A stretch of DNA of 64,000 nt from Cyanobacteria bacterium FACHB-471 (GTDB lineage Bacteria > Cyanobacteriota > Cyanobacteriia > Elainellales > Elainellaceae), in NCBI GenBank assembly GCA_014695345.1, contig JACJOC010000086.1:1-64000 (forward strand), given 5' to 3'. The notes under the pieces were generated by a model. The model had not been told where the DNA came from and searched no databases. It saw nothing but the letters and a program-made list of their open reading frames with translations. The translations under genes were made by a program, and so were the position numbers. Positions within the stretch are counted from its first letter, which is position 1. Each line of letters starts with the position of its first letter. Below are positions 1-64,000 of the stretch, in pieces.

Positions 1-155
1 TGCTACTCCAAGTCAATTGAGATGTTGAAATGCTCCCTTCGTTTGCTGCTTCACTACTTGAAGTTTCGGTCAATCCCTTGGCTAGCTTAAATCATTACAG
101 TTTCAGCAACGCCGATCCAGATGCAGAAGCTTAAGGCTTATATCGTTTTTATCCA

Positions 156-210
156 AGGCTTAATTTTGAGGCGTGCCCCCGCACAGGGGGCACGCCTCAA
201 AATTAAGCCT
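156..210. terminator. Perfect 25-bp hairpin over the debranching-enzyme stop codon
   Basis: Two perfectly complementary 25-base arms (156-180 and 186-210) enclose a 5-base loop, GCACA. The arm tips are runs of five C and five G. The right arm contains the stop codon (203-205) and the last codons of the minus-strand debranching gene, so the transcript end would fold into a very stable stem. The likely role is termination or 3'-end protection of that mRNA. Its architecture matches the hairpin at 7733-7785, although the sequence differs. Confidence 0.7.
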
Positions 211-2548
211 CAATGACGACTCGCAGGTTGCCTCGCTTCTTAATCACCCGGCAGGCAGTCGCACTTCCCGATCGCTCAAACTCTAGATCTAGCAAAGTTT
301 GCCCGATTCTGAGGTTGTGCAGTGACAAATGGTTGATCGACTCTGGCAAGTTGGGGTCAATTACCCGCACATAGTTGTTTGCTGCGTCGGGTACCAGGTT
401 AATCATCATTTGTAACAGTTGGAAAATCGTGCCAGTTGCCCATGCCTGAGGTGAACAGGCAACAGGATACTGCACAGGCCCGCTGTCATCGGTGCGATCG
501 TAACCGCAGAATAGCTCTGGTGGACGCTGGTAGGGTTGTTGTAGTGTCATATCTACTAAACCCTGAGCAACTTCTAACGCCTGATCGACGAGTCCTAGCG
601 ATCGCAACCCCTGCACGATCATGCCGTTGTCGTGTGGCCAGACAGAGCCGACATGATAGCCCATTGGATTGTAAGCCGGAGAAAGGCTGCTGAGGGTACG
701 AATGCCCCACCCATTAAACATATCTGGCGCGTGGAGCCGCTCTGCTACACTCTGAGCTTTTTCAGGGGTGAGAATGCCCAAGTTTAAGCAATGACCTGGG
801 TTAGAGGTAATGCTATCTACAGGGTTGCCGTTGCCATCAAGGGCGAGCGCACAGTAGTCCTGATCGGTTAACCAAAAGTCTTGATTAAACCGAGCTTTCA
901 GATCTCTGGCTTCCTCCTGCCAGCGGTCTGCCAGGTCGAGCCGCTTCTTCATGCGGGCGATCTCACTCAGGCGGACTTTAGCCGCATACACATAGGCTTG
1001 AACTTCGCAGAGGGCGATCGCCCCAGTTGCCAGTTCTCCCTTGCGATTGACGATGCAGTCATTCGAGTCTTTCCAGCCTTGATTGGCTAATCCTCGCTTA
1101 GACCGACGGTTGTAGCTGAGATAGCCCGTTTCCTGACAATTAATGTCAACCCATTCCATCGCAGCTAATGCGTTTGACCAGAGACGATCCAGGGTTTCCC
1201 GATCGTGTGTCCAGGCATAATGTTCGGCATAGAGCATCAGCCACAACGGAGTTGCATCGACAGTGCCGTAGTAAGGCGTATGAGGAACTTCGTGGCAACG
1301 AGCCATCTCACCCAGACGTAACTCGTGCAAGATTTTACCGGGTTCCTCTTCACGCCAGTCATCGTCCGTTTTGCCCTGATATTGAGCCAGGATTGTTAGC
1401 GTTTCTTTGGCGATCGTGGGGTCGAGGATCAGCGTTTGAGAGGCGGCAATGATTGAGTCGCGCCCAAACAGCGTTGAGAACCAGGGCACCCCAGCTGACA
1501 AGATTTTGCCCTTGCCAAAGGTTTGCCGCAACAAGTAAACATCTTGCTCTGCCCGCTCAATCACCTGGTTAAAGCCCCGGTTGTCAGTGCGGATTTGAGT
1601 TACTAGCGATCGCCAGCTTTGCTCTTCTAACAACTCTGCAGCCTTGGCCTGCATCAGCGTCATCGGTACACTCACCGTTGAGACATGTCGGTTGTTAGTC
1701 AATAGCTGCAGCCGATAGCCTAACCGCTGGGTCTCATGAGACTGAAGCTCTAGCTGCCAAATTGCCGTAAATCCCTTAAAGGAGTCGGGCTGGCGATGGC
1801 AAAACTGAATGCGGGACTCCATCAAAGCGCCATCTAGCCCTTGATAGGCGATCGTTAGCTCCTGTGGAGGGCGATCGACATCGCCATTCCAAGGAATGTC
1901 TTGCGTTCGCGCCAGTTCTTCCAGCATCGCCAACTCTTCAGCAGAAGCCCCCCGAAAGCGATCGCCCACATTCGCTAACACAGGTAGCTCAGTAGAAACA
2001 GTTTTTTCCTCTGGAGTCTGCACCAGACACAGCAACTGTCCCCGGTTTTCTCGGGCAGAACCCCGCACCTCAAACAAGTCAACAAAGTCAGCACCGAAAC
2101 TCAAAGTCAGTTCAAATTTGACGGGGCGGGTGCTGTAGTTAGTAATGGTCAACTCTTCAAACAGACCACCATTCAGCACAATGTCTCGCTGAATGCCAAT
2201 GGTTTCTGCCCGAATACCGCTATCGAGATTGGGGTTCGCACACAATACTGAAAGGGCAAATCCCTTGCGGGCATCGCTGCTCAGCAAAATGGGTGCCCGT
2301 CCTTCAAGCTGCAATTCCAGACGGCTGAGAAATCGCGTGTCTCGACAAAACAATCCCATGCTGGTGGTTTGTTCGTTAACCAAACATCCACCGATGTTGC
2401 CGATCGTATCGGTGATTAGAAATAGGTCATCGTCTTTGAGCGTTAACGTTGGCTGAGGACGTTCTACAAGAACGCAAGGCCACTCTGGAACAGCAGCCTG
2501 GTCAGCAGGGATAAAAGTTCTACCGTCGATTTCAAGAATATCTGACAT
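203..2548 (-). CDS. Amylo-alpha-1,6-glucosidase / glycogen debranching-type enzyme
   Basis: This cytoplasmic glycosidase of about 781 residues is likely to hydrolyse alpha-1,6 branch glucose from glycogen or a related alpha-glucan. The N-terminal third reads as the GDE_N_bis beta-rich domain (LFLITDTIGNIGG, then LFCRDTRFLSRLEL). The C-terminal two thirds reads as an (alpha/alpha)6 barrel of the GDE_C / GH15-like type, with GVPWFSTLFGRDS, NQGWKDSND and YHVGSVWPHDNGM. I chose the ATG at 2548 because AGGAAGG lies directly upstream; an in-frame start 22 codons earlier has no such site. The gene stands alone and ends inside a perfect hairpin. The family assignment is firm. Exact substrate specificity cannot be read from sequence, because relatives include enzymes acting on sucrose-derived or trehalose-like glucans. 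Confidence 0.88.
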   Translation of the reverse strand: MSDILEIDGRTFIPADQAAVPEWPCVLVERPQPTLTLKDDDLFLITDTIGNIGGCLVNEQTTSMGLFCRDTRFLSRLELQLEGRAPILLSSDARKGFALSVLCANPNLDSGIRAETIGIQRDIVLNGGLFEELTITNYSTRPVKFELTLSFGADFVDLFEVRGSARENRGQLLCLVQTPEEKTVSTELPVLANVGDRFRGASAEELAMLEELARTQDIPWNGDVDRPPQELTIAYQGLDGALMESRIQFCHRQPDSFKGFTAIWQLELQSHETQRLGYRLQLLTNNRHVSTVSVPMTLMQAKAAELLEEQSWRSLVTQIRTDNRGFNQVIERAEQDVYLLRQTFGKGKILSAGVPWFSTLFGRDSIIAASQTLILDPTIAKETLTILAQYQGKTDDDWREEEPGKILHELRLGEMARCHEVPHTPYYGTVDATPLWLMLYAEHYAWTHDRETLDRLWSNALAAMEWVDINCQETGYLSYNRRSKRGLANQGWKDSNDCIVNRKGELATGAIALCEVQAYVYAAKVRLSEIARMKKRLDLADRWQEEARDLKARFNQDFWLTDQDYCALALDGNGNPVDSITSNPGHCLNLGILTPEKAQSVAERLHAPDMFNGWGIRTLSSLSPAYNPMGYHVGSVWPHDNGMIVQGLRSLGLVDQALEVAQGLVDMTLQQPYQRPPELFCGYDRTDDSGPVQYPVACSPQAWATGTIFQLLQMMINLVPDAANNYVRVIDPNLPESINHLSLHNLRIGQTLLDLEFERSGSATACRVIKKRGNLRVVIEA

Positions 2549-3079
2549 CCTTCCTACTTCAATTCTGGGGTCAAGGGAGTGATCGTAGCTTAGGAAGTCA
2601 GTCCAGAACTGCACTGTAAACGCTTAAAAATGCTTCTACACATCGCGTTAAGTGACGGGTCCAAACAGAATCAAACCCATCAGCTTTAGAACCATTGACT
2701 TATCCCAGGCTGGTCTAGTGAACCACAAAGCAGTGCAATCGTTAGGACATATAATCCCAGGAGATATGGAGATGTCATGCAGGATATGAAAACTGTATGA
2801 CGGGTGTTGCAAAGTTTGTGAGTGGGTCTGTTGGTTAATACCAAGACGCTCTATCAGGAGTGCCACAAAACCATAGTTCACTCATACCTTATTCTGCCAA
2901 CTCAGTACACCAGCTGCCACCCTGCATCCCCCTATAGCAAGATGAATTAAATAATTTCTCAAGATCTGAGATTTATAGTGGCTTAAATAGAGTGATTCAA
3001 ATACAGTGACTCGAACCTTAAAAGGGGCTTGGCATTGCCAACCCCTTAGAGAAAACCGTCACGTGCTAAGCGTGAATGA
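2549..3079. other. Intergenic, no convincing gene
   Basis: About 530 bases separate the debranching gene from the GT4 gene. A 77-codon minus-strand open frame here has no family resemblance and atypical composition, so I do not call it. The only structure I see is the hairpin at 3022-3047. Confidence 0.5.
3022..3047 (-). terminator. Hairpin downstream of the GT4 gene
   Basis: AAGGGG, C, TTGGC pairs with GCCAACCCCTT around an ATT loop, with one unpaired base. On the minus strand it sits about 35 bases after the stop of the glycosyltransferase gene and is followed by a short T-rich stretch. This fits a modest intrinsic terminator. Confidence 0.5.
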
Positions 3080-4168
3080 TTAGCTAACGCTATATTTGCT
3101 CAAACGGGGTAAGCTACGAGATTGCCCATTTTTTGCAAAGCGGCCTTCTAGAATCTGCTGATACACCGCTTCGTAACCATCTACCATACGTTGAACGCTA
3201 AAGTTGTCTGCGATGTGTTGACGACAATCGGCACGACTCAACTGGGGAACTGAGTCAAGCGCTGCTACGCATTCTTCTACTGTGTGACACAGGAAACCCG
3301 TTTTGCCATGAACAATTACTTCTGGAGCCGAGCCCAGGTTTATCCCAATTACAGGTGTTCCAGAAGCCATTGACTCGATCATTACCAGCCCAAATGGTTC
3401 TCGCCAGGTAATGGGGAACAGTGTCGCGACGGCTCCTCCCATTAGAGTATTCTTCTGAACGTGATTGAGTTCGCCTAAAAATTCAATCTGTTTGCCGTCA
3501 ATGTGTGGCTTAATCGCTTCTTCGTAATAGTCCACGTCTACTCGATCGACTTTTCCGCCTATTTTTAGGTGCCAACCTGTTTGTTTAGCAATGGCGATCG
3601 CCAGATGCGTTCCTTTCTCGGGAGAAATTCGTCCTAAAAATGCCAGGTAGGGCGGGTTATCAGGTTGAGCATAAAATTTGTAAGTATCCAGCGCTACTCC
3701 GTTGTAGACGGTAGCGACGTAGTTAAGTCCTAGTCTGGCTTCTCGCTGAGCATTGGAGATGCTGACGTAAGGCTGGTTTTTAGCGTGAGTAAATAGCTTT
3801 TCGTTATCGGGCGTAAAAATGCCGTGAAGGGTATGAACTGTAGGGGTCTTCACCAAACCCGTATAAGGGATAGCACTGCAGCCCATGTGAGAGTGAATAA
3901 CGTCAAACTGGTTTGCTTGTTCGTATACTCGCCCCAACTGCATCATCTCGTAAACGCCAGGTTCTTTCACGGTCGAGTCCAACCGTAGCGCTCGAGGATG
4001 GACAGACTCTAACTGAGCCAAGCTAATAGAATCACCCGATGCAAACAGCGTTACTTCGTGACCCCGACGTACTAATTCGTCCGTTAGTAAGCTAACGACC
4101 AATTCTGCACCCCCATAAGCGGGGGGCGGTACCCTTTCCCATAAAGAAGCAATTTGAGCAATTTTCAT
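3080..4168 (-). CDS. Glycosyltransferase family 4 (GT-B fold)
   Basis: This 362-residue retaining glycosyltransferase should move a sugar from a nucleotide-sugar donor to a glycan or lipid acceptor in the cytoplasm. The N-terminal acceptor domain starts MKIAQIASLWERVPPPAYGG, the family's PPxxYGG-type glycine loop. The C-terminal donor domain carries GRISPEKGTHLA and the EX7E motif in EPFGLVMIESMASGTPVI. AGGAGA lies nine bases before the ATG, which supports this start. It is monocistronic, with a hairpin after the stop. It is unlinked to the large polysaccharide cluster further right. Its position next to a debranching enzyme is compatible with storage or compatible-solute glycan metabolism, but the acceptor cannot be inferred. 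Confidence 0.88.
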   Translation of the reverse strand: MKIAQIASLWERVPPPAYGGAELVVSLLTDELVRRGHEVTLFASGDSISLAQLESVHPRALRLDSTVKEPGVYEMMQLGRVYEQANQFDVIHSHMGCSAIPYTGLVKTPTVHTLHGIFTPDNEKLFTHAKNQPYVSISNAQREARLGLNYVATVYNGVALDTYKFYAQPDNPPYLAFLGRISPEKGTHLAIAIAKQTGWHLKIGGKVDRVDVDYYEEAIKPHIDGKQIEFLGELNHVQKNTLMGGAVATLFPITWREPFGLVMIESMASGTPVIGINLGSAPEVIVHGKTGFLCHTVEECVAALDSVPQLSRADCRQHIADNFSVQRMVDGYEAVYQQILEGRFAKNGQSRSLPRLSKYSVS

Positions 4169-4428
4169 TGCATTAATCTCCTAAAAATAAAGAAAGTTAA
4201 AACAAAGCAGCTCCATTCTATTCAGGTCTATCCCTTACCCCATCATGCTTGGGAGCTATAACCATAGACCAAAAGGAATGGAAAAGCGGCTTTATGAAAG
4301 ACTATGCGGCAACTGCATTAAATCCTTGCGCCACCTGCATCAAACCGGACTCTTTATGCCTTGGGATACAGATACGGCTCTTGTTTTTAGCTGACAATTG
4401 ATAGGCTGTTCTTCTCTAGCAATTCAAG

Positions 4429-4587
4429 ATGAACTCGAACTCGAAAACTGAACAGAGAAAGCCTTCTGAGGCGGCACTTAATACTAACAGTGACAGTTTT
4501 GATTTTGATCTATGGTCACGAGAAGTGAGAAGTCAGTTATTGGCATCTCTGCGAAAGAGAACGATGCGAGAGCAAGAAGAGCGGTAG
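4429..4587 (+). CDS. Small acidic/basic protein of unknown function (52 aa)
   Basis: An ATG-initiated frame of 52 codons has a polar N-terminus, an acidic aromatic centre (SFDFDLWSREV) and a basic helical end (LLASLRKRTMREQEER). The DFDLW-x-x-x-V-R pattern followed by a basic helix resembles small uncharacterised proteins I recall from cyanobacteria, but I cannot name the family. The ribosome binding site is weak. It occupies an otherwise empty 540-base gap between a minus-strand GT4 gene and a minus-strand BON gene. It may be a real small protein or chance; the composition and motif favour the former. Confidence 0.5.
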   Translation: MNSNSKTEQRKPSEAALNTNSDSFDFDLWSREVRSQLLASLRKRTMREQEER

Positions 4588-4709
4588 AGTTGCATCACTA
4601 CTACATTCCTTGCTTAAAGCATTCCTTAATCAGGTAAAGCATTGGGTAACTCTATTTCTATGGAGATGGTGGTTGCTCAAATGCCTTGCTTATTTGCTTT
4701 TCTAGAGGT

Positions 4710-5114
4710 TCAAGGGGCGATCGCTACCTGGTCGGTTTCGATTTGTTTTACTCCATCGATCTGAGCCGTGATTTTTACAACCTGATCGAGTATTGACCGG
4801 TCGGGTGACCTTCCCCGAAACTCAATCATACTGCCTCGCTGCACAATCTGTAGACTTTCGACGTTTGCAACTGGGCTTTGGTCTAGCGCTAGAGCCACTC
4901 GTTTTGCTAACCCTCCAAGGTCAAACTCTCCCTCTAAACCCATGTTTTCCGGCGGGGGCGGTGGGATATGGACTCCTGCTTTCTCACGCAAATCGTGGTC
5001 GTACTGTCCCGTAAGTCCTGGACTCATTTCCCCTTCATAGTGAGCTGGGCGATCGCTAGCAGAGTGCTTAGACTCCGCGACCTTTTCAACGATCAGTCTT
5101 TCCATCCAAGTCAT
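4710..5114 (-). CDS. BON-like domain protein
   Basis: This 134-residue protein has a polar N-terminal half with a proline run (HIPPPPPEN). The C-terminal 65 residues form a beta-alpha-beta unit typical of BON domains: LAKRVALALDQSP, ESLQIVQRGSMIEFRG, then LDQVVKITAQIDGVKQIETD. BON domains are associated with membrane or phospholipid binding and envelope stress in other bacteria. There is no signal peptide. A strong Shine-Dalgarno, AAGGAGG, lies just upstream of the ATG. It follows the glycine-zipper gene on the same strand, 89 bases downstream of its stop, and may be co-transcribed with it. Confidence 0.72.
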   Translation of the reverse strand: MTWMERLIVEKVAESKHSASDRPAHYEGEMSPGLTGQYDHDLREKAGVHIPPPPPENMGLEGEFDLGGLAKRVALALDQSPVANVESLQIVQRGSMIEFRGRSPDRSILDQVVKITAQIDGVKQIETDQVAIAP

Positions 5115-5203
5115 GACTTGACCTCCTTTTCAGATCCTTGCGGCGTAGCCCAACGCTTGCTCAATTCCTAGAAGGCGTGTTTAGACCCGCTCAAGCAGGT
5201 TTA

Positions 5204-5698
5204 CTACTGCCGCACTAACTCTTCCGCTCTAGCAAATTCATCTCTGTCACCCACAAACATCAGTAAGTATTTGTGAGAAAGACGATCCCGGTCAGTCGCT
5301 ACACCTGACTTAGGCACGTTTACTCCAGCGAGGGCAGCGATTAATCCTCCGGCGATCGCTCCGATGCCTGCCCCTGCAAAAATAGCACCCCATGAAAAGG
5401 GACCAGAGTTGATAAACGCAACAGGGCTAACCGCTTTCATGTTCCCTGCTCCCAAACTTAGTAGCAGACCAACTAGCGCTCCTAGTATTGTCCCAACTAA
5501 AGCACCCCCTCCAGCACTTTCAGCGGCTTTAGTGTCTTGAGCCGGAGGATTTGGGTCTAGAGCTTGAGTTTGGATAAAAACCTGATCATTGGAAAAACCT
5601 GCTTTGAGTAGTGCGTCGCGAGCAACTTCTGCTGATTGCTGCTGCTGAAAGACCCCCACAGTATGCTGTAGCCTTTCCGTTGGGCTTTGACTCGTCAT
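5204..5698 (-). CDS. Glycine-zipper membrane protein, general-stress-like
   Basis: The protein is 164 residues long. An N-terminal cytoplasmic region (TVGVFQQQQSAEVARDALLKAGF) resembles the N-terminus of general stress protein 17M-like proteins. Two glycine-rich hydrophobic segments follow (GGGALVGTILGALVGLLLSLGAG and GAIFAGAGIGAIAGGLIAALAG, described by their composition) and form a glycine zipper. The end is a short alpha/beta tail (KYLLMFVGDRDEFARAEELV). GAGGGGGACG before the ATG is a good ribosome binding site. The family probably responds to envelope or osmotic stress, but no direct function is established. It faces away from the DUF2993 and DUF2231 genes across a 250-base gap. Confidence 0.65.
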   Translation of the reverse strand: MTSQSPTERLQHTVGVFQQQQSAEVARDALLKAGFSNDQVFIQTQALDPNPPAQDTKAAESAGGGALVGTILGALVGLLLSLGAGNMKAVSPVAFINSGPFSWGAIFAGAGIGAIAGGLIAALAGVNVPKSGVATDRDRLSHKYLLMFVGDRDEFARAEELVRQ

Positions 5699-5946
5699 GA
5701 TCGTCCCCCTCGTATCCGTACTGATCCTAACTGATCCTAGTGATCCCGTTCTATGTGTCTTCAGTTTGTGTTTTGTTCGCTACAAAAACTTCAGGCCACA
5801 GCAGCAAAAGACAATTCAGTTAATCCTTCTTTGGGTAGAACACATCGCTTTAATTACTAGACAAACTATCACTCAAAAAACCTAGGTGAAGCGCTATATC
5901 TAATCTGTCTTGAGAACGAGGAGAGTTAGATTTAGACATTCTAGAC

Positions 5947-6240
5947 TTGAGCGTAACCTTGGGAATCTATAGAGAAGTATTAGCTTCACTCATTGCTCAA
6001 GAAGAACTAGGAATAAATATAGGAACCGTAATGTTTTTAGAGAATAAGCAAACAGGAGATCTGGTTGAAGTGCTTGATCCAGAAGCTTTGTTTAACCCTG
6101 TAAAAGATTCAATCTCTGCTCAAGTGCAAGCTGGACAAGAGGAACAAGAGCCGGCTTCAATTAGCAAAAAAAATTTGAAATTTCCTTCTGGTGAAGAGTT
6201 GCCTCGCTGCTGGGTCGATGCAGATTACCGAACCAACTAA
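5947..6240 (+). CDS. Conserved-looking acidic hypothetical protein
   Basis: The frame encodes about 97 residues: LGIYREVLASLIAQEELGI, then an ENKQTGDLVEVLDPEALFNP segment and an FPSGEELPRCW motif near the end. It resembles an uncharacterised cyanobacterial family, and I know no function for it. No ATG or GTG start exists. The frame is open back to 5914, GAGGAGAG lies at 5917-5924, and the first usable codon is TTG at 5947 (or ATT at 5938). Either a rare start is used or the original start has been lost. It is 47 bases upstream of the DUF2993 gene on the same strand. Confidence 0.6.
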   Translation: MSVTLGIYREVLASLIAQEELGINIGTVMFLENKQTGDLVEVLDPEALFNPVKDSISAQVQAGQEEQEPASISKKNLKFPSGEELPRCWVDADYRTN

Positions 6241-6287
6241 CTGTTTTTGAACTGTACTATTTTTTGAATTGCATAAGGTTAGAACGC

Positions 6288-7028
6288 GTGACCAAAGATG
6301 ATAGAAGCCTTGAAGGACAAGCATTAGGCAAGGCTGCTGAGATTGGCATTAAAAGCCAACTAGATGAAGTCCAAGAAGTGAATGTCGATGTCGATGCACA
6401 GGCTCTTGGACTCGCTCAAGGAAAGGTAGATTCTGTCTCCATCAAAGGCAAGGGAATGGTGATGGAGAAAGACCTGCGAGTTGAAGATATGGAGCTTCAA
6501 ACGGACAGTGTTTCAATTAACCCACTTAGCCTTGCTTTCGGCAAAGTCGAATTAACTCGCCCAGTAGATGCTTCCGCTCACGTGGTTTTGTTGGAGGAAG
6601 ACATTAATCGGGCGTTCAATTCTGAATACATCCAAAGCAAAATGCAAGGGCTGGATGTGCATGTAAACGGAAAGGTGACAAAAGTTGATTTTCAACAGGT
6701 CGATTTTCGTTTACCTGATTCTAGTAAAGTCGCTCTAAGCGCCACCATTTTAGACAAGGAAACGGGTGAGAGTCAGCCTGTCGCTTTTACAGCAAAGCCA
6801 GAAATTGGTGAAGGTGGGCAACGAGTTGTTTTGACACAAGTAGAATATCACGATGGTAAAGATCTTTCACCAGAGCTAACAGAAGCACTTTTGGAACGCT
6901 CTGCTGAATTACTAGATTTACGTAATTTTGAACTGGAAGGTATGTCCTTCCAAATTCAAAAGTTAGATATTTCTGAAGGTAAATTAGCGCTGCAAACAGC
7001 AGCCCGTGTTAAGCAGTTTCCTTCATAA
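6288..7028 (+). CDS. DUF2993 (LmeA-like) protein
   Basis: The protein is about 246 residues long. It shows the DUF2993 pattern of repeated amphipathic beta strands: VDVDAQALGLAQGKVDSVSI, MELQTDSVSINPLSLAFG, and an LTEALLERSAELLDLRNFEL C-terminus. The family is related to mycobacterial LmeA and has a tubular lipid-binding-type fold. In cyanobacteria its role is unknown but probably envelope-associated. I chose GTG at 6288 because AAGG lies nine bases upstream. The upstream TTG at 6264 has nothing comparable. No signal peptide or lipobox is visible. It sits between the acidic hypothetical and the DUF2231 membrane protein, all on the plus strand. Confidence 0.75.
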   Translation: MTKDDRSLEGQALGKAAEIGIKSQLDEVQEVNVDVDAQALGLAQGKVDSVSIKGKGMVMEKDLRVEDMELQTDSVSINPLSLAFGKVELTRPVDASAHVVLLEEDINRAFNSEYIQSKMQGLDVHVNGKVTKVDFQQVDFRLPDSSKVALSATILDKETGESQPVAFTAKPEIGEGGQRVVLTQVEYHDGKDLSPELTEALLERSAELLDLRNFELEGMSFQIQKLDISEGKLALQTAARVKQFPS

Positions 7029-7099
7029 GCCGTTGTAATTCACTACTGTGAATTTGCAATTCCACGCTTTATCCATCGTTTTACACTAGGAGAATCAGC

Positions 7100-7621
7100 A
7101 TGACTCAAACGCCTAACATTCCGCCCATTATTGAGAGCGACGAGAGAGAATATCGTGATAGCGGTGTGCCTAGCACGGTGGCGATCGCCGGACACCCTAT
7201 TCATCCTGTAATTGTGACTCTTCCGATCGCATTTCTAGTCGGTGCGTTTGCGACGGATGCTGTATATTGGTTGGTGGGTGATGACTTTTGGGCAAGAGCT
7301 TCTTTCTGGCTAATTGCTGCGGGTCTAGTAACTGGAATCGCTGCAGCCATAACCGGAATGTTAGATTTCTTAAGAATTGGACGAGTTCGTAAGCATAGTG
7401 CAGGTTGGGCGCACATGGTTGCGAATGTGGCCGTGTTGGTGCTGACCATCATTAATCTAGTGCTGCGCTTGAACAATGTAACTGGGGCAGTTCTACCAGC
7501 TGGGTTAATCCTGTCGCTGATTGTTGCAGCCCTGTTAGGCATCAGCGGATGGTATGGGGGTGAACTGGTCTATCGCCACAAAATTGCTGTAATTGGCTAT
7601 GGCGACCCTGAAGGACCATAA
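7100..7621 (+). CDS. DUF2231 integral membrane protein
   Basis: The protein is 173 residues long. It has the DUF2231 hallmark IAGHPIHPVIVTLPIAFLVG followed by four hydrophobic helices (about residues 35-58, 65-90, 105-125, 130-150) and a short charged tail. The His-Pro-x-x-Pro signature starts the first helix. AGGAGA lies eight bases before the ATG. Members are predicted inner-membrane proteins, sometimes linked to redox or haem proteins, without an assigned reaction. It is the last gene of the short plus-strand run and is followed by a good terminator at 7669. Confidence 0.85.
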   Translation: MTQTPNIPPIIESDEREYRDSGVPSTVAIAGHPIHPVIVTLPIAFLVGAFATDAVYWLVGDDFWARASFWLIAAGLVTGIAAAITGMLDFLRIGRVRKHSAGWAHMVANVAVLVLTIINLVLRLNNVTGAVLPAGLILSLIVAALLGISGWYGGELVYRHKIAVIGYGDPEGP

Positions 7622-7668
7622 AGGCGAGCGGTACGGGAAACACCAAGGTTGAATCAAAGGTTGAGTGG

Positions 7669-7699
7669 AAAAGGGGAAGGATTAGTCCTTCCCCTTTTT
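7669..7699 (+). terminator. Intrinsic terminator after the DUF2231 gene
   Basis: A 13-bp stem pairs AAAAGGGGAAGGA (7669-7681) with TCCTTCCCCTTTT (7686-7698) around a 4-base loop, with T residues following. It lies 48 bases after the stop codon. Confidence 0.8.
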
Positions 7700-7732
7700 A
7701 TTTACTCCCTTCCTAGTTAGAGATTAAGTACT

Positions 7733-7785
7733 AAAAGATTCAGGGATGTACCCCCGCTCAGCGGGGGTACATCCCTGAATCTTTT
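7733..7785. repeat. Perfect 25-bp hairpin element
   Basis: The arms 7733-7757 and 7761-7785 are perfectly complementary around the 3-base loop TCA. The stem tip is CCCCCGC/GCGGGGG, and the outer ends are AAAA and TTTT. It could terminate transcription in either direction, but a conventional terminator already lies 34 bases upstream. It may therefore be a separate hairpin element or insulator. The outer A/T tails shared with terminators keep the alternative open. Confidence 0.65.
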
Positions 7786-7868
7786 GGTGGAAAAGGAGCG
7801 ATTGAAATGACTGGCGCTATAAAAGTACACTTTCTAAAAGTTTAGTGCTGGAGCTTCAGGAAGTTTTT

Positions 7869-8369
7869 ATGGAACTATTTACAGGAGTTTTGAGTGCTGT
7901 AATTGCTGCAATTGTGTCTCTTATCATCGCGCTCATTTCCTTTGTGACCAACAAAAATACTCTAAAGTCAGAGCGAGAAAAGTTTGAGCGAGAGCTGCAA
8001 AGAAGTATGACTTCTAAGCTATATGATTTAAGACTTGAAACGTATCCAGAAGCGATCGCCATCACCGATGGGTTGCGAAAATCACAAATGGCTGCTCAAC
8101 AAGCACATTTATCTGAAGCTTATTTCAAAGACATTCTTAAAAAGCTCGATGAATGGCATGGTGCCAGAGCATTTTTGTTGTTATCGCGTAGTGCAGTGGA
8201 TACCCTTTACACTTTACGTAGAGTTTTGAGAGAAAAACCTGAGATGGAGGGGCAGTATTCAAAAGAGCAGTTAGAGAAAATCTGGAAAGCCAAAGGCGCG
8301 TTTCGGAGTGCTTTGCGTTCTGATATTCAGTTTTTGTATGAGGAAGAAACAGAAGTTCGGGATGATTAA
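7869..8369 (+). CDS. Membrane-anchored helical protein of unknown function
   Basis: The protein is 166 residues long. One N-terminal transmembrane helix (ELFTGVLSAVIAAIVSLIIA, residues 2-30) is followed by a charged, coiled-coil-like linker (KSEREKFERELQRS). A cytoplasmic helical domain begins SKLYDLRLETYPEA and ends FRSALRSDIQFLYEEE. AGGA lies seven bases before the ATG at 7869, which is preferred over a GTG 24 bases upstream. The layout and key words (K-L-Y-x-x-R-L-x-x-Y and a closing L-R-x-D) recur in the protein at 32488-33069, so the two appear homologous. No enzymatic motif is visible. I recall similar proteins in cyanobacteria with no assigned function. Confidence 0.7.
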   Translation: MELFTGVLSAVIAAIVSLIIALISFVTNKNTLKSEREKFERELQRSMTSKLYDLRLETYPEAIAITDGLRKSQMAAQQAHLSEAYFKDILKKLDEWHGARAFLLLSRSAVDTLYTLRRVLREKPEMEGQYSKEQLEKIWKAKGAFRSALRSDIQFLYEEETEVRDD

Positions 8370-8433
8370 ATAAAGAGATAAACTTAAGAATTAAGAAATT
8401 GCTCCGCTGAGGTACTTCCTTGTTTCAACTGAC

Positions 8434-9375
8434 TTAAAAAGTCAGTTGAAAGGTATTGTTCAGATCGAACGCAGTGCCAATTAAAGCAGGGCGACTGTTG
8501 AATTCAGCCCAGGTTGCTATTATCTCTAAACAACGAATTTCGCCCACTTTCGTCATCATTTCTAGCTCATGACGAAGAAATATAGGTTTACCGAGTTGGA
8601 TTTCTAGCCTGTTTGCATAAGCAAGCAGATCAGGATCAACTAAATCCCAAAGTTTCATAGTGTGGAGTTCTGCTTGGGTGTAGCCCGTCAACTGTTCCGT
8701 AGCTGGGTTGACATAGCAAAACTGTTCGTCTTGATAGATAAAAATGGCAGATGTAGCTGTCTCAGCTACTGCCCGAAATTTTGCTTCACTTTCTTGCAGC
8801 GTTGCCTCTATTTGTCTGCGCTCAGTAACATCACGTGCTACAACATAGAGCGCCAGCGCCCCTTTAAATGAAATTAGGCTCAGTCTAACTTCAGCTTCTA
8901 TCCAGAATCCATCTTTGTGACGACACGATTGTTCTGTGATGAGGCAGTGCTGTTCCAGCAGCAGATGATAAATTTGCCGGTCGATTTGCTGGCGATCGCC
9001 TTCCACGATATCGTACAAGTTTAAGGGTGATTCCTCAGTCTGGTCATATCCCAACCACCGCTGAAAAGCTAAATTAGCTTGCAAAACTTGCTTGGTATTT
9101 AGGTCTACTATGCAAATGCTTTCCGAAGCTGGCTTATCGTCCTGATTTAAAGAATGTTGGTCTGGACATTTCAAGGAGGTCTGATGAGCCCCATACACAA
9201 GTTTTGCCAAAGCTTGTTTGGCGGCTTCGGCTGACCGGAGACGCAACAATAGCTGCTCCAAAATCTGGCACTCAGTCTGGAATATGCCTAACTCAATCAC
9301 GGGTTCTCCTGATGCTGAGATCACGGGTAGTGCAAACTCCTGAAGCCTGTTAAAGGGTTCAAGGGACTGACTCAA
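8434..9375 (-). CDS. Tandem PAS-domain protein without output domain
   Basis: The protein is 313 residues long. A helical N-terminal region of about 75 residues precedes two PAS/PAC units. The first spans about residues 88-190 (CIVDLNTKQVLQANLAFQRW, then VVARDVTERRQIEATLQESE). The second spans about 197-310 (ATSAIFIYQDEQFCYVNPAT and YTQAELHTMKLWDLVDPD). PAS domains sense small ligands, redox or light and mediate dimerisation. No kinase, cyclase, GGDEF or DNA-binding domain follows, and the frame stops soon after the second PAC. It probably works by binding a partner, or it is the input half of a split regulator. No partner is adjacent. Confidence 0.82.
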   Translation of the reverse strand: MSQSLEPFNRLQEFALPVISASGEPVIELGIFQTECQILEQLLLRLRSAEAAKQALAKLVYGAHQTSLKCPDQHSLNQDDKPASESICIVDLNTKQVLQANLAFQRWLGYDQTEESPLNLYDIVEGDRQQIDRQIYHLLLEQHCLITEQSCRHKDGFWIEAEVRLSLISFKGALALYVVARDVTERRQIEATLQESEAKFRAVAETATSAIFIYQDEQFCYVNPATEQLTGYTQAELHTMKLWDLVDPDLLAYANRLEIQLGKPIFLRHELEMMTKVGEIRCLEIIATWAEFNSRPALIGTAFDLNNTFQLTF

Positions 9376-9740
9376 TAATCTGCCCCGATGTTCCTGAGTC
9401 AGAAAGCAAAAGGGGAACAGGAAGACTGTGGGAGGAGGGAGACTGTAACATTTATTCCTTCAGGGCTCATAACAGACAAAGCACGAAGCAGGTAATTCCT
9501 GTTTTAATGAGGGGCTTGAGCTCTTTATAGCTAAAGGCTGGCGCGTGGGTCTGTTCTTAACAAATTTACAAGCCCATTCGGATTAGGTTGTAGATTCCGT
9601 GAAGTCTTTATACAAAGCTGGCTTAGCCCGCTTTGGGCTGATACGTTTTAGGTAGAGTAATCTATCGTCTGGCGCTGTAGGAGTCTACAAGCTGAGCAGA
9701 GTAAACGGTTTTAAAGTTTGAACAATAAATTTAAGTAAAA
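9376..9740. other. Intergenic between divergent PAS and RHH genes
   Basis: This 365-base region contains the divergent promoters of the PAS gene (minus) and the RHH gene (plus). I see a short imperfect stem around 9628-9642 (AGCCCGCTTTGGGCT) but no gene or recognised RNA. Confidence 0.5.
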
Positions 9741-9989
9741 ATGGCTAGTAAGTTAGTAGCATTTAGACTGCCAGACGATGTCGTACAGGCGATCGAATCT
9801 GAAGCTAAGACAACTGGAAAAGACAAAACGGCAGTTGTCGTACAGGCGCTCCGACATTTTTTTGATTTGCCTTCTGCATCAGAGTCCAACCGGGTAGAAG
9901 GACTTCAGCAACAGATGAATGAGCTTCAGCAGAAGGTGGAAAGGTTGACCGAGCAGCTTAGCAATACGACTCTATCGCAACTGAAGTGA
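9741..9989 (+). CDS. Ribbon-helix-helix (CopG/Arc-type) DNA-binding protein
   Basis: The protein is 82 residues long. The first 45 residues fit the RHH fold: the beta strand KLVAFRLPDDVV for major-groove contacts, helix A QAIESEAKTTG, the turn KDKTAVVVQAL and helix B. The rest is a heptad-patterned helix (LQQQMNELQQKVERLTEQL) likely to form a coiled coil. It is probably a dimeric or tetrameric repressor. No toxin gene lies next to it, so this looks like a stand-alone regulator rather than an antitoxin. The ribosome binding site is weak and A-rich. The gene is followed by a bidirectional terminator at 10035. Confidence 0.8.
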   Translation: MASKLVAFRLPDDVVQAIESEAKTTGKDKTAVVVQALRHFFDLPSASESNRVEGLQQQMNELQQKVERLTEQLSNTTLSQLK

Positions 9990-10034
9990 CTGGCGCTGTT
10001 GCTTAACCTACATCCAGGGCTGATTGTTTGAAGG

Positions 10035-10073
10035 AAAAAAGGGAGACGGGGCAAAGCCCCGTCTCCCTTTTTT
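10035..10073. terminator. Bidirectional intrinsic terminator
   Basis: An 18-bp perfect stem pairs 10035-10052 with 10056-10073 around an AAA loop. It has a GC-rich core (GGGAGACGGGGC) and A6/T6 outer ends. It lies between the convergent RHH gene (plus) and the secreted-protein gene (minus) and serves both strands. Confidence 0.9.
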
Positions 10074-10087
10074 CAACCTGTTCCTTT

Positions 10088-10504
10088 CTAGTTCTCTTGC
10101 ACGATCGTGAGCGTGTATGGATGGCTGGACTGAGTGCGATCGCCCACAAACACGGAGTAAGTTCCCTGTTCCCACACGCCAGGAACTTCGATATTGCCAC
10201 CAGAATAGCTATCCGCCAAGACGCACTGATTGCGTCCACCCGGACCCTGGATTAGTAGGGTTGGCTGTCCTTCACTTTGCAGGGTAAACCGCAGGGAGGC
10301 ATTTTCCCCGGTCACTCTCACAACCTCGTTGGGTGTGCTAGCAATAAAACCACACTGGCTGGATTGCGAACCGCCTGATGAGCCTTGGCTAACCGCTTGA
10401 CCAGAGGAGATCGGAGTTTGTACATCTGCACGAGCAACTGTTGCAGCGGTGAGGGTTGCTAGTAGAGCAGCAGGGATAACCAGAGCTTTCATTAGTAGTT
10501 TCAT
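10088..10504 (-). CDS. Small secreted beta-rich protein
   Basis: The protein is 138 residues long. A clear Sec signal peptide (KLLMKALVIPAALLATLTAA, cleavage near ARA-D at about residue 27) precedes a serine/glycine-rich linker and one compact beta domain. That domain contains SLRFTLQSEGQPTLLIQGPG, NQCVLADSYSGGN and GTYSVFVGDR. Its two cysteines (SSQCGF and NQCVL) could form a disulfide. The fold pattern recalls bacterial pre-peptidase C-terminal (PPC-type) domains, but it stands alone. GGAGGG lies eight bases before the ATG at 10504, which favours it over an earlier in-frame start. It is probably periplasmic or extracellular, function unknown. Confidence 0.72.
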   Translation of the reverse strand: MKLLMKALVIPAALLATLTAATVARADVQTPISSGQAVSQGSSGGSQSSQCGFIASTPNEVVRVTGENASLRFTLQSEGQPTLLIQGPGGRNQCVLADSYSGGNIEVPGVWEQGTYSVFVGDRTQSSHPYTLTIVQEN

Positions 10505-10614
10505 GTGTTCAACCCTCCAATGGGGCTTCAATATCTGTATCCTAGCGTTGTAATTTTTATAACCTTGTTCTTTCTGTGACAGTTCCTCAACTGAACAATA
10601 TTAGCTTTGAAATC

Positions 10615-11904
10615 TCACAAGTTCAATTTCTGGAGGACCGTAAAAATAGCGATTGATAGTCCAGCGGCAGCAGGAATTGTAACAAGCCAGGCTAAGGCAA
10701 TCTGGCGCAGGGTGCCAAATTGAATAGAGGAGTCCGGCGATCGCCCTCGTTGTACCAGACCAATTCCTACGACCGCGCCCACCAGAGCATGGGAAGTAGA
10801 AATCGGTAAACCCAGTCGAGATGCAAGTAAAACAGTGGTTGCAGTCGATAATTCTGCACAAAAACCAGCACTGGGCTGAAGCGGAATGATGCCCTCGCCA
10901 ATAGTTTTGATCACGTTCTTGCCGAATACTGCCAATCCAGCCGTGATCCCAATGCCACCCAGTACTAAAATCCAGGTCGGAACGCTGAAATCGCTAAGAG
11001 GAATGCTGCCTGTGCGGTGGATGTAAACGATCGCCGCTAGGGGTGCAACAGCATTCCCTACATCGTTGGAGCCGTGAGCAAAAGCAACGAAGCAAGCGCT
11101 GAGAAATTGGAAACGAGCAAGTTGGGTTTCAACTGGGTTAGGGAATGGGGAGTGGGGAGTGAGGATCGGGGATTGGGGGGGAGGGGGTGCGGATTGGGTG
11201 CGGGTTTTGAGTTGGTTCCAAGTGATAAAGGTGAGGCTGGCGGTGGCGATTGCTCCAACCATCAGCGGCAGATCGTGGGACGGGAGCGGCAGTGCTTGAA
11301 ATTGCGGTAGACGAAAAATGGGTGGGAGAGCGATCGCGCTAAAAACGCTGACTAGAGCAGCACTGAGCCAGGGAATCCATTCATAAAGCTGCTGGACTGG
11401 GTTGGATTGCGCCAGAATCCAACGATAAATCAGGGTGTAAAACAGTGCGCTGACCGAGCCACTAATTGCTGGGGTCAATATCCAGGTAACGGAAATGATA
11501 CCCAGTGAGCCCCAATCTACGGCTTGAGTGCCTGCTGCTAGCCAACCAAATCCGGCGATCGCTCCTACAACGGCGTGAGAAGAAGCAACGGGTAGCCCAA
11601 ATGTTGTTGCGACTTGTAGCCAGATGCCACAGGCAATTAACGTTGAAGTCATTCCCAGTAGCAGCACATGGGGATCAGCAGCAAACGTAGCGGGATCAAC
11701 AACTCCCGTAGCAATTGTGTTTGAAACATTTCTGCCAAATAGGACTGCGCCGGTGAATTCGAGAATTCCGGCGATCGCCAATGCCTGCCGCAGGGTTACT
11801 GCCTTTGAACCAACAGACGTTCCCATCGAGTTGGCAACATCGTTAGCACCAAGGTTCCAGGCGACATAAAAAGCGAGAACGGCAGTTAGACCAAGAAACA
11901 GCAT
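10615..11904 (-). CDS. Pit-family inorganic phosphate transporter
   Basis: The protein is 429 residues long. Both halves carry the Pit signature: AWNLGANDVANSMGTSVGS near the N-terminus and AFAHGSNDVGNAVAPLAA in the second half. Each is followed by (S/T)SHA-VVGA-type motifs (VASSHAVVGAIAG and STSHALVGAVVG). About ten to twelve membrane helices are visible. It imports phosphate, usually as a metal-phosphate complex, with H+ or Na+. The central cytoplasmic loop (about residues 230-265) is very proline-rich (SAPPPPQSPILTP) and is encoded by a short G/C-rich repeat tract like those found between genes elsewhere in the window. No PhoU-like partner is adjacent. Confidence 0.9.
   Translation of the reverse strand: MLFLGLTAVLAFYVAWNLGANDVANSMGTSVGSKAVTLRQALAIAGILEFTGAVLFGRNVSNTIATGVVDPATFAADPHVLLLGMTSTLIACGIWLQVATTFGLPVASSHAVVGAIAGFGWLAAGTQAVDWGSLGIISVTWILTPAISGSVSALFYTLIYRWILAQSNPVQQLYEWIPWLSAALVSVFSAIALPPIFRLPQFQALPLPSHDLPLMVGAIATASLTFITWNQLKTRTQSAPPPPQSPILTPHSPFPNPVETQLARFQFLSACFVAFAHGSNDVGNAVAPLAAIVYIHRTGSIPLSDFSVPTWILVLGGIGITAGLAVFGKNVIKTIGEGIIPLQPSAGFCAELSTATTVLLASRLGLPISTSHALVGAVVGIGLVQRGRSPDSSIQFGTLRQIALAWLVTIPAAAGLSIAIFTVLQKLNL
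11134..11207. repeat. G-rich short-repeat tract inside the phosphate-transporter gene
   Basis: The tract is built from GGGGATTGGGG / GGGGAGTGGGG-type units. The same kind of sequence occurs between genes at 14461-14525, 19277-19373, 42413-42447 and 49884-49907. Here it stays in frame and encodes the proline-rich cytoplasmic loop. Confidence 0.6.
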
Positions 11905-12543
11905 GTTAAGTGAACCAGACCAGCTTAACTCCCTTCAAACTCTCGCCTGTAGCGCCCCTCGTATAACTTAGCTTCATCAAAAATTTATACTTGAGCCCGA
12001 TAAAACCTTGTGCTGAAAAGAGTTTGATTCTAATTTCTGCCAATTTTTCCTTCCCTGAGATTCAGCCTAGGGTAGGATGTTGTGCTTTTTTCCGCTTGTT
12101 ACAGTGCGGTTGTTAACTTAACGTTACGTGAACGTCATTTGGAAATAACCTGCCTTAGTAGGTTTTGTAGCCCACTCATAGCCCATTGTTAAACGCTGGT
12201 CTTGACACTATCTTTACACACGGATACAACCAATGTTATACACGTATAACGCCTTGACTTTGACTGACTGTTAGACCTTGTTTGGTTTTAGGTCAGAACT
12301 CAGCCCCCCATTCAGCGTTGTTTCAGTTAGGGAGTTCAGTAGATACAGCGCCAAGGAGTTGCAAAGTCAAAATTCAGTTTGAGAACTGAAATGGCGGTCG
12401 GATTTAGGGCAATTATCGCCAGCATTCTTCAGCCCTGATTGGAAGGATAGCTAGTGACTTCTAACCCTAGATCAATCACCTGAAGATTCGTCACAATTGC
12501 ACACCCCTGACTGCTCACCCTTTAACGAGTGAACTTTTTTCAT
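11905..12543. other. 640-base regulatory gap before the polysaccharide locus
   Basis: No gene is visible between the divergent pit gene and the first glycosyltransferase. The right half holds the promoter and palindrome annotated at 12202-12250, leaving a 5' leader of about 300 bases. I see no recognisable riboswitch in the leader. Confidence 0.6.
12202..12250 (+). promoter_or_regulatory. Candidate sigma-70 promoter plus 16-bp palindrome for the polysaccharide operon
   Basis: TTGACA at 12202-12207 is separated by exactly 17 bases from TACAAC at 12225-12230, giving a full -35 and a 4/6 match for -10. Immediately downstream, at the expected start site, lies the perfect inverted repeat GTTATAC-AC-GTATAAC (12235-12250), placed as an operator would be. 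The promoter call is from sequence. The operator role is inference. Confidence 0.55.
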
Positions 12544-13395
12544 ATGGCTATTTCACACGTTCACCCTACTGTCGTAGCGCTGCCAGATGTGACTGACGCA
12601 GAGGCGTTACCAAACCTAGATGTACATCTACTAGGTCGTCGAATTACCTGTATGACAGCGACAGCAATCGTTGGAGCGATTCATAGCGCCTGTGTTGAGC
12701 AGAGAAAAATTACGGTGGCGCACTCCAATGTGCATGGGTTCAATCTATCCATGCAGCTACCCTGGTTCTACAATTTCTTGCAAAGTGCAGACATCGTGCA
12801 TTGTGATGGCACGGGGATTTTAAAGGCAATCCGGATTATGGGAACGGAGCTACCGATTCAGTACCGTGTCTCCTACACTCAGCTATTGCCGAAGCTTTTA
12901 CAGCATTGTGACCAGCATGGGCTGTCTCTTTTTCTGCTGGGTTCTGAGTGTGAGCATTTGCAGAAAGCATTGGAGAATGTGCGGACTCAGTACCCCAACA
13001 TTCGGCTGAGCGGTCACGACGGCTATTTTGACATGAATGACCCTGTTGAGAATGATTTAGTGGTTGAGCAGATCAATCGAGTCAAACCCAACGTTTTGTT
13101 AGTGGGAATGGGAATGCCACGCCAGGAAAACTGGATTCGGCAAAACCGTCATCGGCTTTCGACCAATGCGATTTTGGCGGGTGGTGCAGCAATTGATCGG
13201 CTGGCAGGGATCGTTTCAACCTGTCCTACTTATCTCTCTGATGCTGGACTGGAGTGGCTTTATCGGTTGTGGCACGAGCCCAAACGGTTAGCGACGCGCT
13301 ATTTGCTGGGCAATCCTGCTTTCCTGATGCAGATTGCTTTGGCGAAGGTGCAGGTACGTCCGGCTGAGGTTCTGGTGATTCAGTCTCAGCAATGA
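12544..13395 (+). CDS. WecG/TagA/CpsF-family glycosyltransferase (GT26)
   Basis: This enzyme of about 283 residues should add an N-acetylmannosamine(uronate)-type or similar sugar to an undecaprenyl-linked intermediate on the cytoplasmic face of the membrane. Family motifs are visible: AHSNVHGFNLSM, VHCDGTGILKAI, VLLVGMGMPRQENWI and AGGAAIDRLAG. The C-terminal basic helix (LYRLWHEPKRLATRYL) is the membrane-contact tail of GT26 enzymes. I chose ATG 12544; a GTG five codons upstream is possible and neither has a strong ribosome binding site. It is the first gene of the locus and is followed after 16 bases by a GT4 gene. Confidence 0.88.
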   Translation: MAISHVHPTVVALPDVTDAEALPNLDVHLLGRRITCMTATAIVGAIHSACVEQRKITVAHSNVHGFNLSMQLPWFYNFLQSADIVHCDGTGILKAIRIMGTELPIQYRVSYTQLLPKLLQHCDQHGLSLFLLGSECEHLQKALENVRTQYPNIRLSGHDGYFDMNDPVENDLVVEQINRVKPNVLLVGMGMPRQENWIRQNRHRLSTNAILAGGAAIDRLAGIVSTCPTYLSDAGLEWLYRLWHEPKRLATRYLLGNPAFLMQIALAKVQVRPAEVLVIQSQQ

Positions 13396-13411
13396 CTTTC
13401 ATACACATGAG

Positions 13412-14524
13412 ATGAAAATTCTCCAGGCAATTTATCAGTATCAAACGGGTGGCGGCTCGCTTCAGGTTGTTGCGGACTTAGCAACTGCTGCCCGCTGTAG
13501 TGGACATGAGGTGACGGTTTTAGCCAAAGATGCTGATGTGTCGGAGGCGATCGCCGCTGAGCGTTTCTTTACAGGCAACAAACTTCTAGACGGTTGGCGG
13601 CTCTGGCAACGACTACAGCGCGAGAATTACGATATCGTGCATGTCCACGACCGCTACTGTTCCCTGTTGTTGCGGTTGATCCCCCATGTGCCTGCTTCTG
13701 TGCAGACCAACCACATTGCCTATCGCACTCGCCGTCGCCTCACCCGCTTTGCTGATTGTGTGGTGGGTTGTTCTAAAGCAATGGATCGACACCATGCGGA
13801 GTTTTTTCGTCTGCCGCCGGAGCGACGGGCACTGATCCCCAATGGTGTGTATTTCCGTTCACCCAACCTAGAACGCGCTGAAGCACTGCGCCAGCAATTA
13901 CCCGCATCATTGCGATCGCGTCAAATTTGCTTAACAGTGGCTCGGCTTTCAGAGCAGAAGGGTCACGCCTATCTGTTGGAGGCGATTGCCCAGCTTCCAC
14001 ACTCCCTGCGTGAATCTTGGTGCTTTGTCTGGGCAGGGGACGGTGAACTCAGAGAAACTCTGCAACTCCAGGCAAAACAGCAAGGCGTTTCCCAGGACAT
14101 TGTATTTTTGGGGCAAACTTCAGAGGTTTCAGAATGGCTCTCTCTTGCCGATGCCTTCGTGCTGCCGTCTCTGTATGAAGGTTTGCCTCTAGCGCTAATG
14201 GAAGCAATGGCAGCAGGTTTACCCTGTCTCGCAACAGATATTGACGGTAATCAAGAATTACTACATCAGGGTGAAAATGGCTGGCTATGCCAAGTGCGTG
14301 ATCCCAAAGCTTTGGCTAATGCACTAGAGCATTTGCTAACGGATGAGGAATTGCGATCGCGCCTCGGCAAGCAAGCTCAAGCCGATTACTGGAGCCAGTG
14401 GACCTTTGATCGCACCTGGCAGCAGTACGAAGCGCTTTATCAGCGGTTAGCGTCTAGAAGTCGGGGATTGGGGGTTAGAGGTTGGGGATTGGGAAAGATC
14501 TCCAGCCCAACCTCCAGCCCCTAG
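13412..14524 (+). CDS. Glycosyltransferase family 4
   Basis: The protein is 370 residues long with a GT-B fold. The N-terminus is MKILQAIYQYQTGGGSLQVV. The donor domain has LTVARLSEQKGHAYLLEAI and the EX7E motif in SLYEGLPLALMEAMAAGLP. It extends an exopolysaccharide repeat unit. The C-terminal 24 residues (SRGLGVRGWGLGK then SSPTSSP) do not belong to the family. They are encoded by the G/C-rich short-repeat tract at 14461-14525, suggesting that the repeat invaded the gene end and changed the stop. It follows the GT26 gene by 16 bases, consistent with one operon. Confidence 0.88.
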   Translation: MKILQAIYQYQTGGGSLQVVADLATAARCSGHEVTVLAKDADVSEAIAAERFFTGNKLLDGWRLWQRLQRENYDIVHVHDRYCSLLLRLIPHVPASVQTNHIAYRTRRRLTRFADCVVGCSKAMDRHHAEFFRLPPERRALIPNGVYFRSPNLERAEALRQQLPASLRSRQICLTVARLSEQKGHAYLLEAIAQLPHSLRESWCFVWAGDGELRETLQLQAKQQGVSQDIVFLGQTSEVSEWLSLADAFVLPSLYEGLPLALMEAMAAGLPCLATDIDGNQELLHQGENGWLCQVRDPKALANALEHLLTDEELRSRLGKQAQADYWSQWTFDRTWQQYEALYQRLASRSRGLGVRGWGLGKISSPTSSP

Positions 14525-14525
14525 T
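14461..14525. repeat. G-rich then C-rich short-repeat tract at a gene end
   Basis: GGGGATTGGGGG-type units are followed by CCAGCCC/CCTCCAGCCCC units, forming a loose inverted arrangement across the stop codon of the GT4 gene. Confidence 0.6.
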
Positions 14526-14590
14526 TCTTTCTTCATGAAACTTTATTGAGATTTCACCGTCTCTTCAGCAGAAGTATCTGGATCACTGCA

Positions 14591-15610
14591 ATGCCTAATT
14601 CATCTGAAGCGTCCAGCGATCGCCTTCCCAAGTTTAGCGTCGTGATCCCGGCGTACAACGCCAGTCCGTTTTTGATAGATTGTCTCAACTCGGTGTTGGC
14701 GCAAACCGACCCAGACTTTGAGGCGATCGTGGTCAACGATGGCTCTACGGACAATACGGCTGAGATTGCGGCAGAATTTGCCCAGCGAGATCGGCGGATT
14801 GTTCTGGTTAGTCGAATCAACGGAGGGTTGGCGGCTGCCCGTAACAGCGGCATCGCGGCGGCAAAAGGTGAACTGGTGGCGTTTCTAGATGCAGACGATC
14901 GCTGGTGTCCTGAAAAATTGGCGGCTCACCGTCAGGCGATGGATAGTGACCCTAATGCATCGGTGAGCTATGACTGGGCAGCGTTTATTGACGTAAAGGG
15001 CGATCGCACGGGACTTCACATGAGCCAAGCCCAGATCAACCTGACCCACGAAGCACTGCTGCTCAAAAATTATCTAGGCAATGGCAGTACAGCCGTGGTG
15101 CGACGGTATGTGCTAGAGCAAGCCAATGGATTTGACCCCAGCCTGCGCCGGATGGTTGACCAAGAACTTTGGGTCCGCCTGAGTTTTTATGGACATCGGT
15201 TTCATCTCGTTCCTCAAACGCTAACCGAATATCGAACGCATCCAGGCAGCTTCACGGCAGACACTGAGCGGATGCTGCAAGGGCTGGAGACGTTTTTGCA
15301 GCAGATTGCTGTTTATGCGCCCGATAGCGTTGAGCGGTTAAGACCCCAAGCGATTGCCTTTACCCATCGCTGGATGGCTCGTGCTGCTTTTGTTGCTGGA
15401 AACTACTCCGCCGCAAGGCAACACGCCCAAGAATCATTGAAAGCTTCGCCTAAAGTCCTGTGGCATGATCCCCGCGCACCGATTACTTTTGCGGCGATCG
15501 CCGTTCAGTCTGTCACGCCTCAACCTGTATTCAACCAATTCCTACAGCTGGGACATCAGCTTACATCACGCTGGTTTCAAATGCGATCAGGAGGGCAGGC
15601 GAGGATTTAG
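14591..15610 (+). CDS. Glycosyltransferase family 2 (GT-A fold)
   Basis: The protein is 339 residues long. The classical GT2 start, SVVIPAYNASPFLIDCLNSV, leads to VVNDGSTDNTAEIA, the NGGLAAARNSGI segment and the metal-binding FLDADDRW. The catalytic-loop QELWVRLSFYGHRF follows. It is an inverting transferase probably acting on a lipid-linked sugar. I chose ATG 14591 because 15 upstream codons in frame lack family similarity. The C-terminal third is helical and contains no obvious transmembrane segment. It lies between a GT4 gene and the co-polymerase gene. Confidence 0.87.
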   Translation: MPNSSEASSDRLPKFSVVIPAYNASPFLIDCLNSVLAQTDPDFEAIVVNDGSTDNTAEIAAEFAQRDRRIVLVSRINGGLAAARNSGIAAAKGELVAFLDADDRWCPEKLAAHRQAMDSDPNASVSYDWAAFIDVKGDRTGLHMSQAQINLTHEALLLKNYLGNGSTAVVRRYVLEQANGFDPSLRRMVDQELWVRLSFYGHRFHLVPQTLTEYRTHPGSFTADTERMLQGLETFLQQIAVYAPDSVERLRPQAIAFTHRWMARAAFVAGNYSAARQHAQESLKASPKVLWHDPRAPITFAAIAVQSVTPQPVFNQFLQLGHQLTSRWFQMRSGGQARI

Positions 15611-15750
15611 GAAATGTTATTGATCGTTGGTTTTGAGTATTCCAACCTAAAAAACAGGAATAAATGCCTATAGCAGGATGTAAAAACTCAAGTTCAATGA
15701 TTTGATACTGCTCAGTCCTTCTACTCCGAGAGGTGGAATAGGTTGCCGTG

Positions 15751-17820
15751 ATGACAGATTGGTCTTTTTCTCAGCGTCCATCTATCCCAGTTCGGGTGCT
15801 GCAAGCGATTAACAAAGAGCGCGTGCCATTTCTGCTCACGCTGACCCTGCTCTTGGGAGTGGGAACCGTGCTAACGCGCCTGCCTGAACGAGTTTATGAG
15901 TCAAAGTCTACGCTGCTCATTCAGGCTCCGGCGACGAGTACCCGGTTAATTAGTCCAGGAGAGCAGCCTACGATGGTAGGCGAACTAGATGCCGTGGGCG
16001 ATCGCGTCAGTCCAGTCAACAACCAGGTGGCGCTGCTAAAGTCTCGCCCGGTGTACGACCTGGCTTTAGAACGGTTGAACTTGACTTCCTCGGATGCGCC
16101 CTATGGCAATCTCCAGGTAAAAGGAGTGGAGGGAACTGACCTGGTCGAGGTGTCTTACCAGTCAGACTCGCCGGAACTCGCTGCCGACGTGGTGAAAGCT
16201 GTGGTTGAGGTTTACATGGAGCAAAACCTCAGCGCCAACCGGGAACAAGGTTCTCAAGCCCGCCAGTTTATCCAAAGTCAGCTAGACAGCTTACAAGGTG
16301 AGCTAGCCCAAGCCCGCGATCGCCTGGAGAATTTTCAAACCAGTAGCGGATTCCTTGGCACAACGGTTGAGACGGATGCGATCACAGAATCGCTCAGCGA
16401 ATTTGCCAGTCAGGTCGCCGCAGCACGGGCAGAGCTTTCTGCAACGGAGCAAAGAATTGCCCAAATGAGAACTCAGCTTTCGGGCGATCCGTTGACGACG
16501 CTGAATGCAGCCGGGGTGAGCCAAGATCCGGCTTACCAGGAATTGCAATCGCAGTTGGTTGAGGCGCAGGGGCAACTGGCTGACTACGAGAATCGGTTCA
16601 CCGAGAATGACCCCTATGTGGTCAGCGCCAGGGAAAGACGCGATCGCATTCAAGCCTTGATGAACCAGCGGTCAGAACAGTTATTAGGACAACAGACGCC
16701 TCAGCAGCCCGTTGACCCAATTCGCCAACGCTTGGTCGAGCAGTGGTTTACGCTTCAGGCAGAGCGATCGGCTCAGGCGGCACGATTGGCTCAACTAACT
16801 CAGCAATATAACCAGCTTCAGGCGCGTTCTCGCCAGTTACCGGAGCTGATTAAACAGCAGTCGCAGCTTCAGCTTGATGCAGAACTAGCAGAACAGGAAT
16901 ATCGCACCTTTGAGCAGCAATACACCGCGACTCGAATTGCCGAACAGCAAGAAGTCAGCAACGTGCGCGTGGTCGAGCCTGCTGCCGTGAACAACAACCC
17001 GATCGCCCCCAATGACAAACTGCTGCTAGCGCTGGTGGTAGTCGTGAGTACGGCGATCGCCCTAGCGCTGGTTTGGCTGTTGCGATCGCGCAGCGATTCC
17101 CTAGAGGAAACCCGGGATCTGAAGCAAATTTTGCCGCTACCGATTTTGGCAACCATTCCTCGACGTGGCAATGGCAGATTGAACCATGAGGAATCGCTAG
17201 ACCACCAGCCACTCTCACATAGCTATCGCTTGTTGCAAGCTCACATGCGAATGCTGCCGCAGCAGGTACGGGCGATCGCCATCTGTAGCTGGGCACCGCA
17301 GGAAGGGCGATCGTCGGTAGCACACAACCTGGCGCTGGTCGAGGCAAAGTCGGGTCATCGAGTTCTACTGGTTGATGCTCATCGTCGGCCCAGTCCTGCT
17401 TATGCTCCATTGCTAGCTGCGAGGGCCAATGACACAAACGGCTCTCCTTCCTGGCAAAGCACTGTGCAAAAGGTGCTGCCTGGGTTTGATGTGCTGCCTC
17501 AAGTTACTGCCAGCCTGACGACCAACTATCGAGACTGGCTGGTACTGCTGGATCAGGCACGGGAGCGCTATGACCTGGTGATTTTAGACTGTCCGCCTGC
17601 TTGCCAAAATGCCGATGCCGCATTGCTTGCCTCCCTTTCAGATGGCGTACTGTGGGTGGTTTACCCCGATCTGCTAGGTCGTCAAGGCGTGGAAGCCGCA
17701 GCGGAAACCCTGCAAACCTGGAGTACTCGCCTGTTGGGTCAAGTGGTGATTGGGGTAGAAGAACCCTTGCCTACCGCCATGTCCGACTCCAGCCGCTATT
17801 TGGTTGGCAGCGAAGTTTGA
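15751..17820 (+). CDS. Wzz/BY-kinase-like polysaccharide co-polymerase with degenerate P-loop
   Basis: The protein is about 690 residues. Transmembrane helix 1 lies at about residues 29-47. A periplasmic coiled-coil region with Wzz-type features (NQVALLKSRPVYDLALERLN) follows, then helix 2 at about 425-445. The cytoplasmic C-terminal domain is homologous to bacterial tyrosine kinases of chain-length control systems. The Walker A position reads PQEGRSS (about 516-522), with Arg520 replacing the catalytic Lys. Walker A' reads VDAHRRP with His544 in place of the second Asp. Walker B (VILDCPP, Asp613) is intact. The C-terminus lacks a tyrosine cluster. It probably controls chain length or export without kinase activity. 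The O-ligase-like gene starts 11 bases after it. Confidence 0.85.
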   Translation: MTDWSFSQRPSIPVRVLQAINKERVPFLLTLTLLLGVGTVLTRLPERVYESKSTLLIQAPATSTRLISPGEQPTMVGELDAVGDRVSPVNNQVALLKSRPVYDLALERLNLTSSDAPYGNLQVKGVEGTDLVEVSYQSDSPELAADVVKAVVEVYMEQNLSANREQGSQARQFIQSQLDSLQGELAQARDRLENFQTSSGFLGTTVETDAITESLSEFASQVAAARAELSATEQRIAQMRTQLSGDPLTTLNAAGVSQDPAYQELQSQLVEAQGQLADYENRFTENDPYVVSARERRDRIQALMNQRSEQLLGQQTPQQPVDPIRQRLVEQWFTLQAERSAQAARLAQLTQQYNQLQARSRQLPELIKQQSQLQLDAELAEQEYRTFEQQYTATRIAEQQEVSNVRVVEPAAVNNNPIAPNDKLLLALVVVVSTAIALALVWLLRSRSDSLEETRDLKQILPLPILATIPRRGNGRLNHEESLDHQPLSHSYRLLQAHMRMLPQQVRAIAICSWAPQEGRSSVAHNLALVEAKSGHRVLLVDAHRRPSPAYAPLLAARANDTNGSPSWQSTVQKVLPGFDVLPQVTASLTTNYRDWLVLLDQARERYDLVILDCPPACQNADAALLASLSDGVLWVVYPDLLGRQGVEAAAETLQTWSTRLLGQVVIGVEEPLPTAMSDSSRYLVGSEV

Positions 17821-17830
17821 GGGAGGCACG

Positions 17831-19222
17831 ATGAGGCTTAGCCCAGAAGATTTACCCTCTAAAGCGCTGCTGAGCTCTGTTGCTTCGCCGGTTTGGATAC
17901 CGCAAGCCAGGGTAGAGCGATCGCACACTGACCTCTTCGCCGAAAAGATGGTCTTCTGGACGATCGCCCTGGTGCCGCTGTGGTGGATTTTAGGAATTCA
18001 GGTATTTGTCTACCCAACGGTGGGCTGGTATTTGCTTTATCGCAGTCTTCAGCGTCCTAGTCGTGTTACCTTGCCATTTGGCTGGCAGATGTGGTGCCTG
18101 TATGCGGGCGTTTGGCTGGTGGCGATCGTCCTCAACCTGTGGACGGGTGGCGCAGAACTAGGACGCAGCGTCACCGCAACCGGGTCAATCCTGGGTGTGT
18201 GGCTGCTGACGGTAGCAGTCTGGTATGCGATGCGGCAGCTGAATGTACGCTATCGCGTCATCGTCCGAGCGATCTGCATTGTCGGTGTCTGTCAGCTTGC
18301 GGTGGTTGTGTTTGGCGAAATCTATAAACAGCTTACGGGCAGCATTCCTGAAACCCAAAGCTTACTGATCACGCTTGTACCGTCTATGCCTGCTGATATC
18401 TTCTTTGAAGCACGGCTCTATAACTACGAGCAACTAGAATGGGACGCTGAACCCGTAACGCGACTGCGATCTTTCTATTACTGGGCACCGTTGGCGGGTA
18501 CGATGAGCATCTTTGTCTGCATGGGGTCTTTAGTGGAACGCGATCGCCTGCTCCGCTGGCTCAGCATTGCCGGAGGACTCATCACCATCCTGCTAGCTGC
18601 CGGACGCGCTGCCCAGGTGGGCATCGTTCTTGCCGGATTCATTGCCATCTGGCTAGGCAGTCGCGAAGGCAGACGAGCCTTACTGTGGTGTGCTCCCGTT
18701 CTGGGAATTGCCTCGCCCATCATTCTCAGCAAGCTGTACGACTACTTCTTTAACTACCGCAGCGACTCCACCTCTGGACGATTAGCCCTCTATGAGGAAA
18801 CCTTTCAAGCATTCACTAACTCACCCTGGATTGGCTTTGGCGCACAGGGACGCTCTCAAGTGCTAGATGTACCGCTGGGGTCGCACTCCCAGCTTTATTC
18901 CACGCTTTACCAAACGGGGCTGATTGGCTGCTTTGTCCTAGCCGTTGCCTGGATTGCCATTAGCTTTTCTATCTATCGCCTGGTGCGTCAGCAGCCTAGC
19001 CTTTCCCCCACCCTCGGAGCTTGGGCTGGCTTATCCCTCGCCATGCTGACCGGGGAACTAGCCGCCGCCAGCGTCACCGTCTTTGTCTTTGCCGCTTGGC
19101 TCGGCTGCGCTTGGAACTGGGCAGATCGACAAGTGCAGCAGGTACCCTGGTCAGCCGCTACCCTGGCTGAGCCGCTGACTCCTGGGGAGAGCTTTGGGCG
19201 TTGGTGGGGGGGAAAGGGCTAG
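17831..19222 (+). CDS. O-antigen polymerase/ligase-like membrane protein (Wzy/WaaL superfamily)
   Basis: The protein is about 463 residues with roughly ten to eleven membrane helices and a large external loop. The Wzy_C region shows AGRAAQVGIVLAGFIA, a loop with WIGFGAQGRSQV, and then GSHSQLYSTLYQTGLIG, the family's His-containing helix. It likely polymerises lipid-linked repeat units at the outer face of the plasma membrane. GGGAGG lies six bases before ATG 17831, which I prefer over a start nine codons upstream that would overlap the previous gene. The glycine/tryptophan-rich end (GRWWGGKG) runs up to a C-rich repeat tract. Confidence 0.82.
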   Translation: MRLSPEDLPSKALLSSVASPVWIPQARVERSHTDLFAEKMVFWTIALVPLWWILGIQVFVYPTVGWYLLYRSLQRPSRVTLPFGWQMWCLYAGVWLVAIVLNLWTGGAELGRSVTATGSILGVWLLTVAVWYAMRQLNVRYRVIVRAICIVGVCQLAVVVFGEIYKQLTGSIPETQSLLITLVPSMPADIFFEARLYNYEQLEWDAEPVTRLRSFYYWAPLAGTMSIFVCMGSLVERDRLLRWLSIAGGLITILLAAGRAAQVGIVLAGFIAIWLGSREGRRALLWCAPVLGIASPIILSKLYDYFFNYRSDSTSGRLALYEETFQAFTNSPWIGFGAQGRSQVLDVPLGSHSQLYSTLYQTGLIGCFVLAVAWIAISFSIYRLVRQQPSLSPTLGAWAGLSLAMLTGELAAASVTVFVFAAWLGCAWNWADRQVQQVPWSAATLAEPLTPGESFGRWWGGKG

Positions 19223-19276
19223 GGTTACTCTGTTAATCCCTAACTCTATGCCGAGATAGCTCTAGTCCTAACACTT

Positions 19277-19373
19277 CCCTAGCCCCCAATTTCCAGCCCC
19301 TTACATTGAAATTTCTACACTCCCTAGCCCCTAGCCCCCAGCCCCTTCCCCCTCTAGCCCCCAGTCCCTAATT
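19277..19373. repeat. C-rich short tandem repeats
   Basis: The tract is a run of CCTAGCCCC / CCCAGCCCC / CTAGCCCCCA units, of the heptamer-like intergenic type common in cyanobacteria. It fills most of the 180-base gap between the polymerase and glycosidase genes. Confidence 0.7.
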
Positions 19374-19404
19374 CCTTTGTAATCTACCAACCGGAGAACT
19401 CTAA

Positions 19405-20418
19405 ATGATTAAACGCAGAGTAGCCCTGGGACTTTTAGGTGGAGCGATCGCTGGACTGTCGGCTCAGTGCCGTAGCAGTCAGCCGCTCGTGCAAAAATCC
19501 TTGGCGCAAACTGTTCAATCCCTTTCCCCAACAGCAGAGTTTCTCGGTCTGAATGTGGGTACAGAACTCAACTGGACAAACTGGCGCGACAAACTGCTGC
19601 CGCTTTACCAGTCCGCTGGAATCCGCTGGCTGCGGGTGTGGTACAACTGGGCGACGCTAGAATCTGTGCGCGGTCGATATGACAGCGAACTGACGCTGGA
19701 GTCTTTGCAGCTAGCCAAAAACATGGGCTTCAAAATCCTGTTTGTCGTTTGGGGAACGCCAGCCTTTGCTGGAAATGGCGAACTGAGTGCCGTACCCAAT
19801 GCCCCCGACTGGGTGCGCTACTGCAACTGGCTAAGAAGCAACATGGCAGGGCTGGTCGATGCCTGGGAAATTGGCAACGAGCCAAACCTGGACAAATATC
19901 ACCAGGGAACTCCCGCTAGCTATGTGCAACTGCTGTCGAGTGCCAATCAGGTATTGCGTCAGTCAGCCCCGGTGATCGCGGCTGGCCCCAGCGGCGCGTC
20001 CACTGAAGAATATTGGCAGGCGTTGCTCGATAGCGGGCTAGAGCAGCATTGCGATCGCGTCAACATTCACCCCTACCGCGTTCGCTCTGACGAAGTGATC
20101 GAAGTCGTCGATCGCTTCCTACGTCGCGTCAACAAACCGCTCTGGATTACCGAGTTGGGACGCTCTACGGATGATGGTGGCGAACGGCTCAAAGCAGAAT
20201 TTCTCACTAATGTCATGCCCCGTTTGTCACAACGGGCGGAGAAAGTCTTCTGGTATCGCAGCATTCAAGGTGAAGGACTGCACCCCATGAGCTACGGCTT
20301 GATTGAAGCAGATGAAGACTCCGGCAGGGTCAAAACCTTGCCTGCCTATTCTGCCTACAACCGCTACGCTCAAGCGCTGACGACTAACGCCACACAAGCA
20401 AACCTGTCACAGCCCTAA
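19405..20418 (+). CDS. Exported clan GH-A glycoside hydrolase
   Basis: The protein is 337 residues long. An N-terminal signal starts with twin arginines (IKRRVALGLLGGAIAG), so Tat or Sec export is possible. The nearby cysteine context (SAQC) is a poor lipobox. A TIM barrel of the GH39/GH5-like clan A follows: RWLRVWYNWATLE, the acid/base motif WEIGNEPN (Glu159), NIHPYR and the nucleophile motif PLWITELGRS (Glu250). It should cleave beta-glycosidic bonds outside the cytoplasm. Its position inside the polysaccharide operon suggests trimming, release or quality control of the polymer. Substrate is unknown. A good ribosome binding site, CCGGAGA, precedes the ATG. Confidence 0.82.
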   Translation: MIKRRVALGLLGGAIAGLSAQCRSSQPLVQKSLAQTVQSLSPTAEFLGLNVGTELNWTNWRDKLLPLYQSAGIRWLRVWYNWATLESVRGRYDSELTLESLQLAKNMGFKILFVVWGTPAFAGNGELSAVPNAPDWVRYCNWLRSNMAGLVDAWEIGNEPNLDKYHQGTPASYVQLLSSANQVLRQSAPVIAAGPSGASTEEYWQALLDSGLEQHCDRVNIHPYRVRSDEVIEVVDRFLRRVNKPLWITELGRSTDDGGERLKAEFLTNVMPRLSQRAEKVFWYRSIQGEGLHPMSYGLIEADEDSGRVKTLPAYSAYNRYAQALTTNATQANLSQP

Positions 20419-20582
20419 AACGACCTCCCTAGCTCTTGTCCAGCCCCGGCTTGAGCAAAGCACCCATGCCCTGTCCAGCAGCCCCAATCAGGAAAGAGTT
20501 AGGAGATGAAAGCCGATTGCAAGTTCATCAACATAACCTCATCTTTTGACACCACTTGAATCTAAAGATGTTGCGGATTTGG

Positions 20583-20610
20583 GTAAGGGCGCACCGCAGT
20601 GCGCCCTTAC
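20583..20610. terminator. Perfect 12-bp hairpin
   Basis: GTAAGGGCGCAC and GTGCGCCCTTAC pair around CGCA. It lies 165 bases after the glycosidase stop. No long T-run follows on the plus strand, so it may be a hairpin repeat rather than a strong terminator. Confidence 0.5.
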
Positions 20611-20629
20611 AACGAGGAAAAATAACCAA

Positions 20630-20839
20630 CGACCATTGCTGAATTGCTCCCAACCATTGCTGAACCATTCCCGACCATTGCCGAGCTGTTCCCGACCACT
20701 GCCGAATCATTCCCAACCCTCGCTGAATCGTTCCTGACCACTGCCGAATCGCTCCCGACCACTGCTAAGTCATTCCCAACCACTGCTAAATCGTTCCTGA
20801 CTACTGCTGAATCATTCCCCACTACAGAAAGATCATTCT
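20630..20839. repeat. 21-bp tandem repeat (minisatellite), about 9-10 units
   Basis: Nine consecutive 21-base units run from 20630 to 20818, with consensus close to CRACCACTGCYGAATCRTTCC. A tenth degenerate unit reaches about 20839. Because the unit is a multiple of three, frames stay open on both strands (heptads like PTTAESF on plus and VVGNDSA on minus). Neither frame has a ribosome binding site or flanking protein-like sequence, so I treat it as non-coding. Confidence 0.85.
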
Positions 20840-20859
20840 TGATCCCGTGTAGCAGTCCC

Positions 20860-20937
20860 GTAGGTTGGGTGGAGCGAATGCGGAACCCAACAAATCCCAG
20901 ACCCATGTTGGGTTTCGCCATGCTTCACCCAACCTAC
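20860..20937. repeat. Inverted-repeat element of the GTAGGTTGGGT family (copy 1)
   Basis: The left arm begins GTAGGTTGGGTGGAGCGA and reads through GGAACCCAAC. The right arm is its imperfect reverse complement ending TTCACCCAACCTAC, with a 12-15-base centre. A related pair in the opposite orientation lies at 51726-51817. It resembles a small non-autonomous interspersed element. Confidence 0.65.
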
Positions 20938-20997
20938 TTCTGAAACTTCCCTATTGATAGATTGAGACGACAGGTTGAGACAACGTAGGTTTCTGTA

Positions 20998-22026
20998 ATG
21001 ACAATGCCACCCGACCCATTTCCCCATCCTGTGCAGTCCCAGGCAGGTATTTCTATCCAAATGCCGATGATTTCGGTGATTGTTCCGGTCTACAACGGTG
21101 AAGTTTTGCTGCCGCTTTTACTCCAGTCACTTTCCCGGTTGGAATATCCATCAGACCGTTTGGAAATTTTGATCGTGAACAACAACTCCAGCGATCGCAC
21201 CGCCGAGATCTTGGCTGAATTCCCGTCTGCTGCTTCCTTCACTGCCCTATTTGAACCGAGTCCCGGTGCCGGAACTGCCCGCAATGCCGGAATTCGACAG
21301 GCGAAGGGAGAGTTTTTGGCTTTCACTGATGCTGATTGTGTCGTCGATTCCAACTGGCTCAAGGACTTGTTGGCTGGCTTCACCAATGCCACGATTGGCG
21401 CAGTTGCAGGCACGCTCAAACCGCACACGCTGACTCATCCAGTGGAACGCTATGAGGCACTGCGGCTCAACTGTCCGGGACATCGGGCAGTCCATGTGTT
21501 TTTGCCTACCGCTGTAACCGCCAATGTGATGTATCGGGCAGACGTGTTTGCCCAAGTCGGGACATTCTTGGAATGTACAGGCGGTGAAGAGACTGACTTG
21601 AACTGGCGAATGCAGACCCAAACACCTTACCGAATTCACTTCTTGACGGAAGGCGGACTGGTCTGGCACCGCTACCGGGCTGACCTGAAAGCATTTTGCC
21701 GCACCCAGCACTATAAGGCTCGCACGCTAATCGACCTGCACCGCCGCTGGAATTTGCACGTGCCGACTGGACGCAAGGAGCTATTTAAGGCGGCGATCGC
21801 CCTTCCCAATTTCATCCCTACTGTGATTAAACACAGCCTGAAGCAGCGCGATCGCCTCTTGCAGGAGCCGGGGCGCGTCCTCTGGGAGGGCATTTGGGAA
21901 GCGAGGCTAGATTTATTAGTACCGTGGGAGCGCTACCGGGGAATTCGGGAAGGACTGCGGCTCCAGGCACCTCCAAGTCAAGACACCTCTCAAAACATTC
22001 CTATGCAGCAACTGTCAGGAGGGTAA
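20998..22026 (+). CDS. Glycosyltransferase family 2
   Basis: The protein is 342 residues long. The GT-A core is MISVIVPVYNGEVLLPLLLQ, IVNNNSSDRTAEIL, GAGTARNAGIRQAKG and the DxD-type FTDADCVVDSNW. The acceptor-side motif is TGGEETDLNWRMQ. A C-terminal basic segment of about 80 residues may contact the membrane. It adds a sugar to a repeat unit or lipid carrier. It is closely related in layout to the GT2 gene at 28875. Its stop is four bases before the next gene's ATG, so translation is probably coupled. The preceding 580 bases hold only repeats. Confidence 0.86.
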   Translation: MTMPPDPFPHPVQSQAGISIQMPMISVIVPVYNGEVLLPLLLQSLSRLEYPSDRLEILIVNNNSSDRTAEILAEFPSAASFTALFEPSPGAGTARNAGIRQAKGEFLAFTDADCVVDSNWLKDLLAGFTNATIGAVAGTLKPHTLTHPVERYEALRLNCPGHRAVHVFLPTAVTANVMYRADVFAQVGTFLECTGGEETDLNWRMQTQTPYRIHFLTEGGLVWHRYRADLKAFCRTQHYKARTLIDLHRRWNLHVPTGRKELFKAAIALPNFIPTVIKHSLKQRDRLLQEPGRVLWEGIWEARLDLLVPWERYRGIREGLRLQAPPSQDTSQNIPMQQLSGG

Positions 22027-22030
22027 ACCG

Positions 22031-23080
22031 ATGGCACTGCCCGTCACACCTACGAAACCCGTAGCGATCGATCGGACAAATCCGAAAATTCTGCACATCG
22101 TCGGCGACAAAAAAATGGGTGGCGTGAAGTCTACCTTGGGCGGCTTAGTTAACTCTGAGCTGGCAGAACTGTTTGACTTCACCGTTTCCTCGATCGCTTC
22201 CGATCCAACACTAAGGGAAAACTGGCGATCGCAGCCCGATTTGATCGTCTGCCATCACCCGCTGCGGCTTAAGGTGTTGCCCCACTTGATCTTGATGAAA
22301 TGGCTTAACCCTCACGCCAAAGTGCTGATCCATGAACATGGCTATTCTCAAGGCTACGAAACCTATAACGTGAAGGCGATCGCCCGCTTTCATACCATGC
22401 TCAAAATCTTCTACGGGCTGGCTGACCAGGTCGCTGCTATCTCTCAGGCACAGGGGAACTGGATGCTGAAAAATCGGCTAGTTGCTGCCGAAAAGCTGAA
22501 AGTCATTACCCAATGTCCGCCGCTCCAGCGCTTCTTTGAAGTTGCACCCAAACCCGTTGGAAAATCTCTGGTTTTAGCTGCCTACGGTCGCTTCTGCGAA
22601 CACAAAGGATTCGACGTTCTGATCAAAGCGCTTCAGCAAACTTCCGATCTTCCCGTCCAGCTTAAGCTTGCTGGAGAAGGACTGCTCGAAGCCGAATTAC
22701 GCCAACTGGCAGCAGGGCTACCCAATGTGGAATTTGTTGGACGAGTAGACGATGTCCCTTACTTCCTGCAAACCTGTGATGCAGTCGTGATCCCCTCTCG
22801 CTGGGAGGCGTGGGGTAACGTTTGCCTGGAGGCAAAAGCCGCAGGCAGACCTGTAATCGCCTCAGACGTAGACGGCTTAACCGAACAGGTGCAGAACTGT
22901 GGACTATTAGTGCCGCCGGATGATCCCACCAAGTTAGCAGAGGCGATCGCCCACCTCGTTTCCCTTCCTGCGGAACAGCTTGAAACCTGGGGACGTAACG
23001 GTCGCAATGCAGTCCAGGGTAGCAACGAACGCTACCTGGCAGAGTGGAAAGCTCTCTTTCAGGAGGTGCTAGCAGGCTGA
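22031..23080 (+). CDS. Glycosyltransferase family 4
   Basis: The protein is 349 residues long with a GT-B fold. The N-terminus is ILHIVGDKKMGGVKSTLGGL and the middle motif is KVLIHEHGYSQGYE. The donor domain has AAYGRFCEHKGFDVLIKAL and the EX7E-like region SRWEAWGNVCLEAKAAGRP. AGGAGGG overlapping the end of the previous gene provides the ribosome binding site. Its TGA overlaps the flippase ATG by one base (TGATG), a translational-coupling arrangement. The sugar and acceptor cannot be deduced. Confidence 0.87.
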   Translation: MALPVTPTKPVAIDRTNPKILHIVGDKKMGGVKSTLGGLVNSELAELFDFTVSSIASDPTLRENWRSQPDLIVCHHPLRLKVLPHLILMKWLNPHAKVLIHEHGYSQGYETYNVKAIARFHTMLKIFYGLADQVAAISQAQGNWMLKNRLVAAEKLKVITQCPPLQRFFEVAPKPVGKSLVLAAYGRFCEHKGFDVLIKALQQTSDLPVQLKLAGEGLLEAELRQLAAGLPNVEFVGRVDDVPYFLQTCDAVVIPSRWEAWGNVCLEAKAAGRPVIASDVDGLTEQVQNCGLLVPPDDPTKLAEAIAHLVSLPAEQLETWGRNGRNAVQGSNERYLAEWKALFQEVLAG

Positions 23081-24615
23081 TGCGAAAAGATGCGGCTAAA
23101 ACTCCTGAACAGAATCCAAATCAGTACTTTGAAACTGAACACCTGAAAGCCAACATCAAGGGGCGATCGGTGCGAGGCGGCGCGATCACAATGGTGTCGC
23201 AAGCCTGCAAGTTTGTTTTGCAAACTGGCTCAACGGTAGTGCTGGCGCGGTTGCTGACTCCCGAGGACTACGGACTGTTTGGCATGGTTGCCGCTGTGAC
23301 GGGCTTCATTAGCCTGTTCAAGGACCTGGGTTTATCAAAGGCGACCGTGCAGCGAGAAACGATCAACCAGGCGCAGGTGAGTACGCTGTTTTGGGTGAAT
23401 GTGGGCGTGAGTTTGCTGCTGGCGTTTGTCACGGCTGCTATTGCTCCGGCGATCGCCTGGTTCTATGGTGAGCCGCGGCTGATGGGGATTACGCTGGTGT
23501 TGGCGATCGGCTACTTTTTTGGTGGGCTAGCCGTACAGCATCAGGCTTTGCTCAACCGTCAGATGCAGTTCACCGTCCTGGCGATCATCGACATTGCAGA
23601 CATGGCGGTCGGCGTTCTCGTCGGGGTCGTTGCCGCCCTGATGGGATACGGCTTGTGGGCACTGGTATTCATGCAGTTGGCAATGGGGTTTACCAACACG
23701 ATCATGAGTTGGGCTGTTTGTGGTTGGCGACCCAGTCTGCCTTCCCGCAAAGCAGGCGTTCGCTCCATGCTCGCCTTTGGCGCAAACCTGACCGGCTTCA
23801 ATGTGATCAACTACTTTGCCCGCAACGCTGACAATGTTTTGATTGGTCGCTTTTGGGGAGCACAACAGCTTGGACTCTACACCAAGGCATACCAGCTCTT
23901 GCTGATGCCGCTCTACCAGATCAACGCCCCCCTCACCCGCGTTGCCGTCCCTGCCTTGAGCCGTCTAGCCAGCACCCCCGAGCGCTACCGCCAGGCCTAC
24001 CTAAAGATCCTGGGAGCCGTCTGCATTCTCACCATGCCGCTAATTGTCTATATGATTGGCACCGCTGACTGGCTGATGACCGTCGTGTTGGGTCCGCAGT
24101 GGGTCGAAGCAGGCAAGCTGTTTGCACTGTTGGGCATCGTTGCCTGGACGCAGCCTGTTTCCAACACAACCGGATGGCTGTTTGTCACTCAAGATCGCAC
24201 TCGCAAACAGTTGCAGTGGGGTATGGTGGGCAGCACGTTGTCGATTATTGCGATCGCCGCTGGGCTGCCCTGGGGTGCAATGGGCGTAGCCGCCTCCTAC
24301 TCGATTAGCGGTTTGTTGATTCGCACGCCGCTGCTATTCTGGTTTGTCGGTCAAGAAGGCTTCGTTCGCACGGGTGACCTTTACCGCACCCTTGCCCCCT
24401 TCGCCTTCTCCGCGTTGGGAGCGTTATTGGGAATTGGCGCTCTGCGTTACTGGGTGGAAGTGCCCAGTCCTCTGTTGGGGTTAATCCTTGCAGCAGCCAT
24501 CACCGTTATCACTACCGGATCAATTTTGCTGGCAATGCCTGCTGGACGTGCTGCCGTTCGAGATTTTCGAGATTTGTTAATTCCGCTGCTTTTCAAGAAG
24601 AATAAACCGATTTAG
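23080..24615 (+). CDS. Wzx-type lipid-linked oligosaccharide flippase (MOP superfamily)
   Basis: The protein is about 511 residues with twelve to fourteen hydrophobic helices and the MOP-type start VRGGAITMVSQACKFVLQTG followed by ARLLTPEDYGLFGMVAAV. A central RNADNVLIGRFWGAQQLGLY motif is typical of the Wzx/lipopolysaccharide-exporter branch. It should flip undecaprenyl-linked repeat units to the outer leaflet for the polymerase encoded at 17831. I chose ATG 23080, which overlaps the preceding stop, with AGGAGG 13 bases upstream. An earlier in-frame start lies entirely within the previous gene. Confidence 0.87.
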   Translation: MRKDAAKTPEQNPNQYFETEHLKANIKGRSVRGGAITMVSQACKFVLQTGSTVVLARLLTPEDYGLFGMVAAVTGFISLFKDLGLSKATVQRETINQAQVSTLFWVNVGVSLLLAFVTAAIAPAIAWFYGEPRLMGITLVLAIGYFFGGLAVQHQALLNRQMQFTVLAIIDIADMAVGVLVGVVAALMGYGLWALVFMQLAMGFTNTIMSWAVCGWRPSLPSRKAGVRSMLAFGANLTGFNVINYFARNADNVLIGRFWGAQQLGLYTKAYQLLLMPLYQINAPLTRVAVPALSRLASTPERYRQAYLKILGAVCILTMPLIVYMIGTADWLMTVVLGPQWVEAGKLFALLGIVAWTQPVSNTTGWLFVTQDRTRKQLQWGMVGSTLSIIAIAAGLPWGAMGVAASYSISGLLIRTPLLFWFVGQEGFVRTGDLYRTLAPFAFSALGALLGIGALRYWVEVPSPLLGLILAAAITVITTGSILLAMPAGRAAVRDFRDLLIPLLFKKNKPI

Positions 24616-24652
24616 TTTTGGAGAATTCTGCTCAATCCACAAGGAGCCTTCG

Positions 24653-25972
24653 ATGAAAATTCTCATCACCAACGTCGTCATGTTGAATACCGGAGATGCC
24701 GCCATTTTGATGGGGCTGATGTCCATTCTCAAGCAGGCGTTTGGCGCTGATGTGGAATTCGTGATTTATGACAGCAAGCCAGAAGTCTCCAGCAAATATT
24801 ATCCGAAGTTAACCTTCAGACGCTGGGTTTACCTGGATCGGCGCAAGTTTCGCCAACTGGGGGGGTGGAGCGATCGCCTTCAGCAAATCAACCAAAACTA
24901 CGTCCTCTTTGCTGCTTGGTGTTGGACGCACGGCTTCAAGCAAATTACCAAAGCCCTGCTCTCTCCCAACGAACTCAGAGCCTTAATGGAATATGCTTCT
25001 GCCGACCTGATTGTGAGTACAGGCGGAACGTATCTGGTCGAGAACTATTCCCTGGAAAAACGTATCTTTGACTTTCAATTTTCTTTGCTGCTCAAAAAAA
25101 CTCTGATGCTGTTTACGCAGTCTCTAGGTCCATTTAACAATCCGGTTTATCAGACAGAGCTACAAAAGATATTTAACGAAGCAGCTTTGATTTTGCTGCG
25201 CGATCGCGCCTCCCTCAAACATCTAGAAGAGATTAACGTAGACACCCAAAATAGCCACGTTAGCTCCGACGCAGCCTTTGCTCTAGCCCAACCGGAGGCA
25301 ATTCAAAATCCTCAACCTGTACCCAAAAACTCTCGCCTCAAAGTTGCTATCTCATCTCGCCAGTGGTCGCACTTCAAACACATTGATTCTAAATTTGGGA
25401 TGCGAAAGTATCAGGAATCGCTCAGCAAGGCAACCGAATATTTGGTTGAACAGCACGGAGCCGAAGTCACCTTCCTCTCAACCTGTCAAGGCATTGCTGA
25501 ATACTGGACAGATGATTCCAAGGTCGGTGAAGAAATTGCCGCAATGGTGCCCGACTCCATTCGGCAACACGTCCAGGTAGACCATCAGTTTCGCCCTCCT
25601 GAAGCCCTGTTAGAACAGCTAAAAACCTACGATTTTGTCATTGCCACCCGAATGCACATGGCAATTCTCGCTCTAGCCGCAGGGACTCCCGTGCTGCCGA
25701 TCGCCTACGAATTTAAAACTCGTGAATTGTTCGACCGATTGCAGCTAGGCAAATGGGTTCACGACATCGAACTGATTGAGCCAGAGGAGTTTACGCAGTC
25801 CGTAGAAGCGTTTATCCAGGCAATTCCTGAGATTCGTCAAACTCTGGCAGTGGGCGTAATCAAGGAGCAGCAACAGGCGTTGGCAGCGGGGGCGATCGCC
25901 AAGCAAGCATTAGAGAAATGGCAATCCAAACAAGGTAATCCGAGCAGCGGCAATCCAGGAGGTAAACCATGA
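24653..25972 (+). CDS. Polysaccharide pyruvyl transferase family protein
   Basis: The protein is 439 residues long. The family signature MKILITNVVMLNTGDAAILM lies at the N-terminus. The centre has LIVSTGGTYLVENY and TLMLFTQSLGPFNNP, and the C-terminal part has YDFVIATRMHMAILALAAGTP, the conserved RMH region. It transfers pyruvate from phosphoenolpyruvate onto a sugar as a ketal, giving the polymer negative charge; some members act differently. AAGGAG lies before the ATG. The last four bases (ATGA) overlap the next gene start, indicating coupling. The nearest relatives inferred are CsaB/EpsI-like proteins. Confidence 0.85.
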   Translation: MKILITNVVMLNTGDAAILMGLMSILKQAFGADVEFVIYDSKPEVSSKYYPKLTFRRWVYLDRRKFRQLGGWSDRLQQINQNYVLFAAWCWTHGFKQITKALLSPNELRALMEYASADLIVSTGGTYLVENYSLEKRIFDFQFSLLLKKTLMLFTQSLGPFNNPVYQTELQKIFNEAALILLRDRASLKHLEEINVDTQNSHVSSDAAFALAQPEAIQNPQPVPKNSRLKVAISSRQWSHFKHIDSKFGMRKYQESLSKATEYLVEQHGAEVTFLSTCQGIAEYWTDDSKVGEEIAAMVPDSIRQHVQVDHQFRPPEALLEQLKTYDFVIATRMHMAILALAAGTPVLPIAYEFKTRELFDRLQLGKWVHDIELIEPEEFTQSVEAFIQAIPEIRQTLAVGVIKEQQQALAAGAIAKQALEKWQSKQGNPSSGNPGGKP

Positions 25973-27213
25973 GCGGTAAGCCGATGAAATTTGCGTTCGT
26001 CATCGGACAATTTCCCGTCATGTCCGAAACCTTCATCCTCAACCAAATCACCGGACTAATCGACCGGGGACACCAGGTAGACATCTACACGCCCCAGCGT
26101 CGGGCTGCATCCGTGATGCAAACTGATGTCGAAAAGTATAGTTTGCTGGCGCATACCTACAGCCCAATTCCGATGCCATCCAGCTTACCGATGCGGCTGG
26201 TTCAAGGACTAAAGTTGATTGCAACTCACTTTCCCAAAGATCCTAAAACCGCTGCTAACCTACTCAACATTGCCAAATATGGTGGACGCGCTGCCTCACT
26301 CTGGCAGTTTTACACCGCCGCACCGCTGCTCGGACGCGGACCCTATGACGCAATTCACTGTCACTTTGGCCCATCAGGCTTGAAAGGAGCCTTGTTGCGA
26401 GAACTAGGAGTCTTGCAAGGCAAACTAATCACGACCTTTCACGGCTCCGACATTACTACTTATTTAAAGGAGAAAGGCGATCGCGCATACGATCACCTCT
26501 TCCAAGTTGGAGACCTATTCCTCCCGATCAGTGAACACTGGAAACAGCAATTGCTCAAACTCGGCTGCGACGAACGCAAAATCGTCGTGCATCACATGGG
26601 CATCGACTGCGACAAATTCTCCTTTGCGCCCCGTTTTGTGAAAGAGGGCGATCCCATTCGTTTAATCACCATTTGTCGCTTAGTCGAGAAAAAAGGAGTC
26701 GAATACGGCATCCGCGCCGTTGCCCAACTCGTCAAAACTCATCCCGACCTCAAACTTAAACTCGAATACAACATTGCAGGCGACGGACCTCTCAAAGCTA
26801 ACCTGGAAAACCTGATTCAGGAATTAGAAGTTGGTGATACCGTCAAACTCCTAGGCTGGAAACAGCAGCAAGACCTGATTGAACTGCTCGACCAATCCCA
26901 CATCTTGCTTGCCCCCAGCGTTACCAGCCACGACGGCAACCAGGAAGGTATCCCCGTTGCCCTCATGGAAGCCATGGCTAGAGGCTTACCCGTCATCAGC
27001 AGCCTACACAGCGGTATCCCTGAACTGATCGAAAACGGCAAATCCGGCTTCCTCGTCCCCGAACGAGACGTTAACGGAATAGCCGCCAAACTCGACTATC
27101 TAATCCAACATCCCGAAACTTGGCCCGACCTAGGCAAAGCCGGACGCACCCACGTCGAGCAGCACTTCAATATCAAAAAGCTAAACGACCGATTAGTTGA
27201 ACTTTCGCGATGA
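25969..27213 (+). CDS. Glycosyltransferase family 4 (tandem paralogue 1)
   Basis: The protein is 414 residues long. It starts KFAFVIGQFPVMSETFILNQ, the exopolysaccharide-type GT4 (WcaL/colanic-acid-like) signature. It continues with IHCHFGPSGLKGALL, TFHGSDITTYL, ITICRLVEKKGVEYGIRAV and the EX7E region GIPVALMEAMARGLP. It shares most of these words with the gene at 27593, so the two arose by duplication. ATG overlaps the preceding stop by four bases and AGGAGG lies upstream. It acts in the cytoplasm on lipid-linked repeat units. Confidence 0.88.
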   Translation: MSGKPMKFAFVIGQFPVMSETFILNQITGLIDRGHQVDIYTPQRRAASVMQTDVEKYSLLAHTYSPIPMPSSLPMRLVQGLKLIATHFPKDPKTAANLLNIAKYGGRAASLWQFYTAAPLLGRGPYDAIHCHFGPSGLKGALLRELGVLQGKLITTFHGSDITTYLKEKGDRAYDHLFQVGDLFLPISEHWKQQLLKLGCDERKIVVHHMGIDCDKFSFAPRFVKEGDPIRLITICRLVEKKGVEYGIRAVAQLVKTHPDLKLKLEYNIAGDGPLKANLENLIQELEVGDTVKLLGWKQQQDLIELLDQSHILLAPSVTSHDGNQEGIPVALMEAMARGLPVISSLHSGIPELIENGKSGFLVPERDVNGIAAKLDYLIQHPETWPDLGKAGRTHVEQHFNIKKLNDRLVELSR

Positions 27214-27592
27214 AGAGAGTTAAGAGTTGGAGATTAAGGGTTAAAGATTGGAAATTAGGAGTAAATGACAAATGATGCAGCATGAAACTTTACGAACCAT
27301 CTTGACCTCCACACGGAAATGAGGCTTTGGAGGAACAAGAGAATTTGTGCATACACAGTAGTTCATAGAAGGAGAGAAACTTCAACCTGTTCCTCCTTCT
27401 CCCTTGGGAGAAAAAATTGGGGAATCGATGCTGTCACCCATGCGAAGCGCGCCATGCCTCCTATTTCCAGTACCTTCGGAGGGGGTCTGGGGGAAGCGCC
27501 CGTCCCCCAGCGGGGGGTTAGGGGAGCGCCCCCAAGGTTCGGATTCTCCCAGATATTGCTTAAACCCCAATTCCTAAATATCAAAGCTAAGT
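27214..27592. other. Intergenic repeat-rich gap between GT4 paralogues
   Basis: The first 60 bases contain loosely repeated GAGATTAAGGGTTAAAGATTGG units. At 27479-27536 there is a G/C-rich block with interleaved GGGGGAAGCGCC / GGGGAGCGCCCCC and CCCCCAGC runs able to fold into several stems. No gene is supported, though frames are open because of composition. Confidence 0.6.
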
Positions 27593-28831
27593 ATGAGAAT
27601 CGCCTTTATCGTCAATCGTTTCCCTCTTCTCTCAGAAACTTTCATCCTAAATCAGATTGTTGGCTGCATTGATCGCGGTCATGAAGTAGACATCTATGGC
27701 ATTAAACCCGCCGACTTATCCAAACTTCATCCTGATGTTATCCAATACAACCTGTTAGAACAAACTCATTATCGCGATCGCATTCCCAAAAATCGGATAA
27801 AAGAAATTGCCAAAGGGATAAAACTGCTGCTGGCTGACGGGTTTAAGAATCCGGCTGTGGCTTGGCGATCGCTCAACACATCCATATACCGCGAACACCC
27901 CGAACTACTCTCCCTGCTCTACGCCACGATGCCCTCACTCGGTAAACCACCCTACGATATCATCCACTGCCAGTTTGGCAACCTGGGCTTATTGGGAATG
28001 GCGCTGCGAGACATCGGTGCGATTCAAGGAAAACTGATCACCACCTTTCGCGGAAATGATATCAGCGAATACGTTCGGCAACATGGTGAACATGTTTATG
28101 ATCAGCTATTCCAGAAAGGTGACTTTTTTCTCACTAACTGCGACTTCTTCAGAAATCGGTTACTCAAACTCGGCTGCGATCCCGAAAAAGTTCTGGTTCA
28201 TCGCTCCGGGATAGACTGCGATCGCTTCTTCTTTCAGCCGCGCAGCCTTTCCCCCGGTGAACAGGTTCGCATTGTTACCACAGGGCGACTGGTGGAGAAA
28301 AAGGGGATCGAGTATGTAGTGAGAGCGATCGCCAAATTGAGCAAAACTCATCCCAACATCAAATACGACGTAATTGGTGATGGTCCGCTGAGAGAGAGCC
28401 TCCAACAATTAATTCAAGACTTGAACGTCAGCAAATTTGTTGAACTGCTGGGTTGGAAACAAGAACGGGAGTTAATCGAAATCCTCGATCGCTCCCACAT
28501 CATGGTTGCCCCCAGCATCAGTAGCCGGAACGGAGATCAGGATGCGCCCGTCAACGTGCTTAAAGAAGCAATGGCGATGGGCTTACCCGTCATCGGCACC
28601 CAGCACGGCGGCATCCCAGAATTAATCGAAGACGGCAAATCTGGCTTTCTGGTTGCCGAACGTGATGTTGATTCCTTAGCAGATCGCCTGGAATTCCTGG
28701 TGACGCACCCAGACCAATGGATAGAGATGGGAAAAGCTGGGCGTGCCTACGTCGAAACTCACTACAACAAAGAAACGCTGAACGATCGCCTCGTTGAAAT
28801 CTACCAAAGCGTGAAATCTACCAGCCCATGA
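27593..28831 (+). CDS. Glycosyltransferase family 4 (tandem paralogue 2)
   Basis: The protein is 412 residues long. RIAFIVNRFPLLSETFILNQ at the N-terminus, IHCQFGNLGLLGMAL, TTFRGNDISEYV, TTGRLVEKKGIEYVVRAI and APVNVLKEAMAMGLP match the preceding GT4 gene nearly motif for motif. The EX7E region and the glycine-rich loops are intact, so both copies look active. They have diverged (HGSD versus RGND in the acceptor loop) and may add different sugars or linkages. The start is inferred from conservation; no strong ribosome binding site is visible. Confidence 0.87.
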   Translation: MRIAFIVNRFPLLSETFILNQIVGCIDRGHEVDIYGIKPADLSKLHPDVIQYNLLEQTHYRDRIPKNRIKEIAKGIKLLLADGFKNPAVAWRSLNTSIYREHPELLSLLYATMPSLGKPPYDIIHCQFGNLGLLGMALRDIGAIQGKLITTFRGNDISEYVRQHGEHVYDQLFQKGDFFLTNCDFFRNRLLKLGCDPEKVLVHRSGIDCDRFFFQPRSLSPGEQVRIVTTGRLVEKKGIEYVVRAIAKLSKTHPNIKYDVIGDGPLRESLQQLIQDLNVSKFVELLGWKQERELIEILDRSHIMVAPSISSRNGDQDAPVNVLKEAMAMGLPVIGTQHGGIPELIEDGKSGFLVAERDVDSLADRLEFLVTHPDQWIEMGKAGRAYVETHYNKETLNDRLVEIYQSVKSTSP

Positions 28832-28874
28832 TGTCTTAACCTCAACCCTAACTCTACTGCCTTCAGTGAGAACT

Positions 28875-29936
28875 ATGCCTGGAACCACCTTTTACCCCGT
28901 TAGCCGATTTGACAAGATCGCTCCCATGCAGCTACATCTATCCATGTGCTTCAGCATGGATACCCGCACAGCCTTAGAAAATAGTCTGACTAAAATGGTG
29001 CAACCTAAAGTTTCAGTCATCGTACCGATTTATAACGGCGAACAGGACGTGCCCGATCTGGTCAAATGCCTCCAGGCACAGACCTATCCTGCCGATCGCG
29101 TCGAATATTTGCTGGTTGATAATGCCAGTAGCGATCGCACCGCCGAGATCATCAAAGCCGCCGAAACCGAATCTCAGGAACGGGGCATTACCTTGCGCTA
29201 CATCAGCGAAACCGATATTCAAAGCTCCTATGCTGCCCGCAACAAAGGCATTCGAGCCTCTACCGGAGAAATATTGGCTTTCACTGATGCCGACTGTCGC
29301 CCCAAACCGAACTGGCTAGAGTCACTGGTCAACGCTTTTGAAGGTGAGAAGGTAGGCTTAGTCGTCGGGGCGATCGAAGCCCTGCCCGGTCAATCACTTT
29401 TGGAACAATACGCTGCCCGCAAAAAAATTCTGTCTCACGAAAGTGCTTTGGTGCATCCCTTCTGCCCCTTTGGGAAAACCGCAAATCTGGCTACTCGCCG
29501 CACAGTGTTATCCGAAGTCGGGCTGTTTCGCTCTCACCTAACCACAGGCGGTGATGCAGATTTTTGCTGGCGAGTGCAGCGTCAAAGCAACTGGAAGTTT
29601 AAGTTTACGGAGAAGGCGATCGTTCAGCACCGTCACCGCACTACTTTCCCTGACCTAATCAGCCAGTTTCGCCGCTACGGTCGTTCTAACCGCTACCTGC
29701 ATGAACTGCACGGAATTGACTTGATGAAAGAACTGAAGTTCTACCAATACGGCTATCGGCTCAGCCGCTGGTTAGTCAAAGAGCTTCCCTGGGCAGGCAT
29801 TAAAGCACTGCTGGGTAAAGCCGCTCTGGTTGATCTCGTCATTCCACCTATCTACTTGATTACCGTTCGCGCTCAGGTAGAAGGACAACGAGAGGCAAAA
29901 CTACCAGAAAAGGCCCTACAAATTGAATACCTGTAA
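28875..29936 (+). CDS. Glycosyltransferase family 2
   Basis: The protein is about 353 residues if it starts at ATG 28875. The conserved GT-A core begins only at KVSVIVPIYNGEQDVPDLVK, so ATG 28995 or 28956 may be the true start. The core continues with LVDNASSDRTAEII, AARNKGIRASTGEILAFTDA (DxD within TDADC) and TGGDADFCWRVQRQ. A C-terminal basic/hydrophobic region follows. It resembles the GT2 encoded at 20998. It is the last clear gene of the locus. No intrinsic terminator is obvious after it. Confidence 0.83.
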   Translation: MPGTTFYPVSRFDKIAPMQLHLSMCFSMDTRTALENSLTKMVQPKVSVIVPIYNGEQDVPDLVKCLQAQTYPADRVEYLLVDNASSDRTAEIIKAAETESQERGITLRYISETDIQSSYAARNKGIRASTGEILAFTDADCRPKPNWLESLVNAFEGEKVGLVVGAIEALPGQSLLEQYAARKKILSHESALVHPFCPFGKTANLATRRTVLSEVGLFRSHLTTGGDADFCWRVQRQSNWKFKFTEKAIVQHRHRTTFPDLISQFRRYGRSNRYLHELHGIDLMKELKFYQYGYRLSRWLVKELPWAGIKALLGKAALVDLVIPPIYLITVRAQVEGQREAKLPEKALQIEYL

Positions 29937-30030
29937 CATCATTTTGCTCCGGGTTTAGCTTTGTGGAGCTTCATTCGTTTTCAGTTGAAGTTGTTGGGGT
30001 TCCTCAATCGACAGCCTTGATCAGTAGCTT

Positions 30031-30249
30031 CTATTTCATCTGCTGTACCAGTTTGATATCAGGCTGCTTACGCTGAGCAATCTGAATCAAAAGGCGTAAT
30101 GCTTCATTTACTGCTACATCATTGGGAAAAGCTTGGGCAACATCAGGGTCTAACAACACCAAATTCGTCCCAGAACGATATCGCTCGACATACTTACCCC
30201 CTCCCTTCATCTGAGTGAAGTCATACTCAGGACGCAATTCGTCGTCCAT
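30031..30249 (-). CDS. Small antitoxin-like protein
   Basis: The protein is 72 residues long: DELRPEYDFTQMKGGGKYVE, then RYRSGTNLVLLDPDVAQAFP and a helical end VNEALRLLIQIAQRKQ. This is a familiar cyanobacterial small-protein family with a beta strand (NLVLLDPDVA) and two helices reminiscent of ribbon-helix-helix antitoxins. I recall it being predicted as an antitoxin but do not know an experimental test. AAGGAAG precedes the ATG. A small frame ends eight bases upstream and could be its partner. Confidence 0.7.
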   Translation of the reverse strand: MDDELRPEYDFTQMKGGGKYVERYRSGTNLVLLDPDVAQAFPNDVAVNEALRLLIQIAQRKQPDIKLVQQMK

Positions 30250-30256
30250 TTCGTTC

Positions 30257-30478
30257 TCAACTTCCTTTCAAATTCCATTTGCAGAACTCTTCATAACTGT
30301 ACTGAAGCAATGGGAGTAGATAACCAATGAGGCTGTTAGTTTCCTTCGTCAAGCTAGCCTGGAGGAGTAGCGATCGCCCTAAAAATTGATACACAAAAGT
30401 CAGTGTAGAAAGCGCTATGCCATCCCAACAGACAGCGCTATAGTTGAGCATATTCATTGCGCTTATGAAGCGCAACAT
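30257..30478 (-). CDS. Small possible partner protein, perhaps degenerate
   Basis: The frame has 73 codons and ends eight bases before the antitoxin-like gene, suggesting coupling. The C-terminal half (TKETNSLIGYLLPLLQYSYEEFCKWN, in two helices) looks protein-like. The N-terminal half does not, and its ATG lacks a clear ribosome binding site. It may be a toxin remnant or a short partner protein. I cannot assign a family. Confidence 0.35.
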   Translation of the reverse strand: MLRFISAMNMLNYSAVCWDGIALSTLTFVYQFLGRSLLLQASLTKETNSLIGYLLPLLQYSYEEFCKWNLKGS

Positions 30479-30516
30479 AGCTCAGCCCAATAGACCCACC
30501 AGAGACTTTGGTTTTT

Positions 30517-31680
30517 ATGAAAGCTTGGTTCCAACCTCCTCGCCTGCGGGTTGGTAAAGATAGCGAACAAGAACGGCACGCGACCTGGCTAGAGCTGTTC
30601 TATGACCTGGTGTTTGTTGTTTCAGTCTCGCAACTGGCGCACAACTTGGAGGAAGACATTTCACTACCAGGCTTTTTCAAGTTCATCTTTTTGTTCATTC
30701 CAATCTGGTGGTCGTGGATTGGTACCACCTTCTACGCCAATCGGTTTGACAACGATGACATTGGGCATCGACTCATTATTGCCGGACAGGTTTTGGCGAT
30801 CGCCGCTCTTGCTGTCAATGTGCATGGCGGTTTGGGCGAGAGTTCTGTTGGGTTTGCGCTCTCCTATGTCGCTAGCCGTTTGCTTTTGATTCTGGAGTAT
30901 TTACGAGCGGGATACTACATTCCCTCTGCCCGTCCGCTTACCACTCGGTTTGCCGTGGGGTTCTCGATTGGAGCCGCTCTCTGGGTCGTATCAATGCTAG
31001 TCGCCCCTCCGTGGCGCTTTGTCCTCTGGGGTATTGGTTTGGTCATTGATTTTGCTACCCCCATGTTGTCAAGGCAATTGCAGCTCGGACTTCCTCCTCA
31101 CCCACAACATCTTCCAGAAAGGTTTGGACTGTTCACCATTATTGTGTTGGGTGAAACCATTATTGCGGTTGTGAATGGGTTAGCTGAGCAGCATTGGGAC
31201 ATCAGTAGTGCGATCGCCGCCTTATTTGGGTTTAGCATCGCGTTTAGCCTGTGGTGGATTTATTTCGATAACTTAAGTGATTCAGCGCTGCGACTGTCAC
31301 AGAACGCAGTTCAGTTTAGGCTATATCAAGCCTGGATTTATACTCACGTTCCGTTTGTGATTGGTTTAGTCGCGACGGGAGTAGCGGTAGAGCATGTGAT
31401 AGCAGGCGAGGCTGGGGCCGCTCTACCAACCTCAGAACGCTGGCTATTGTGTGGTTCACTAGCACTTTGCTTCCTGGCGCTATCGCTTCTGCACCGCTCA
31501 GGAGGATTGCTGCACTGCAAAGCTCGCTCCAGATACCGACTGGGTGCTGCGATCGCCCTTGTTGTGCTGGCTCTCATTGGTGTGGGATGGTTGCCGCTGA
31601 TTCTAATTGGGCTGGTGGCGATCGTCTGTGCCATACAGGTAGTGCAAGACTTATATCAAGGACGACCTGCACTTACTTGA
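30517..31680 (+). CDS. ltrA: Low temperature requirement protein A (LtrA) family membrane protein
   Basis: The protein is 387 residues long with about ten to eleven membrane helices. The family signature is present: RHATWLELFYDLVFVVSVSQ, a WWSWIGTTFYANRFDNDD loop, and the mid-protein ERFGLFTIIVLGETIIAVVN. LtrA was first linked to growth of Listeria at low temperature; its biochemical role is unknown. I chose ATG 30517 over an in-frame TTG three codons upstream. It is divergent from the small antitoxin-like pair and lies at the left edge of the accessory region. Confidence 0.87.
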   Translation: MKAWFQPPRLRVGKDSEQERHATWLELFYDLVFVVSVSQLAHNLEEDISLPGFFKFIFLFIPIWWSWIGTTFYANRFDNDDIGHRLIIAGQVLAIAALAVNVHGGLGESSVGFALSYVASRLLLILEYLRAGYYIPSARPLTTRFAVGFSIGAALWVVSMLVAPPWRFVLWGIGLVIDFATPMLSRQLQLGLPPHPQHLPERFGLFTIIVLGETIIAVVNGLAEQHWDISSAIAALFGFSIAFSLWWIYFDNLSDSALRLSQNAVQFRLYQAWIYTHVPFVIGLVATGVAVEHVIAGEAGAALPTSERWLLCGSLALCFLALSLLHRSGGLLHCKARSRYRLGAAIALVVLALIGVGWLPLILIGLVAIVCAIQVVQDLYQGRPALT

Positions 31681-31859
31681 GTAAGGGCTGCATATTGATG
31701 AGGATGCTCAACAATTCGTGCGTCTGCTTATCAGCAAAGCATCCTGTAGAAGTGGCAATCGCACTTTGGCATCTCTATCAAGATCTTGATGCCGTCCGTT
31801 AAAGCGTAGTGTTAGTCTGATTTAGACTCAGATGTAGATGTAGCTATTCTGCCTGTATT

Positions 31860-32090
31860 ATGAGCTATAGCGACATCATCACCATTGAGCTTAATGAGCG
31901 TGGAGGCAAGCTCTGCATTCGTCGGATGCGGATTACGGTTTATGACGTTCTTGGTTGATTAGCTGCTGGAATGTCTATTAGTGAAATGATTGATGATTTT
32001 CCAGAACTGACAGAAGCAGACATTAGAGCCTGTCTAGAGTTTGCGGCTGATAGAGCTCATCGTTTAGTCGCTTCGGTGAGTGCTGCTTGA
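31860..32090 (+). pseudogene. DUF433 antitoxin gene with in-frame stop
   Basis: Starting at ATG 31860 the frame reads SYSDIITIELNERGGKLCIR, then RMRITVYDVLG, a TGA at 31956-31958, then LAAGMSISEMIDDFPELTEA and RACLEFAADRAHRL, closing with TGA at 32088. This is a full DUF433 protein (antitoxin with a winged-helix-like fold). Family members usually have Trp at the interrupted position, so a TGG to TGA change explains the stop. Everything on both sides is conserved, so the lesion is recent. Sequencing error remains possible. Confidence 0.8.
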
Positions 32091-32255
32091 ACCTATTATT
32101 TGCCCAAAACTTAAGCCGAAATTAGTGGCTCGCTTAGCTGATGTTTTCCCCAACGCCAACCAGTACATGTCAAGTAACGCCACTAGCTACTCAAGACAAG
32201 TCACTTCATACTGCTAACTTTAAAGCTTTGTCTCTTCTACTCATCTCGGCTGGAA
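32087..32255 (+). pseudogene. Remnant of a DUF5615 PIN-like toxin gene
   Basis: A TTG at 32087 overlaps the antitoxin stop and reads LNLLFAQNLSR. The frame then breaks, and the next frame (from about 32119) reads KLVARLADVFPNANQ. Together these reproduce the N-terminal (M)xLLFDQNLSxKLVxRLADxFP pattern of DUF5615 proteins, so a one-base deletion near 32118 fits. Further on, a weak NFKALSLL echoes the family's DFxxLSLL motif, after internal loss. DUF433 and DUF5615 genes are known neighbours in toxin-antitoxin pairs. Confidence 0.65.
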
Positions 32256-32487
32256 CACAGTTCAATTTCTATGCAGAACTTAGCAGGCTAATGTTCCAGT
32301 TGAGCGGCTGCAAATAATCTTTGTATTTGCACCAAGATATTTTGAAAGTCCGCTCCAACCGCACAGTTAGGCGGCGATCGCAGATTAAAGAGGAACCAGT
32401 CACAACCCTAAGTGAAAGGCTGCTAAATTTTCCAGCATCAGTCCAACCGTAAAATGATAGGCAATCGCAATATGGATAAATTTGTCT

Positions 32488-33069
32488 TCAATTTCTATCA
32501 GATTGAAGGAGTTCATTGATCATCTCTGTATATTTTTTAAACTCCTCATTTTCGATAGACTTACTAGGAATGTGCAAATCGGCCCTGAGGCTATGCTTAA
32601 ACCAATGTGCTTGTCCTGCTAGTTCTTCAAATGTCATCTTATTTTTTTTGAAAGCACCGCAACAACGACGCAGTCCTGTGAGGTGTGTTCGCGACTCTTC
32701 TGACATTAATAAACCCAAACTGTCATAAGCAATATTAGTCAGCTCGTCAGCCATTTTTTGTACGGCTTCTACTGCATCTTGGTGGGAATCCTTAGCCCAT
32801 TGAGCTCCTCCCAATCTTTGCCATTCATATCTTGCTGTTATTTTTAATAAAGACCAAACTGAAGCATATTCCCTAAGTCTAGCTTCGTATAATTTTATTG
32901 ATGTCTCCTGAAATATTGCCTGAGTAATTCCTCTTTCTACCGCTCGTTCCCATTGTCTTCTATCATCCTTTAACTTGCGGCGTTGGATATTTAGCTGTAA
33001 TGCGTTGACTAAAATTCCTGAAATTGAAACTATGAGCGCAACAACTGCTGTAATAAATTCAATCTTCAT
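32488..33069 (-). CDS. Membrane-anchored helical protein of unknown function
   Basis: The protein is 193 residues long. A single N-terminal transmembrane helix (IEFITAVVALIVSISGILVN, residues 3-25) precedes a charged coiled-coil-like linker (RRKLKDDRRQWERAVERG). A helical cytoplasmic domain follows (SIKLYEARLREYASVW to FKHSLRADLHIPS). Order, spacing and key words match the protein at 7869-8369, so they are probably one family. It is the last gene of the minus-strand HEPN / methyltransferase / kinase series, 129 bases after the kinase stop. It could be a membrane-acting effector or anchor for that cassette, or an unrelated neighbour. Confidence 0.68.
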   Translation of the reverse strand: MKIEFITAVVALIVSISGILVNALQLNIQRRKLKDDRRQWERAVERGITQAIFQETSIKLYEARLREYASVWSLLKITARYEWQRLGGAQWAKDSHQDAVEAVQKMADELTNIAYDSLGLLMSEESRTHLTGLRRCCGAFKKNKMTFEELAGQAHWFKHSLRADLHIPSKSIENEEFKKYTEMINELLQSDRN

Positions 33070-33198
33070 TTGCTTTTGTAATAGCTAAATATTCTGTCTA
33101 ACGGCTTGGAGTGAAAATTTCTAATCCTGATAGGGAAGAGCTTCGTTCGCCTGCAGTACATGCTACTCAAATGCCCAATGATTGAGGTCATTTGTCTG

Positions 33199-34287
33199 TC
33201 ACTCTATTGAGTATGCTCTCCGGATTGTCTCCTCAATATCTATAAGGCTTGGACGCTCAGTTGGGCTGTATCTGAGCATATTTGCCAATAGCTCTGCAAC
33301 GCCAGACCTTACCTCGGGAATTTGGTATCTTCCGGCACCAACTGAATAAGGATCTGGCACTTTACCAGTGAGCAGTTCTATCCAACTAACGCCCAATGCA
33401 TATATATCTGATGCATCGACTGTGTTGTGCGGCGACTCTCGCTGCTCTGGAGCCATGTAATGCCAGGAACCAAGCTGCATTGATTCCTTAGTAATAGTCC
33501 CTCCTTTCGTGAAAGCATCATCAAAGTCGCTCCACCTAACAATACCGAGATCTCCAAGTTTGATCCCATTAGGAAACTCTAGGAGATTTGCTGGTTTGAT
33601 GTCTCGATGAGTACATCCCTTTGAATGCAGGAAACCAAGACCAATGACAGCATCCAGTATTATTTCGGCAGCTTCTTCCTCAGGAATAGAACCGCTAGTG
33701 CGAAGTTGGTCAGCAATAGAGCGATCCGCTAGCTCCATAATTAAGAACGGGTTCTGTTCAACTTCTCCTATGTCGATGTACTTGACGATGTTAGGGTGAT
33801 TAATCTCGCGACCATTTTGTGCCTCACACCTAAACCGTTCTCGTACGTTCGGAAGCTTTGAGTCTTGCAGTAGGTCTCGTCGCGGAAGCATTACCTTAGC
33901 AGCCACAAGTGTAACCTCCGATGACTGGGTTCGAGCTGACCAAACGTGTCCTACCGCTCCATTCCCTAGTGGCTCAACGAGTTCGTATTTGTTATCTTGA
34001 CCCTGAAGTTGGTTACCTGAGGAGAGGTTAATGTGCCGCGGTGCGGTCTGAGTGAATGTTTCGTCAAAAAATTTTTCAGTTATCTCATTTCCATCCACAA
34101 GGATCTTGAGACTTTGATTTTCGAGTTTGTGTAAAAAGGGAGCGATCTTGTTCTTACGGATATAAGTAGTGAGAGACGATTCACTCCAGTCAGTGACATC
34201 CATGACAGCTTCGTAGCTTACGATCGTTCCTGCACGTTGCTGTTTAAGCCAGTCGAACAGTTTCTTTGCTCCTCTTGACAGTGCCAT
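33199..34287 (-). CDS. Ser/Thr protein kinase with N-terminal winged-helix-like domain
   Basis: The protein is 362 residues long. Residues 1-85 form a helical domain (SRGAKKLFDWLKQQRAG, SYEAVMDVTDWSESSLTTYI) that looks like a winged HTH module and is not part of the kinase fold. The kinase spans about 100-355 with all catalytic elements: glycine loop LGNGAVGHVW (107-116), Lys131, HRDIKPAN (227-234), DLG (246-248) and MAPE (278-281). There is no transmembrane helix or PASTA repeat, so it is soluble. AGGAGA precedes the ATG. It lies 77 bases downstream of the methyltransferase gene. The kinase-plus-methyltransferase pairing recalls Pgl/BREX-type systems, but those kinases are much larger. Confidence 0.88.
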   Translation of the reverse strand: MALSRGAKKLFDWLKQQRAGTIVSYEAVMDVTDWSESSLTTYIRKNKIAPFLHKLENQSLKILVDGNEITEKFFDETFTQTAPRHINLSSGNQLQGQDNKYELVEPLGNGAVGHVWSARTQSSEVTLVAAKVMLPRRDLLQDSKLPNVRERFRCEAQNGREINHPNIVKYIDIGEVEQNPFLIMELADRSIADQLRTSGSIPEEEAAEIILDAVIGLGFLHSKGCTHRDIKPANLLEFPNGIKLGDLGIVRWSDFDDAFTKGGTITKESMQLGSWHYMAPEQRESPHNTVDASDIYALGVSWIELLTGKVPDPYSVGAGRYQIPEVRSGVAELLANMLRYSPTERPSLIDIEETIRRAYSIE

Positions 34288-34364
34288 AGTTGTCTCCTAT
34301 CTTCATGACTATCAAAACTTTGCGTAAACATAAACAATAGTGCCCAAAAGTTTGAGCTGAGTTC

Positions 34365-35108
34365 TCAGACTGAGAGGTCAAGTTGTGTCGTTTCGGGCGC
34401 TGATGTTTGCTGTGTCCAGAGAGTAGATACAAAGTCAACTTGCAGATCTTGAAGACGCTCACGAGTTACTTTTAGAGCCTCTGCGCCAATATCGTTGCCG
34501 ATAAAGTGACGACCAAGTTTCACTGAAGCGAGGCCCGTTGAGCCAGAACCCATGAAGGGGTCGATAACAATTTCATTTGGCTTTGTACTTTGATTTATGA
34601 GAACTTCCGAGACCTCAGCAGGCTTCTCAGTTGGATATCCACGGTAAATCCGAGGTGCTTGAATGATGTCAGGAACACCAAGATCATTGAGCTTCCTTTT
34701 ACCCTTCTCAAAGAACAGTATGAATTCATATCGAGCACGATAGTGGTACCCCATCCCGATCTTCATCTTGTCCCAAACGAGTGGTTTCCAGAAGCGAAAA
34801 CCCACGGACTCTGCAATAGGTTTTGCCACGAACATTGTTGCATTGTCACAGTAGAGGTAGAAATGAGAATTCTTCTTCAATACCCGATACAGCTCAACGA
34901 ATAGCTCATGGAACCGATCGTTAGGAAAAATATCAAACCAATCATTGCTAGACGCCTTGCTGTGCTTAAGGCGTGTGGTAGTACCTATCGCGCGATGCTT
35001 TTCCAACGACTCGTATGGGGGATCGGTCACAATAAGGTCAACTGACGCATCCGGCAGCTCACGCAGCCAGCAAACTGCATCACCTTGATGAAGTACGGCT
35101 TTAACCAT
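34365..35108 (-). CDS. DNA (adenine-N6 or cytosine-N4) methyltransferase, beta class
   Basis: The protein is 247 residues long. The catalytic motif IV, TDPPY (residues 28-32), precedes the AdoMet motif I, DPFMGSGSTG (183-192), the order of beta-class amino-methyltransferases. YPTEKPAEV (about 159-167) is the conserved motif before motif I. No target-recognition extension of the large restriction-linked type and no restriction endonuclease gene are adjacent, so it appears to be an orphan or part of a larger cassette. I chose ATG 35108; a GTG five codons upstream is possible. Recognition sequence is unknown. Confidence 0.9.
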   Translation of the reverse strand: MVKAVLHQGDAVCWLRELPDASVDLIVTDPPYESLEKHRAIGTTTRLKHSKASSNDWFDIFPNDRFHELFVELYRVLKKNSHFYLYCDNATMFVAKPIAESVGFRFWKPLVWDKMKIGMGYHYRARYEFILFFEKGKRKLNDLGVPDIIQAPRIYRGYPTEKPAEVSEVLINQSTKPNEIVIDPFMGSGSTGLASVKLGRHFIGNDIGAEALKVTRERLQDLQVDFVSTLWTQQTSAPETTQLDLSV

Positions 35109-35301
35109 GTAGCTATAGTACACCTTTACTCTTTGAACAGTTGCAACCTTCTGAAAAAATACGGATGAAGTTCTAGGGACAGATAACGTTCACAACCATC
35201 GGGCTTGATAGGCTAGATCAAAAAACACTATCCTCAATGCTCCGGTGCATTGCAATTGTCAAACCAAATTATTCCTTGATGAATTCACTACTTCAAGACA
35301 A

Positions 35302-35982
35302 CTACCAGCTATGAAATTGCCTTAGTGTTGAACAACTTTCATCCGAGATAAAAATAAGCCTATCGAGTTCCTCTGAATTTAATCTTTCTGCATATCTACG
35401 CCATGACTCTCTTAACTGAACGTTCACAGGAAATTTAGAAACAAATTCGAGAACATACTCATGTCCATCTGGGTCATCAAAATGTTCTATAGCTAAAAGG
35501 TTCCAATGTTCCCAGAGAAAGGGTTGTATAACAGTAAAAATAAACTTTATTGTTTCATCAGTAAGATTTCGATCAGGACGACCAAAATGCTGAATTGTAT
35601 TACGCAGCTTGCCGAAAGATTGATAAGTTTCCTGGCTTGGTAGGTCATAACCACTAACTGCCCATAAACGATCTGGTAATTCACTGAACATCAATGTTCG
35701 ACCATCTTCCATCAACTGAGAGAGTGTAAGTGAGTTCTCCGAGGCTCTTGATCTTTTAGGAATCTCTTTGAATATCAGAAGTGGATGCTCTTGAGCAATT
35801 CTTGATTTCACTAAAATTTCGGCTGCATGAGCTGCTGTTAGAACAGCGATAGAATCTCTTTGCTCAACCCTGTTATAACGCGCTGCACTATTGTGAAACG
35901 TCAGCATATCAATCGCATGAGCTAAAGTCGCTCTACCAAGGAATAGCATATTCTCCGCCACATTACTTAAAGTAGCATCCAT
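35302..35982 (-). CDS. HEPN-like protein
   Basis: The protein is 226 residues and largely helical. An N-terminal helical bundle contains IAVLTAAHAAEILVKSRIAQ followed by EHPLLIFKEIP. The HEPN catalytic-type motif R-N-x-x-x-H is present as LRNTIQH (Arg127, Asn128, His132). HEPN domains with this motif are commonly metal-independent RNases in toxin-antitoxin and abortive-infection systems. I read the motif directly. The family placement is inference. The gene is AT-rich compared with its surroundings. It lies 193 bases upstream of the methyltransferase on the same strand. ATG 35982 is preferred over a GTG five codons earlier. Confidence 0.68.
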   Translation of the reverse strand: MDATLSNVAENMLFLGRATLAHAIDMLTFHNSAARYNRVEQRDSIAVLTAAHAAEILVKSRIAQEHPLLIFKEIPKRSRASENSLTLSQLMEDGRTLMFSELPDRLWAVSGYDLPSQETYQSFGKLRNTIQHFGRPDRNLTDETIKFIFTVIQPFLWEHWNLLAIEHFDDPDGHEYVLEFVSKFPVNVQLRESWRRYAERLNSEELDRLIFISDESCSTLRQFHSW

Positions 35983-36794
35983 TATGAAAGCAACCACTAA
36001 TAGAAAAACAACTGATGTTCGCAGGTTAAAGTTGGATCTTTAGCAAAGGGGCAGAGGTCTAACTAGTTATTAAACAGACTGTATCTATCTATTTACCCTG
36101 CATAGGATGATTAGACTGCCACTAGTCTGCATATTACGCTTCGGAGGATGTTTAAGCCGCAGAAATTAGTATTTCTTCTAGAGCAATCGGCAGTTGAGGC
36201 AGTGCTTTAGACGCACAGTATTCTGCCTTCGTTTCGTTTGCTCAGTTAGCTAAGGGTGATCGCACCCAAAGTGAAGAAGACTGTGAAAGAGCGCATCGCC
36301 CTCACCCAAATTACAATCAACACGCTATAGGCAAGCTACAAAACTATCTCAACCCAAAGTGATCTATTTCCTAAGTAGAGCAAACAGAGTAACTTACAGA
36401 ATCACTTATTTATTGGATAGATAATTGATTCTCAACGTAAAAGTGAACAAGGTTAAGTATAGAGCTATCTATTCTGAAGTAACTAAAGAAAATAGCTCAT
36501 ATAGAATGAACTCTTTCGCACATAGATTAGAGAAGGACATCTTTAAAAGCATTAGCTTGCGGAATAGATGCGAGAGGGGCATAAATAAGAAATATTTATC
36601 GCCTAAATAGAACAAAGTGGGATCAACTTAGAGTAGAGGGTGTGCACTACAGATATTTACCGAGTTTCTTGACCAGTAAAGTTTTCAATTCCGTAAGATT
36701 ACAAGTTAGTTTGCTTTCGACGACGGGTATTTCTGAATTAGCCGAAACCACAACAGCTAACTCACTCAACTGAAGTCTCAGGGAGCTAAACTAA
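35983..36794. other. 810-base gap with no convincing gene
   Basis: This AT-rich region holds short open frames only, none with family resemblance. It should contain the promoter for the minus-strand cassette and that of the plus-strand gene at 36795. I see no CRISPR, tRNA or transposase remnant. Confidence 0.5.
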
Positions 36795-37268
36795 ATGACT
36801 ACCAACTTAAACCAAGCCACGCTTTCCGACAGCGACAAACAGGATGTGATGGAATCAATCGTCTCCATTCACGAGAAGCTATCTTTTCTCATTAACCTAT
36901 CTCAAGAAGAGCGGCGATCGCTTCCTAAAATGGGAGACAAGACCCGAATTTTTGTGCAAAAAGCGATGGAAGTTGCTAATCGACATGATGAGTTTCTGCC
37001 TCGTTCTTTTGACATTGCTGAGATGCGTCGAGCCGTAAGTTTGTATGAGAGTTTGTACCCTATTCTTTTGTCCTTGGGGCAACTCCATGAACTGCTAGAA
37101 GATACCTACTATGCTGCTGGAAACGAGGCTTACACCTCAGCTAGAGTCGTCTACCAATCTGCTAAGATTCATGGTCGCGGTATTGGAATTGATACAGTGG
37201 TGGAAGAGTTGGGGACTCGGTTTAGCCGCAAATCGCGCAAATCTCAATCGCAACCCCGACAAGCATAA
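36795..37268 (+). CDS. Conserved-looking helical hypothetical protein
   Basis: The protein is 157 residues and almost entirely helical: SIVSIHEKLSFLINLSQEER, FVQKAMEVANRHDEFLPRSF, then MRRAVSLYESLYPILLSLGQ and a basic tail (RFSRKSRKSQSQPRQ). It has no signal peptide or membrane helix. AGGGAG precedes the ATG and a HIP1 octamer lies inside the gene, marking the return of host-like sequence. I cannot name the family; four-helix-bundle proteins of this kind occur in cyanobacteria without assigned function. Confidence 0.65.
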   Translation: MTTNLNQATLSDSDKQDVMESIVSIHEKLSFLINLSQEERRSLPKMGDKTRIFVQKAMEVANRHDEFLPRSFDIAEMRRAVSLYESLYPILLSLGQLHELLEDTYYAAGNEAYTSARVVYQSAKIHGRGIGIDTVVEELGTRFSRKSRKSQSQPRQA

Positions 37269-37401
37269 ACCCGTAACACTAGTCAGACGAAATAGGGCGA
37301 TCGCCTTTTCTCAATCGATTTTTTCGGTCATTCTGAGAGGGAGCGATCGCATCTAGTTAGTTCTTTACAATAATGAAGTGCGAGTTGTCGCTTTATCTCC
37401 T

Positions 37402-37682
37402 ATGACCACTACGTCTGATAACGAACCTACCTTGAAAGATCTGGCAAACAAGCTTGACCAGCTTTCGAGCAATGTCGAAGTGCTTTCGAGCAATGTCGGA
37501 ACGCTTTCCAATGATGTTGAGGCGCTTTCCAATGACGTTGAGGCACTTTCAAGTGATGCTAAAAATTTGATGAGCGGTTTGCGGACTATAGGCAAGCGAC
37601 GCAGTGGGTTGTGCAGCTCGCTTTTACCCTAATTGCCAGCGCTACAATTACTGTCATCGTTACTTCAGTTTTACGCAAGTAA
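37402..37682 (+). pseudogene. Small coiled-coil membrane protein gene with a frameshift
   Basis: From ATG 37402 the frame reads TLKDLANKLDQLSSNVEVLS and then heptad-like repeats LSNDVEALSNDVEALSSD. After AKN it should continue FDERFADYRQATQWVVQL and end in a membrane helix (AFTLIASATITVIVTSVLRK, stop 37680-37682). The second part is in the -1 register relative to the first. Adding one T to the TTT at 37566-37568 restores a single 94-codon frame. This is either a one-base deletion in a homopolymer or a sequencing error. As read, the protein would end at 37632 without its membrane anchor. Confidence 0.75.
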
Positions 37683-37727
37683 CGCTTGTGCTTTCGACGA
37701 CAATAATGTGTCACTGTACAATTTTGA

Positions 37728-37801
37728 TGGACACAAGTGGACTCGAACCACCGACCCCCACGATGTCAACGTGGTGCTCTAACCAACTGAGCTATGCGTC
37801 C
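37728..37801 (-). tRNA. trnV-GAC: tRNA-Val (anticodon GAC)
   Basis: On the minus strand a 73-base cloverleaf plus discriminator A is complete. It has the acceptor stem GGACGCA/TGTGTCC, D arm GCTC-AGTTGGTTA-GAGC, anticodon stem CCACG/CGTGG around TTGACAT (anticodon GAC, valine), a five-base variable loop, and the T arm with TTCGAGT. The 3' CCA is not encoded. It marks the right edge of the accessory region. Confidence 0.93.
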
Positions 37802-37988
37802 GAACAGTTAATTAATATAGCACGGGTTCTGCGTTAGGCACAAATAAATTTTGTTGGGGATGCCGAAATTCAAAAGGCTGTCACAATTGAAGCTGAGGTT
37901 TTGCGTGTGGCGAGAATTTGTAGCCTTTACGCTCAAGTTTCTACCTACCAGTGATGCCAAACCTAACTGACGTTGTGGGATAAATGCG

Positions 37989-39113
37989 GTGGCTAGAGTT
38001 TATCTAGAGAAAATTACCCGACAGTTTAATGCTGTCGCTGCCGTCGAAGACATTACCTTTGAAGTTCCAGATGGGCAGTTTTGGGTTTTGGTTGGGCCAT
38101 CGGGCTGCGGTAAGTCAACGATTCTCCGAACGATCGCTGGACTGGACAACGCGACTTCGGGCAAGCTTTACATTGGCGATCGCCTGGTCAACCAGGTTCC
38201 AGCTCGTGAGCGGGATGTAGCGATGGTGTTTCAAAACTATGCGCTTTATCCCCACATGACGGTTGCTGAAAATCTGGCGTTTGGCTTACGGATGCGGCGA
38301 TCGGATGCAACCACGATTCAGTCTAGAGTGGAGGCGGTAGCGCGATCGCTCGATATCACTCACCTTTTGGCGCGCAAACCCCGACAGCTATCGGGGGGGC
38401 AGCAGCAGCGCGTTGCTTTGGGTCGAGCGATCGCCCGTCAACCTCAAGTGTTTTTGCTTGATGAACCTCTGTCTAACCTGGATGCACAACTGCGAGACGA
38501 TACTCGTGCCGAGTTAAAGCAGCTTCATCAGCGTCTTGGTGTTACCACAATCTATGTGACTCACGATCAGGTGGAGGCAATGACGCTAGCCGACCAGATC
38601 GTTGTCCTCAATCGCGGCAAAATTCAGCAGATCAGCGATCCTCAAACCCTCTATGCCAAGCCTGCAAACCAAATGGTAGCTACGTTTGTGGGCAACCCGC
38701 CGATGAATTTGCTGCACGCCACGTATGATGGCACTCATTTTCAGGTTGAAGGACAGCCCTTACCCTGTCCCGATTGCCTTCGTCAGCAGGTTAACCTTAT
38801 TGCTGGACAGCGGTATAACCTGGGTATTCGTCCTGAGCATCTTCAAATCGTGTCTGAGTTAGACCCGTCTGAGTCAAACTCGTCTAAGTCAAACAGTGGT
38901 CACCTGATGGCAGAAGTGAGTGTCGTGGAGCCTTTAGGACGAGAGATCTTGATCCGCACTGTTTTGCCTGTCGAGAGAGGATCTGCCCCGACGCTCAATC
39001 TACAGGTGAATCCAATGCAACCTCCTCATCCAGGCGATCGCCTTTCGCTGCGGCTCGACCTGGATCAGCTTTTCGTGTTTGACCCCAGTACGGGAGATAG
39101 TTTGACGCAATAG
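37989..39113 (+). CDS. ABC transporter ATP-binding protein (MalK/UgpC type)
   Basis: The protein is 374 residues long. The ATPase domain carries Walker A GPSGCGKST (36-44), Q-loop FQNYALYPHM, signature LSGGQ (134-138), Walker B VFLLDEP (Asp158, Glu159) and the switch THD. The C-terminal 130 residues form a TOBE/OB regulatory region (LGIRPEHLQIVS). It energises a carbohydrate or polyol-type importer. No permease or binding protein is adjacent, so it may serve transporters encoded elsewhere, as multitask MalK-type ATPases do. It starts with GTG; an ATG five bases upstream is out of frame. The CPDC motif (CPDCLRQ) within the TOBE region is unusual. Confidence 0.88.
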   Translation: MARVYLEKITRQFNAVAAVEDITFEVPDGQFWVLVGPSGCGKSTILRTIAGLDNATSGKLYIGDRLVNQVPARERDVAMVFQNYALYPHMTVAENLAFGLRMRRSDATTIQSRVEAVARSLDITHLLARKPRQLSGGQQQRVALGRAIARQPQVFLLDEPLSNLDAQLRDDTRAELKQLHQRLGVTTIYVTHDQVEAMTLADQIVVLNRGKIQQISDPQTLYAKPANQMVATFVGNPPMNLLHATYDGTHFQVEGQPLPCPDCLRQQVNLIAGQRYNLGIRPEHLQIVSELDPSESNSSKSNSGHLMAEVSVVEPLGREILIRTVLPVERGSAPTLNLQVNPMQPPHPGDRLSLRLDLDQLFVFDPSTGDSLTQ

Positions 39114-39196
39114 CAATACGCTAAAGGCTGTGATCGCATTCCAGAGCTGTCGGTTAAGCACTGCTATCTTAGAAACGAGCTTGAAAGGAAGCAGCA

Positions 39197-40915
39197 ATGG
39201 AACCACCGGATCAAAGTGTCATAGAGAATCTGTTGGATCATCTGCGAGCGACGGTGGGTTTGCTGGATGCACAAACGGGATTGCGACAGGATGTGCTGAA
39301 CGTGTGCGATCGCCTCACTCATTCCAGCTTTCGCATCGCGGTTTTTGGACCGTTTAACTACGGTAAATCGACGCTGTTGAATGCTCTATTGGGAGAACGG
39401 ACACTACCGATTGACCTGATTCCAACAACGGGAGCGGCGATCGCTGTTCGCTATGGCGCTGAATTGCAAACTCGGATCAGGCTATCAGACGGCTCAGAAA
39501 TTCAGGAAACGGGTACGGAGGTGCTGAAACGGTTTGCCATTCTCGATGACAACCGCCGAATGCGAGACGATGTGGTTGCTGTTGAGGTATTTTGTCCGCA
39601 TCCCTTCCTACAAACGGGAGTGGAACTGCTAGATTTACCGGGAACTAATGACCGGGAGGCACAGGATGCACTGGTGCGCGATCAGCTTTTGACGGCGGAT
39701 CTGGTGGTGCAAGTGCTGGATGGTCGCAAACTGATGACGCTAGGCGAACGGGAAAACCTCCGGGACTGGCTGCTCGATCGCGGCATTGAGACGGTTGTGT
39801 TTGTGGTCAATTTCCTCAACCTGATGGAGCCAGATGACCAGCAGCAGGTATCTCGCCGGATGCGCTTTGTGGCGGAAAGCTTTCGGTCAAAACTGCCTGC
39901 TGGCATCAGCAACCTTTACAGGGTTGATGCTCTGCCTGCTCTACGGGCTCGTTTGAAAGGAGATATGACTGCTGCACAGACAGCAGGATTGCCTGCATTT
40001 GAGACCGCGCTTGAGGCGATCGCCCAGTTCCATCAGGAGCAACCACTCCAGACTCGTTTGCCTCGACTGCTGGCGATCGCTCCTCAGGTTCAGCAAGCCT
40101 TGCACCAGCAGATAGAGTCCATCACGGCTGAAATCAGCGCCAAAATGCATTCAACTTCTGCAACGGTTGACCAAAAGACGCAAATCAAGCAAAAAGCCCA
40201 AAAGTTAATTAAACAAGGTTTTTCTAGCAGCTTGTCTGCTGTCCAGGATTGGCTTGCACTGCCCAATCTGCTTAACCAGTATCAGTTTGGGGCGACGACA
40301 GCCTTGCAGCAGTTTGAGTTTAAAGACTGGGAATCGGCTGTCCTGAAGCCAGATTGGGTCGCCAAAAAGAAATCTGTGGTGGAGTGGGTTTACAAAGCCT
40401 GTGATTTCTTTGATCGTCCGCGCCCTGCTGACCTGTGGTTTGCTTTTCCAGAGGAGCCGGAGGTGATTTTGCCCGATTCCCCTCAATCCGACGCAAACGC
40501 ACCCAGGCAGAAAGGGGATGTAGCACCTGTGGCGATCGCTACGGGACTCGGTTGGGTATTGGGTGGACCAATTGGTGCAGCCGTTTTTGGTGGAGCTAGC
40601 TATCTGATTAATCAAACCAATCAAACGGATGCAAATCAACCACAGCCAGTCCGCCCATCTGACTCTGTGGAAGATTACATAACTCAGATCAATCAGCTTT
40701 ATGGCAATGCAGCCAAGGATTACCTGAGCCGCTTTAGCAGCCTTGCCTTAACTGCCCTTCAGCAATACGAAATTGCTGCAAACGCTGCAATTGAGATGGC
40801 GATCGCTCCAGAATCCGCTCCCGTCCCTGATTTATCCCACCAGCGTCACCAGCTCAGTCTGCTCCAGTCCAGGCTAGACAACTTGAATCAAGCACTGAAT
40901 CTGGTAAGGTCATGA
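39197..40915 (+). CDS. Dynamin-like GTPase
   Basis: The protein is 572 residues long. The GTPase domain shows G1 GPFNYGKST (51-59), a threonine-containing switch I (LIPTTGAAIAVRYG) and G3 DLPGTND (146-152). VVFVVNFLNLME stands at the G4 strand without a clear N/TKxD. A helical stalk follows, with a small hydrophobic glycine-rich segment (LGWVLGGPIGAAVFGGASYL, about 455-475) that could insert into membrane. Bacterial dynamin-like proteins remodel or fuse membranes; in cyanobacteria thylakoid roles have been proposed for other members. AAGGAAG precedes the ATG. It follows the ABC ATPase by 83 bases, possibly one transcript. Confidence 0.82.
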   Translation: MEPPDQSVIENLLDHLRATVGLLDAQTGLRQDVLNVCDRLTHSSFRIAVFGPFNYGKSTLLNALLGERTLPIDLIPTTGAAIAVRYGAELQTRIRLSDGSEIQETGTEVLKRFAILDDNRRMRDDVVAVEVFCPHPFLQTGVELLDLPGTNDREAQDALVRDQLLTADLVVQVLDGRKLMTLGERENLRDWLLDRGIETVVFVVNFLNLMEPDDQQQVSRRMRFVAESFRSKLPAGISNLYRVDALPALRARLKGDMTAAQTAGLPAFETALEAIAQFHQEQPLQTRLPRLLAIAPQVQQALHQQIESITAEISAKMHSTSATVDQKTQIKQKAQKLIKQGFSSSLSAVQDWLALPNLLNQYQFGATTALQQFEFKDWESAVLKPDWVAKKKSVVEWVYKACDFFDRPRPADLWFAFPEEPEVILPDSPQSDANAPRQKGDVAPVAIATGLGWVLGGPIGAAVFGGASYLINQTNQTDANQPQPVRPSDSVEDYITQINQLYGNAAKDYLSRFSSLALTALQQYEIAANAAIEMAIAPESAPVPDLSHQRHQLSLLQSRLDNLNQALNLVRS

Positions 40916-41358
40916 ACCTGGGTGATTGTTTGTCTGTAGGTCTGAATCTATAGGTCTGAATTTAGTTAAAAAAGCGGCATTTTGCCCGATCTTCTGCTAA
41001 ATTCTAGTCATTCAAACCCTAGAGGTTAATCTCTAGAGGATGTTTGAAAGTGCTAGTTTGTAGCCCAATCCTGGGTATAGTCATGGCATTGGCAGATAAC
41101 CCTTGGGATAAACCAAGAGTTCTATCTGAATGTCACAACTGTGCAAGGCGATCGTTCTATTGGTTCAGGGTGTTTATTCGCAGCAAACGTGTCAGGCACA
41201 AGGTTGCACTCATCGTCTGTTGTTGGTAGGTTGTAAGTCCTCTAGTGTGTGTAGCTTAACAATAGTTTGGATTAGCCCCAGTCCAGCTCGACAAGTGTCA
41301 GCTTTTTGAAAGGGTTAACTCTTGCAGTTAACATCCATAGCCATTCTGTAGAACGTTT
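40916..41358. other. Intergenic, 440 bases
   Basis: A short perfect inverted repeat, CTAGAG-GTTAAT-CTCTAG, lies at 41021-41038. Otherwise I see no gene or recognisable RNA. The open frame at 41044 has no protein-like features. Confidence 0.5.
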
Positions 41359-42414
41359 ATGTCTCAAGATCCCAGCATCAACCAACCCCTCCTGGAAGCT
41401 TCAGGACAACCAAAACCCTCTAACTGGAATGAAGATATTCCAGTGGCTGAACCCAGCACTTTCTCGATTGACACTTACGCTGATGACCTGATGGACGAGC
41501 TGTTTGAGGAGGTCGATCACATCCTGGAGAAAGGGGTTAAGATGCCGCCTGAGACAGACAACCCAGAATATGTAGCACTCCAGCCGATCACGGTGCCAGA
41601 GATGGGGTTGCCGTCGGTGCTGGTGCCGCACCGTCAAGTAGAAGCCGACCAACTGGAGCAGCTAGAGGCAGATTTGGAATTGCTGCCGTCAGAGAGCCAG
41701 GCGGATAAGCGCTATGGATTTGGCAAATCGCTCGACCAGCTTTTGTTAATTTCAGCCTGTGCCTCTCTGGTGTTGACTGCCCTTTTAGGAATAATGCTTC
41801 AGGGAAAATGGCAACCTGCACCCGCCCCTCAAAACTCTGTAGCTGTTGATCAGCTTTCTCAATCCGATGCCGAATTTTTAGACTATATGGAGCGATCGCT
41901 GGATGTAATCGATCGCAGAGCCACCGCCAACAACTCCTCTACTACTGCCGAGATTCCGGCTCCTCCTGCTGCCACTAGTCCTACTAGCAGCAGCCAACCC
42001 GCTCAGGCTTCAGTCCCAGAGCGAGTCTTTGTTCCGGTCTACCAACCGCCTCAAAATCTATCTTTTCCAGGATTGGGGCAGCCCGCCCAGCCTGCTCAAC
42101 CGACTCAGGCTAGTCAAGTTGTTCCATCCATTCAGCCTGCGGTGCCTGCTGCCCCTGCTGCTTCTGCTCCTGCTCCTGCTGCGGTGGCGACCGCACCCAA
42201 CATTGCCCCGACTTTGAATTACACCCTGGTAGGACTGTTGGAATTGGGCGATCGCTCTGCTGCTTTATTTGATGTCAACGGTACGCCTCAACGCATCTAT
42301 GTGGGTGAAAGCATTGGCTCAAGCGGCTGGACGCTAGTTTCTGTGCAAAACGAAGAGGCATTGATTCGGCGGAATGGAGAAGTGCGATCGGTTTATGTAG
42401 GGCAGAGATTTTAG
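41359..42414 (+). CDS. Single-pass membrane protein with GspC/PilP-like C-terminal domain
   Basis: The protein is 351 residues long. An acidic cytoplasmic N-terminus of about 125 residues precedes one transmembrane helix (LLLISACASLVLTALLGIML, about 128-148). A long proline/alanine-rich linker (APAASAPAPAAVATAP and similar) follows. The compact C-terminal beta domain reads YTLVGLLELGDRSAALFDVN, QRIYVGESIGSSGWTLVSV and GEVRSVYVGQRF. That domain resembles the periplasmic homology region of type II secretion protein C and pilus protein PilP, which bind the outer-membrane secretin. In a cyanobacterium this may belong to type IV pilus or export machinery; this is inference. The stop abuts a short G-rich repeat tract. 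Confidence 0.68.
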   Translation: MSQDPSINQPLLEASGQPKPSNWNEDIPVAEPSTFSIDTYADDLMDELFEEVDHILEKGVKMPPETDNPEYVALQPITVPEMGLPSVLVPHRQVEADQLEQLEADLELLPSESQADKRYGFGKSLDQLLLISACASLVLTALLGIMLQGKWQPAPAPQNSVAVDQLSQSDAEFLDYMERSLDVIDRRATANNSSTTAEIPAPPAATSPTSSSQPAQASVPERVFVPVYQPPQNLSFPGLGQPAQPAQPTQASQVVPSIQPAVPAAPAASAPAPAAVATAPNIAPTLNYTLVGLLELGDRSAALFDVNGTPQRIYVGESIGSSGWTLVSVQNEEALIRRNGEVRSVYVGQRF

Positions 42415-42447
42415 GGATTGGGATTGGGGGTTAGGAATTAGGGGTGA
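42413..42447. repeat. G-rich short-repeat tract
   Basis: GGGATTGGGATTGGGGG and TTAGGAATTAGGGG-type units lie between two plus-strand genes. They supply the AGGGGTGAG that acts as ribosome binding site of the next gene. Confidence 0.55.
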
Positions 42448-42448
42448 G

Positions 42449-43267
42449 ATGGAACTTTTGCGGGGGTTGGCGGCATCGTTAAATCTGCTGCCAGGAGTGT
42501 CGCAGATTGTGCAAGCACATCGACTGGCAGGGCAACAACACGACAATCTTTGCGGACCTTACTGGGCGGCTCTGTTGCTGCGGGTGTATGCCAAGTTGAG
42601 CATCAGTACAGAGCAGGCTGCTTCGCTGGCGGGTTCCGTGCTACCAATGGGTGACCCGCTCACCTGGGTGCCTAAAGGCGTGCGTCCCCGCTATGACTAC
42701 GGTGTTGCTTTGCCGCAAACAGACTGCGTTCAGGATGCGGGAACTGCGGCCGCAGGGCTAATCGAAGCAGTTTCTAGCGCCTCTAGAGAAAAGTTCAGCC
42801 TGATTCCGCTTAAAGCAGACTGGTCAGAAAACCAGGTAGAAGCGTTGGTTTTGCTCTGCCAGGAAAACCCTGACTGGGTCGCAGTGCCGATCTGTAACCT
42901 GCGAACAGGGCACTTGTGGGGGTCGGCTCTGCCACTTGGAGATGCGATCGCCTACCTTCAAGGCGTTGACATTCAACCCCCTTCAGTCGACTGGAACGTT
43001 GGACACTTTGTAGTACTGGCAGGCAAGATTCATGGAACTGCCGGCTCTCTGCTGATTGTGCAAGACACCTACCCTGAATTTGGTTGGGACGGCTACCACT
43101 TGCAGCCTGCGGCGGCGATCGCCGCTGCTCTCAATCGCGGTGATGGCAGTGAGGGAGGCGTGCTTTTGTTTGTCGCAACTCAATATCAAGCTGAGGTAGA
43201 AGCAAAAAGTAAGGAGAAGGGGTTTGCGATCGCTCCCTGGGATAATGGAACGCCCTGGATGGAGTAG
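42449..43267 (+). CDS. Possible C39/papain-like fold protein (DUF6885-like)
   Basis: The protein is 272 residues long. HDNLCGPYWAALLLRVYAKL places a Cys at the start of a helix after an Asn-Leu, as in papain-fold cysteine peptidases. VGHFVVLAGKIHG provides a conserved-looking His, and LIVQDTYPEFGWDGYHLQP a possible Asp/Asn third residue. This fits a C39-like or transglutaminase-like core and recalls DUF6885 proteins; I am not certain of the family number. No signal peptide is present, so the protein would act in the cytoplasm. No precursor peptide gene is visible nearby. AGGGGTGAG precedes the ATG directly. Confidence 0.6.
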   Translation: MELLRGLAASLNLLPGVSQIVQAHRLAGQQHDNLCGPYWAALLLRVYAKLSISTEQAASLAGSVLPMGDPLTWVPKGVRPRYDYGVALPQTDCVQDAGTAAAGLIEAVSSASREKFSLIPLKADWSENQVEALVLLCQENPDWVAVPICNLRTGHLWGSALPLGDAIAYLQGVDIQPPSVDWNVGHFVVLAGKIHGTAGSLLIVQDTYPEFGWDGYHLQPAAAIAAALNRGDGSEGGVLLFVATQYQAEVEAKSKEKGFAIAPWDNGTPWME

Positions 43268-43362
43268 AGGTGTGGGCGTTACTGGAACTACACCAGCAGC
43301 TAATGTATCCATATTCTTATCGGACATGAATTGGACTGCGTTTAGCGCTGGAACGGAACCTT

Positions 43363-43752
43363 ATGAAACGAATTCGTGTGTTGTGTGCGATCGCCCTGGC
43401 TACTTTAACCCTGAGCGCTCTTTCGGCTGAAGCTCAGACTCGCTCGGATTCCTATAGGCTGGCTCAGACGAGTACTCCTCCAGTGGTCAACTTTGACCTC
43501 AACCGAGCGAAAAACCTGGCACGTCAGGCGGCTGAGCGGGCAAATGGTGGACTGAACCAATATCGAGCTGAGCCATCGATGCATGGTCCATCTACTGACG
43601 CACCTTACGTCGAGAACTCTGACGGAAGCTGGACATTTACCTTCAGAGGTGGCGCGCCCGGTTCGTCCAATTACACGACCGAAAGCGTCGTTACGGTTAA
43701 CAGCAATGGCTGGGTTATCACTGTGGATTACAACGGACCAATTCGGAACTAG
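43363..43752 (+). CDS. Small secreted protein of unknown function
   Basis: The protein is 129 residues long. A Sec signal peptide ([20 protein letters not shown], cleavage near AEA-Q at about 24) precedes a helical stretch ([20 protein letters not shown]). A beta-rich end follows: [34 protein letters not shown]. It has no cysteines after cleavage. It is likely periplasmic. I do not recognise a family. The hairpin at 43768-43804 follows the stop. Confidence 0.72.
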
Positions 43753-43767
43753 TTTATTTAGATCTCT

Positions 43768-43804
43768 GTGAATGGTAGCGAGGCGGAGCCTCGCTACCAT
43801 TCAC
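43768..43804. terminator. Perfect 17-bp hairpin after the secreted-protein gene
   Basis: GTGAATGGTAGCGAGGC (43768-43784) and its exact complement (43788-43804) flank a GGA loop. It has no T-run, so it may be a hairpin repeat or a processing site rather than a classic terminator. Confidence 0.6.
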
Positions 43805-44128
43805 GCTTTAAAGAGTGGCTCATGCAGAAGATCTATGAATTGGTAATTGTTTAAACTACCTCTGAAAGATACAAGGGGCGATTCGCGAATCGCCCCTACC
43901 TGAAATTTCCTAGTTGATTTTTAGTTTGTATAAACCCTGCATTAGGGTAAAGTTTGCTTGATTTATGTTCCGTTTACATAAGTTCTGTAAGTGACAAATA
44001 ACGAATGGCAAACAATCCATGCCCCGTCCATTTAACAATGGCTACCCTAGAACTATTCGGGTGAGATTTGGCATTTTTCCGCGAAAACGGCCAAACCTCA
44101 GCCTTTTAGTGAATCAGGAGATGAGGGT
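43805..44128. other. Regulatory gap before the TCA-bypass operon
   Basis: The region contains the 24-base perfect palindrome at 43874-43897 and a 230-base upstream region. A small CCG-CGAAAA-CGG stem lies at about 44079-44090, followed by the ribosome binding site GGAGATGAGGG. No gene is visible. Confidence 0.5.
43874..43897. repeat. 24-base perfect palindrome
   Basis: AGGGGCGATTCG followed by CGAATCGCCCCT forms a perfect palindrome with no loop. It could extrude as a hairpin or bind a dimeric protein. It belongs with the other perfect hairpins of the window in being intergenic and G/C-tipped. Confidence 0.65.
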
Positions 44129-45520
44129 ATGGGTATCGCCACAGTTAACCCAGCAACAGGAGAGATACTAAAAAACTTTGAGCCGCTCAATGATCAGGAA
44201 ATTGCTCAGAAGCTAGATCAGGCGCAAAAGACGTTTGAGCACTATCGCCATATTCCGATCGCCCAAAAAGCTGAATGGATGAATGCAGCGGCAAAACTGC
44301 TGGTTGATCGGCGAGAGGAGTTTGGCAAAATCATGGCACTGGAGGTAGGCAAGCCTATTGCTTCAGCGATCGCTGAAGCCGAAAAATCTGCCTGGGTTTG
44401 TCGCTACTACGCTGAAAATGCTGCTCAGTTTTTAGCAAACGTCCCGATTGAAACGGATGCGAGCCGCAGTTTTGTGAGCTACCAGCCGATCGGAGCGGTG
44501 CTAGCCGTGATGCCCTGGAATTTCCCTTTTTGGCAAGTTTTTCGCTTTGCGGCACCTGCCTTGATAGCAGGTAATGTGGGGTTGTTAAAACACGCTTCGA
44601 ATGTGCCTCAATGTGCCCTAGCGATTGAAGAAATCTTTCGAGAGGCAGGCTTCCCAACTGGAGCCTTTCAAACGCTGCTGGTCGGTTCTGATAAGGTGGC
44701 TCAGATCGTCACCGATAAACGGGTGAAAGCGGCTACTTTAACCGGTAGCGAACCCGCTGGGGCTAGCCTTGCCAGCCTTGCCGGAAAGCTAATTAAGAAA
44801 ACGGTACTGGAATTGGGCGGCAGCGATCCATTCATCGTGCTGGAAAGTGCCGATTTAGAAACAGCCGTTTCCACCGCTGTAACTGCCCGAATGATCAACA
44901 GTGGACAGTCCTGCATTGCGGCAAAGCGGTTCATTGTGCAGGAGGCGATCGCCGACGAATTCACCGAAAAGCTGGTGGCAAGATACGCTGCCCTGAAAGT
45001 GGGCGACCCAATGAATCCTGAAACGGACATTGGCCCGCTCGCAACTCCCGGTATTCTCAAAGATTTAGATCAGCTGGTGCAAACTTGTATTGAGAAGGGC
45101 GCAAAAGCGTTAATTGGTGGAAATCCCCAGGATGTGCTAACCCGGTCAGTCGTAGCGCTTCAGCATGGAAACTTTTATCCTCCTACTATCCTGGCTGATT
45201 TCCCTCCGGGCACCCCAGCCGATGACGAAGAGTTTTTTGGCCCGGTTGCGCTGCTATTTCGCGTGCCTGATATTGACGCTGCAATTCACCTGGCAAATAG
45301 CAGTCCCTTTGGGTTAGGAGCAAGTGCCTGGACGGGAATACAAGAAGAAGGCGATCGCCTTGCCACAGAGCTAGAAGCCGGAGCCGTCTTCATCAACGGC
45401 ATGGTCAAATCCGATCCGCGATTGCCGTTCGGGGGGGTCAAACGGTCAGGCTACGGACGCGAACTCGGCATTCAGGGTATTCACGAATTCGTCAATATCA
45501 AAACTGTTTGGATGAAATAA
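44129..45520 (+). CDS. gabD: Succinate-semialdehyde dehydrogenase
   Basis: This 463-residue aldehyde dehydrogenase oxidises succinic semialdehyde to succinate with NAD(P)+. [20 protein letters not shown] is the cofactor-binding core. LELGGSDPF contains the general-base Glu228, and [12 protein letters not shown] the nucleophile Cys262. The C-terminus [10 protein letters not shown] is also typical. Its partner 52 bases downstream supplies the substrate by decarboxylating 2-oxoglutarate, so the pair forms the cyanobacterial bypass that closes the TCA cycle without 2-oxoglutarate dehydrogenase. That pathway is established for Synechococcus 7002; the assignment here rests on the same gene pairing. 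The ribosome binding site GGAGATGAGGG is strong. Confidence 0.92.
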
Positions 45521-45572
45521 CCTCACCCCCACTCGCTGCACCCACTCCATCTACAGTTCAAAGGAAATCAAC

Positions 45573-47219
45573 ATGAGTGAAATGAATACAGCAGAATTAC
45601 TCGTGCAATGCCTGGAAAATGAAGGCGTTGAATACATCTTCGGTTTGCCGGGTGAAGAAAACCTGCAAATTTTGCAGGCGCTCAAAAACTCCTCAATCCG
45701 CTTCATCACCACTCGCCACGAGCAGGGTGCAGCGTTTATGGCAGATGTTTACGGGCGGCTAACTGGCAAGGCTGGAGTTTGTCTGTCAACGCTAGGGCCA
45801 GGCGCAACCAACCTGATGACGGGCGTTGCGGATGCCAATCTCGATCGCGCTCCCCTGGTTGCGATTACCGGACAAGTGGGCACTGACCGAATGCACATTG
45901 AATCTCACCAATATCTAGACCTGGTAGCAATGTTCTCACCGGTCACTAAGTGGAATACTCAGATCGTCAGGCCTAGCAACACACCAGAAATCGTCCGTAA
46001 AGCCTTTAAGGTCGCTCAGACCGAAAAACCTGGTGCCGTACACATTGACTTGCCGGAAAATATTGCCGCGATGCCAGCCGTGGGACGACCGCTGAAAACC
46101 GATGGACGAGAAAAAACCTTTGCAGCCTTTCACAGCATTGAGAAAGCAGCCACTCTGATTTCGCAGGCAAAAAATCCATTAATCCTAGTCGGAAATGGTG
46201 CGATTCGGGCTAATGCTAGTGAAGCGCTGACCGAGTTTGCGACCCGGCTTAATATTCCTGTCGCCAATACGTTTATGGGCAAAGGAGTAATTCCCTACAC
46301 GCACCCTCTGGCTCTTTGGGCTGTCGGGCTGCAGCAGCGGGATTATATTAGTTGCGGGTTTGACAACACAGATCTGGTGATTGCGATCGGCTATGACCTG
46401 ATTGAGTACTCCCCGAAGCGATGGAATCCTACGGGCGAGATTCCGATTATCCACATTGATGATACTCCCGCCGAAATTGACAGTAGCTACATTCCGGCGG
46501 CTGAAGTGGTGGGAGATATTTCTGACTCGCTGGATGAGATCTTTAAGCGCAGCGATCGCCAAGATAAACAAGACCCCTACGCGCTGTCCCTGGGAGATGA
46601 GATTCGCGATGATTACAAGCAGTACTCTAACGATGATGGGTTCCCAATTAAGCCGCAAAAGCTGATTTACGATTTGCGCCAGGTGATGGGACCAGAGGAT
46701 ATTGTGATTTCGGATGTGGGTGCTCATAAGATGTGGATGGCGCGTCACTATCATTGCGATCGCCCCAACACCTGCCTGATTTCTAACGGTTTTGCAGCAA
46801 TGGGCATTGCTATTCCAGGAGCTGTTGCTGCCAAGTTGGTTGCTCCCGATCGCAAGGTTGTTGCCGTTACGGGAGATGGTGGCTTCATGATGAACAGTCA
46901 GGAGTTAGAAACTGCTCTACGCGTCGGCACACCCTTTGTCACGATCATCTTTAACGACGGTGGCTATGGCTTGATTGAGTGGAAACAACTCAATCACTAT
47001 GGGGAGTCAAACTTTGTTCACTTTACCAATCCTGATTTTGTCAAACTGGCGGAGAGCATGGGTTTGAAAGGTTATCGGGTTGAGTCCAGCACCGACTTTA
47101 TTCCCAAACTCAAGGAAGCTTTGGCTCAAGACGTGCCTGCTGTGATTGATTGCCCTGTAGACTATCGGGAAAACCTGCGCTTCAGCCAGCGATCGGGTGA
47201 CTTGAGTTGCAACATTTGA
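45573..47219 (+). CDS. ThDP-dependent 2-oxoglutarate decarboxylase (acetolactate-synthase-like)
   Basis: The protein is 548 residues long. The N-terminal PYR domain has the activating Glu50 in TTRHEQGAAFMADVYG. The C-terminal PP domain has the ThDP motif GDGGFMMNSQELE through FNDGGYGLIEW (Asp435 region). By family it would be called the large subunit of acetolactate synthase. The gene order with succinate-semialdehyde dehydrogenase, and the absence of a small regulatory subunit gene, match the enzyme shown in Synechococcus 7002 to convert 2-oxoglutarate to succinic semialdehyde and CO2. AAGGAAA precedes the ATG. Catalytic residues look intact. True acetolactate synthase is the alternative but less likely in this context. 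Confidence 0.88.
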   Translation: MSEMNTAELLVQCLENEGVEYIFGLPGEENLQILQALKNSSIRFITTRHEQGAAFMADVYGRLTGKAGVCLSTLGPGATNLMTGVADANLDRAPLVAITGQVGTDRMHIESHQYLDLVAMFSPVTKWNTQIVRPSNTPEIVRKAFKVAQTEKPGAVHIDLPENIAAMPAVGRPLKTDGREKTFAAFHSIEKAATLISQAKNPLILVGNGAIRANASEALTEFATRLNIPVANTFMGKGVIPYTHPLALWAVGLQQRDYISCGFDNTDLVIAIGYDLIEYSPKRWNPTGEIPIIHIDDTPAEIDSSYIPAAEVVGDISDSLDEIFKRSDRQDKQDPYALSLGDEIRDDYKQYSNDDGFPIKPQKLIYDLRQVMGPEDIVISDVGAHKMWMARHYHCDRPNTCLISNGFAAMGIAIPGAVAAKLVAPDRKVVAVTGDGGFMMNSQELETALRVGTPFVTIIFNDGGYGLIEWKQLNHYGESNFVHFTNPDFVKLAESMGLKGYRVESSTDFIPKLKEALAQDVPAVIDCPVDYRENLRFSQRSGDLSCNI

Positions 47220-47357
47220 AGGAAATCCTGAGTTGGGCGATCGCCATCGCTCTAGAACAAGGGTCCTAAGCCCCTTGTTGCTTCTGGACATAGAACTGTC
47301 TTGTGTAGGACCGTATTAAGTAGTATTAAGTAGAATACTAAAGTGCAGAGGCAACTT

Positions 47358-47909
47358 ATGCTCAAATCAGGATTAGCGCTCTTTTTTGGTTTGCTCCTGA
47401 CCAGTTTGTGCTGGATGAGTGGGGGGATGCCTGCGATCGCCCAAACCCCCTCAACCGTAACCCTTGCATCTGCCACCGCATCATCAGGAGAAAAACCATT
47501 GTTTTCGTTTTCAGGAACGCCCCCAACTAACTTAGGTGTAAAAGAAGGCAAACTGTTGGAATGCCCCAACACCCCCAACTGCGTCAACAGCCAGACCCCT
47601 GCATCTGATAGTGAACACAGCATTCAGCCGATTTCCTACAGCTCAACTCCAGAGCAGGCTTTAGCAAACTTAAAAGCTGTGATTCAAGACCTGCCACGGA
47701 CCAAGATCGTGAGTGAGTCCGACGATTATGTCTATAGCGAGTTCGCTACTGCCTTGATGGGCTTTGTTGATGATGTTGAGTTTTACCTGGACAAAAGCCA
47801 AAGTGTGATTCACGTCCGCTCCGCTTCCCGTTTGGGAAAATCTGACCTTGGCGTAAACCGCAAGCGTGTAGAAGAGATTAGAGCAAAATTTGCAGCGCTA
47901 GAAGCTTGA
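47358..47909 (+). CDS. DUF1499 exported protein
   Basis: The protein is 183 residues long. A signal peptide (LKSGLALFFGLLLTSLCWMS, cleavage near AIA-Q at about 30) and a flexible linker are followed by the DUF1499 domain. That domain has LLECPNTPNCVNSQ with the paired cysteines, ISYSSTPEQALANLKAVIQD, YSEFATALMGFVDDVEFYLD and IHVRSASRLGKSDLGVNRKR. The family is common in cyanobacteria and plastids; its role is not settled. I chose ATG 47358 with GAGG upstream rather than a GTG five codons earlier. A strong terminator at 47941 follows. Confidence 0.85.
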   Translation: MLKSGLALFFGLLLTSLCWMSGGMPAIAQTPSTVTLASATASSGEKPLFSFSGTPPTNLGVKEGKLLECPNTPNCVNSQTPASDSEHSIQPISYSSTPEQALANLKAVIQDLPRTKIVSESDDYVYSEFATALMGFVDDVEFYLDKSQSVIHVRSASRLGKSDLGVNRKRVEEIRAKFAALEA

Positions 47910-47940
47910 TGAGAAGCTTGATGTAAGTTTCTTGAAACGT

Positions 47941-47978
47941 AAAAACGGGGTGGAGGTAAAGCTTCCACCCCGTTTTTT
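47941..47978 (+). terminator. Intrinsic terminator after the DUF1499 gene
   Basis: AAAAACGGGGTGGA pairs with TCCACCCCGTTTTT, followed by T residues, with a 9-base loop. It lies about 32 bases after the stop codon. Confidence 0.88.
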
Positions 47979-48080
47979 GCATTTGTGGTTGGCTGTAGCG
48001 AAGTTACCTTAATGTTGCCCAAGCTGTGGGCGATCGCCAGTTTTGTAGTCAGTAAGGGGGCGATGCACGCACCCGGCATT

Positions 48081-48188
48081 CTAGCTGAACCCTGCCAGTA
48101 CCAGTGCCGCACCACAAATTAGCGCCAAGATCGCCAACACAGAACCAGCATTAGGACTGCCTTTCCAGGAATAGTTCTTATCTTCCAT
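48081..48188 (-). CDS. Small single-pass membrane protein (35 aa)
   Basis: The frame has 35 codons: a polar start EDKNYSWKGSPNAG followed by one hydrophobic helix (SVLAILALICGAALVLAG) and a short FS end. GGGAAAG lies five bases before the ATG. The length and layout resemble single-helix accessory proteins of photosynthetic or respiratory complexes, but I cannot match it to a named subunit. It sits alone in a gap between a plus-strand terminator and the homoserine dehydrogenase gene. Confidence 0.55.
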   Translation of the reverse strand: MEDKNYSWKGSPNAGSVLAILALICGAALVLAGFS

Positions 48189-48515
48189 GATTCTTTCCCT
48201 ATTTGTTAAATTTATACCTCTATTGTTGCACTATATTACGCGCAGTTCATTACTCCTTAGTTGGAGAAATTAGTGAAACGGAGGCGATCGCAATTTACCC
48301 TACGAATCTGGGCACTGTAGTTAGCGTAGTTTCACTTGAAGTATTGGCGATTCAGATAAATTGCTGCAATGCTCGCCAAACACATCAATTCAATCCGTTT
48401 GCCAAGCCTGTCACACTAAGCAAAGGATTCGCAAAAGCGGTCTTCAGTTTTTTGCGGAATGCGATCGCTGCAACACATCCGGCTTGTTCTACACCAATCC
48501 TTCGGTTTAGAAAAG
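48189..48515. other. Intergenic, 327 bases
   Basis: It lies between the 35-residue gene and the end of the homoserine dehydrogenase gene. HIP1 octamers are present. A 111-codon plus frame here has no protein-like character, and I call no gene. Confidence 0.5.
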
Positions 48516-49850
48516 CTACAGAACCCGCAGCAAACTAGCAACGCTATTCACCGCTTCAAAGGTACGAATTTCGTCTAGCGCCTGATGGAAATTGCCCTCG
48601 CGCACATGATGTGTGACGACAACGATTTCAGCCTGGTTGTCTCGTAGTCCAATTTGCACAACCGATTCTAAACTGACGCTGTGATTGCCAAAACAGGTGC
48701 CCAATTTGCCGATTACGCCAGAGCTATCTTGGGTAAGAAATCGCGCGTAAAAGCGGGTGACTAGCTCGGACATGGGGGCGATCGCACAATAATGCTGATG
48801 GGAACAGGCTAGCAGGGGGTCAAGCTGAGGTGGTTGACCGTCTATAGCTGCGCCTCGTCCAACTTTGAGGATGGCGGCAATGTTGAGAATGTCAGAAACA
48901 ACCGCACTGGCTGTTGGTCCGGCTCCGGCACCTGGGCCAAAGAACATGACCTGACCGATTGGTTCCCCCTCAACCAGAATGGCGTTGTAAACCTGATTGA
49001 CGCTAGCCAGGGGATGGGTTTTGGGAATCAGCGTCGGGTGAACCCTGACCTGAAGCTGGTCGGGCGGGTCTGCCAGATTTGTTCCAGGTGAGGTGTCACG
49101 TTTGGCAACAGCTAGCAACTTGATCACAAAGCCTAGCTTGTCGGCATAGGCAATATCGGCAGCGCTGACCTGACGAATGCCTTCACAGTAAACCTCCGGC
49201 AGCTTGATCCGTCCGCCAAAGGCTAGAGATGCCAGAATCGCAATTTTATCAGCCGCGTCAAAGCCATCTACATCAGCGGTAGGGTCGGCTTCGGCGTAAC
49301 CTAGCTTTTGGGCATCGGCGAGAATTTCGGCAAAGTCACCACCTTCGGTTTGCATCCGCGTCAGGATGTAGTTGGTCGTGCCGTTGACGATGCCCATCAG
49401 CGTATGGATACGGTTGGCGCAGAGCGATTGCTTCAGTGGCTCAATTACGGGAATGCCGCCGCCGACTGCTGCTTCGAGCAAGACGTACACGCCTGCTTCG
49501 GTAGCTGCGGCAAAAATTTCTTCCCCAAATCGGGCAATTACAGCTTTGTTGGCGGTGACGACGTGTTTGCCATTGGCGATCGCCTTCAAAATCAGCGATC
49601 GCGCCGGTTCCAACCCACCCAGCAATTCCACCACAATTTCCACAGCCGGATCGGTGACAATCGCTTCCAGGTCAGTGGTGACTACGCCAGGGGAAAAAGC
49701 CACCAAACGAGTTTTGTCGGGCGATCGCACCCCCACTCGGTAAATTTCTAGCTCTTGTACTAAAGGATGTCGCTGCGCTGGATCAAGCAAAATTTGCGCT
49801 GTTCCAGTTCCAACCGTCCCTAATCCCAACAAGCCAACCTTGAATACCAT
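48516..49850 (-). CDS. hom: Homoserine dehydrogenase
   Basis: The 444-residue enzyme reduces aspartate semialdehyde to homoserine with NAD(P)H, the branch point to threonine, methionine and isoleucine. The Rossmann start VGLLGLGTVGTGTAQI, KHVVTANKAVIA (substrate-domain Lys), LEAAVGGGIPVIEPL, GIVNGTTNYILTRM and EADPTADVDGFDAADK are all hallmarks. The C-terminal 80 residues form an ACT domain (IVVVTHHVREGNFHQALDEI), which usually gives threonine feedback inhibition. It is monofunctional, without an aspartokinase part. A short G-rich repeat (49884-49907) separates it from the hydrolase gene upstream on the same strand. Confidence 0.93.
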   Translation of the reverse strand: MVFKVGLLGLGTVGTGTAQILLDPAQRHPLVQELEIYRVGVRSPDKTRLVAFSPGVVTTDLEAIVTDPAVEIVVELLGGLEPARSLILKAIANGKHVVTANKAVIARFGEEIFAAATEAGVYVLLEAAVGGGIPVIEPLKQSLCANRIHTLMGIVNGTTNYILTRMQTEGGDFAEILADAQKLGYAEADPTADVDGFDAADKIAILASLAFGGRIKLPEVYCEGIRQVSAADIAYADKLGFVIKLLAVAKRDTSPGTNLADPPDQLQVRVHPTLIPKTHPLASVNQVYNAILVEGEPIGQVMFFGPGAGAGPTASAVVSDILNIAAILKVGRGAAIDGQPPQLDPLLACSHQHYCAIAPMSELVTRFYARFLTQDSSGVIGKLGTCFGNHSVSLESVVQIGLRDNQAEIVVVTHHVREGNFHQALDEIRTFEAVNSVASLLRVL

Positions 49851-49883
49851 CTGAATCCACTGTGAGAAAGTCTTTCACAATTG

Positions 49884-49907
49884 TAGGGGCTAGGGGCTAG
49901 TCCCTAG
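49884..49907. repeat. Short CTAGGGG-type repeat
   Basis: GGGGCTAGGGGCTAGTCCCTAG is a small tandem and inverted heptamer repeat lying against the stop codon of the alpha/beta hydrolase gene. Confidence 0.5.
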
Positions 49908-50789
49908 ATAATGCTGGATCAACCCAATTACCGTAGCAGGCAATTCTAAATGAGGCAGGACTCCAGCGCCGACGATCGCACAAAAGGCTTCTACTGTCTC
50001 TGGATTGAGGTTGGCTAGCCGGAGCCCAGTGGAGAGGCTGCTAAAGCGAGATTGATCGCCCCAAAAGATCACAGTGGGGGTTTTAAGCTGCTCCATGTAG
50101 AGGGAGAGGTCAAAGCAGAGATCACCTTTAAGCGAGGCAAGGGCAGAGTATTCCGCGTTGAGCTGTTGGGCAGATGCTAAATAGGCAGCAACCATTTCCT
50201 CGGTGACACGCGATCGCTCGGCAAACAAGAACTGCTGCAAGAAGTTGCGTACAGCCAGTTCGTTGGCGGCTCCGACAGTGTAAATCAGGCGATCGAGTCC
50301 GGGTGTTCCGGCTAGCTGAGCAGGGATACCTTGTTTGTAATTTGCGCCAAAGTCGCTGTAGCCAGAAGGAGAAACTAGAAACAGCATTTTGAACAGGTCT
50401 GGACGCTGGACGGAAAGGCGAAGGGCGATCGCAGCCGTCAGCGAGGAAGCAAAAACCGTTGCCGGAACGCTGTTAGTGCGCTCTAGAAATTCTGTCAAAA
50501 TGGTCAGGTAATCTTCTACTCGATAATCGCGAATGGGATGGGTGGATTGTCCCCAGCCGATCAGGTCAGGTGCAATAACCCGATGAGTGGCGGCAAAGGC
50601 TGGATAAACCTTTGACCACTCATAGGCGGAAGACCCACCACCCAGACTATGCAAGAAAACTAGCGGCGGCAAATCGGCTGAATCTGAGCTATCTCGCCAG
50701 GGTTCACCAACGGGTGTGTAATATGTCATCACACCTAGTGAAGTCTCGATCACCTGCTGCCCAAAACCGATCGGCTGATATTGCAGCAC
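49890..50789 (-). CDS. Alpha/beta hydrolase
   Basis: The protein is 299 residues long. The fold is clear: PLVFLHSLGGGSSAYEWSKV (oxyanion loop HSLGGG), RVIAPDLIGWGQSTHP, a nucleophile elbow ATVFASSLTAAIAL with Ser as the likely nucleophile, the acid strand VIFWGDQSRFSS, and a closing His in LPHLELP. The elbow is Ala-Ser-Ser-Leu-Thr rather than Gly-x-Ser-x-Gly, as in several cyanobacterial and plant members. A GTG start with AGGAGG six bases upstream is convincing. The substrate is unknown; esterase, lipase or dehalogenase-like activities are possible. Confidence 0.83.
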   Translation of the reverse strand: MLQYQPIGFGQQVIETSLGVMTYYTPVGEPWRDSSDSADLPPLVFLHSLGGGSSAYEWSKVYPAFAATHRVIAPDLIGWGQSTHPIRDYRVEDYLTILTEFLERTNSVPATVFASSLTAAIALRLSVQRPDLFKMLFLVSPSGYSDFGANYKQGIPAQLAGTPGLDRLIYTVGAANELAVRNFLQQFLFAERSRVTEEMVAAYLASAQQLNAEYSALASLKGDLCFDLSLYMEQLKTPTVIFWGDQSRFSSLSTGLRLANLNPETVEAFCAIVGAGVLPHLELPATVIGLIQHYLGTSP

Positions 50790-50975
50790 AAAGCCTCCTC
50801 ATACAAGTTCTGTTAGTCATCTAGATCTGCACAACGCAGAGAATTGAACTGGTGCTTCCCTTCTCTGCGGAAGTGGATCACTCCTGATTCTCGCAAAATT
50901 CTAATGGGGTGGGACAACGTTATAGTTTGATTGTTCGAGAACTTTGAACTATTGAACCGTAGCAGGAGCTGATTC

Positions 50976-51680
50976 ATGCCACCACTGACGCTTTACTACT
51001 GGACAACGCCCAACGGTCACAAGGTCACCATGTTTTTGGAGGAAGTTGGGCTGCCGTATACGATCGCTCCGATTAACATTGGCGCTGGCGACCAGTTTAA
51101 GCCTGAGTTTTTGGCGATCGCTCCCAACAATCGGATTCCAGCCATTGTGGATCCTGAGCCTGCGGACGGTGGAGAACCCATTTCGATATTTGAATCTGGC
51201 GCAATTTTGCTGTATCTAGCAGACAAAGTTGGCAAGCTGATCTCTGATACAGTGCGTGGACGGGCAGAAGTACTTCAGTGGTTGTTTTGGCAGATGGGTG
51301 GTTTGGGACCAATGGCTGGGCAAAACCATCACTTTGTCCAGTATGCACCTGAGAAAATTCCCTATGCGATCGATCGCTATGTAAATGAGACGGGACGGCT
51401 ATATGCGGTGATGAATAAGCGGTTGAGCGATCGCCCCTTTCTTACTGGAGAAGACTATTCGATCGCCGATATTGCTTCCTATCCCTGGATTGTGCCCTAC
51501 GAGCATCAGAGACAAAATTTGGAAGACTTCCCTCACCTCAAGCGCTGGTTTGAGGCAATTCAGTCTCGCCCTGCAACCGTTCGTGCTTACGCTAAAGCTA
51601 ATGAATTCAAGAACCAGCAGATTGATATGGAGAAATCACGAGCAATGCTATTTAACCAATCCTCAAAAACCGTCCAATAA
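50976..51680 (+). CDS. Glutathione S-transferase (nu-class, YfcG/Ure2p-like)
   Basis: The protein is 234 residues long. The thioredoxin-like N-domain has YWTTPNGHKVTMFLEEVGLP, FKPEFLAIAPNNRIPAIVDP and the glutathione-binding ESGAILLYLADK. The helical C-domain has WQMGGLGPMAGQNHHF and EDYSIADIASYPWI. The TPNG/NNRIP pattern marks the nu-class, which often acts as a glutathione-disulfide reductase. It is cytoplasmic. AGGAG lies nine bases before the ATG. It is divergent from the alpha/beta hydrolase gene. Confidence 0.9.
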   Translation: MPPLTLYYWTTPNGHKVTMFLEEVGLPYTIAPINIGAGDQFKPEFLAIAPNNRIPAIVDPEPADGGEPISIFESGAILLYLADKVGKLISDTVRGRAEVLQWLFWQMGGLGPMAGQNHHFVQYAPEKIPYAIDRYVNETGRLYAVMNKRLSDRPFLTGEDYSIADIASYPWIVPYEHQRQNLEDFPHLKRWFEAIQSRPATVRAYAKANEFKNQQIDMEKSRAMLFNQSSKTVQ

Positions 51681-51725
51681 TCAGCAAGACTGCTAGCTGG
51701 CGTAATAGCCTGGCTGTCCTAAGAT

Positions 51726-51817
51726 GTTGGGTTCCGCTGCGCTTCACCCAACCTAAGTCACTTGCAGACAGTAGACCCGTAGAGCTGTAGGTTGGGTGGA
51801 GCAGAGCGAAACCCAAC
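51726..51817. repeat. Inverted-repeat element of the GTAGGTTGGGT family (copy 2)
   Basis: The left arm starts GTTGGGTTCCGCTGCGCTTC and ends ACCCAACCT. The right arm starts TAGGTTGGGTGGAGCAGAGC and ends AAACCCAAC, an imperfect reverse complement across a 33-base centre. The arm sequence matches copy 1 at 20860-20937, but the arms point outward in the opposite order. Confidence 0.65.
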
Positions 51818-51905
51818 GCTTTGGATTTGCTGCACTATCGTTAGTGAATTGCGAGGGGCGTACCGCTTCAGGATATGTCACTCACTTGTTAACTAGCTAA
51901 TCAGC

Positions 51906-52865
51906 TTATGCCTCCGCCGCTTCTAATTGTTTGGGTTGTGTAGAAAACTGAGAGGCTTCAAGGTTAGCTACACTCGAACCATACAGGTCAACAAACCGCT
52001 TGAACAACCACATTGTTTCATGGTCTGAGATTCGAGTGCGGTTGAATAAACGACTGATATTGCGTTCAGCTAGCTTACTTAAGTAGGGCAAATCCTCAAA
52101 TAGCGTTAAGCAAGAGGCGATGTGCAAAACCATTTGCAGCAAAGGTTTTGGCCATCTCAAGTCACTGTAAATATCGATAAAGAACTTATGTTCCGTTTCA
52201 CTCAGAGGTAAAACGTTAAACATCACGATGATACTCTTGCCGTTGTACACTGGAATCTTTAGTTCAACTGTGTGAGGCGTATGCAGCGTTAACTCTACCT
52301 CAACAACGGGCTGTCTCCAAATTCTTAAGGCGTTAAATGGCGAATCTAGAACTGTCTGAAACTTGATGATTCCCCCATCTTCAGTAGGCTGCAAATGGTT
52401 GACTGAAATGACTCGTAGGTTACTCAAACTAAAGTGATGGACGTTCTCCAAATGCTTTAGGTTGAGCAAATGATAAATTTGGCACAGGTGGGGAAAGGGC
52501 AAAATGTATTCCTGGCTAATCAGGTGATACTCCTGGAGCTCCAGCATTCTTGTAAGAGCCTTCCCTTGAGCTCCACACTGGCTTAACTCACTACGACGAC
52601 AAGCCAGGTTAGAGTTTAGAGATTGCAATGCAACGGAGCCATCTGGATTAAGCTCTTTCTCCGGCTTGAGGAATAGCCAGCTAACGAAGAAGAAAGAAGC
52701 CGTAAACAGATGTGCAATCTCTATTGCTGAAAGGTACCCGTCGGCAAAAGCAGCAAAGCCTCGGTCGGTGATGCCAAATACCCAAGAGGGAATACCCAAA
52801 GCCCAAATGCTGCTTTTAAATTGGTTGAAATAAAGGGCGGGGTGAATAGAGCGATCGCTTTCCAT
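51906..52865 (-). CDS. Hypothetical protein, unrecognised
   Basis: The protein is 319 residues long. A moderately hydrophobic N-terminal region (about 18-65; SAIEIAHLFTASFFFVSWLF) may hold one or two membrane helices. A soluble domain follows with beta-rich HHFSLSNLRVISVNHLQPT, QPVVEVELTLHTPHTVELKI and a helical end (HETMWLFKRFVDLYGSSVAN). I do not recognise a family. The stop lies in a region with an interspersed repeat downstream. The start ATG 52865 is supported by a modest purine-rich upstream stretch. Composition and codon use are ordinary for the window. Confidence 0.65.
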   Translation of the reverse strand: MESDRSIHPALYFNQFKSSIWALGIPSWVFGITDRGFAAFADGYLSAIEIAHLFTASFFFVSWLFLKPEKELNPDGSVALQSLNSNLACRRSELSQCGAQGKALTRMLELQEYHLISQEYILPFPHLCQIYHLLNLKHLENVHHFSLSNLRVISVNHLQPTEDGGIIKFQTVLDSPFNALRIWRQPVVEVELTLHTPHTVELKIPVYNGKSIIVMFNVLPLSETEHKFFIDIYSDLRWPKPLLQMVLHIASCLTLFEDLPYLSKLAERNISRLFNRTRISDHETMWLFKRFVDLYGSSVANLEASQFSTQPKQLEAAEA

Positions 52866-53198
52866 GACTTCACATCTTCTTCAGGCTTGATATTCTCGGA
52901 ACTCAGAGGCAGGCGTTGTGGACAAGAGGGCTTGTCCCCGCTCATGCAAGTTCAGGCTCTCTTAAGAATCCTAAACTTTCTTGCATTTGTACCTTGCTTA
53001 TGCATGTACTAATAATAAGCTAATAGTTTTGACTCCCGTTTACCCTCTACCTCAGGTTGAGCTTTGTTAAGCGACGAGGTAGAGCCCGTCCTTTGCCTCG
53101 TTGTCTCAAGAGGTAGCAAGACAGGTACCAAAAACGAAGGGATGTGTCCTTGTTTCAAGGAACGCATCCCTTCGCTTTGGCTAAAAAGGAAGAAGAAC
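52866..53198. other. Intergenic with terminator
   Basis: The 333-base gap holds the promoter of the minus-strand hypothetical gene and the hairpin at 53135-53174. No gene is visible. Confidence 0.55.
53135..53174 (-). terminator. Intrinsic terminator after the RHH-TOBE gene
   Basis: CGAAGGGATG pairs with CATCCCTTCG, and an inner TCCTTG-TTT-CAAGGA stem continues it after a small mismatch. On the minus strand the stem is followed by TTTTT, 25 bases after the stop codon. Confidence 0.82.
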
Positions 53199-53642
53199 TT
53201 ATCCTGCAGCAATCATCACGTTGTTGGATTTGATGACCGCAAAAACTTCTTTCCCTGGTTTCAAACCTAGCTTGTCAGCCGAAGTGCGAGTGACAATCGA
53301 GACTAGCTCGATGCCGGGAGCGATCGCCAAGGTCACTTCTGCATTCACCGTTCCCTTAACCACTTGTTTCACTTTTGCTTTCAAGACGTTACGGGCACTG
53401 ATTTGGATTTGGATTGCCTGAAGCGCTGTGGCATTCTCCGAATCCAGGGTTTCTTCCTTTAAATCCTCAGCCTCGATTGGGTTGGTATCTGGATCATGAA
53501 TGGGCGATCGCCCCCTCTGTCGAATCATTTCTCGCAGGATTTCTGTTTTGGTGCGCTGAGTCTGCTGACAGATCTGCTCTAAAATTTGCCGCTCTTCGTC
53601 TGAGGATTGGAAGGTAATCCAGCCTTGCTCTTTTCTTGGCAT
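53199..53642 (-). CDS. RHH-TOBE molybdate-responsive regulator
   Basis: The protein is about 147 residues. The N-terminal ribbon-helix-helix region (WITFQSSDEERQILEQICQQ, then RTKTEILREMIRQRG) should bind DNA. A 30-residue acidic linker follows. The C-terminal Mop/TOBE domain (SARNVLKAKVKQVVKGTVNA, then LVSIVTRTSADKLGLKPGKE and AVIKSNNVMIAAG) should bind molybdate or tungstate. This differs from E. coli ModE, which uses a winged helix. It is divergent from modA and modBC, with TTGGTA repeats between. It is most likely the repressor of molybdate uptake. ATG 53642 is used; no strong ribosome binding site is visible. Confidence 0.86.
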   Translation of the reverse strand: MPRKEQGWITFQSSDEERQILEQICQQTQRTKTEILREMIRQRGRSPIHDPDTNPIEAEDLKEETLDSENATALQAIQIQISARNVLKAKVKQVVKGTVNAEVTLAIAPGIELVSIVTRTSADKLGLKPGKEVFAVIKSNNVMIAAG

Positions 53643-53649
53643 TATCAAA

Positions 53650-53677
53650 TACCAAATATGTTGGTATAAAGTTGGTA
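53650..53677. promoter_or_regulatory. Candidate operator: three TTGGTA half-sites with 5-base spacing
   Basis: TACCAA (53650-53655), TTGGTA (53661-53666) and TTGGTA (53672-53677) repeat every 11 bases, placing all sites on one helix face. The first two form an inverted pair and the last two a direct pair. They lie directly upstream of the regulator start and 117 bases from modA. Ribbon-helix-helix proteins typically bind such short spaced repeats. Confidence 0.65.
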
Positions 53678-53793
53678 CGATATGATTTCGAGTCTAGTTC
53701 AGTTGGAAGGTCAACCTATAGAACCCATAGAGCTAATGGCTTGCTCCCTCCGAACTAACAATACTAGCTCTTCTTTACTCCAACTCAGGTGTT

Positions 53794-54591
53794 ATGAAAC
53801 GAAGACGCGTTCTCGCTTTGCTGGGCGGATTCCTAGCAGCCCTGTTGCTGGCGATCGGCTTCAAAATAGTTATGCCTGCTGCAGTCGATGCTCAATCTGC
53901 AAGACTATTGATTGCAGCAGCAGCCAGCTTGCAAAATGCGATTGAAGAAATTGATCCGCTGTTTGAGTCGGCTAACCCAGGCATAACAGTCAGCTATAAC
54001 TTCGCAGCATCAGGTCCACTGCAGCAGCAGATTGAGCAGGGTGCACCTGTGGATCTATTCATCTCAGCCGCTGCCCGACAAATGAATGCTTTGCAAGAGG
54101 GGAATCTGATCGTCTCCAATACTCGTCGCAACTTGCTCACCAACAGTCTAGTTCTGGTAGCGCCGCGTAACTCTACATTGGGGCTAACAGGCTTTCGGCA
54201 GTTAGCCAACTCTGACGTTGAACGAATTTCAATGGGGGAGCCGCGCAGTGTTCCGGCTGGACAGTACGCCGAGGAGTTATTCAGGAATCTAGGAATTTGG
54301 GATCAGTTGCAGCCTAAGTTGGTATTTGGCAACTCGGTTCGCAACGTTTTAGGAACGGTCGAGAGTGGCAATGCGGATGCAGGTGTGGTCTATGCGACCG
54401 ATGCCAGAATTTCAGCACAGGTGACACAAGTTGCGACCGCTCCTAGCGACCTGCATACTCCAATTGTTTACCCCATGGCCGTTGTTGCAGCTAGTCGCAA
54501 CCAGCAAGCCGCTCGTACTTATGCTCGATTCTTAAGGAGTAGACAGGCTCAAGCGGTGTTCAGACGATACGGCTTTGGGATTGCTTCTTGA
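53794..54591 (+). CDS. modA: Molybdate ABC transporter substrate-binding protein ModA
   Basis: The protein is 265 residues long. A signal peptide with KRRR start and a hydrophobic stretch (VLALLGGFLAALLLAIGFKI) leads to mature protein near DAQSARLL. The periplasmic-binding fold has LIAAAASLQNAIEEIDPLFE (molybdate-contacting AAASL), FAASGPLQQQIEQGAPVDLF, ISAAARQMN and NADAGVVYATDA. It captures molybdate for the ModBC fusion, which starts 13 bases after its stop. The divergent RHH-TOBE gene and the TTGGTA repeats upstream suggest repression when molybdate is plentiful. Confidence 0.93.
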   Translation: MKRRRVLALLGGFLAALLLAIGFKIVMPAAVDAQSARLLIAAAASLQNAIEEIDPLFESANPGITVSYNFAASGPLQQQIEQGAPVDLFISAAARQMNALQEGNLIVSNTRRNLLTNSLVLVAPRNSTLGLTGFRQLANSDVERISMGEPRSVPAGQYAEELFRNLGIWDQLQPKLVFGNSVRNVLGTVESGNADAGVVYATDARISAQVTQVATAPSDLHTPIVYPMAVVAASRNQQAARTYARFLRSRQAQAVFRRYGFGIAS

Positions 54592-54604
54592 AGGGAGTAC
54601 TAGC

Positions 54605-56455
54605 ATGACTGCCGATCTCTCCCCACTATGGATTTCTCTTAAAACCGCAGGGCTTGCAACGATCGCCACCTTCCTGACGGGAATTGCGGCTGCTTACTGG
54701 ATGCTGGGCTACCGGGGACGATGGAGGTCAGTCGTTGAAGGTATTTTTGTCGCACCGTTGATTTTGCCACCTACGGTTGTGGGCTTTTTGCTATTGCTTC
54801 TGTTTGGCAGGAATGGACCCTTGGGTCAGGTTATGGCTCAGTTTAATTTTACGATTGTGTTTACCTGGTATGCCGCAGTGATTGCAGCGACAGTTGTGGC
54901 ATTTCCGCTGATGTACAAGACTGCATTGGGGGCATTTGAACAGGTTGATAGCAGTTTGCTCCAGGTTTCCCAAACGCTGGGTGCCTCAAAGGGGCGAATT
55001 TTCTGGCGAATACTCCTGCCGCTTTCTGTTCCGGGTATTCTGGCTGGAACAACGTTGTCCTTTGCGCGAGCGTTAGGGGAGTTTGGTGCAACGCTGATGC
55101 TAGCTGGGAATATTCCTGGTCAAACCCAAACGATTCCAATGGCAATTTTTTTTGCAGTGGAAGCGGGAGCCATGAACGAGGCATGGCTGTGGGTACTGGT
55201 GATCATGACGATTTCACTGTCGGGTATTGTTGTGGTGAACCTCTGGCAAACTCACTATGAGCGCAAAATTCAAAGGAATCCTTTGAGTGTAGTGGAAGCT
55301 AATGAACCTTTGCCCGGCAGAGATAAAACGGCTGAAATTCCACAGACTGTAACTCTAACTAAATTCCAGTCTCAGTTTGAACAAGGCTTGTTCGTTGATA
55401 TTGAGAAACAGCTTGCAAACTTCAGTTTAAATACAGCATTTACCGCTCAGCAGGAAACATTAGGGTTGTTGGGTGGTTCCGGTTCTGGTAAAAGCATGAC
55501 ACTGCGATGCATTGCTGGAGTCGAAACCCCTACTCACGGGCAAATTGTTTTGAATGGTCAAACTTTATTTGACTCGGATAAGCGAATTAATCTCCCTAGC
55601 CATCGCCGCAAAGTCAGTTTAGTGTTTCAGAACTATGCCCTGTTTCCTCACATGACGGTTGCTCAAAATATTGCATTTGGCTTGCAGCATTTACCAAAAG
55701 TGATGCGATCGCAACAAGTAAACCAACAGCTTGCTTTGCTGCATCTACAGGGCTTGGGCAATCGCTATCCCCACCAACTTTCAGGTGGACAACAGCAACG
55801 AGTAGCCCTAGCCAGGGCACTGGCAACGGAACCGGAAGTATTGTTGTTAGATGAACCCTTTTCGGCGTTGGATAGCTATCTTCGCAGTCAGGTCGAGCGT
55901 CAACTGGTTGAGACTTTATCTACCTATAAAGGTGTCACTTTGTTTGTCACACACAACCTGGAGGAAGCCTATCGGGTGTGTGAAAAACTGATGGTAATGT
56001 CAGGTGGAAAAGCGATCGCCTTTGATTCTAAACACCAGATCTTTGAACATCCCCGAACCTTACGTGTGGCTCAACTTACAGGATGCAAAAACTTTTCCCG
56101 TGCTGTTGCTGTTAGACAAAACGCGATCGAGGCGATCGATTGGGGCATCACCTTACACGTCATGGAAGCAATTCCTCAAGATCTGACGGATATAGGGATT
56201 CGTGCTCATCAAATGAGTCTCATGCGCAGTCCTGCTCCCGGTCAAAACAATACATTTCCCTGCTGGTTAGCTTCAACCAGTGAAACTCCTCATCGGATGA
56301 CCCTTTTCCTTAAATTGAATGCTGAGCCTCAAGGATCACAGGACTATCATGTGCAGGCAGAAATGTTCAAAGAAAAGTGGCAAGCCATTAAGGAGCATCC
56401 ACTTCCCTGGTATGCGCGGTTCGATCCCTTACGACTTATTTTGCTAGTTAACTAA
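54605..56455 (+). CDS. modBC: Fused molybdate permease-ATPase ModBC
   Basis: The protein is about 616 residues. The N-terminal permease (residues 1-225) has five or six membrane helices and the EAA-type loop ASKGRIFWRILLPLSVPGIL, GTTLSFARALGEFGATLMLA. After a linker, the ATPase follows with Walker A GGSGSGKS (about 290-297), FQNYALFPHMTVAQN, LSGGQQQR (about 391) and Walker B VLLLDEPFSALD. The C-terminal 130 residues are a divergent regulatory region rather than a clear TOBE pair. Fusion of ModB and ModC is known in cyanobacteria. ATG 54605 has AGGGAG upstream. It imports molybdate for nitrate reductase and other molybdoenzymes. Confidence 0.93.
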   Translation: MTADLSPLWISLKTAGLATIATFLTGIAAAYWMLGYRGRWRSVVEGIFVAPLILPPTVVGFLLLLLFGRNGPLGQVMAQFNFTIVFTWYAAVIAATVVAFPLMYKTALGAFEQVDSSLLQVSQTLGASKGRIFWRILLPLSVPGILAGTTLSFARALGEFGATLMLAGNIPGQTQTIPMAIFFAVEAGAMNEAWLWVLVIMTISLSGIVVVNLWQTHYERKIQRNPLSVVEANEPLPGRDKTAEIPQTVTLTKFQSQFEQGLFVDIEKQLANFSLNTAFTAQQETLGLLGGSGSGKSMTLRCIAGVETPTHGQIVLNGQTLFDSDKRINLPSHRRKVSLVFQNYALFPHMTVAQNIAFGLQHLPKVMRSQQVNQQLALLHLQGLGNRYPHQLSGGQQQRVALARALATEPEVLLLDEPFSALDSYLRSQVERQLVETLSTYKGVTLFVTHNLEEAYRVCEKLMVMSGGKAIAFDSKHQIFEHPRTLRVAQLTGCKNFSRAVAVRQNAIEAIDWGITLHVMEAIPQDLTDIGIRAHQMSLMRSPAPGQNNTFPCWLASTSETPHRMTLFLKLNAEPQGSQDYHVQAEMFKEKWQAIKEHPLPWYARFDPLRLILLVN

Positions 56456-56597
56456 AACCAAGTTTATGAAATTGAGCAAGGAGAAACCATTCGATACTTG
56501 AACTTGTTGCCGACGGCTGACAGAGATAATACCATCATTCTGGAATTGCAACCCGGAGTAATTGCAGAGCATTAAGCTGTTACAACAGCTTAATGCT

Positions 56598-57509
56598 TTA
56601 GTTGGGATGGTAGATAGCATAGAAGCCTAAGTTGTTGGCAACGGGACGTTGTCGCATTGGGACTTTGGTGTGAATTGGGGCATTTAAAACGGTTGTACCC
56701 GAAGGGGTCGCAGCAACTAGGATGGTTGAACCGCCGCCATCCAAATTTAGAGCACTGTAGGCACCCATTTCCAGGAGAATTTCGGTTAGCTCGGTGGTCG
56801 TGACACCCTCGCTGTAGAGGGGCTGTTTGCCATCTACGACAACCAAATATAGCTGATTGCCCTCTCGGTTAATTGCAGTGGCTACTCGTGGATAAGGAAT
56901 GCGGTTGTTGTATGAATCTAGATCTGCGTCTAAGCGATCGCCCTGCTCAATCAAAACATCACTTCCTGCGATCGCCTGAACGGTTCCTGAAGGACACTCT
57001 TGAGCAGCAATTCGTGCCTGATTATTGTCTGCAAAACATAGCACCGACCAATCTGGATCAGCGGGAGAATAGAGGAGTCCGTTCGAGATGCCTTGCCCTA
57101 AAACATTGGTGCGATCGCCGCTGTGAGGATAATAATTCCAGGGTGTGTTCTCCTCAAAAGGATAGAAAAAGCTAGCGTTGACGGCTAGCTGTAAGTCAAA
57201 CTCATCGACAAACTCTGAAGTAGTTTGAGCTTGGGTTTCTCGATTATCTGAGGTAGGCATTCCCGGTGTTACAAATACTCGAATTCCCGGCGCAGTCAGA
57301 TCAATGGTGGTAACGTGAATCACGACTGGACGAGGTAATGATTTAGCAATTCGTCGATACACGATGCCCTGAAAAAGAGTTCTCTCCTGATCGGTGCGAG
57401 GTGGACGCTGGAAATGGAGCTTACCATAAAAAAGTAGAGGCATTGTCAGCAGCCCTGCTCCAATCACAACTAAAAATCGCTTAACATACACCTGGTATTG
57501 GTAGTTCAT
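56598..57509 (-). CDS. Phosphodiester glycosidase (NAGPA) domain protein
   Basis: The protein is 303 residues long. An N-terminal membrane anchor or uncleaved signal (FLVVIGAGLLTMPLLFYGKL) precedes the NAGPA domain. That domain has FDLQLAVNASFFYPFEENTP, PRVATAINREGNQLYLVVVD, the YSEGVTTTELTEILLEMGAY helix and ALNLDGGGSTILV, the most conserved motif. Relatives include the mammalian enzyme that uncovers mannose-6-phosphate and bacterial wall proteins acting on phosphodiester-linked glycans. It should act outside the cytoplasm. No operon partner is visible. Confidence 0.85.
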   Translation of the reverse strand: MNYQYQVYVKRFLVVIGAGLLTMPLLFYGKLHFQRPPRTDQERTLFQGIVYRRIAKSLPRPVVIHVTTIDLTAPGIRVFVTPGMPTSDNRETQAQTTSEFVDEFDLQLAVNASFFYPFEENTPWNYYPHSGDRTNVLGQGISNGLLYSPADPDWSVLCFADNNQARIAAQECPSGTVQAIAGSDVLIEQGDRLDADLDSYNNRIPYPRVATAINREGNQLYLVVVDGKQPLYSEGVTTTELTEILLEMGAYSALNLDGGGSTILVAATPSGTTVLNAPIHTKVPMRQRPVANNLGFYAIYHPN

Positions 57510-57577
57510 CAGCTTATAAAAAATTCCAGGGCTTGCATGAATAGGATAATTTACCCTGCCTCAAACTTGATTCAATT

Positions 57578-58378
57578 ATGACAACTCCAGCTTCACTCAA
57601 TTTTGCCAACCAGGACTTACGGAATCGTTCCTTTAAAGGAAAAAGTCTTAATGGTGCAAATTTTAGCAGTGCAAATATTCGGGGGTGTGACTTTAGCAAC
57701 GCACTTTTGCGAGAGGCGAACTTTGTTCAAGTTCGAGCGGGTCAACCTCTGAATCGACTCATGCTTTTAGGGACAGTTGCTTTGCTCTTGGCTGGATTAG
57801 CAATTCACGCTTTTAGTCTTATGATTTTTGGAGTTTTAGGACGTACAGCAGCAGAGTCAGCCTGGTCTTATGCGATCGCGCTACACGCCAGTTTAGGGTT
57901 GGCTGGAGCAGGAGCCGCTGTGCTTACGTTAGAAGGGCTTAAGCCAATAGTTAAACGCTTGTCTATGACTACTTCTGGATCGGCAACCGGAGCTTTGCTG
58001 GGCTTTTTCTATGTTGGAAGTCTAACTGACCAAGATCCTCAGATTGCTACTATCGCAGCAGCGATCGCCAGTTTAAGTGTTGCACTTCTCACTTTTAGGG
58101 TGCAGCATCAGGCATTCGTGATGGCGATCGCTTTTTTAGCATCCGCAATTGCCAGTGCATTTCTCAGCGCACATCACATTTTGATGGGTCTTATTTGGTG
58201 TGCTTTATCGCTAAGCTATGTTGTCATCACTCTATCTACTCTAATCGGCAGCCTCAAGGCTGCAAGGCGTTCTTTTAGAACCTCTTTTAGAAATGCGGAT
58301 TTGACAAACGCCAAATTTACAGGAAGCCAATTGCGTAATGTTGACTTTTCTGGAGCAATTGGGACTCCATTTTGCTAA
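57578..58378 (+). CDS. Pentapeptide-repeat membrane protein
   Basis: The protein is 266 residues long. The N-terminus has pentapeptide repeats (NQDLRNRSFKGKSLNGANFS, CDFSNALLREANF) for about 45 residues. Roughly six hydrophobic helices follow (first: LMLLGTVALLLAGLAIHAFS), and a second short repeat block closes the chain (FRNADLTNAKFTGSQLRNVD). The two blocks flank the membrane part and may stack on each other in the cytoplasm. Such proteins are abundant in cyanobacteria with mostly unknown roles. The start ATG 57578 has a weak ribosome binding site. Confidence 0.8.
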   Translation: MTTPASLNFANQDLRNRSFKGKSLNGANFSSANIRGCDFSNALLREANFVQVRAGQPLNRLMLLGTVALLLAGLAIHAFSLMIFGVLGRTAAESAWSYAIALHASLGLAGAGAAVLTLEGLKPIVKRLSMTTSGSATGALLGFFYVGSLTDQDPQIATIAAAIASLSVALLTFRVQHQAFVMAIAFLASAIASAFLSAHHILMGLIWCALSLSYVVITLSTLIGSLKAARRSFRTSFRNADLTNAKFTGSQLRNVDFSGAIGTPFC

Positions 58379-58406
58379 GAAGTGAGTGTAAGTTGGTCTT
58401 CCTTAT

Positions 58407-59846
58407 TTATTCAGCTATTCGTGCTTGCTGTCTAGCGTAGTCAAGGTTTCGCTGATACTCTCCTACTTTCTGTTGAGCAGTGCTGTAGTTGAGATGAGTA
58501 GGTGGAACAGCTCTCAGCAGGGCGATCGCCCGCTCCCATTCTGCGGCAATTTGCTGCCAATCTTGCTCGGTTTGCGCTGATTGAGCTAGAAGTGATGCAT
58601 TTCCGGCAGTGTTAATTGCCCGTTGGAATGCTTCGTCAGGCTGTAGAGGTTGTGAGAAGTTTGGAGCAGCGGGAGAGCCTGGAATAACAGAAGTGCCTGG
58701 AACAGTGGAATCGGGTAGAGGTAGGTCAGGTGAAGGCTCTTCAAGAGAACCGATGATAAACAGGATAATACCAACTATGGTTAACACGGACAGGACGGTA
58801 GCAGAGATTCTCCAAACACTATAGGGGCGATCGCCCAACACTTCTCCGGTTTGGGCATTAACCATTACTTGATATTGCTTGTTCCTAAACCGATAAGCCG
58901 AAATCCATACGGGCAACAACAGATGCTTAAACGTGATAGCGCTATAGTTGGTCGAAACAGAATGGATACGCTGCTCATCTCCACCAATGTCATGTCGAAC
59001 ATCAGAGCGGATTGGTTCTTCCATCCTGCCTTTAGCCAGTTCAAACCCCTGCTTTAAATTCACCTGATATCGCTGAGCTTTGAAACCTGACAGGTAAGAT
59101 GCATCATAGGGTGCCAGTTTGGATAAATCCCAGGGTTCTAAAGCTTCTAGTCGCTTTGTATTTACGGACTCACTGCCTGGAATTAAAATGTCGTCAAAGG
59201 AACGGTCAACTCGTCCAGAGTGCGATCGCCATCGAGTCCGCTGTACCTGGCGTGTTTTGGTTTCTGACTTACCTTCTGAGTTTGTCTCTGTATATGTTTC
59301 AGTCACGTAATAGTGAGTTCCCTGCTCTCCGGTGTAGTGACTCACCGTATAACAGTCATACGTCCAGAAGGGCAGATACACACCCTGAATGCCTTCTTGC
59401 TGTGCCAGTTTCTTCAACCCGCTGGGGGCAAACCAGCGGCTGTTTATCCACTTCTGAATACCTGCTCTAGCAGCTTTTTGGCTAATGTTAAAGGGTAAAA
59501 CTGCTTCTGGTGCCATTACCGGACTGGCAGAATGAGGTTGTGCCACAATGCTGGTATTACAAAAGGGACATTGTCCTGCCACATTAGGTGGCTCAAATGT
59601 AATTTGAGCTTTGCAACCTGGACAGTCTGCTTCCAGTGCCGTGTTAGACAGCGCTGCGAGTTGAGTGTGTTCACTGTCGAGATATGCATCGTAGGAACGT
59701 TCCTCGACCTGTTCGGCACTTTGAGGAATCACCTCTTCTCGCCCACAATAGGGACATTTAAGCTGTCCAACTTGCGGGTCAAATTCCAGCGTGGAACCAC
59801 AGCCCGGACAAGGGAACTGCTTAATCAAAGGTTTAGCAATCGACAT
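58407..59846 (-). CDS. Zinc-ribbon membrane protein (TFIIB-type zinc ribbons)
   Basis: The protein is 479 residues long. Two zinc ribbons lie at the N-terminus: FPCPGCGSTLEFDPQVGQLK with CPYCG, and ADCPGCKAQITFEPPNVAGQ with CPFC. A long soluble beta domain (VYLPFWTYDCYTVSHYTGEQ; LLLPVWISAYRFRNKQYQVM) follows, then one membrane helix (ISATVLSVLTIVGIILFIIG) and a cytoplasmic or external helical tail. The layout matches proteins encoded next to SPFH proteins such as YdjI in other bacteria, and here the SPFH gene lies just upstream on the same strand. The two probably work together at the membrane. Function is not established. Confidence 0.82.
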   Translation of the reverse strand: MSIAKPLIKQFPCPGCGSTLEFDPQVGQLKCPYCGREEVIPQSAEQVEERSYDAYLDSEHTQLAALSNTALEADCPGCKAQITFEPPNVAGQCPFCNTSIVAQPHSASPVMAPEAVLPFNISQKAARAGIQKWINSRWFAPSGLKKLAQQEGIQGVYLPFWTYDCYTVSHYTGEQGTHYYVTETYTETNSEGKSETKTRQVQRTRWRSHSGRVDRSFDDILIPGSESVNTKRLEALEPWDLSKLAPYDASYLSGFKAQRYQVNLKQGFELAKGRMEEPIRSDVRHDIGGDEQRIHSVSTNYSAITFKHLLLPVWISAYRFRNKQYQVMVNAQTGEVLGDRPYSVWRISATVLSVLTIVGIILFIIGSLEEPSPDLPLPDSTVPGTSVIPGSPAAPNFSQPLQPDEAFQRAINTAGNASLLAQSAQTEQDWQQIAAEWERAIALLRAVPPTHLNYSTAQQKVGEYQRNLDYARQQARIAE

Positions 59847-59877
59847 ATCGCAGTCCTAAAGTCATTTGTGAGATCAA

Positions 59878-59923
59878 TGAGTTGTGAGGACGCACTCCCG
59901 AAAAGGTGTGTCCTCACAACTCA
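59878..59923 (-). terminator. Hairpin between SPFH and zinc-ribbon genes
   Basis: TGAGTTGTGAGGAC pairs with GTCCTCACAACTCA, with a GCAC/GTGT continuation and a loop of about ten bases. It lies 19 bases downstream of the SPFH stop on the minus strand and 32 bases before the zinc-ribbon start. It may attenuate read-through between the two genes rather than fully terminate. Confidence 0.6.
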
Positions 59924-59941
59924 CTTGAGGTTTACATCTGA

Positions 59942-61036
59942 TTAATTCACGGGTGGCGGTGGTAGTGCTCCCAGGATGGGTGCTAGTTCTGCAACTTCGG
60001 CGGCTCGTTTCCAGCCATCCATTCCAGCTCGCCACACATATGCTTGAGCGTTCAAACCGTTTTGCGTGAGTTGACTAGCTGGGAAGGGTCCAAAGTTTTG
60101 ACCGTCACGAGAGATATGCCACTGTGGCTCGGCGGATGGGGGTGGAGGAGTTGCAGCCGCAGGTTGAGCGGTCTGGGACGAATTGGTTTGCATGGCATTG
60201 GTCAACTGCTGACCCATCGCAATCCCTACGCCAAAATCTAGCGCCATGTTGCCGCCGGATGGGTTTCGGGCAGATTCTTCGATCGCATTTGCAGCTTGAA
60301 ACTGAGCATACTGCTGCATGTTGCCCAAAATTCCCATTGAGGCACGTTTGTCTAACGCTTGCTCTACTTCAGGCGGCAACGAGACGTTCTCGATGAGCAG
60401 TTGGTTTAGCTCTAGTCCAAATCGCTGTACCTCAATCTGAATGCCACCTCGGATGGTTTCACCGAGTTCGCCATAACGGGCAGCAAAATCAAATAAAGGA
60501 ATGCGAGAACTGCCAAACCAGGTGGCGAAAGCGGTCACAATCATGTTGCGAATTTGATTGCTGATTTCGTCTACCTGGAACAGTCCATCGGTGCTGACCA
60601 GTTGCTTTAAAAGTTCTTCGGGGTGTGCGACCCGAATGTTGTAGCTGCCAAAAGCTCGGAGCCGCACTGGACCTAGCTCTGGATCTCGAACAGTAATTGG
60701 GTTAGAAGTGCCCCACTTGAGGTTAGTAAAAATTTTTGTATTGAAGAAATAAACTTCTGCTTTAAAGGGTGAGTTGAAGCCATATGCCCAACCCTTGAGG
60801 GTACTGAGAATAGGCAAGTTTTGAGTGGTTAACTCGTACATGCCTGGCTCAAAGGTGTCTGCGACTTGACCTTCGTTGACAAATACTGCTTTTTGTCCGG
60901 GGCGGACGGTCAGCTTAGACCCCATTTTGATTTCATTGTTGTGTCGCTGAAAGCGATAAACCATCGTGTCGTTGGTCTGATCCAACCATTCGATGATGTC
61001 AACAAATTCGCCTCTGATCTTATCGAAGATACCCAA
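59942..61036 (-). CDS. SPFH-domain protein with C-terminal GYF-2 domain (YdjI-like)
   Basis: The protein is 364 residues long. The SPFH part (about 25-270) has QKAVFVNEGQVADTFEPGMY, TLKGWAYGFNSPFKAEVYFF, ARYGELGETIRGGIQIEVQR and FGLELNQLLIENVSLPPEVE. A proline/glutamine linker leads to a GYF-2/DUF4339 domain (QWHISRDGQNFGPFPASQL to WKRAAEVAEL). SPFH proteins form membrane-associated scaffolds; GYF-2 domains bind proline-rich peptides. Translation starts at TTG with GGAGG seven bases upstream. The zinc-ribbon protein encoded next is the natural partner. Confidence 0.86.
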   Translation of the reverse strand: MGIFDKIRGEFVDIIEWLDQTNDTMVYRFQRHNNEIKMGSKLTVRPGQKAVFVNEGQVADTFEPGMYELTTQNLPILSTLKGWAYGFNSPFKAEVYFFNTKIFTNLKWGTSNPITVRDPELGPVRLRAFGSYNIRVAHPEELLKQLVSTDGLFQVDEISNQIRNMIVTAFATWFGSSRIPLFDFAARYGELGETIRGGIQIEVQRFGLELNQLLIENVSLPPEVEQALDKRASMGILGNMQQYAQFQAANAIEESARNPSGGNMALDFGVGIAMGQQLTNAMQTNSSQTAQPAAATPPPPSAEPQWHISRDGQNFGPFPASQLTQNGLNAQAYVWRAGMDGWKRAAEVAELAPILGALPPPPVN

Positions 61037-61172
61037 TCGCTGACCTCCAGGACTAACTTAGAGTAACTGTATAGACTAATGCAAGTTAACTACAAAGTAC
61101 CCTGATGGAATTCCAAAATTGCTAATAATAATGTTTCAATACTGTTTCGATGAAGATTGTTTCAATAAAGAA

Positions 61173-61221
61173 GCGATAAAGGAAAAAGACTCCGCATTAC
61201 GGAATCTTTTTCCTTTATCGC
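61173..61221 (-). terminator. Intrinsic terminator after the peptidoglycan-binding gene
   Basis: GCGATAAAGGAAAAAGA (61173-61189) pairs with 61205-61221. An inner TCCG-CATTA-CGGA stem sits beyond one mismatched pair. It lies 28 bases downstream of the stop at 61249 on the minus strand. Confidence 0.75.
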
Positions 61222-61248
61222 CCTAATTTCTGGAATTGCTATATTTCT

Positions 61249-61764
61249 CTACCACCACTTACGGGGGTTGGTAAACCACAGCTTTTGCTTGGGTTCAGGT
61301 GGACAGCTTTTTTCTCCTAATACTCCCCAAGTGGAAGCGTTGACGATACCACAAGCTTTAAGATGATGTTTTTGCTGAAAGGCAATGACGGCTTGTTGGG
61401 TCAGTTCGTCAAAGATGCCGTTTCGCTGTAGTTGATAACCGTGGACTTGCAGTAGTCCCTGTAGCTCTAATACGTCTCTGCCTGTATCGCCTTGCTCGAG
61501 CGGGCGATCGCCTGGTTGCACCGTTGTCTTTAGGGAGAGCCAGGTTTTAGGTCCGACAACGCCATCGACAACTAACTTATTTCGCTTTTGGTAAAGCCTA
61601 ACCGCTGTTTCGGTGACGCTGCCGAAGTCTCCGTCAACTCGCAAGGGAAAGCCGTGTGCCCGTAGCAGTTCTTGAACCTCAGCGACAGCAGAGCCTGCAT
61701 CCCAGGGATATAGGACTGGGCCAGTAAAAGCAGTGGCAATGGGCTGATTGGGGTTAATACTCAT
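61249..61764 (-). CDS. Tandem peptidoglycan-binding domain protein
   Basis: The protein is about 171 residues. Two PG_binding_1 repeats are clear: VAEVQELLRAHGFPLRVDGD with AVRLYQKRNKLVVDGVVGPK, and VLELQGLLQVHGYQLQRNGI with AVIAFQQKHHLKACGIVNAS. No signal peptide is visible before the first repeat, so export, if any, uses another route or the protein acts inside. No catalytic domain is attached. ATG 61764 is preferred (GAGG upstream) over a TTG one codon before. It is a short stand-alone gene followed by a good terminator. Confidence 0.86.
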   Translation of the reverse strand: MSINPNQPIATAFTGPVLYPWDAGSAVAEVQELLRAHGFPLRVDGDFGSVTETAVRLYQKRNKLVVDGVVGPKTWLSLKTTVQPGDRPLEQGDTGRDVLELQGLLQVHGYQLQRNGIFDELTQQAVIAFQQKHHLKACGIVNASTWGVLGEKSCPPEPKQKLWFTNPRKWW

Positions 61765-61855
61765 CAAGGTATCCTCTGCCGCTTAACGCATCCTCTCTTA
61801 GAGTAGGTGTAGAGCGTTGTATATCTCAACACTCATGGCAGAAGTACCCGGTTAT

Positions 61856-62197
61856 CTATTTTTCATCTCGCCCGTGGACCTGAGCTGGAGGGCAGGTTGC
61901 TTCAACAGCAGTGAAGGGCTCAAGAATTTTGTAGGTGTGGCTTGCTCCTTCAGGTACAGACCAGGAATCACCCGGTTCGAGTAGGACGGTTTGTCCTTCT
62001 AGGTGTAGCTCGGCTCGACCCTGAATTACGTAGCCGACTGTTTCATACTCACGTTGTGCTTCAGGCTTTGGCTCGCTTGCGGGTGCTTCTTCCCAGAGAC
62101 GCATTGCAACTTTTTTACCCGATGCCAGGTATTTCTGACCCATTTCACCTTTTGGAGAATAGGTGGAATTGATTTTTGTGACGGTGGTATCAGCCAT
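61856..62197 (-). CDS. Cupin-domain protein
   Basis: The protein is 113 residues and a single small beta barrel. The first cupin motif reads YETVGYVIQGRAELHLEG with the metal-ligand Glu and one His replaced by Tyr/Val. The second motif is LEPGDSWSVPEGASHTYKIL with the conserved His. The incomplete first motif suggests weak or altered metal binding. Small cupins of this size are often sensors or isomerase-like enzymes; no substrate can be named. Confidence 0.8.
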   Translation of the reverse strand: MADTTVTKINSTYSPKGEMGQKYLASGKKVAMRLWEEAPASEPKPEAQREYETVGYVIQGRAELHLEGQTVLLEPGDSWSVPEGASHTYKILEPFTAVEATCPPAQVHGRDEK

Positions 62198-62564
62198 ATC
62201 TATTAACCATGAGTTTTACGCTCACAAAGCGTGAGTTCTCCTTTCATCCTCCAAATTTGAATAATGTTTTACCTCCTTCTAGGGAAGTAAGTCTGTCGGC
62301 ATTGCGATCGCGCGTTTTTCACCACTCTAGACCAAAGGTAAAACTTCACGTAGAACTTCACAACGCGCTGCAGAGTCTGAGGTGTATCGATCTGTGTGAT
62401 TGCATGGTTTGAATTGGATTGGGAAGAATTTGCCCGTTTCGGTAATTCGAGCTAGGCAAGATTGAGTTGATTAATTCGTCTGACTGGTAGAGGACGATCG
62501 CTTCTGAGGATAGAGACAAACGGTATGTCACTTGTCCTATTCTGACTTTGTACAAATTGCTGTA
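62198..62564. other. Intergenic, 367 bases
   Basis: It is the divergent region between the cupin gene and the XRE-type regulator. One HIP1 octamer is present. I see no gene or recognisable RNA. Confidence 0.5.
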
Positions 62565-62870
62565 ATGCCCGCAGCGGAAAGCAATGTCTTAATATCGTCG
62601 TTCACAATGCCACAGGAAATTGCTGATTTAGTTCGTCAGCTTCGACAGCAGCTTGGTCTTTCTCAAGAGAAGCTAGCTGCTAAGCTAGGTGTTTCGTTTC
62701 GCACTGTCAATCGATGGGAAAATGGGCACACGCTACCTTCTGCTTTAGCCTTAAAGCAAGTTGAGGAATTGCTGCACCAGATGAGCCATTCATCTAAGGC
62801 GACAGTTCGTGACTGTGGCAAAAATCTGCTATCCCATTACTTTCAGGAGAGGAGTAGAGACGGTGACTGA
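62565..62870 (+). CDS. XRE-family helix-turn-helix regulator
   Basis: The protein is about 101 residues from ATG 62565 (or 87 from ATG 62607). The HTH reads IADLVRQLRQQLGLSQEKLA, AKLGVSFRTVNRWENGHTLP, the classical Cro/C1-type motif with the RTVNRWENG recognition helix. A helical tail follows. It overlaps the start of the histidine kinase gene by eight bases, so the two are translationally coupled and probably act in one signalling unit. Neither start has a clear ribosome binding site, so the exact N-terminus is open. Confidence 0.83.
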   Translation: MPAAESNVLISSFTMPQEIADLVRQLRQQLGLSQEKLAAKLGVSFRTVNRWENGHTLPSALALKQVEELLHQMSHSSKATVRDCGKNLLSHYFQERSRDGD

Positions 62871-64000
62871 GGACGGGGCGGCGATCGCTAAAAGCCTCTT
62901 CATGGGTGGTGGAGAGATGGGGGCACTGATGCGATCGCACGATTGGTCGCAAACATTGCTAGGTCCAGTCAAGAACTGGTCACAAGGGCTAAAAACCGCT
63001 GTGCGGATTATGCTGACCTCCCGCCAAGCCATGTTTGTTTGGTGGGGTGAAGACCTGATCAATCTCTACAACGATGCCTACAGAGACATCCTGGGTGGTA
63101 AGCACCCACAAGCACTTGGACAACCTGCCTCCGAGGTCTGGCACGAGATTTGGGATCAGGTCGGTCCACGGGCTGAATCGGCAATGATCAAGAATGAAGG
63201 CACCTATGACGAAGCGCTGCTGCTAATTATGGAGCGCAACGGCTACCCCGAGGAGACATATTACACGTTCTCCTATAGCCCCATCCCTGATGATCAGGGG
63301 CGTACAAGTGGCATCATTTGCGCCAACACAGACGATACTCGACGCATTATCGATGAGCGACAATTGCTGCTATTACGGGAACTGGCAGCCAAGACGGCAG
63401 ATTCACGAACCTTTGATGGAGCTTGTACGCTTAGCGCCAACTGCTTGGGCACCAATCTCTATGATCTTCCCTTCGCGATGATTTATTTGGTTGGTCCAGA
63501 CGACCAATGCGCTGTTTTAGCGGGAACCAGTGGGATTGAGCGAGGACATGCGCTAGCTCCCAAAACAGTTGCTTTGGATGAGGACTCGATTTGGCCTTTT
63601 GCAGCGGTGCTCGAATCTCATCAGGTTTGTTTAATCTCTGATTTAAATGCACGGTTTAACCATTTGCCGATGGGACCTTGGCCGCGATCGCCCCATCAAG
63701 CGGTAGCCGTACCGATCGCCCCTTCTGGGCAGACGGGCAAAGCAGGCATCTTGGTTGCTGGATTGAACCCATTCAGGCTGTTTGACGACAACTATCGAGG
63801 GTTTATTGATCTGGTTGCGGCTCAAATCGCTGCCAGCGTTGCCAATGCGCAAGCATACGAGGAAGAACGTAAACGAACAGAAGCTCTAGCAGAACTTGAT
63901 CGGGCTAAGACGGCGTTCTTCAGCAACGTTAGTCATGAGTTTCGTACTCCACTCACGCTCATGCTTAATCCACTGGAGGACGTTTTAGCTAACCCTTCCG
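62863..64000 (+). CDS. GAF/PAS sensor histidine kinase (partial, runs off the right edge)
   Basis: At least 379 codons are present, starting at GTG 62863 with GGAGAGGAG upstream. An N-terminal PAS-like region (WSQTLLGPVKNWSQGLKTAV; MFVWWGEDLINLYNDAYRDI) leads to a GAF domain (about 165-320, with AVAVPIAPSGQTGKAGILVA). A linker helix then reaches the HisKA H-box FFSNVSHEFRTPLTLMLNPL. The window ends just after the H-box, so the ATPase domain and any receiver domains are not seen. The N-terminal layout matches large hybrid sensor kinases. The kinase is coupled to the XRE regulator gene. Confidence 0.9.
   Translation, partial: MTEDGAAIAKSLFMGGGEMGALMRSHDWSQTLLGPVKNWSQGLKTAVRIMLTSRQAMFVWWGEDLINLYNDAYRDILGGKHPQALGQPASEVWHEIWDQVGPRAESAMIKNEGTYDEALLLIMERNGYPEETYYTFSYSPIPDDQGRTSGIICANTDDTRRIIDERQLLLLRELAAKTADSRTFDGACTLSANCLGTNLYDLPFAMIYLVGPDDQCAVLAGTSGIERGHALAPKTVALDEDSIWPFAAVLESHQVCLISDLNARFNHLPMGPWPRSPHQAVAVPIAPSGQTGKAGILVAGLNPFRLFDDNYRGFIDLVAAQIAASVANAQAYEEERKRTEALAELDRAKTAFFSNVSHEFRTPLTLMLNPLEDVLANPS

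Follow-up and report, generated by a model that had tools for sequence, protein, structure and literature searches.

The window analysed here, 64,000 nucleotides of contig JACJOC010000086.1 from Cyanobacteria bacterium FACHB-471, encodes a small protein, RHH-TOBE, in which a ribbon-helix-helix (RHH) N-terminus is joined to a Mop/TOBE domain. We consider it likely that this protein is a one-component sensor of molybdate (and tungstate), the loaded form of which represses modA-modBC and its own gene. The observed basis comprises the domain make-up, the conserved oxyanion-contact positions, the conservation of the operator, the co-occurrence of protein and site, and the uniqueness of the site in the organism's own genome. 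From these we infer that RHH-TOBE binds DNA, responds to molybdate, represses and forms an oligomer.

The features of the locus are collected in the table. Alignment of 27 homologues placed the start of the regulator at a conserved ATG (53642) and its stop codon at 53199-53201; M1, P2, K4, Q6, G7 and W8 were invariant in all 27 sequences. The TTG at 53648, which an open reading frame list gave as the start, is not the conserved one. The regulator is divergent from modA-modBC, and the spacer between it and modA is 151 bases. Searching the 7.15-Mb genome with the regulator returned a single match. Six TOBE matches were found in this genome, of which the regulator is the only one in a short frame; the remaining five sit in frames of 342-451 aa and are likely transporter ATPases. 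The hairpin downstream of the regulator probably ends its transcript. It was not flagged by a terminator scan, consensus promoter scans did not find the candidate modA -10 box, and the promoter and terminator scans yielded nothing useful. No nifH was reported in the genome with 6 of 26 first-look candidates scored, so its molybdenum is presumably used by other enzymes. Finally, a 319-aa ORF downstream of the regulator (51906-52865, minus strand) matched nothing in Pfam or NCBIfam at E values up to 1; a fragment related to it (61% over 57 aa) occurs at L208:9398-9568, beside an XRE-PBP/nifH cluster.

Table. Positions of the regulator, operator and uptake genes within the window.
Feature	Position	Strand	Basis or remark
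Strong hairpin 3' of the regulator stop	53120..53190	-	RNA fold -33.7 kcal/mol, z -7.19
RHH-TOBE regulator gene, 147 aa + stop	53199..53642	-	Profile matches, homologue alignment
Mop/TOBE domain, about residues 80-147	53202..53405	-	Pfam TOBE, TIGR00638 Mop
RHH domain (putative DNA-binding), residues 1-48; helices 15-28 and 32-44	53499..53642	-	Model, alignment, fold matches
Operator hexamer 1	53650..53655	-	TTGGTA on the minus strand, TACCAA on the plus strand
Operator hexamer 2, TTGGTA	53661..53666	+	With hexamer 1, the conserved palindrome TACCAA-N5-TTGGTA
Operator hexamer 3, TTGGTA	53672..53677	+	Same 11-bp register; invariant in eight aligned regions
Candidate modA -10 box, TACGAT	53676..53681	+	TA..AT invariant in eight aligned regions; overlaps hexamer 3
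modA, molybdate-binding protein	53794..54591	+	TIGR01256, 222.9 bits (cut-off 62.5)
modBC fusion, permease and ATPase	54605..56455	+	TIGR02141, 247.6 bits (cut-off 182.6); ABC_tran, 119.6 bits

The C-terminus of the regulator matched Pfam TOBE with 67 bits (cut-off 22.3) and TIGR00638 Mop with 82.4 bits (cut-off 55). Its closest solved structures are ModG, MopII, Tub and the C-terminus of ModE. Residues S82, R84, T118, K138 and S139 were invariant in 27 of 27 homologues and, at an offset of 78 residues, align with Ser4, Arg6, Ser40, Lys60 and Ala61 of Tub. These are the tungstate contacts of the buried sites in Tub, Ala61 contributing through its backbone, according to the cited portion of PMC11980592. 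S82, R84 and K138 are identical to their counterparts in Tub, and two of the five positions differ (Thr118 for Ser40 and Ser139 for Ala61). Judged by this alignment, the regulator possesses the oxyanion-contact positions of a Mop/TOBE domain. Fold searches with the whole model returned the Mop domain only and not the RHH part.

The N-terminus was evaluated separately. Pfam RHH_1 scored 16.5 bits on the full-length regulator and 19.3 bits on residues 1-48 alone, both under the cut-off of 20.5; among 40 homologous N-termini it matched 30 at E ≤ 0.1, the best at 0.00027. In the predicted structure, residues 1-48 contain two helices (mean pLDDT 86.1); the strand of the RHH part is not formed in the monomer model. 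Q6, W8, T10 and Q12, which alternate along the presumed strand, were invariant in 40 of 40 sequences. Using residues 1-48, Foldseek gave a best E of 0.6 and none at or below 0.001 among 48 rows, as may be expected for a query of 48 residues. Most of these rows are what we take to be RHH proteins, namely PutA, NikR, CopG, Arc, AtaR and ParD. A structural second look gave Z values of 6.5 to PutA and 6.3 to NikR, a level that alone is no proof of relation to RHH proteins. By the ranges aligned in this second look, W8, T10 and Q12 occupy roughly the positions at which NikR, CopG and PutA touch bases. When the N-terminus was compared by sequence with solved structures, only designed proteins came up, none better than E 0.28. 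Based on the helices, the invariant strand residues and the fold matches, we counted the strand and two helices of the RHH fold as present. NikR likewise combines an RHH reading head with a ligand-binding C-terminal domain; its sensor is a nickel-binding ACT-type domain, not Mop, and its operator differs. A preliminary description of this DNA had proposed the fusion of RHH to a Mop domain, and that proposal is borne out by the TOBE and Mop scores together with fold matches that are mostly to RHH proteins, the RHH_1 score being below its cut-off.

Three exact hexamers lie between the regulator gene and modA with a start-to-start step of 11 bp. The same description had reported TACCAA, TTGGTA and TTGGTA every 11 bases, and this was exact at 53650, 53661 and 53672. 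TTGGTA-N5-TTGGTA occurs once in the window and never in 100 shuffles, and the perfect palindrome TACCAA-N5-TTGGTA occurs once in the 7.15-Mb genome, at the regulator/modA spacer. When one mismatch was allowed, the palindrome was found at 15 places in the genome versus 16 for a reversed control pattern; thus, the weaker copies look like background. The shuffles and the uniqueness in the genome led us to reject a chance origin of the hexamers. The direct pair TTGGTA-N5-TTGGTA was rejected as a general signature, with three places in the genome versus three for the control.

The operator is conserved in relatives. In eight aligned intergenic regions, namely the window and seven relatives chosen for an adjacent modA and clear sites, hexamers 2 and 3 were unchanged in all eight and hexamer 1 in seven, while much else varies. 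Among 66 dereplicated regions upstream of full-length homologues, 48 contained the palindrome with at most 2 of 12 mismatches, as compared to 0.9% for shuffles preserving base content only. The best matches had 0, 1 and 2 mismatches in 35, 11 and 2 regions, respectively, and in 40 of the 48 the palindrome ended 4-7 nt before the start codon. An exact hexamer was present at least once in 58 of the 66 regions and an 11-bp pair in 37; shuffles, again preserving only base content, gave 0.13 pairs of any spacing per whole 66-region set. The commonest exact-hexamer count per region was three (22/66). The 143 hexamer pairs within 70 bp clustered at spacings of 11, 19-22, 30-32 and 41-45 bp, the 11-bp spacing alone occurring 50 times. 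Among the 80 pairs separated by more than 12 bp, the in-phase quarter contained 51 and the opposite quarter 3. The hexamer spacings are therefore near whole helical turns. An extra direct hexamer (TACCAA-N5-TACCAA in the orientation of the regulator) was found in 11 of the 66 regions: eight of these belong to f1, the family of the window, or to f30, two to f29 and one to a named MAG. The inverted pair TACCAA-N5-TTGGTA forms the conserved core, to which the direct pair is an addition mainly of the window's lineage. The palindrome was poor or absent in 18 of the 66 regions, 16 of which lacked an adjacent modA in the stretch examined.

Protein and site also occur together across the phylum. Full-length homologues of the regulator were found in 42 of 386 sampled genomes, the own genome counted. 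Perfect palindromes numbered 163 in 51 carrier genomes versus 15 in 51 non-carriers, and at least one was present in 48 of the carriers (three having none) versus 9 of the non-carriers; the reversed control pattern numbered 37 and 27, respectively, and as the genomes are closely related, none of the counts reported here is independent. None of the nine non-carrier sites examined, out of 15, was in a locus matching the reference genes. All 50 distinct 250-nt regions upstream of modA with the regulator within 1 kb contained an exact hexamer, and 32 of the 50 contained an 11-bp pair. By contrast, modA upstreams where only a Mop protein without RHH was found had a hexamer in 2 of 11 and the 11-bp pair in 0 of 11, a comparison for which 11 of 19 loci were usable and four of the 11 were distant modA types (28-30% identity). 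With no regulator near, the values were 14/14 and 10/14, in loci that were fetched by the site pattern or a nearby site and hence are not independent. Two such modA genes without an adjoining regulator have seven (L179) and five (L209) hexamers within 250 bp upstream. In the assembly of L264 (4117-4912), a modA adjoining an operator site appears as two short ORFs and is possibly broken or mis-assembled. The preliminary description had held that absence of the repeats upstream of orthologous mod genes would count against it; the figures of 50/50 and 32/50 favour it. It had also proposed a search for TTGGTA-N5-TTGGTA near molybdenum genes in other cyanobacteria: 11-bp hexamer pairs do occur there, with the inverted rather than the direct pair as the conserved core. 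Finally, nifH was present in 27 of the 42 regulator carriers versus 31 of the 344 other genomes, in searches that score a limited number of first-look candidates. The regulator is linked with nitrogen fixers, but not as a rule.

To describe candidate targets, 158 distinct sites were examined among the 163 perfect sites counted in carriers. Of these, 72 are found within 450 bp upstream of a gene of the reference set; another 63 fall inside ORFs, and the remaining 23 lie elsewhere. Many perfect sites are thus background. The 72 sites precede RHH-TOBE/modA (20), modA alone (15), RHH-TOBE alone (8), RHH-TOBE/modBC (1), modBC (3), a second modA type (4), mop (3), a PaoABC-like aldehyde oxidoreductase (1), XRE-PBP (VnfR-like) genes (6), RHH-only paralogues (2) and recurrent partner genes (9); for nine of the 72, the gene types were added to the reference set because they recurred at sites. 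The tally also took in non-carrier loci L012-L030, none of which holds a site. Summing the classes, 55 of the 158 sites precede mod, mop, regulator or molybdenum-enzyme genes. The preliminary description had placed the operator at modA. Hexamers are indeed found upstream of modA, and the regulon predicted from sites in relatives looks wider than this gene.

In L214 (4001-8017), a perfect palindrome lies 193 bp before the aldehyde oxidoreductase operon. In L282 (4001-11438), paralogues of nifH, nifE and nifN follow an XRE-PBP gene that has a site; the cluster also encodes an HSDR_N-like protein and Mop and contains two operator palindromes, and neither nifD nor nifK was seen in 14 kb. Within the window's family, a second site in L268 (4001-7155) precedes an operon encoding an HSDR_N-like protein, a luciferase-like (LLM) oxidoreductase, an ArsC-type protein associated with nitrogenase (TIGR01616) and a small protein without family assignment. 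This gene set recurs in part in L073, L270 and L205. The RHH-only paralogues, which lack Mop and are about 65 aa long when counted from the conserved start (L074, 4978-5207; L075, about 5025-5245), have the palindrome just before their start in both loci, so the RHH part probably reads the site. Genes for homocitrate synthase (nifV), XRE-PBP and nifH-like proteins lie within 5 kb of the RHH-only paralogue in L074 and L075, gene families having been scanned directly for L074 and assigned by likeness for L075.

In the mechanism we propose, the Mop domain would bind the oxyanion and oligomerise, and RHH dimers would read the TACCAA/TTGGTA hexamers, which follow one another by a helical turn along the same face of the DNA. 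With ample molybdate, the loaded protein would occupy the three-hexamer operator (53650-53677) and cover both the modA promoter and the leader immediately preceding the regulator start codon, and modA-modBC and the regulator would both be shut off. Occupancy should block both genes, as hexamer 3 overlaps the likely -10 box and hexamer 1 is near the regulator start. When molybdate is short, the regulator would let go and uptake would rise. The loaded protein as the repressor fits the repression of a molybdenum-transport gene by molybdate and tungstate in Anabaena variabilis, for which a 'modE homolog' just upstream of modA was suspected (PMC4284476, in the part cited). Besides the sub-cut-off RHH_1 score, the 18 regions with a poor palindrome, the three carriers with no perfect site and the many background sites, two observations count against this reading. 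The aldehyde oxidoreductase operon of L214 is a target not expected to be shut off by a molybdate-loaded protein. Further, XRE-PBP and nifH clusters of relatives carry sites, although vnfH of A. variabilis was not repressed by tungstate in the same portion of PMC4284476.

Sites before mop (3) and the aldehyde oxidoreductase operon (1), the products of which are useful with molybdate present, would also suit a regulator of opposite or double polarity, in which the apo-protein represses or the loaded form activates some targets such as molybdenum enzymes and mop. We regard this as unlikely given the overlap of the hexamers at modA with the likely -10 box and the repression by molybdenum and tungstate in A. 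variabilis (PMC4284476, part cited). It is very unlikely that the hexamers are bound by another regulator, for example XRE-PBP (VnfR/TaoR-like), with RHH-TOBE as merely a neighbour or a molybdate store. XRE-PBP genes do have the palindrome upstream at 6 of 158 sites, and VnfR1 and VnfR2 are known molybdenum-dependent repressors (cited section of PMC4284476). However, the own genome's only perfect site adjoins the RHH-TOBE gene, the site accompanies the Mop-less RHH paralogues in 2 of 2 loci, and the 11-bp pair is missing from all 11 modA upstreams of genomes without RHH-TOBE.

The palindrome could also form an RNA hairpin at the ribosome-binding site of the regulator, its 6-bp stem and 5-nt loop ending 4-7 nt before the start codon in the 40 of 48 cases noted above. 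We judge such a role highly improbable: there was no sign of paired changes, 11 of the best sites carrying one mismatch (which cannot pair) and only two carrying two. Moreover, the third hexamer is a direct repeat outside the stem, other genes are preceded by copies at distances of tens to a few hundred bp, and Rfam gave no match up to E 1.

Beyond repression by loaded RHH-TOBE, a more elaborate reading is doubtful, and we offer it tentatively. A molybdate-filled Mop hexamer might grip all three sites, replace ModE and command a molybdenum-starvation regulon. A trimer of Mop dimers would present three RHH dimers matching the three in-register hexamers, so that molybdate loading and operator geometry would be built into one another. 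In Nostoc relatives and the window's family, the regulon would include uptake, Mop storage, nitrogenase-like and cofactor-related clusters. The idea of a hexamer on three sites is a speculation drawn by analogy from Tub, a trimer of dimers (PMC11980592, cited portion).

We compared RHH-TOBE with known systems. The winged-helix domain of ModE (TIGR00637) exceeded its cut-off in none of 386 cyanobacterial genomes; the own genome had no match with 10 of 10 first-look candidates scored, and the same search was over the cut-off in 2 of 14 control genomes. Matches at E ≤ 0.001 occurred in 132 of the 386 genomes and, among the rows listed, scored at most 32 bits except in G107. With low scores and, as a rule, long frames, the weak matches are probably other helix-turn-helix proteins. 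G107, which is outside the window's class, had a sub-cut-off match of 81.2 bits (cut-off 98.5). The alternative to ModE control suggested in the preliminary description agrees with these searches, the regulation itself being predicted from sequence. ModE of E. coli and its relatives shares with RHH-TOBE a Mop-domain oxyanion sensor for molybdate uptake, and the C-terminal domains are alike in sequence and fold. They differ in that ModE has a winged helix-turn-helix, whereas RHH-TOBE has RHH and the operator TACCAA-N5-TTGGTA, and in that ModE has two Mop domains (PMC11980592, in the portion cited) versus one TOBE stretch in RHH-TOBE. The 'modE homolog' of A. variabilis ATCC 29413 has the same place and the same suspected job as RHH-TOBE; described without an RHH part or operator in the cited part of PMC4284476, it is a candidate counterpart. 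In Anabaena sp. 4-3 (L113), an RHH-TOBE gene is divergent from modA, 98 bp apart.

The Mop, ModG and Tub molbindins share the TOBE domain and similar contact positions, but serve in storage or homeostasis and have no DNA-binding part (PMC11980592, as far as cited). VnfR1, VnfR2 and TaoR-like regulators share molybdate- or tungstate-responsive control (cited parts of PMC4284476 and PMC11980592). XRE-PBP genes share clusters and sites with the RHH-TOBE family in some relatives; they differ in having a helix-turn-helix and a PBP-like domain (one protein scanned). Their place beside a nifH gene and the description in the cited part of the review (PMC4284476) suggest that they are VnfR. A TOBE survey of gut microbes includes ModE-like and TaoR-like regulators, with the RHH form not among them in the section cited (PMC11980592). 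Judging by titles and abstract openings, no RHH-Mop regulator or TACCAA-N5-TTGGTA operator was described among the literature matches listed. RHH-TOBE belongs with the Mop-domain molybdate regulators, and its RHH make-up and operator appear new.

Molybdenum is the metal of nitrogenase and nitrate reductase, and its sensing in cyanobacteria has so far been left to a suspected 'modE homolog', as presented in the cited part of PMC4284476. We predict that in many cyanobacteria RHH-TOBE probably does ModE's job of molybdate sensing. With a candidate sensor identified and its operator readable, the question can be tested in an ordinary laboratory strain, and molybdenum regulons can be read from sequence. 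The combination of RHH and Mop would be a second evolutionary route to the logic of ModE.
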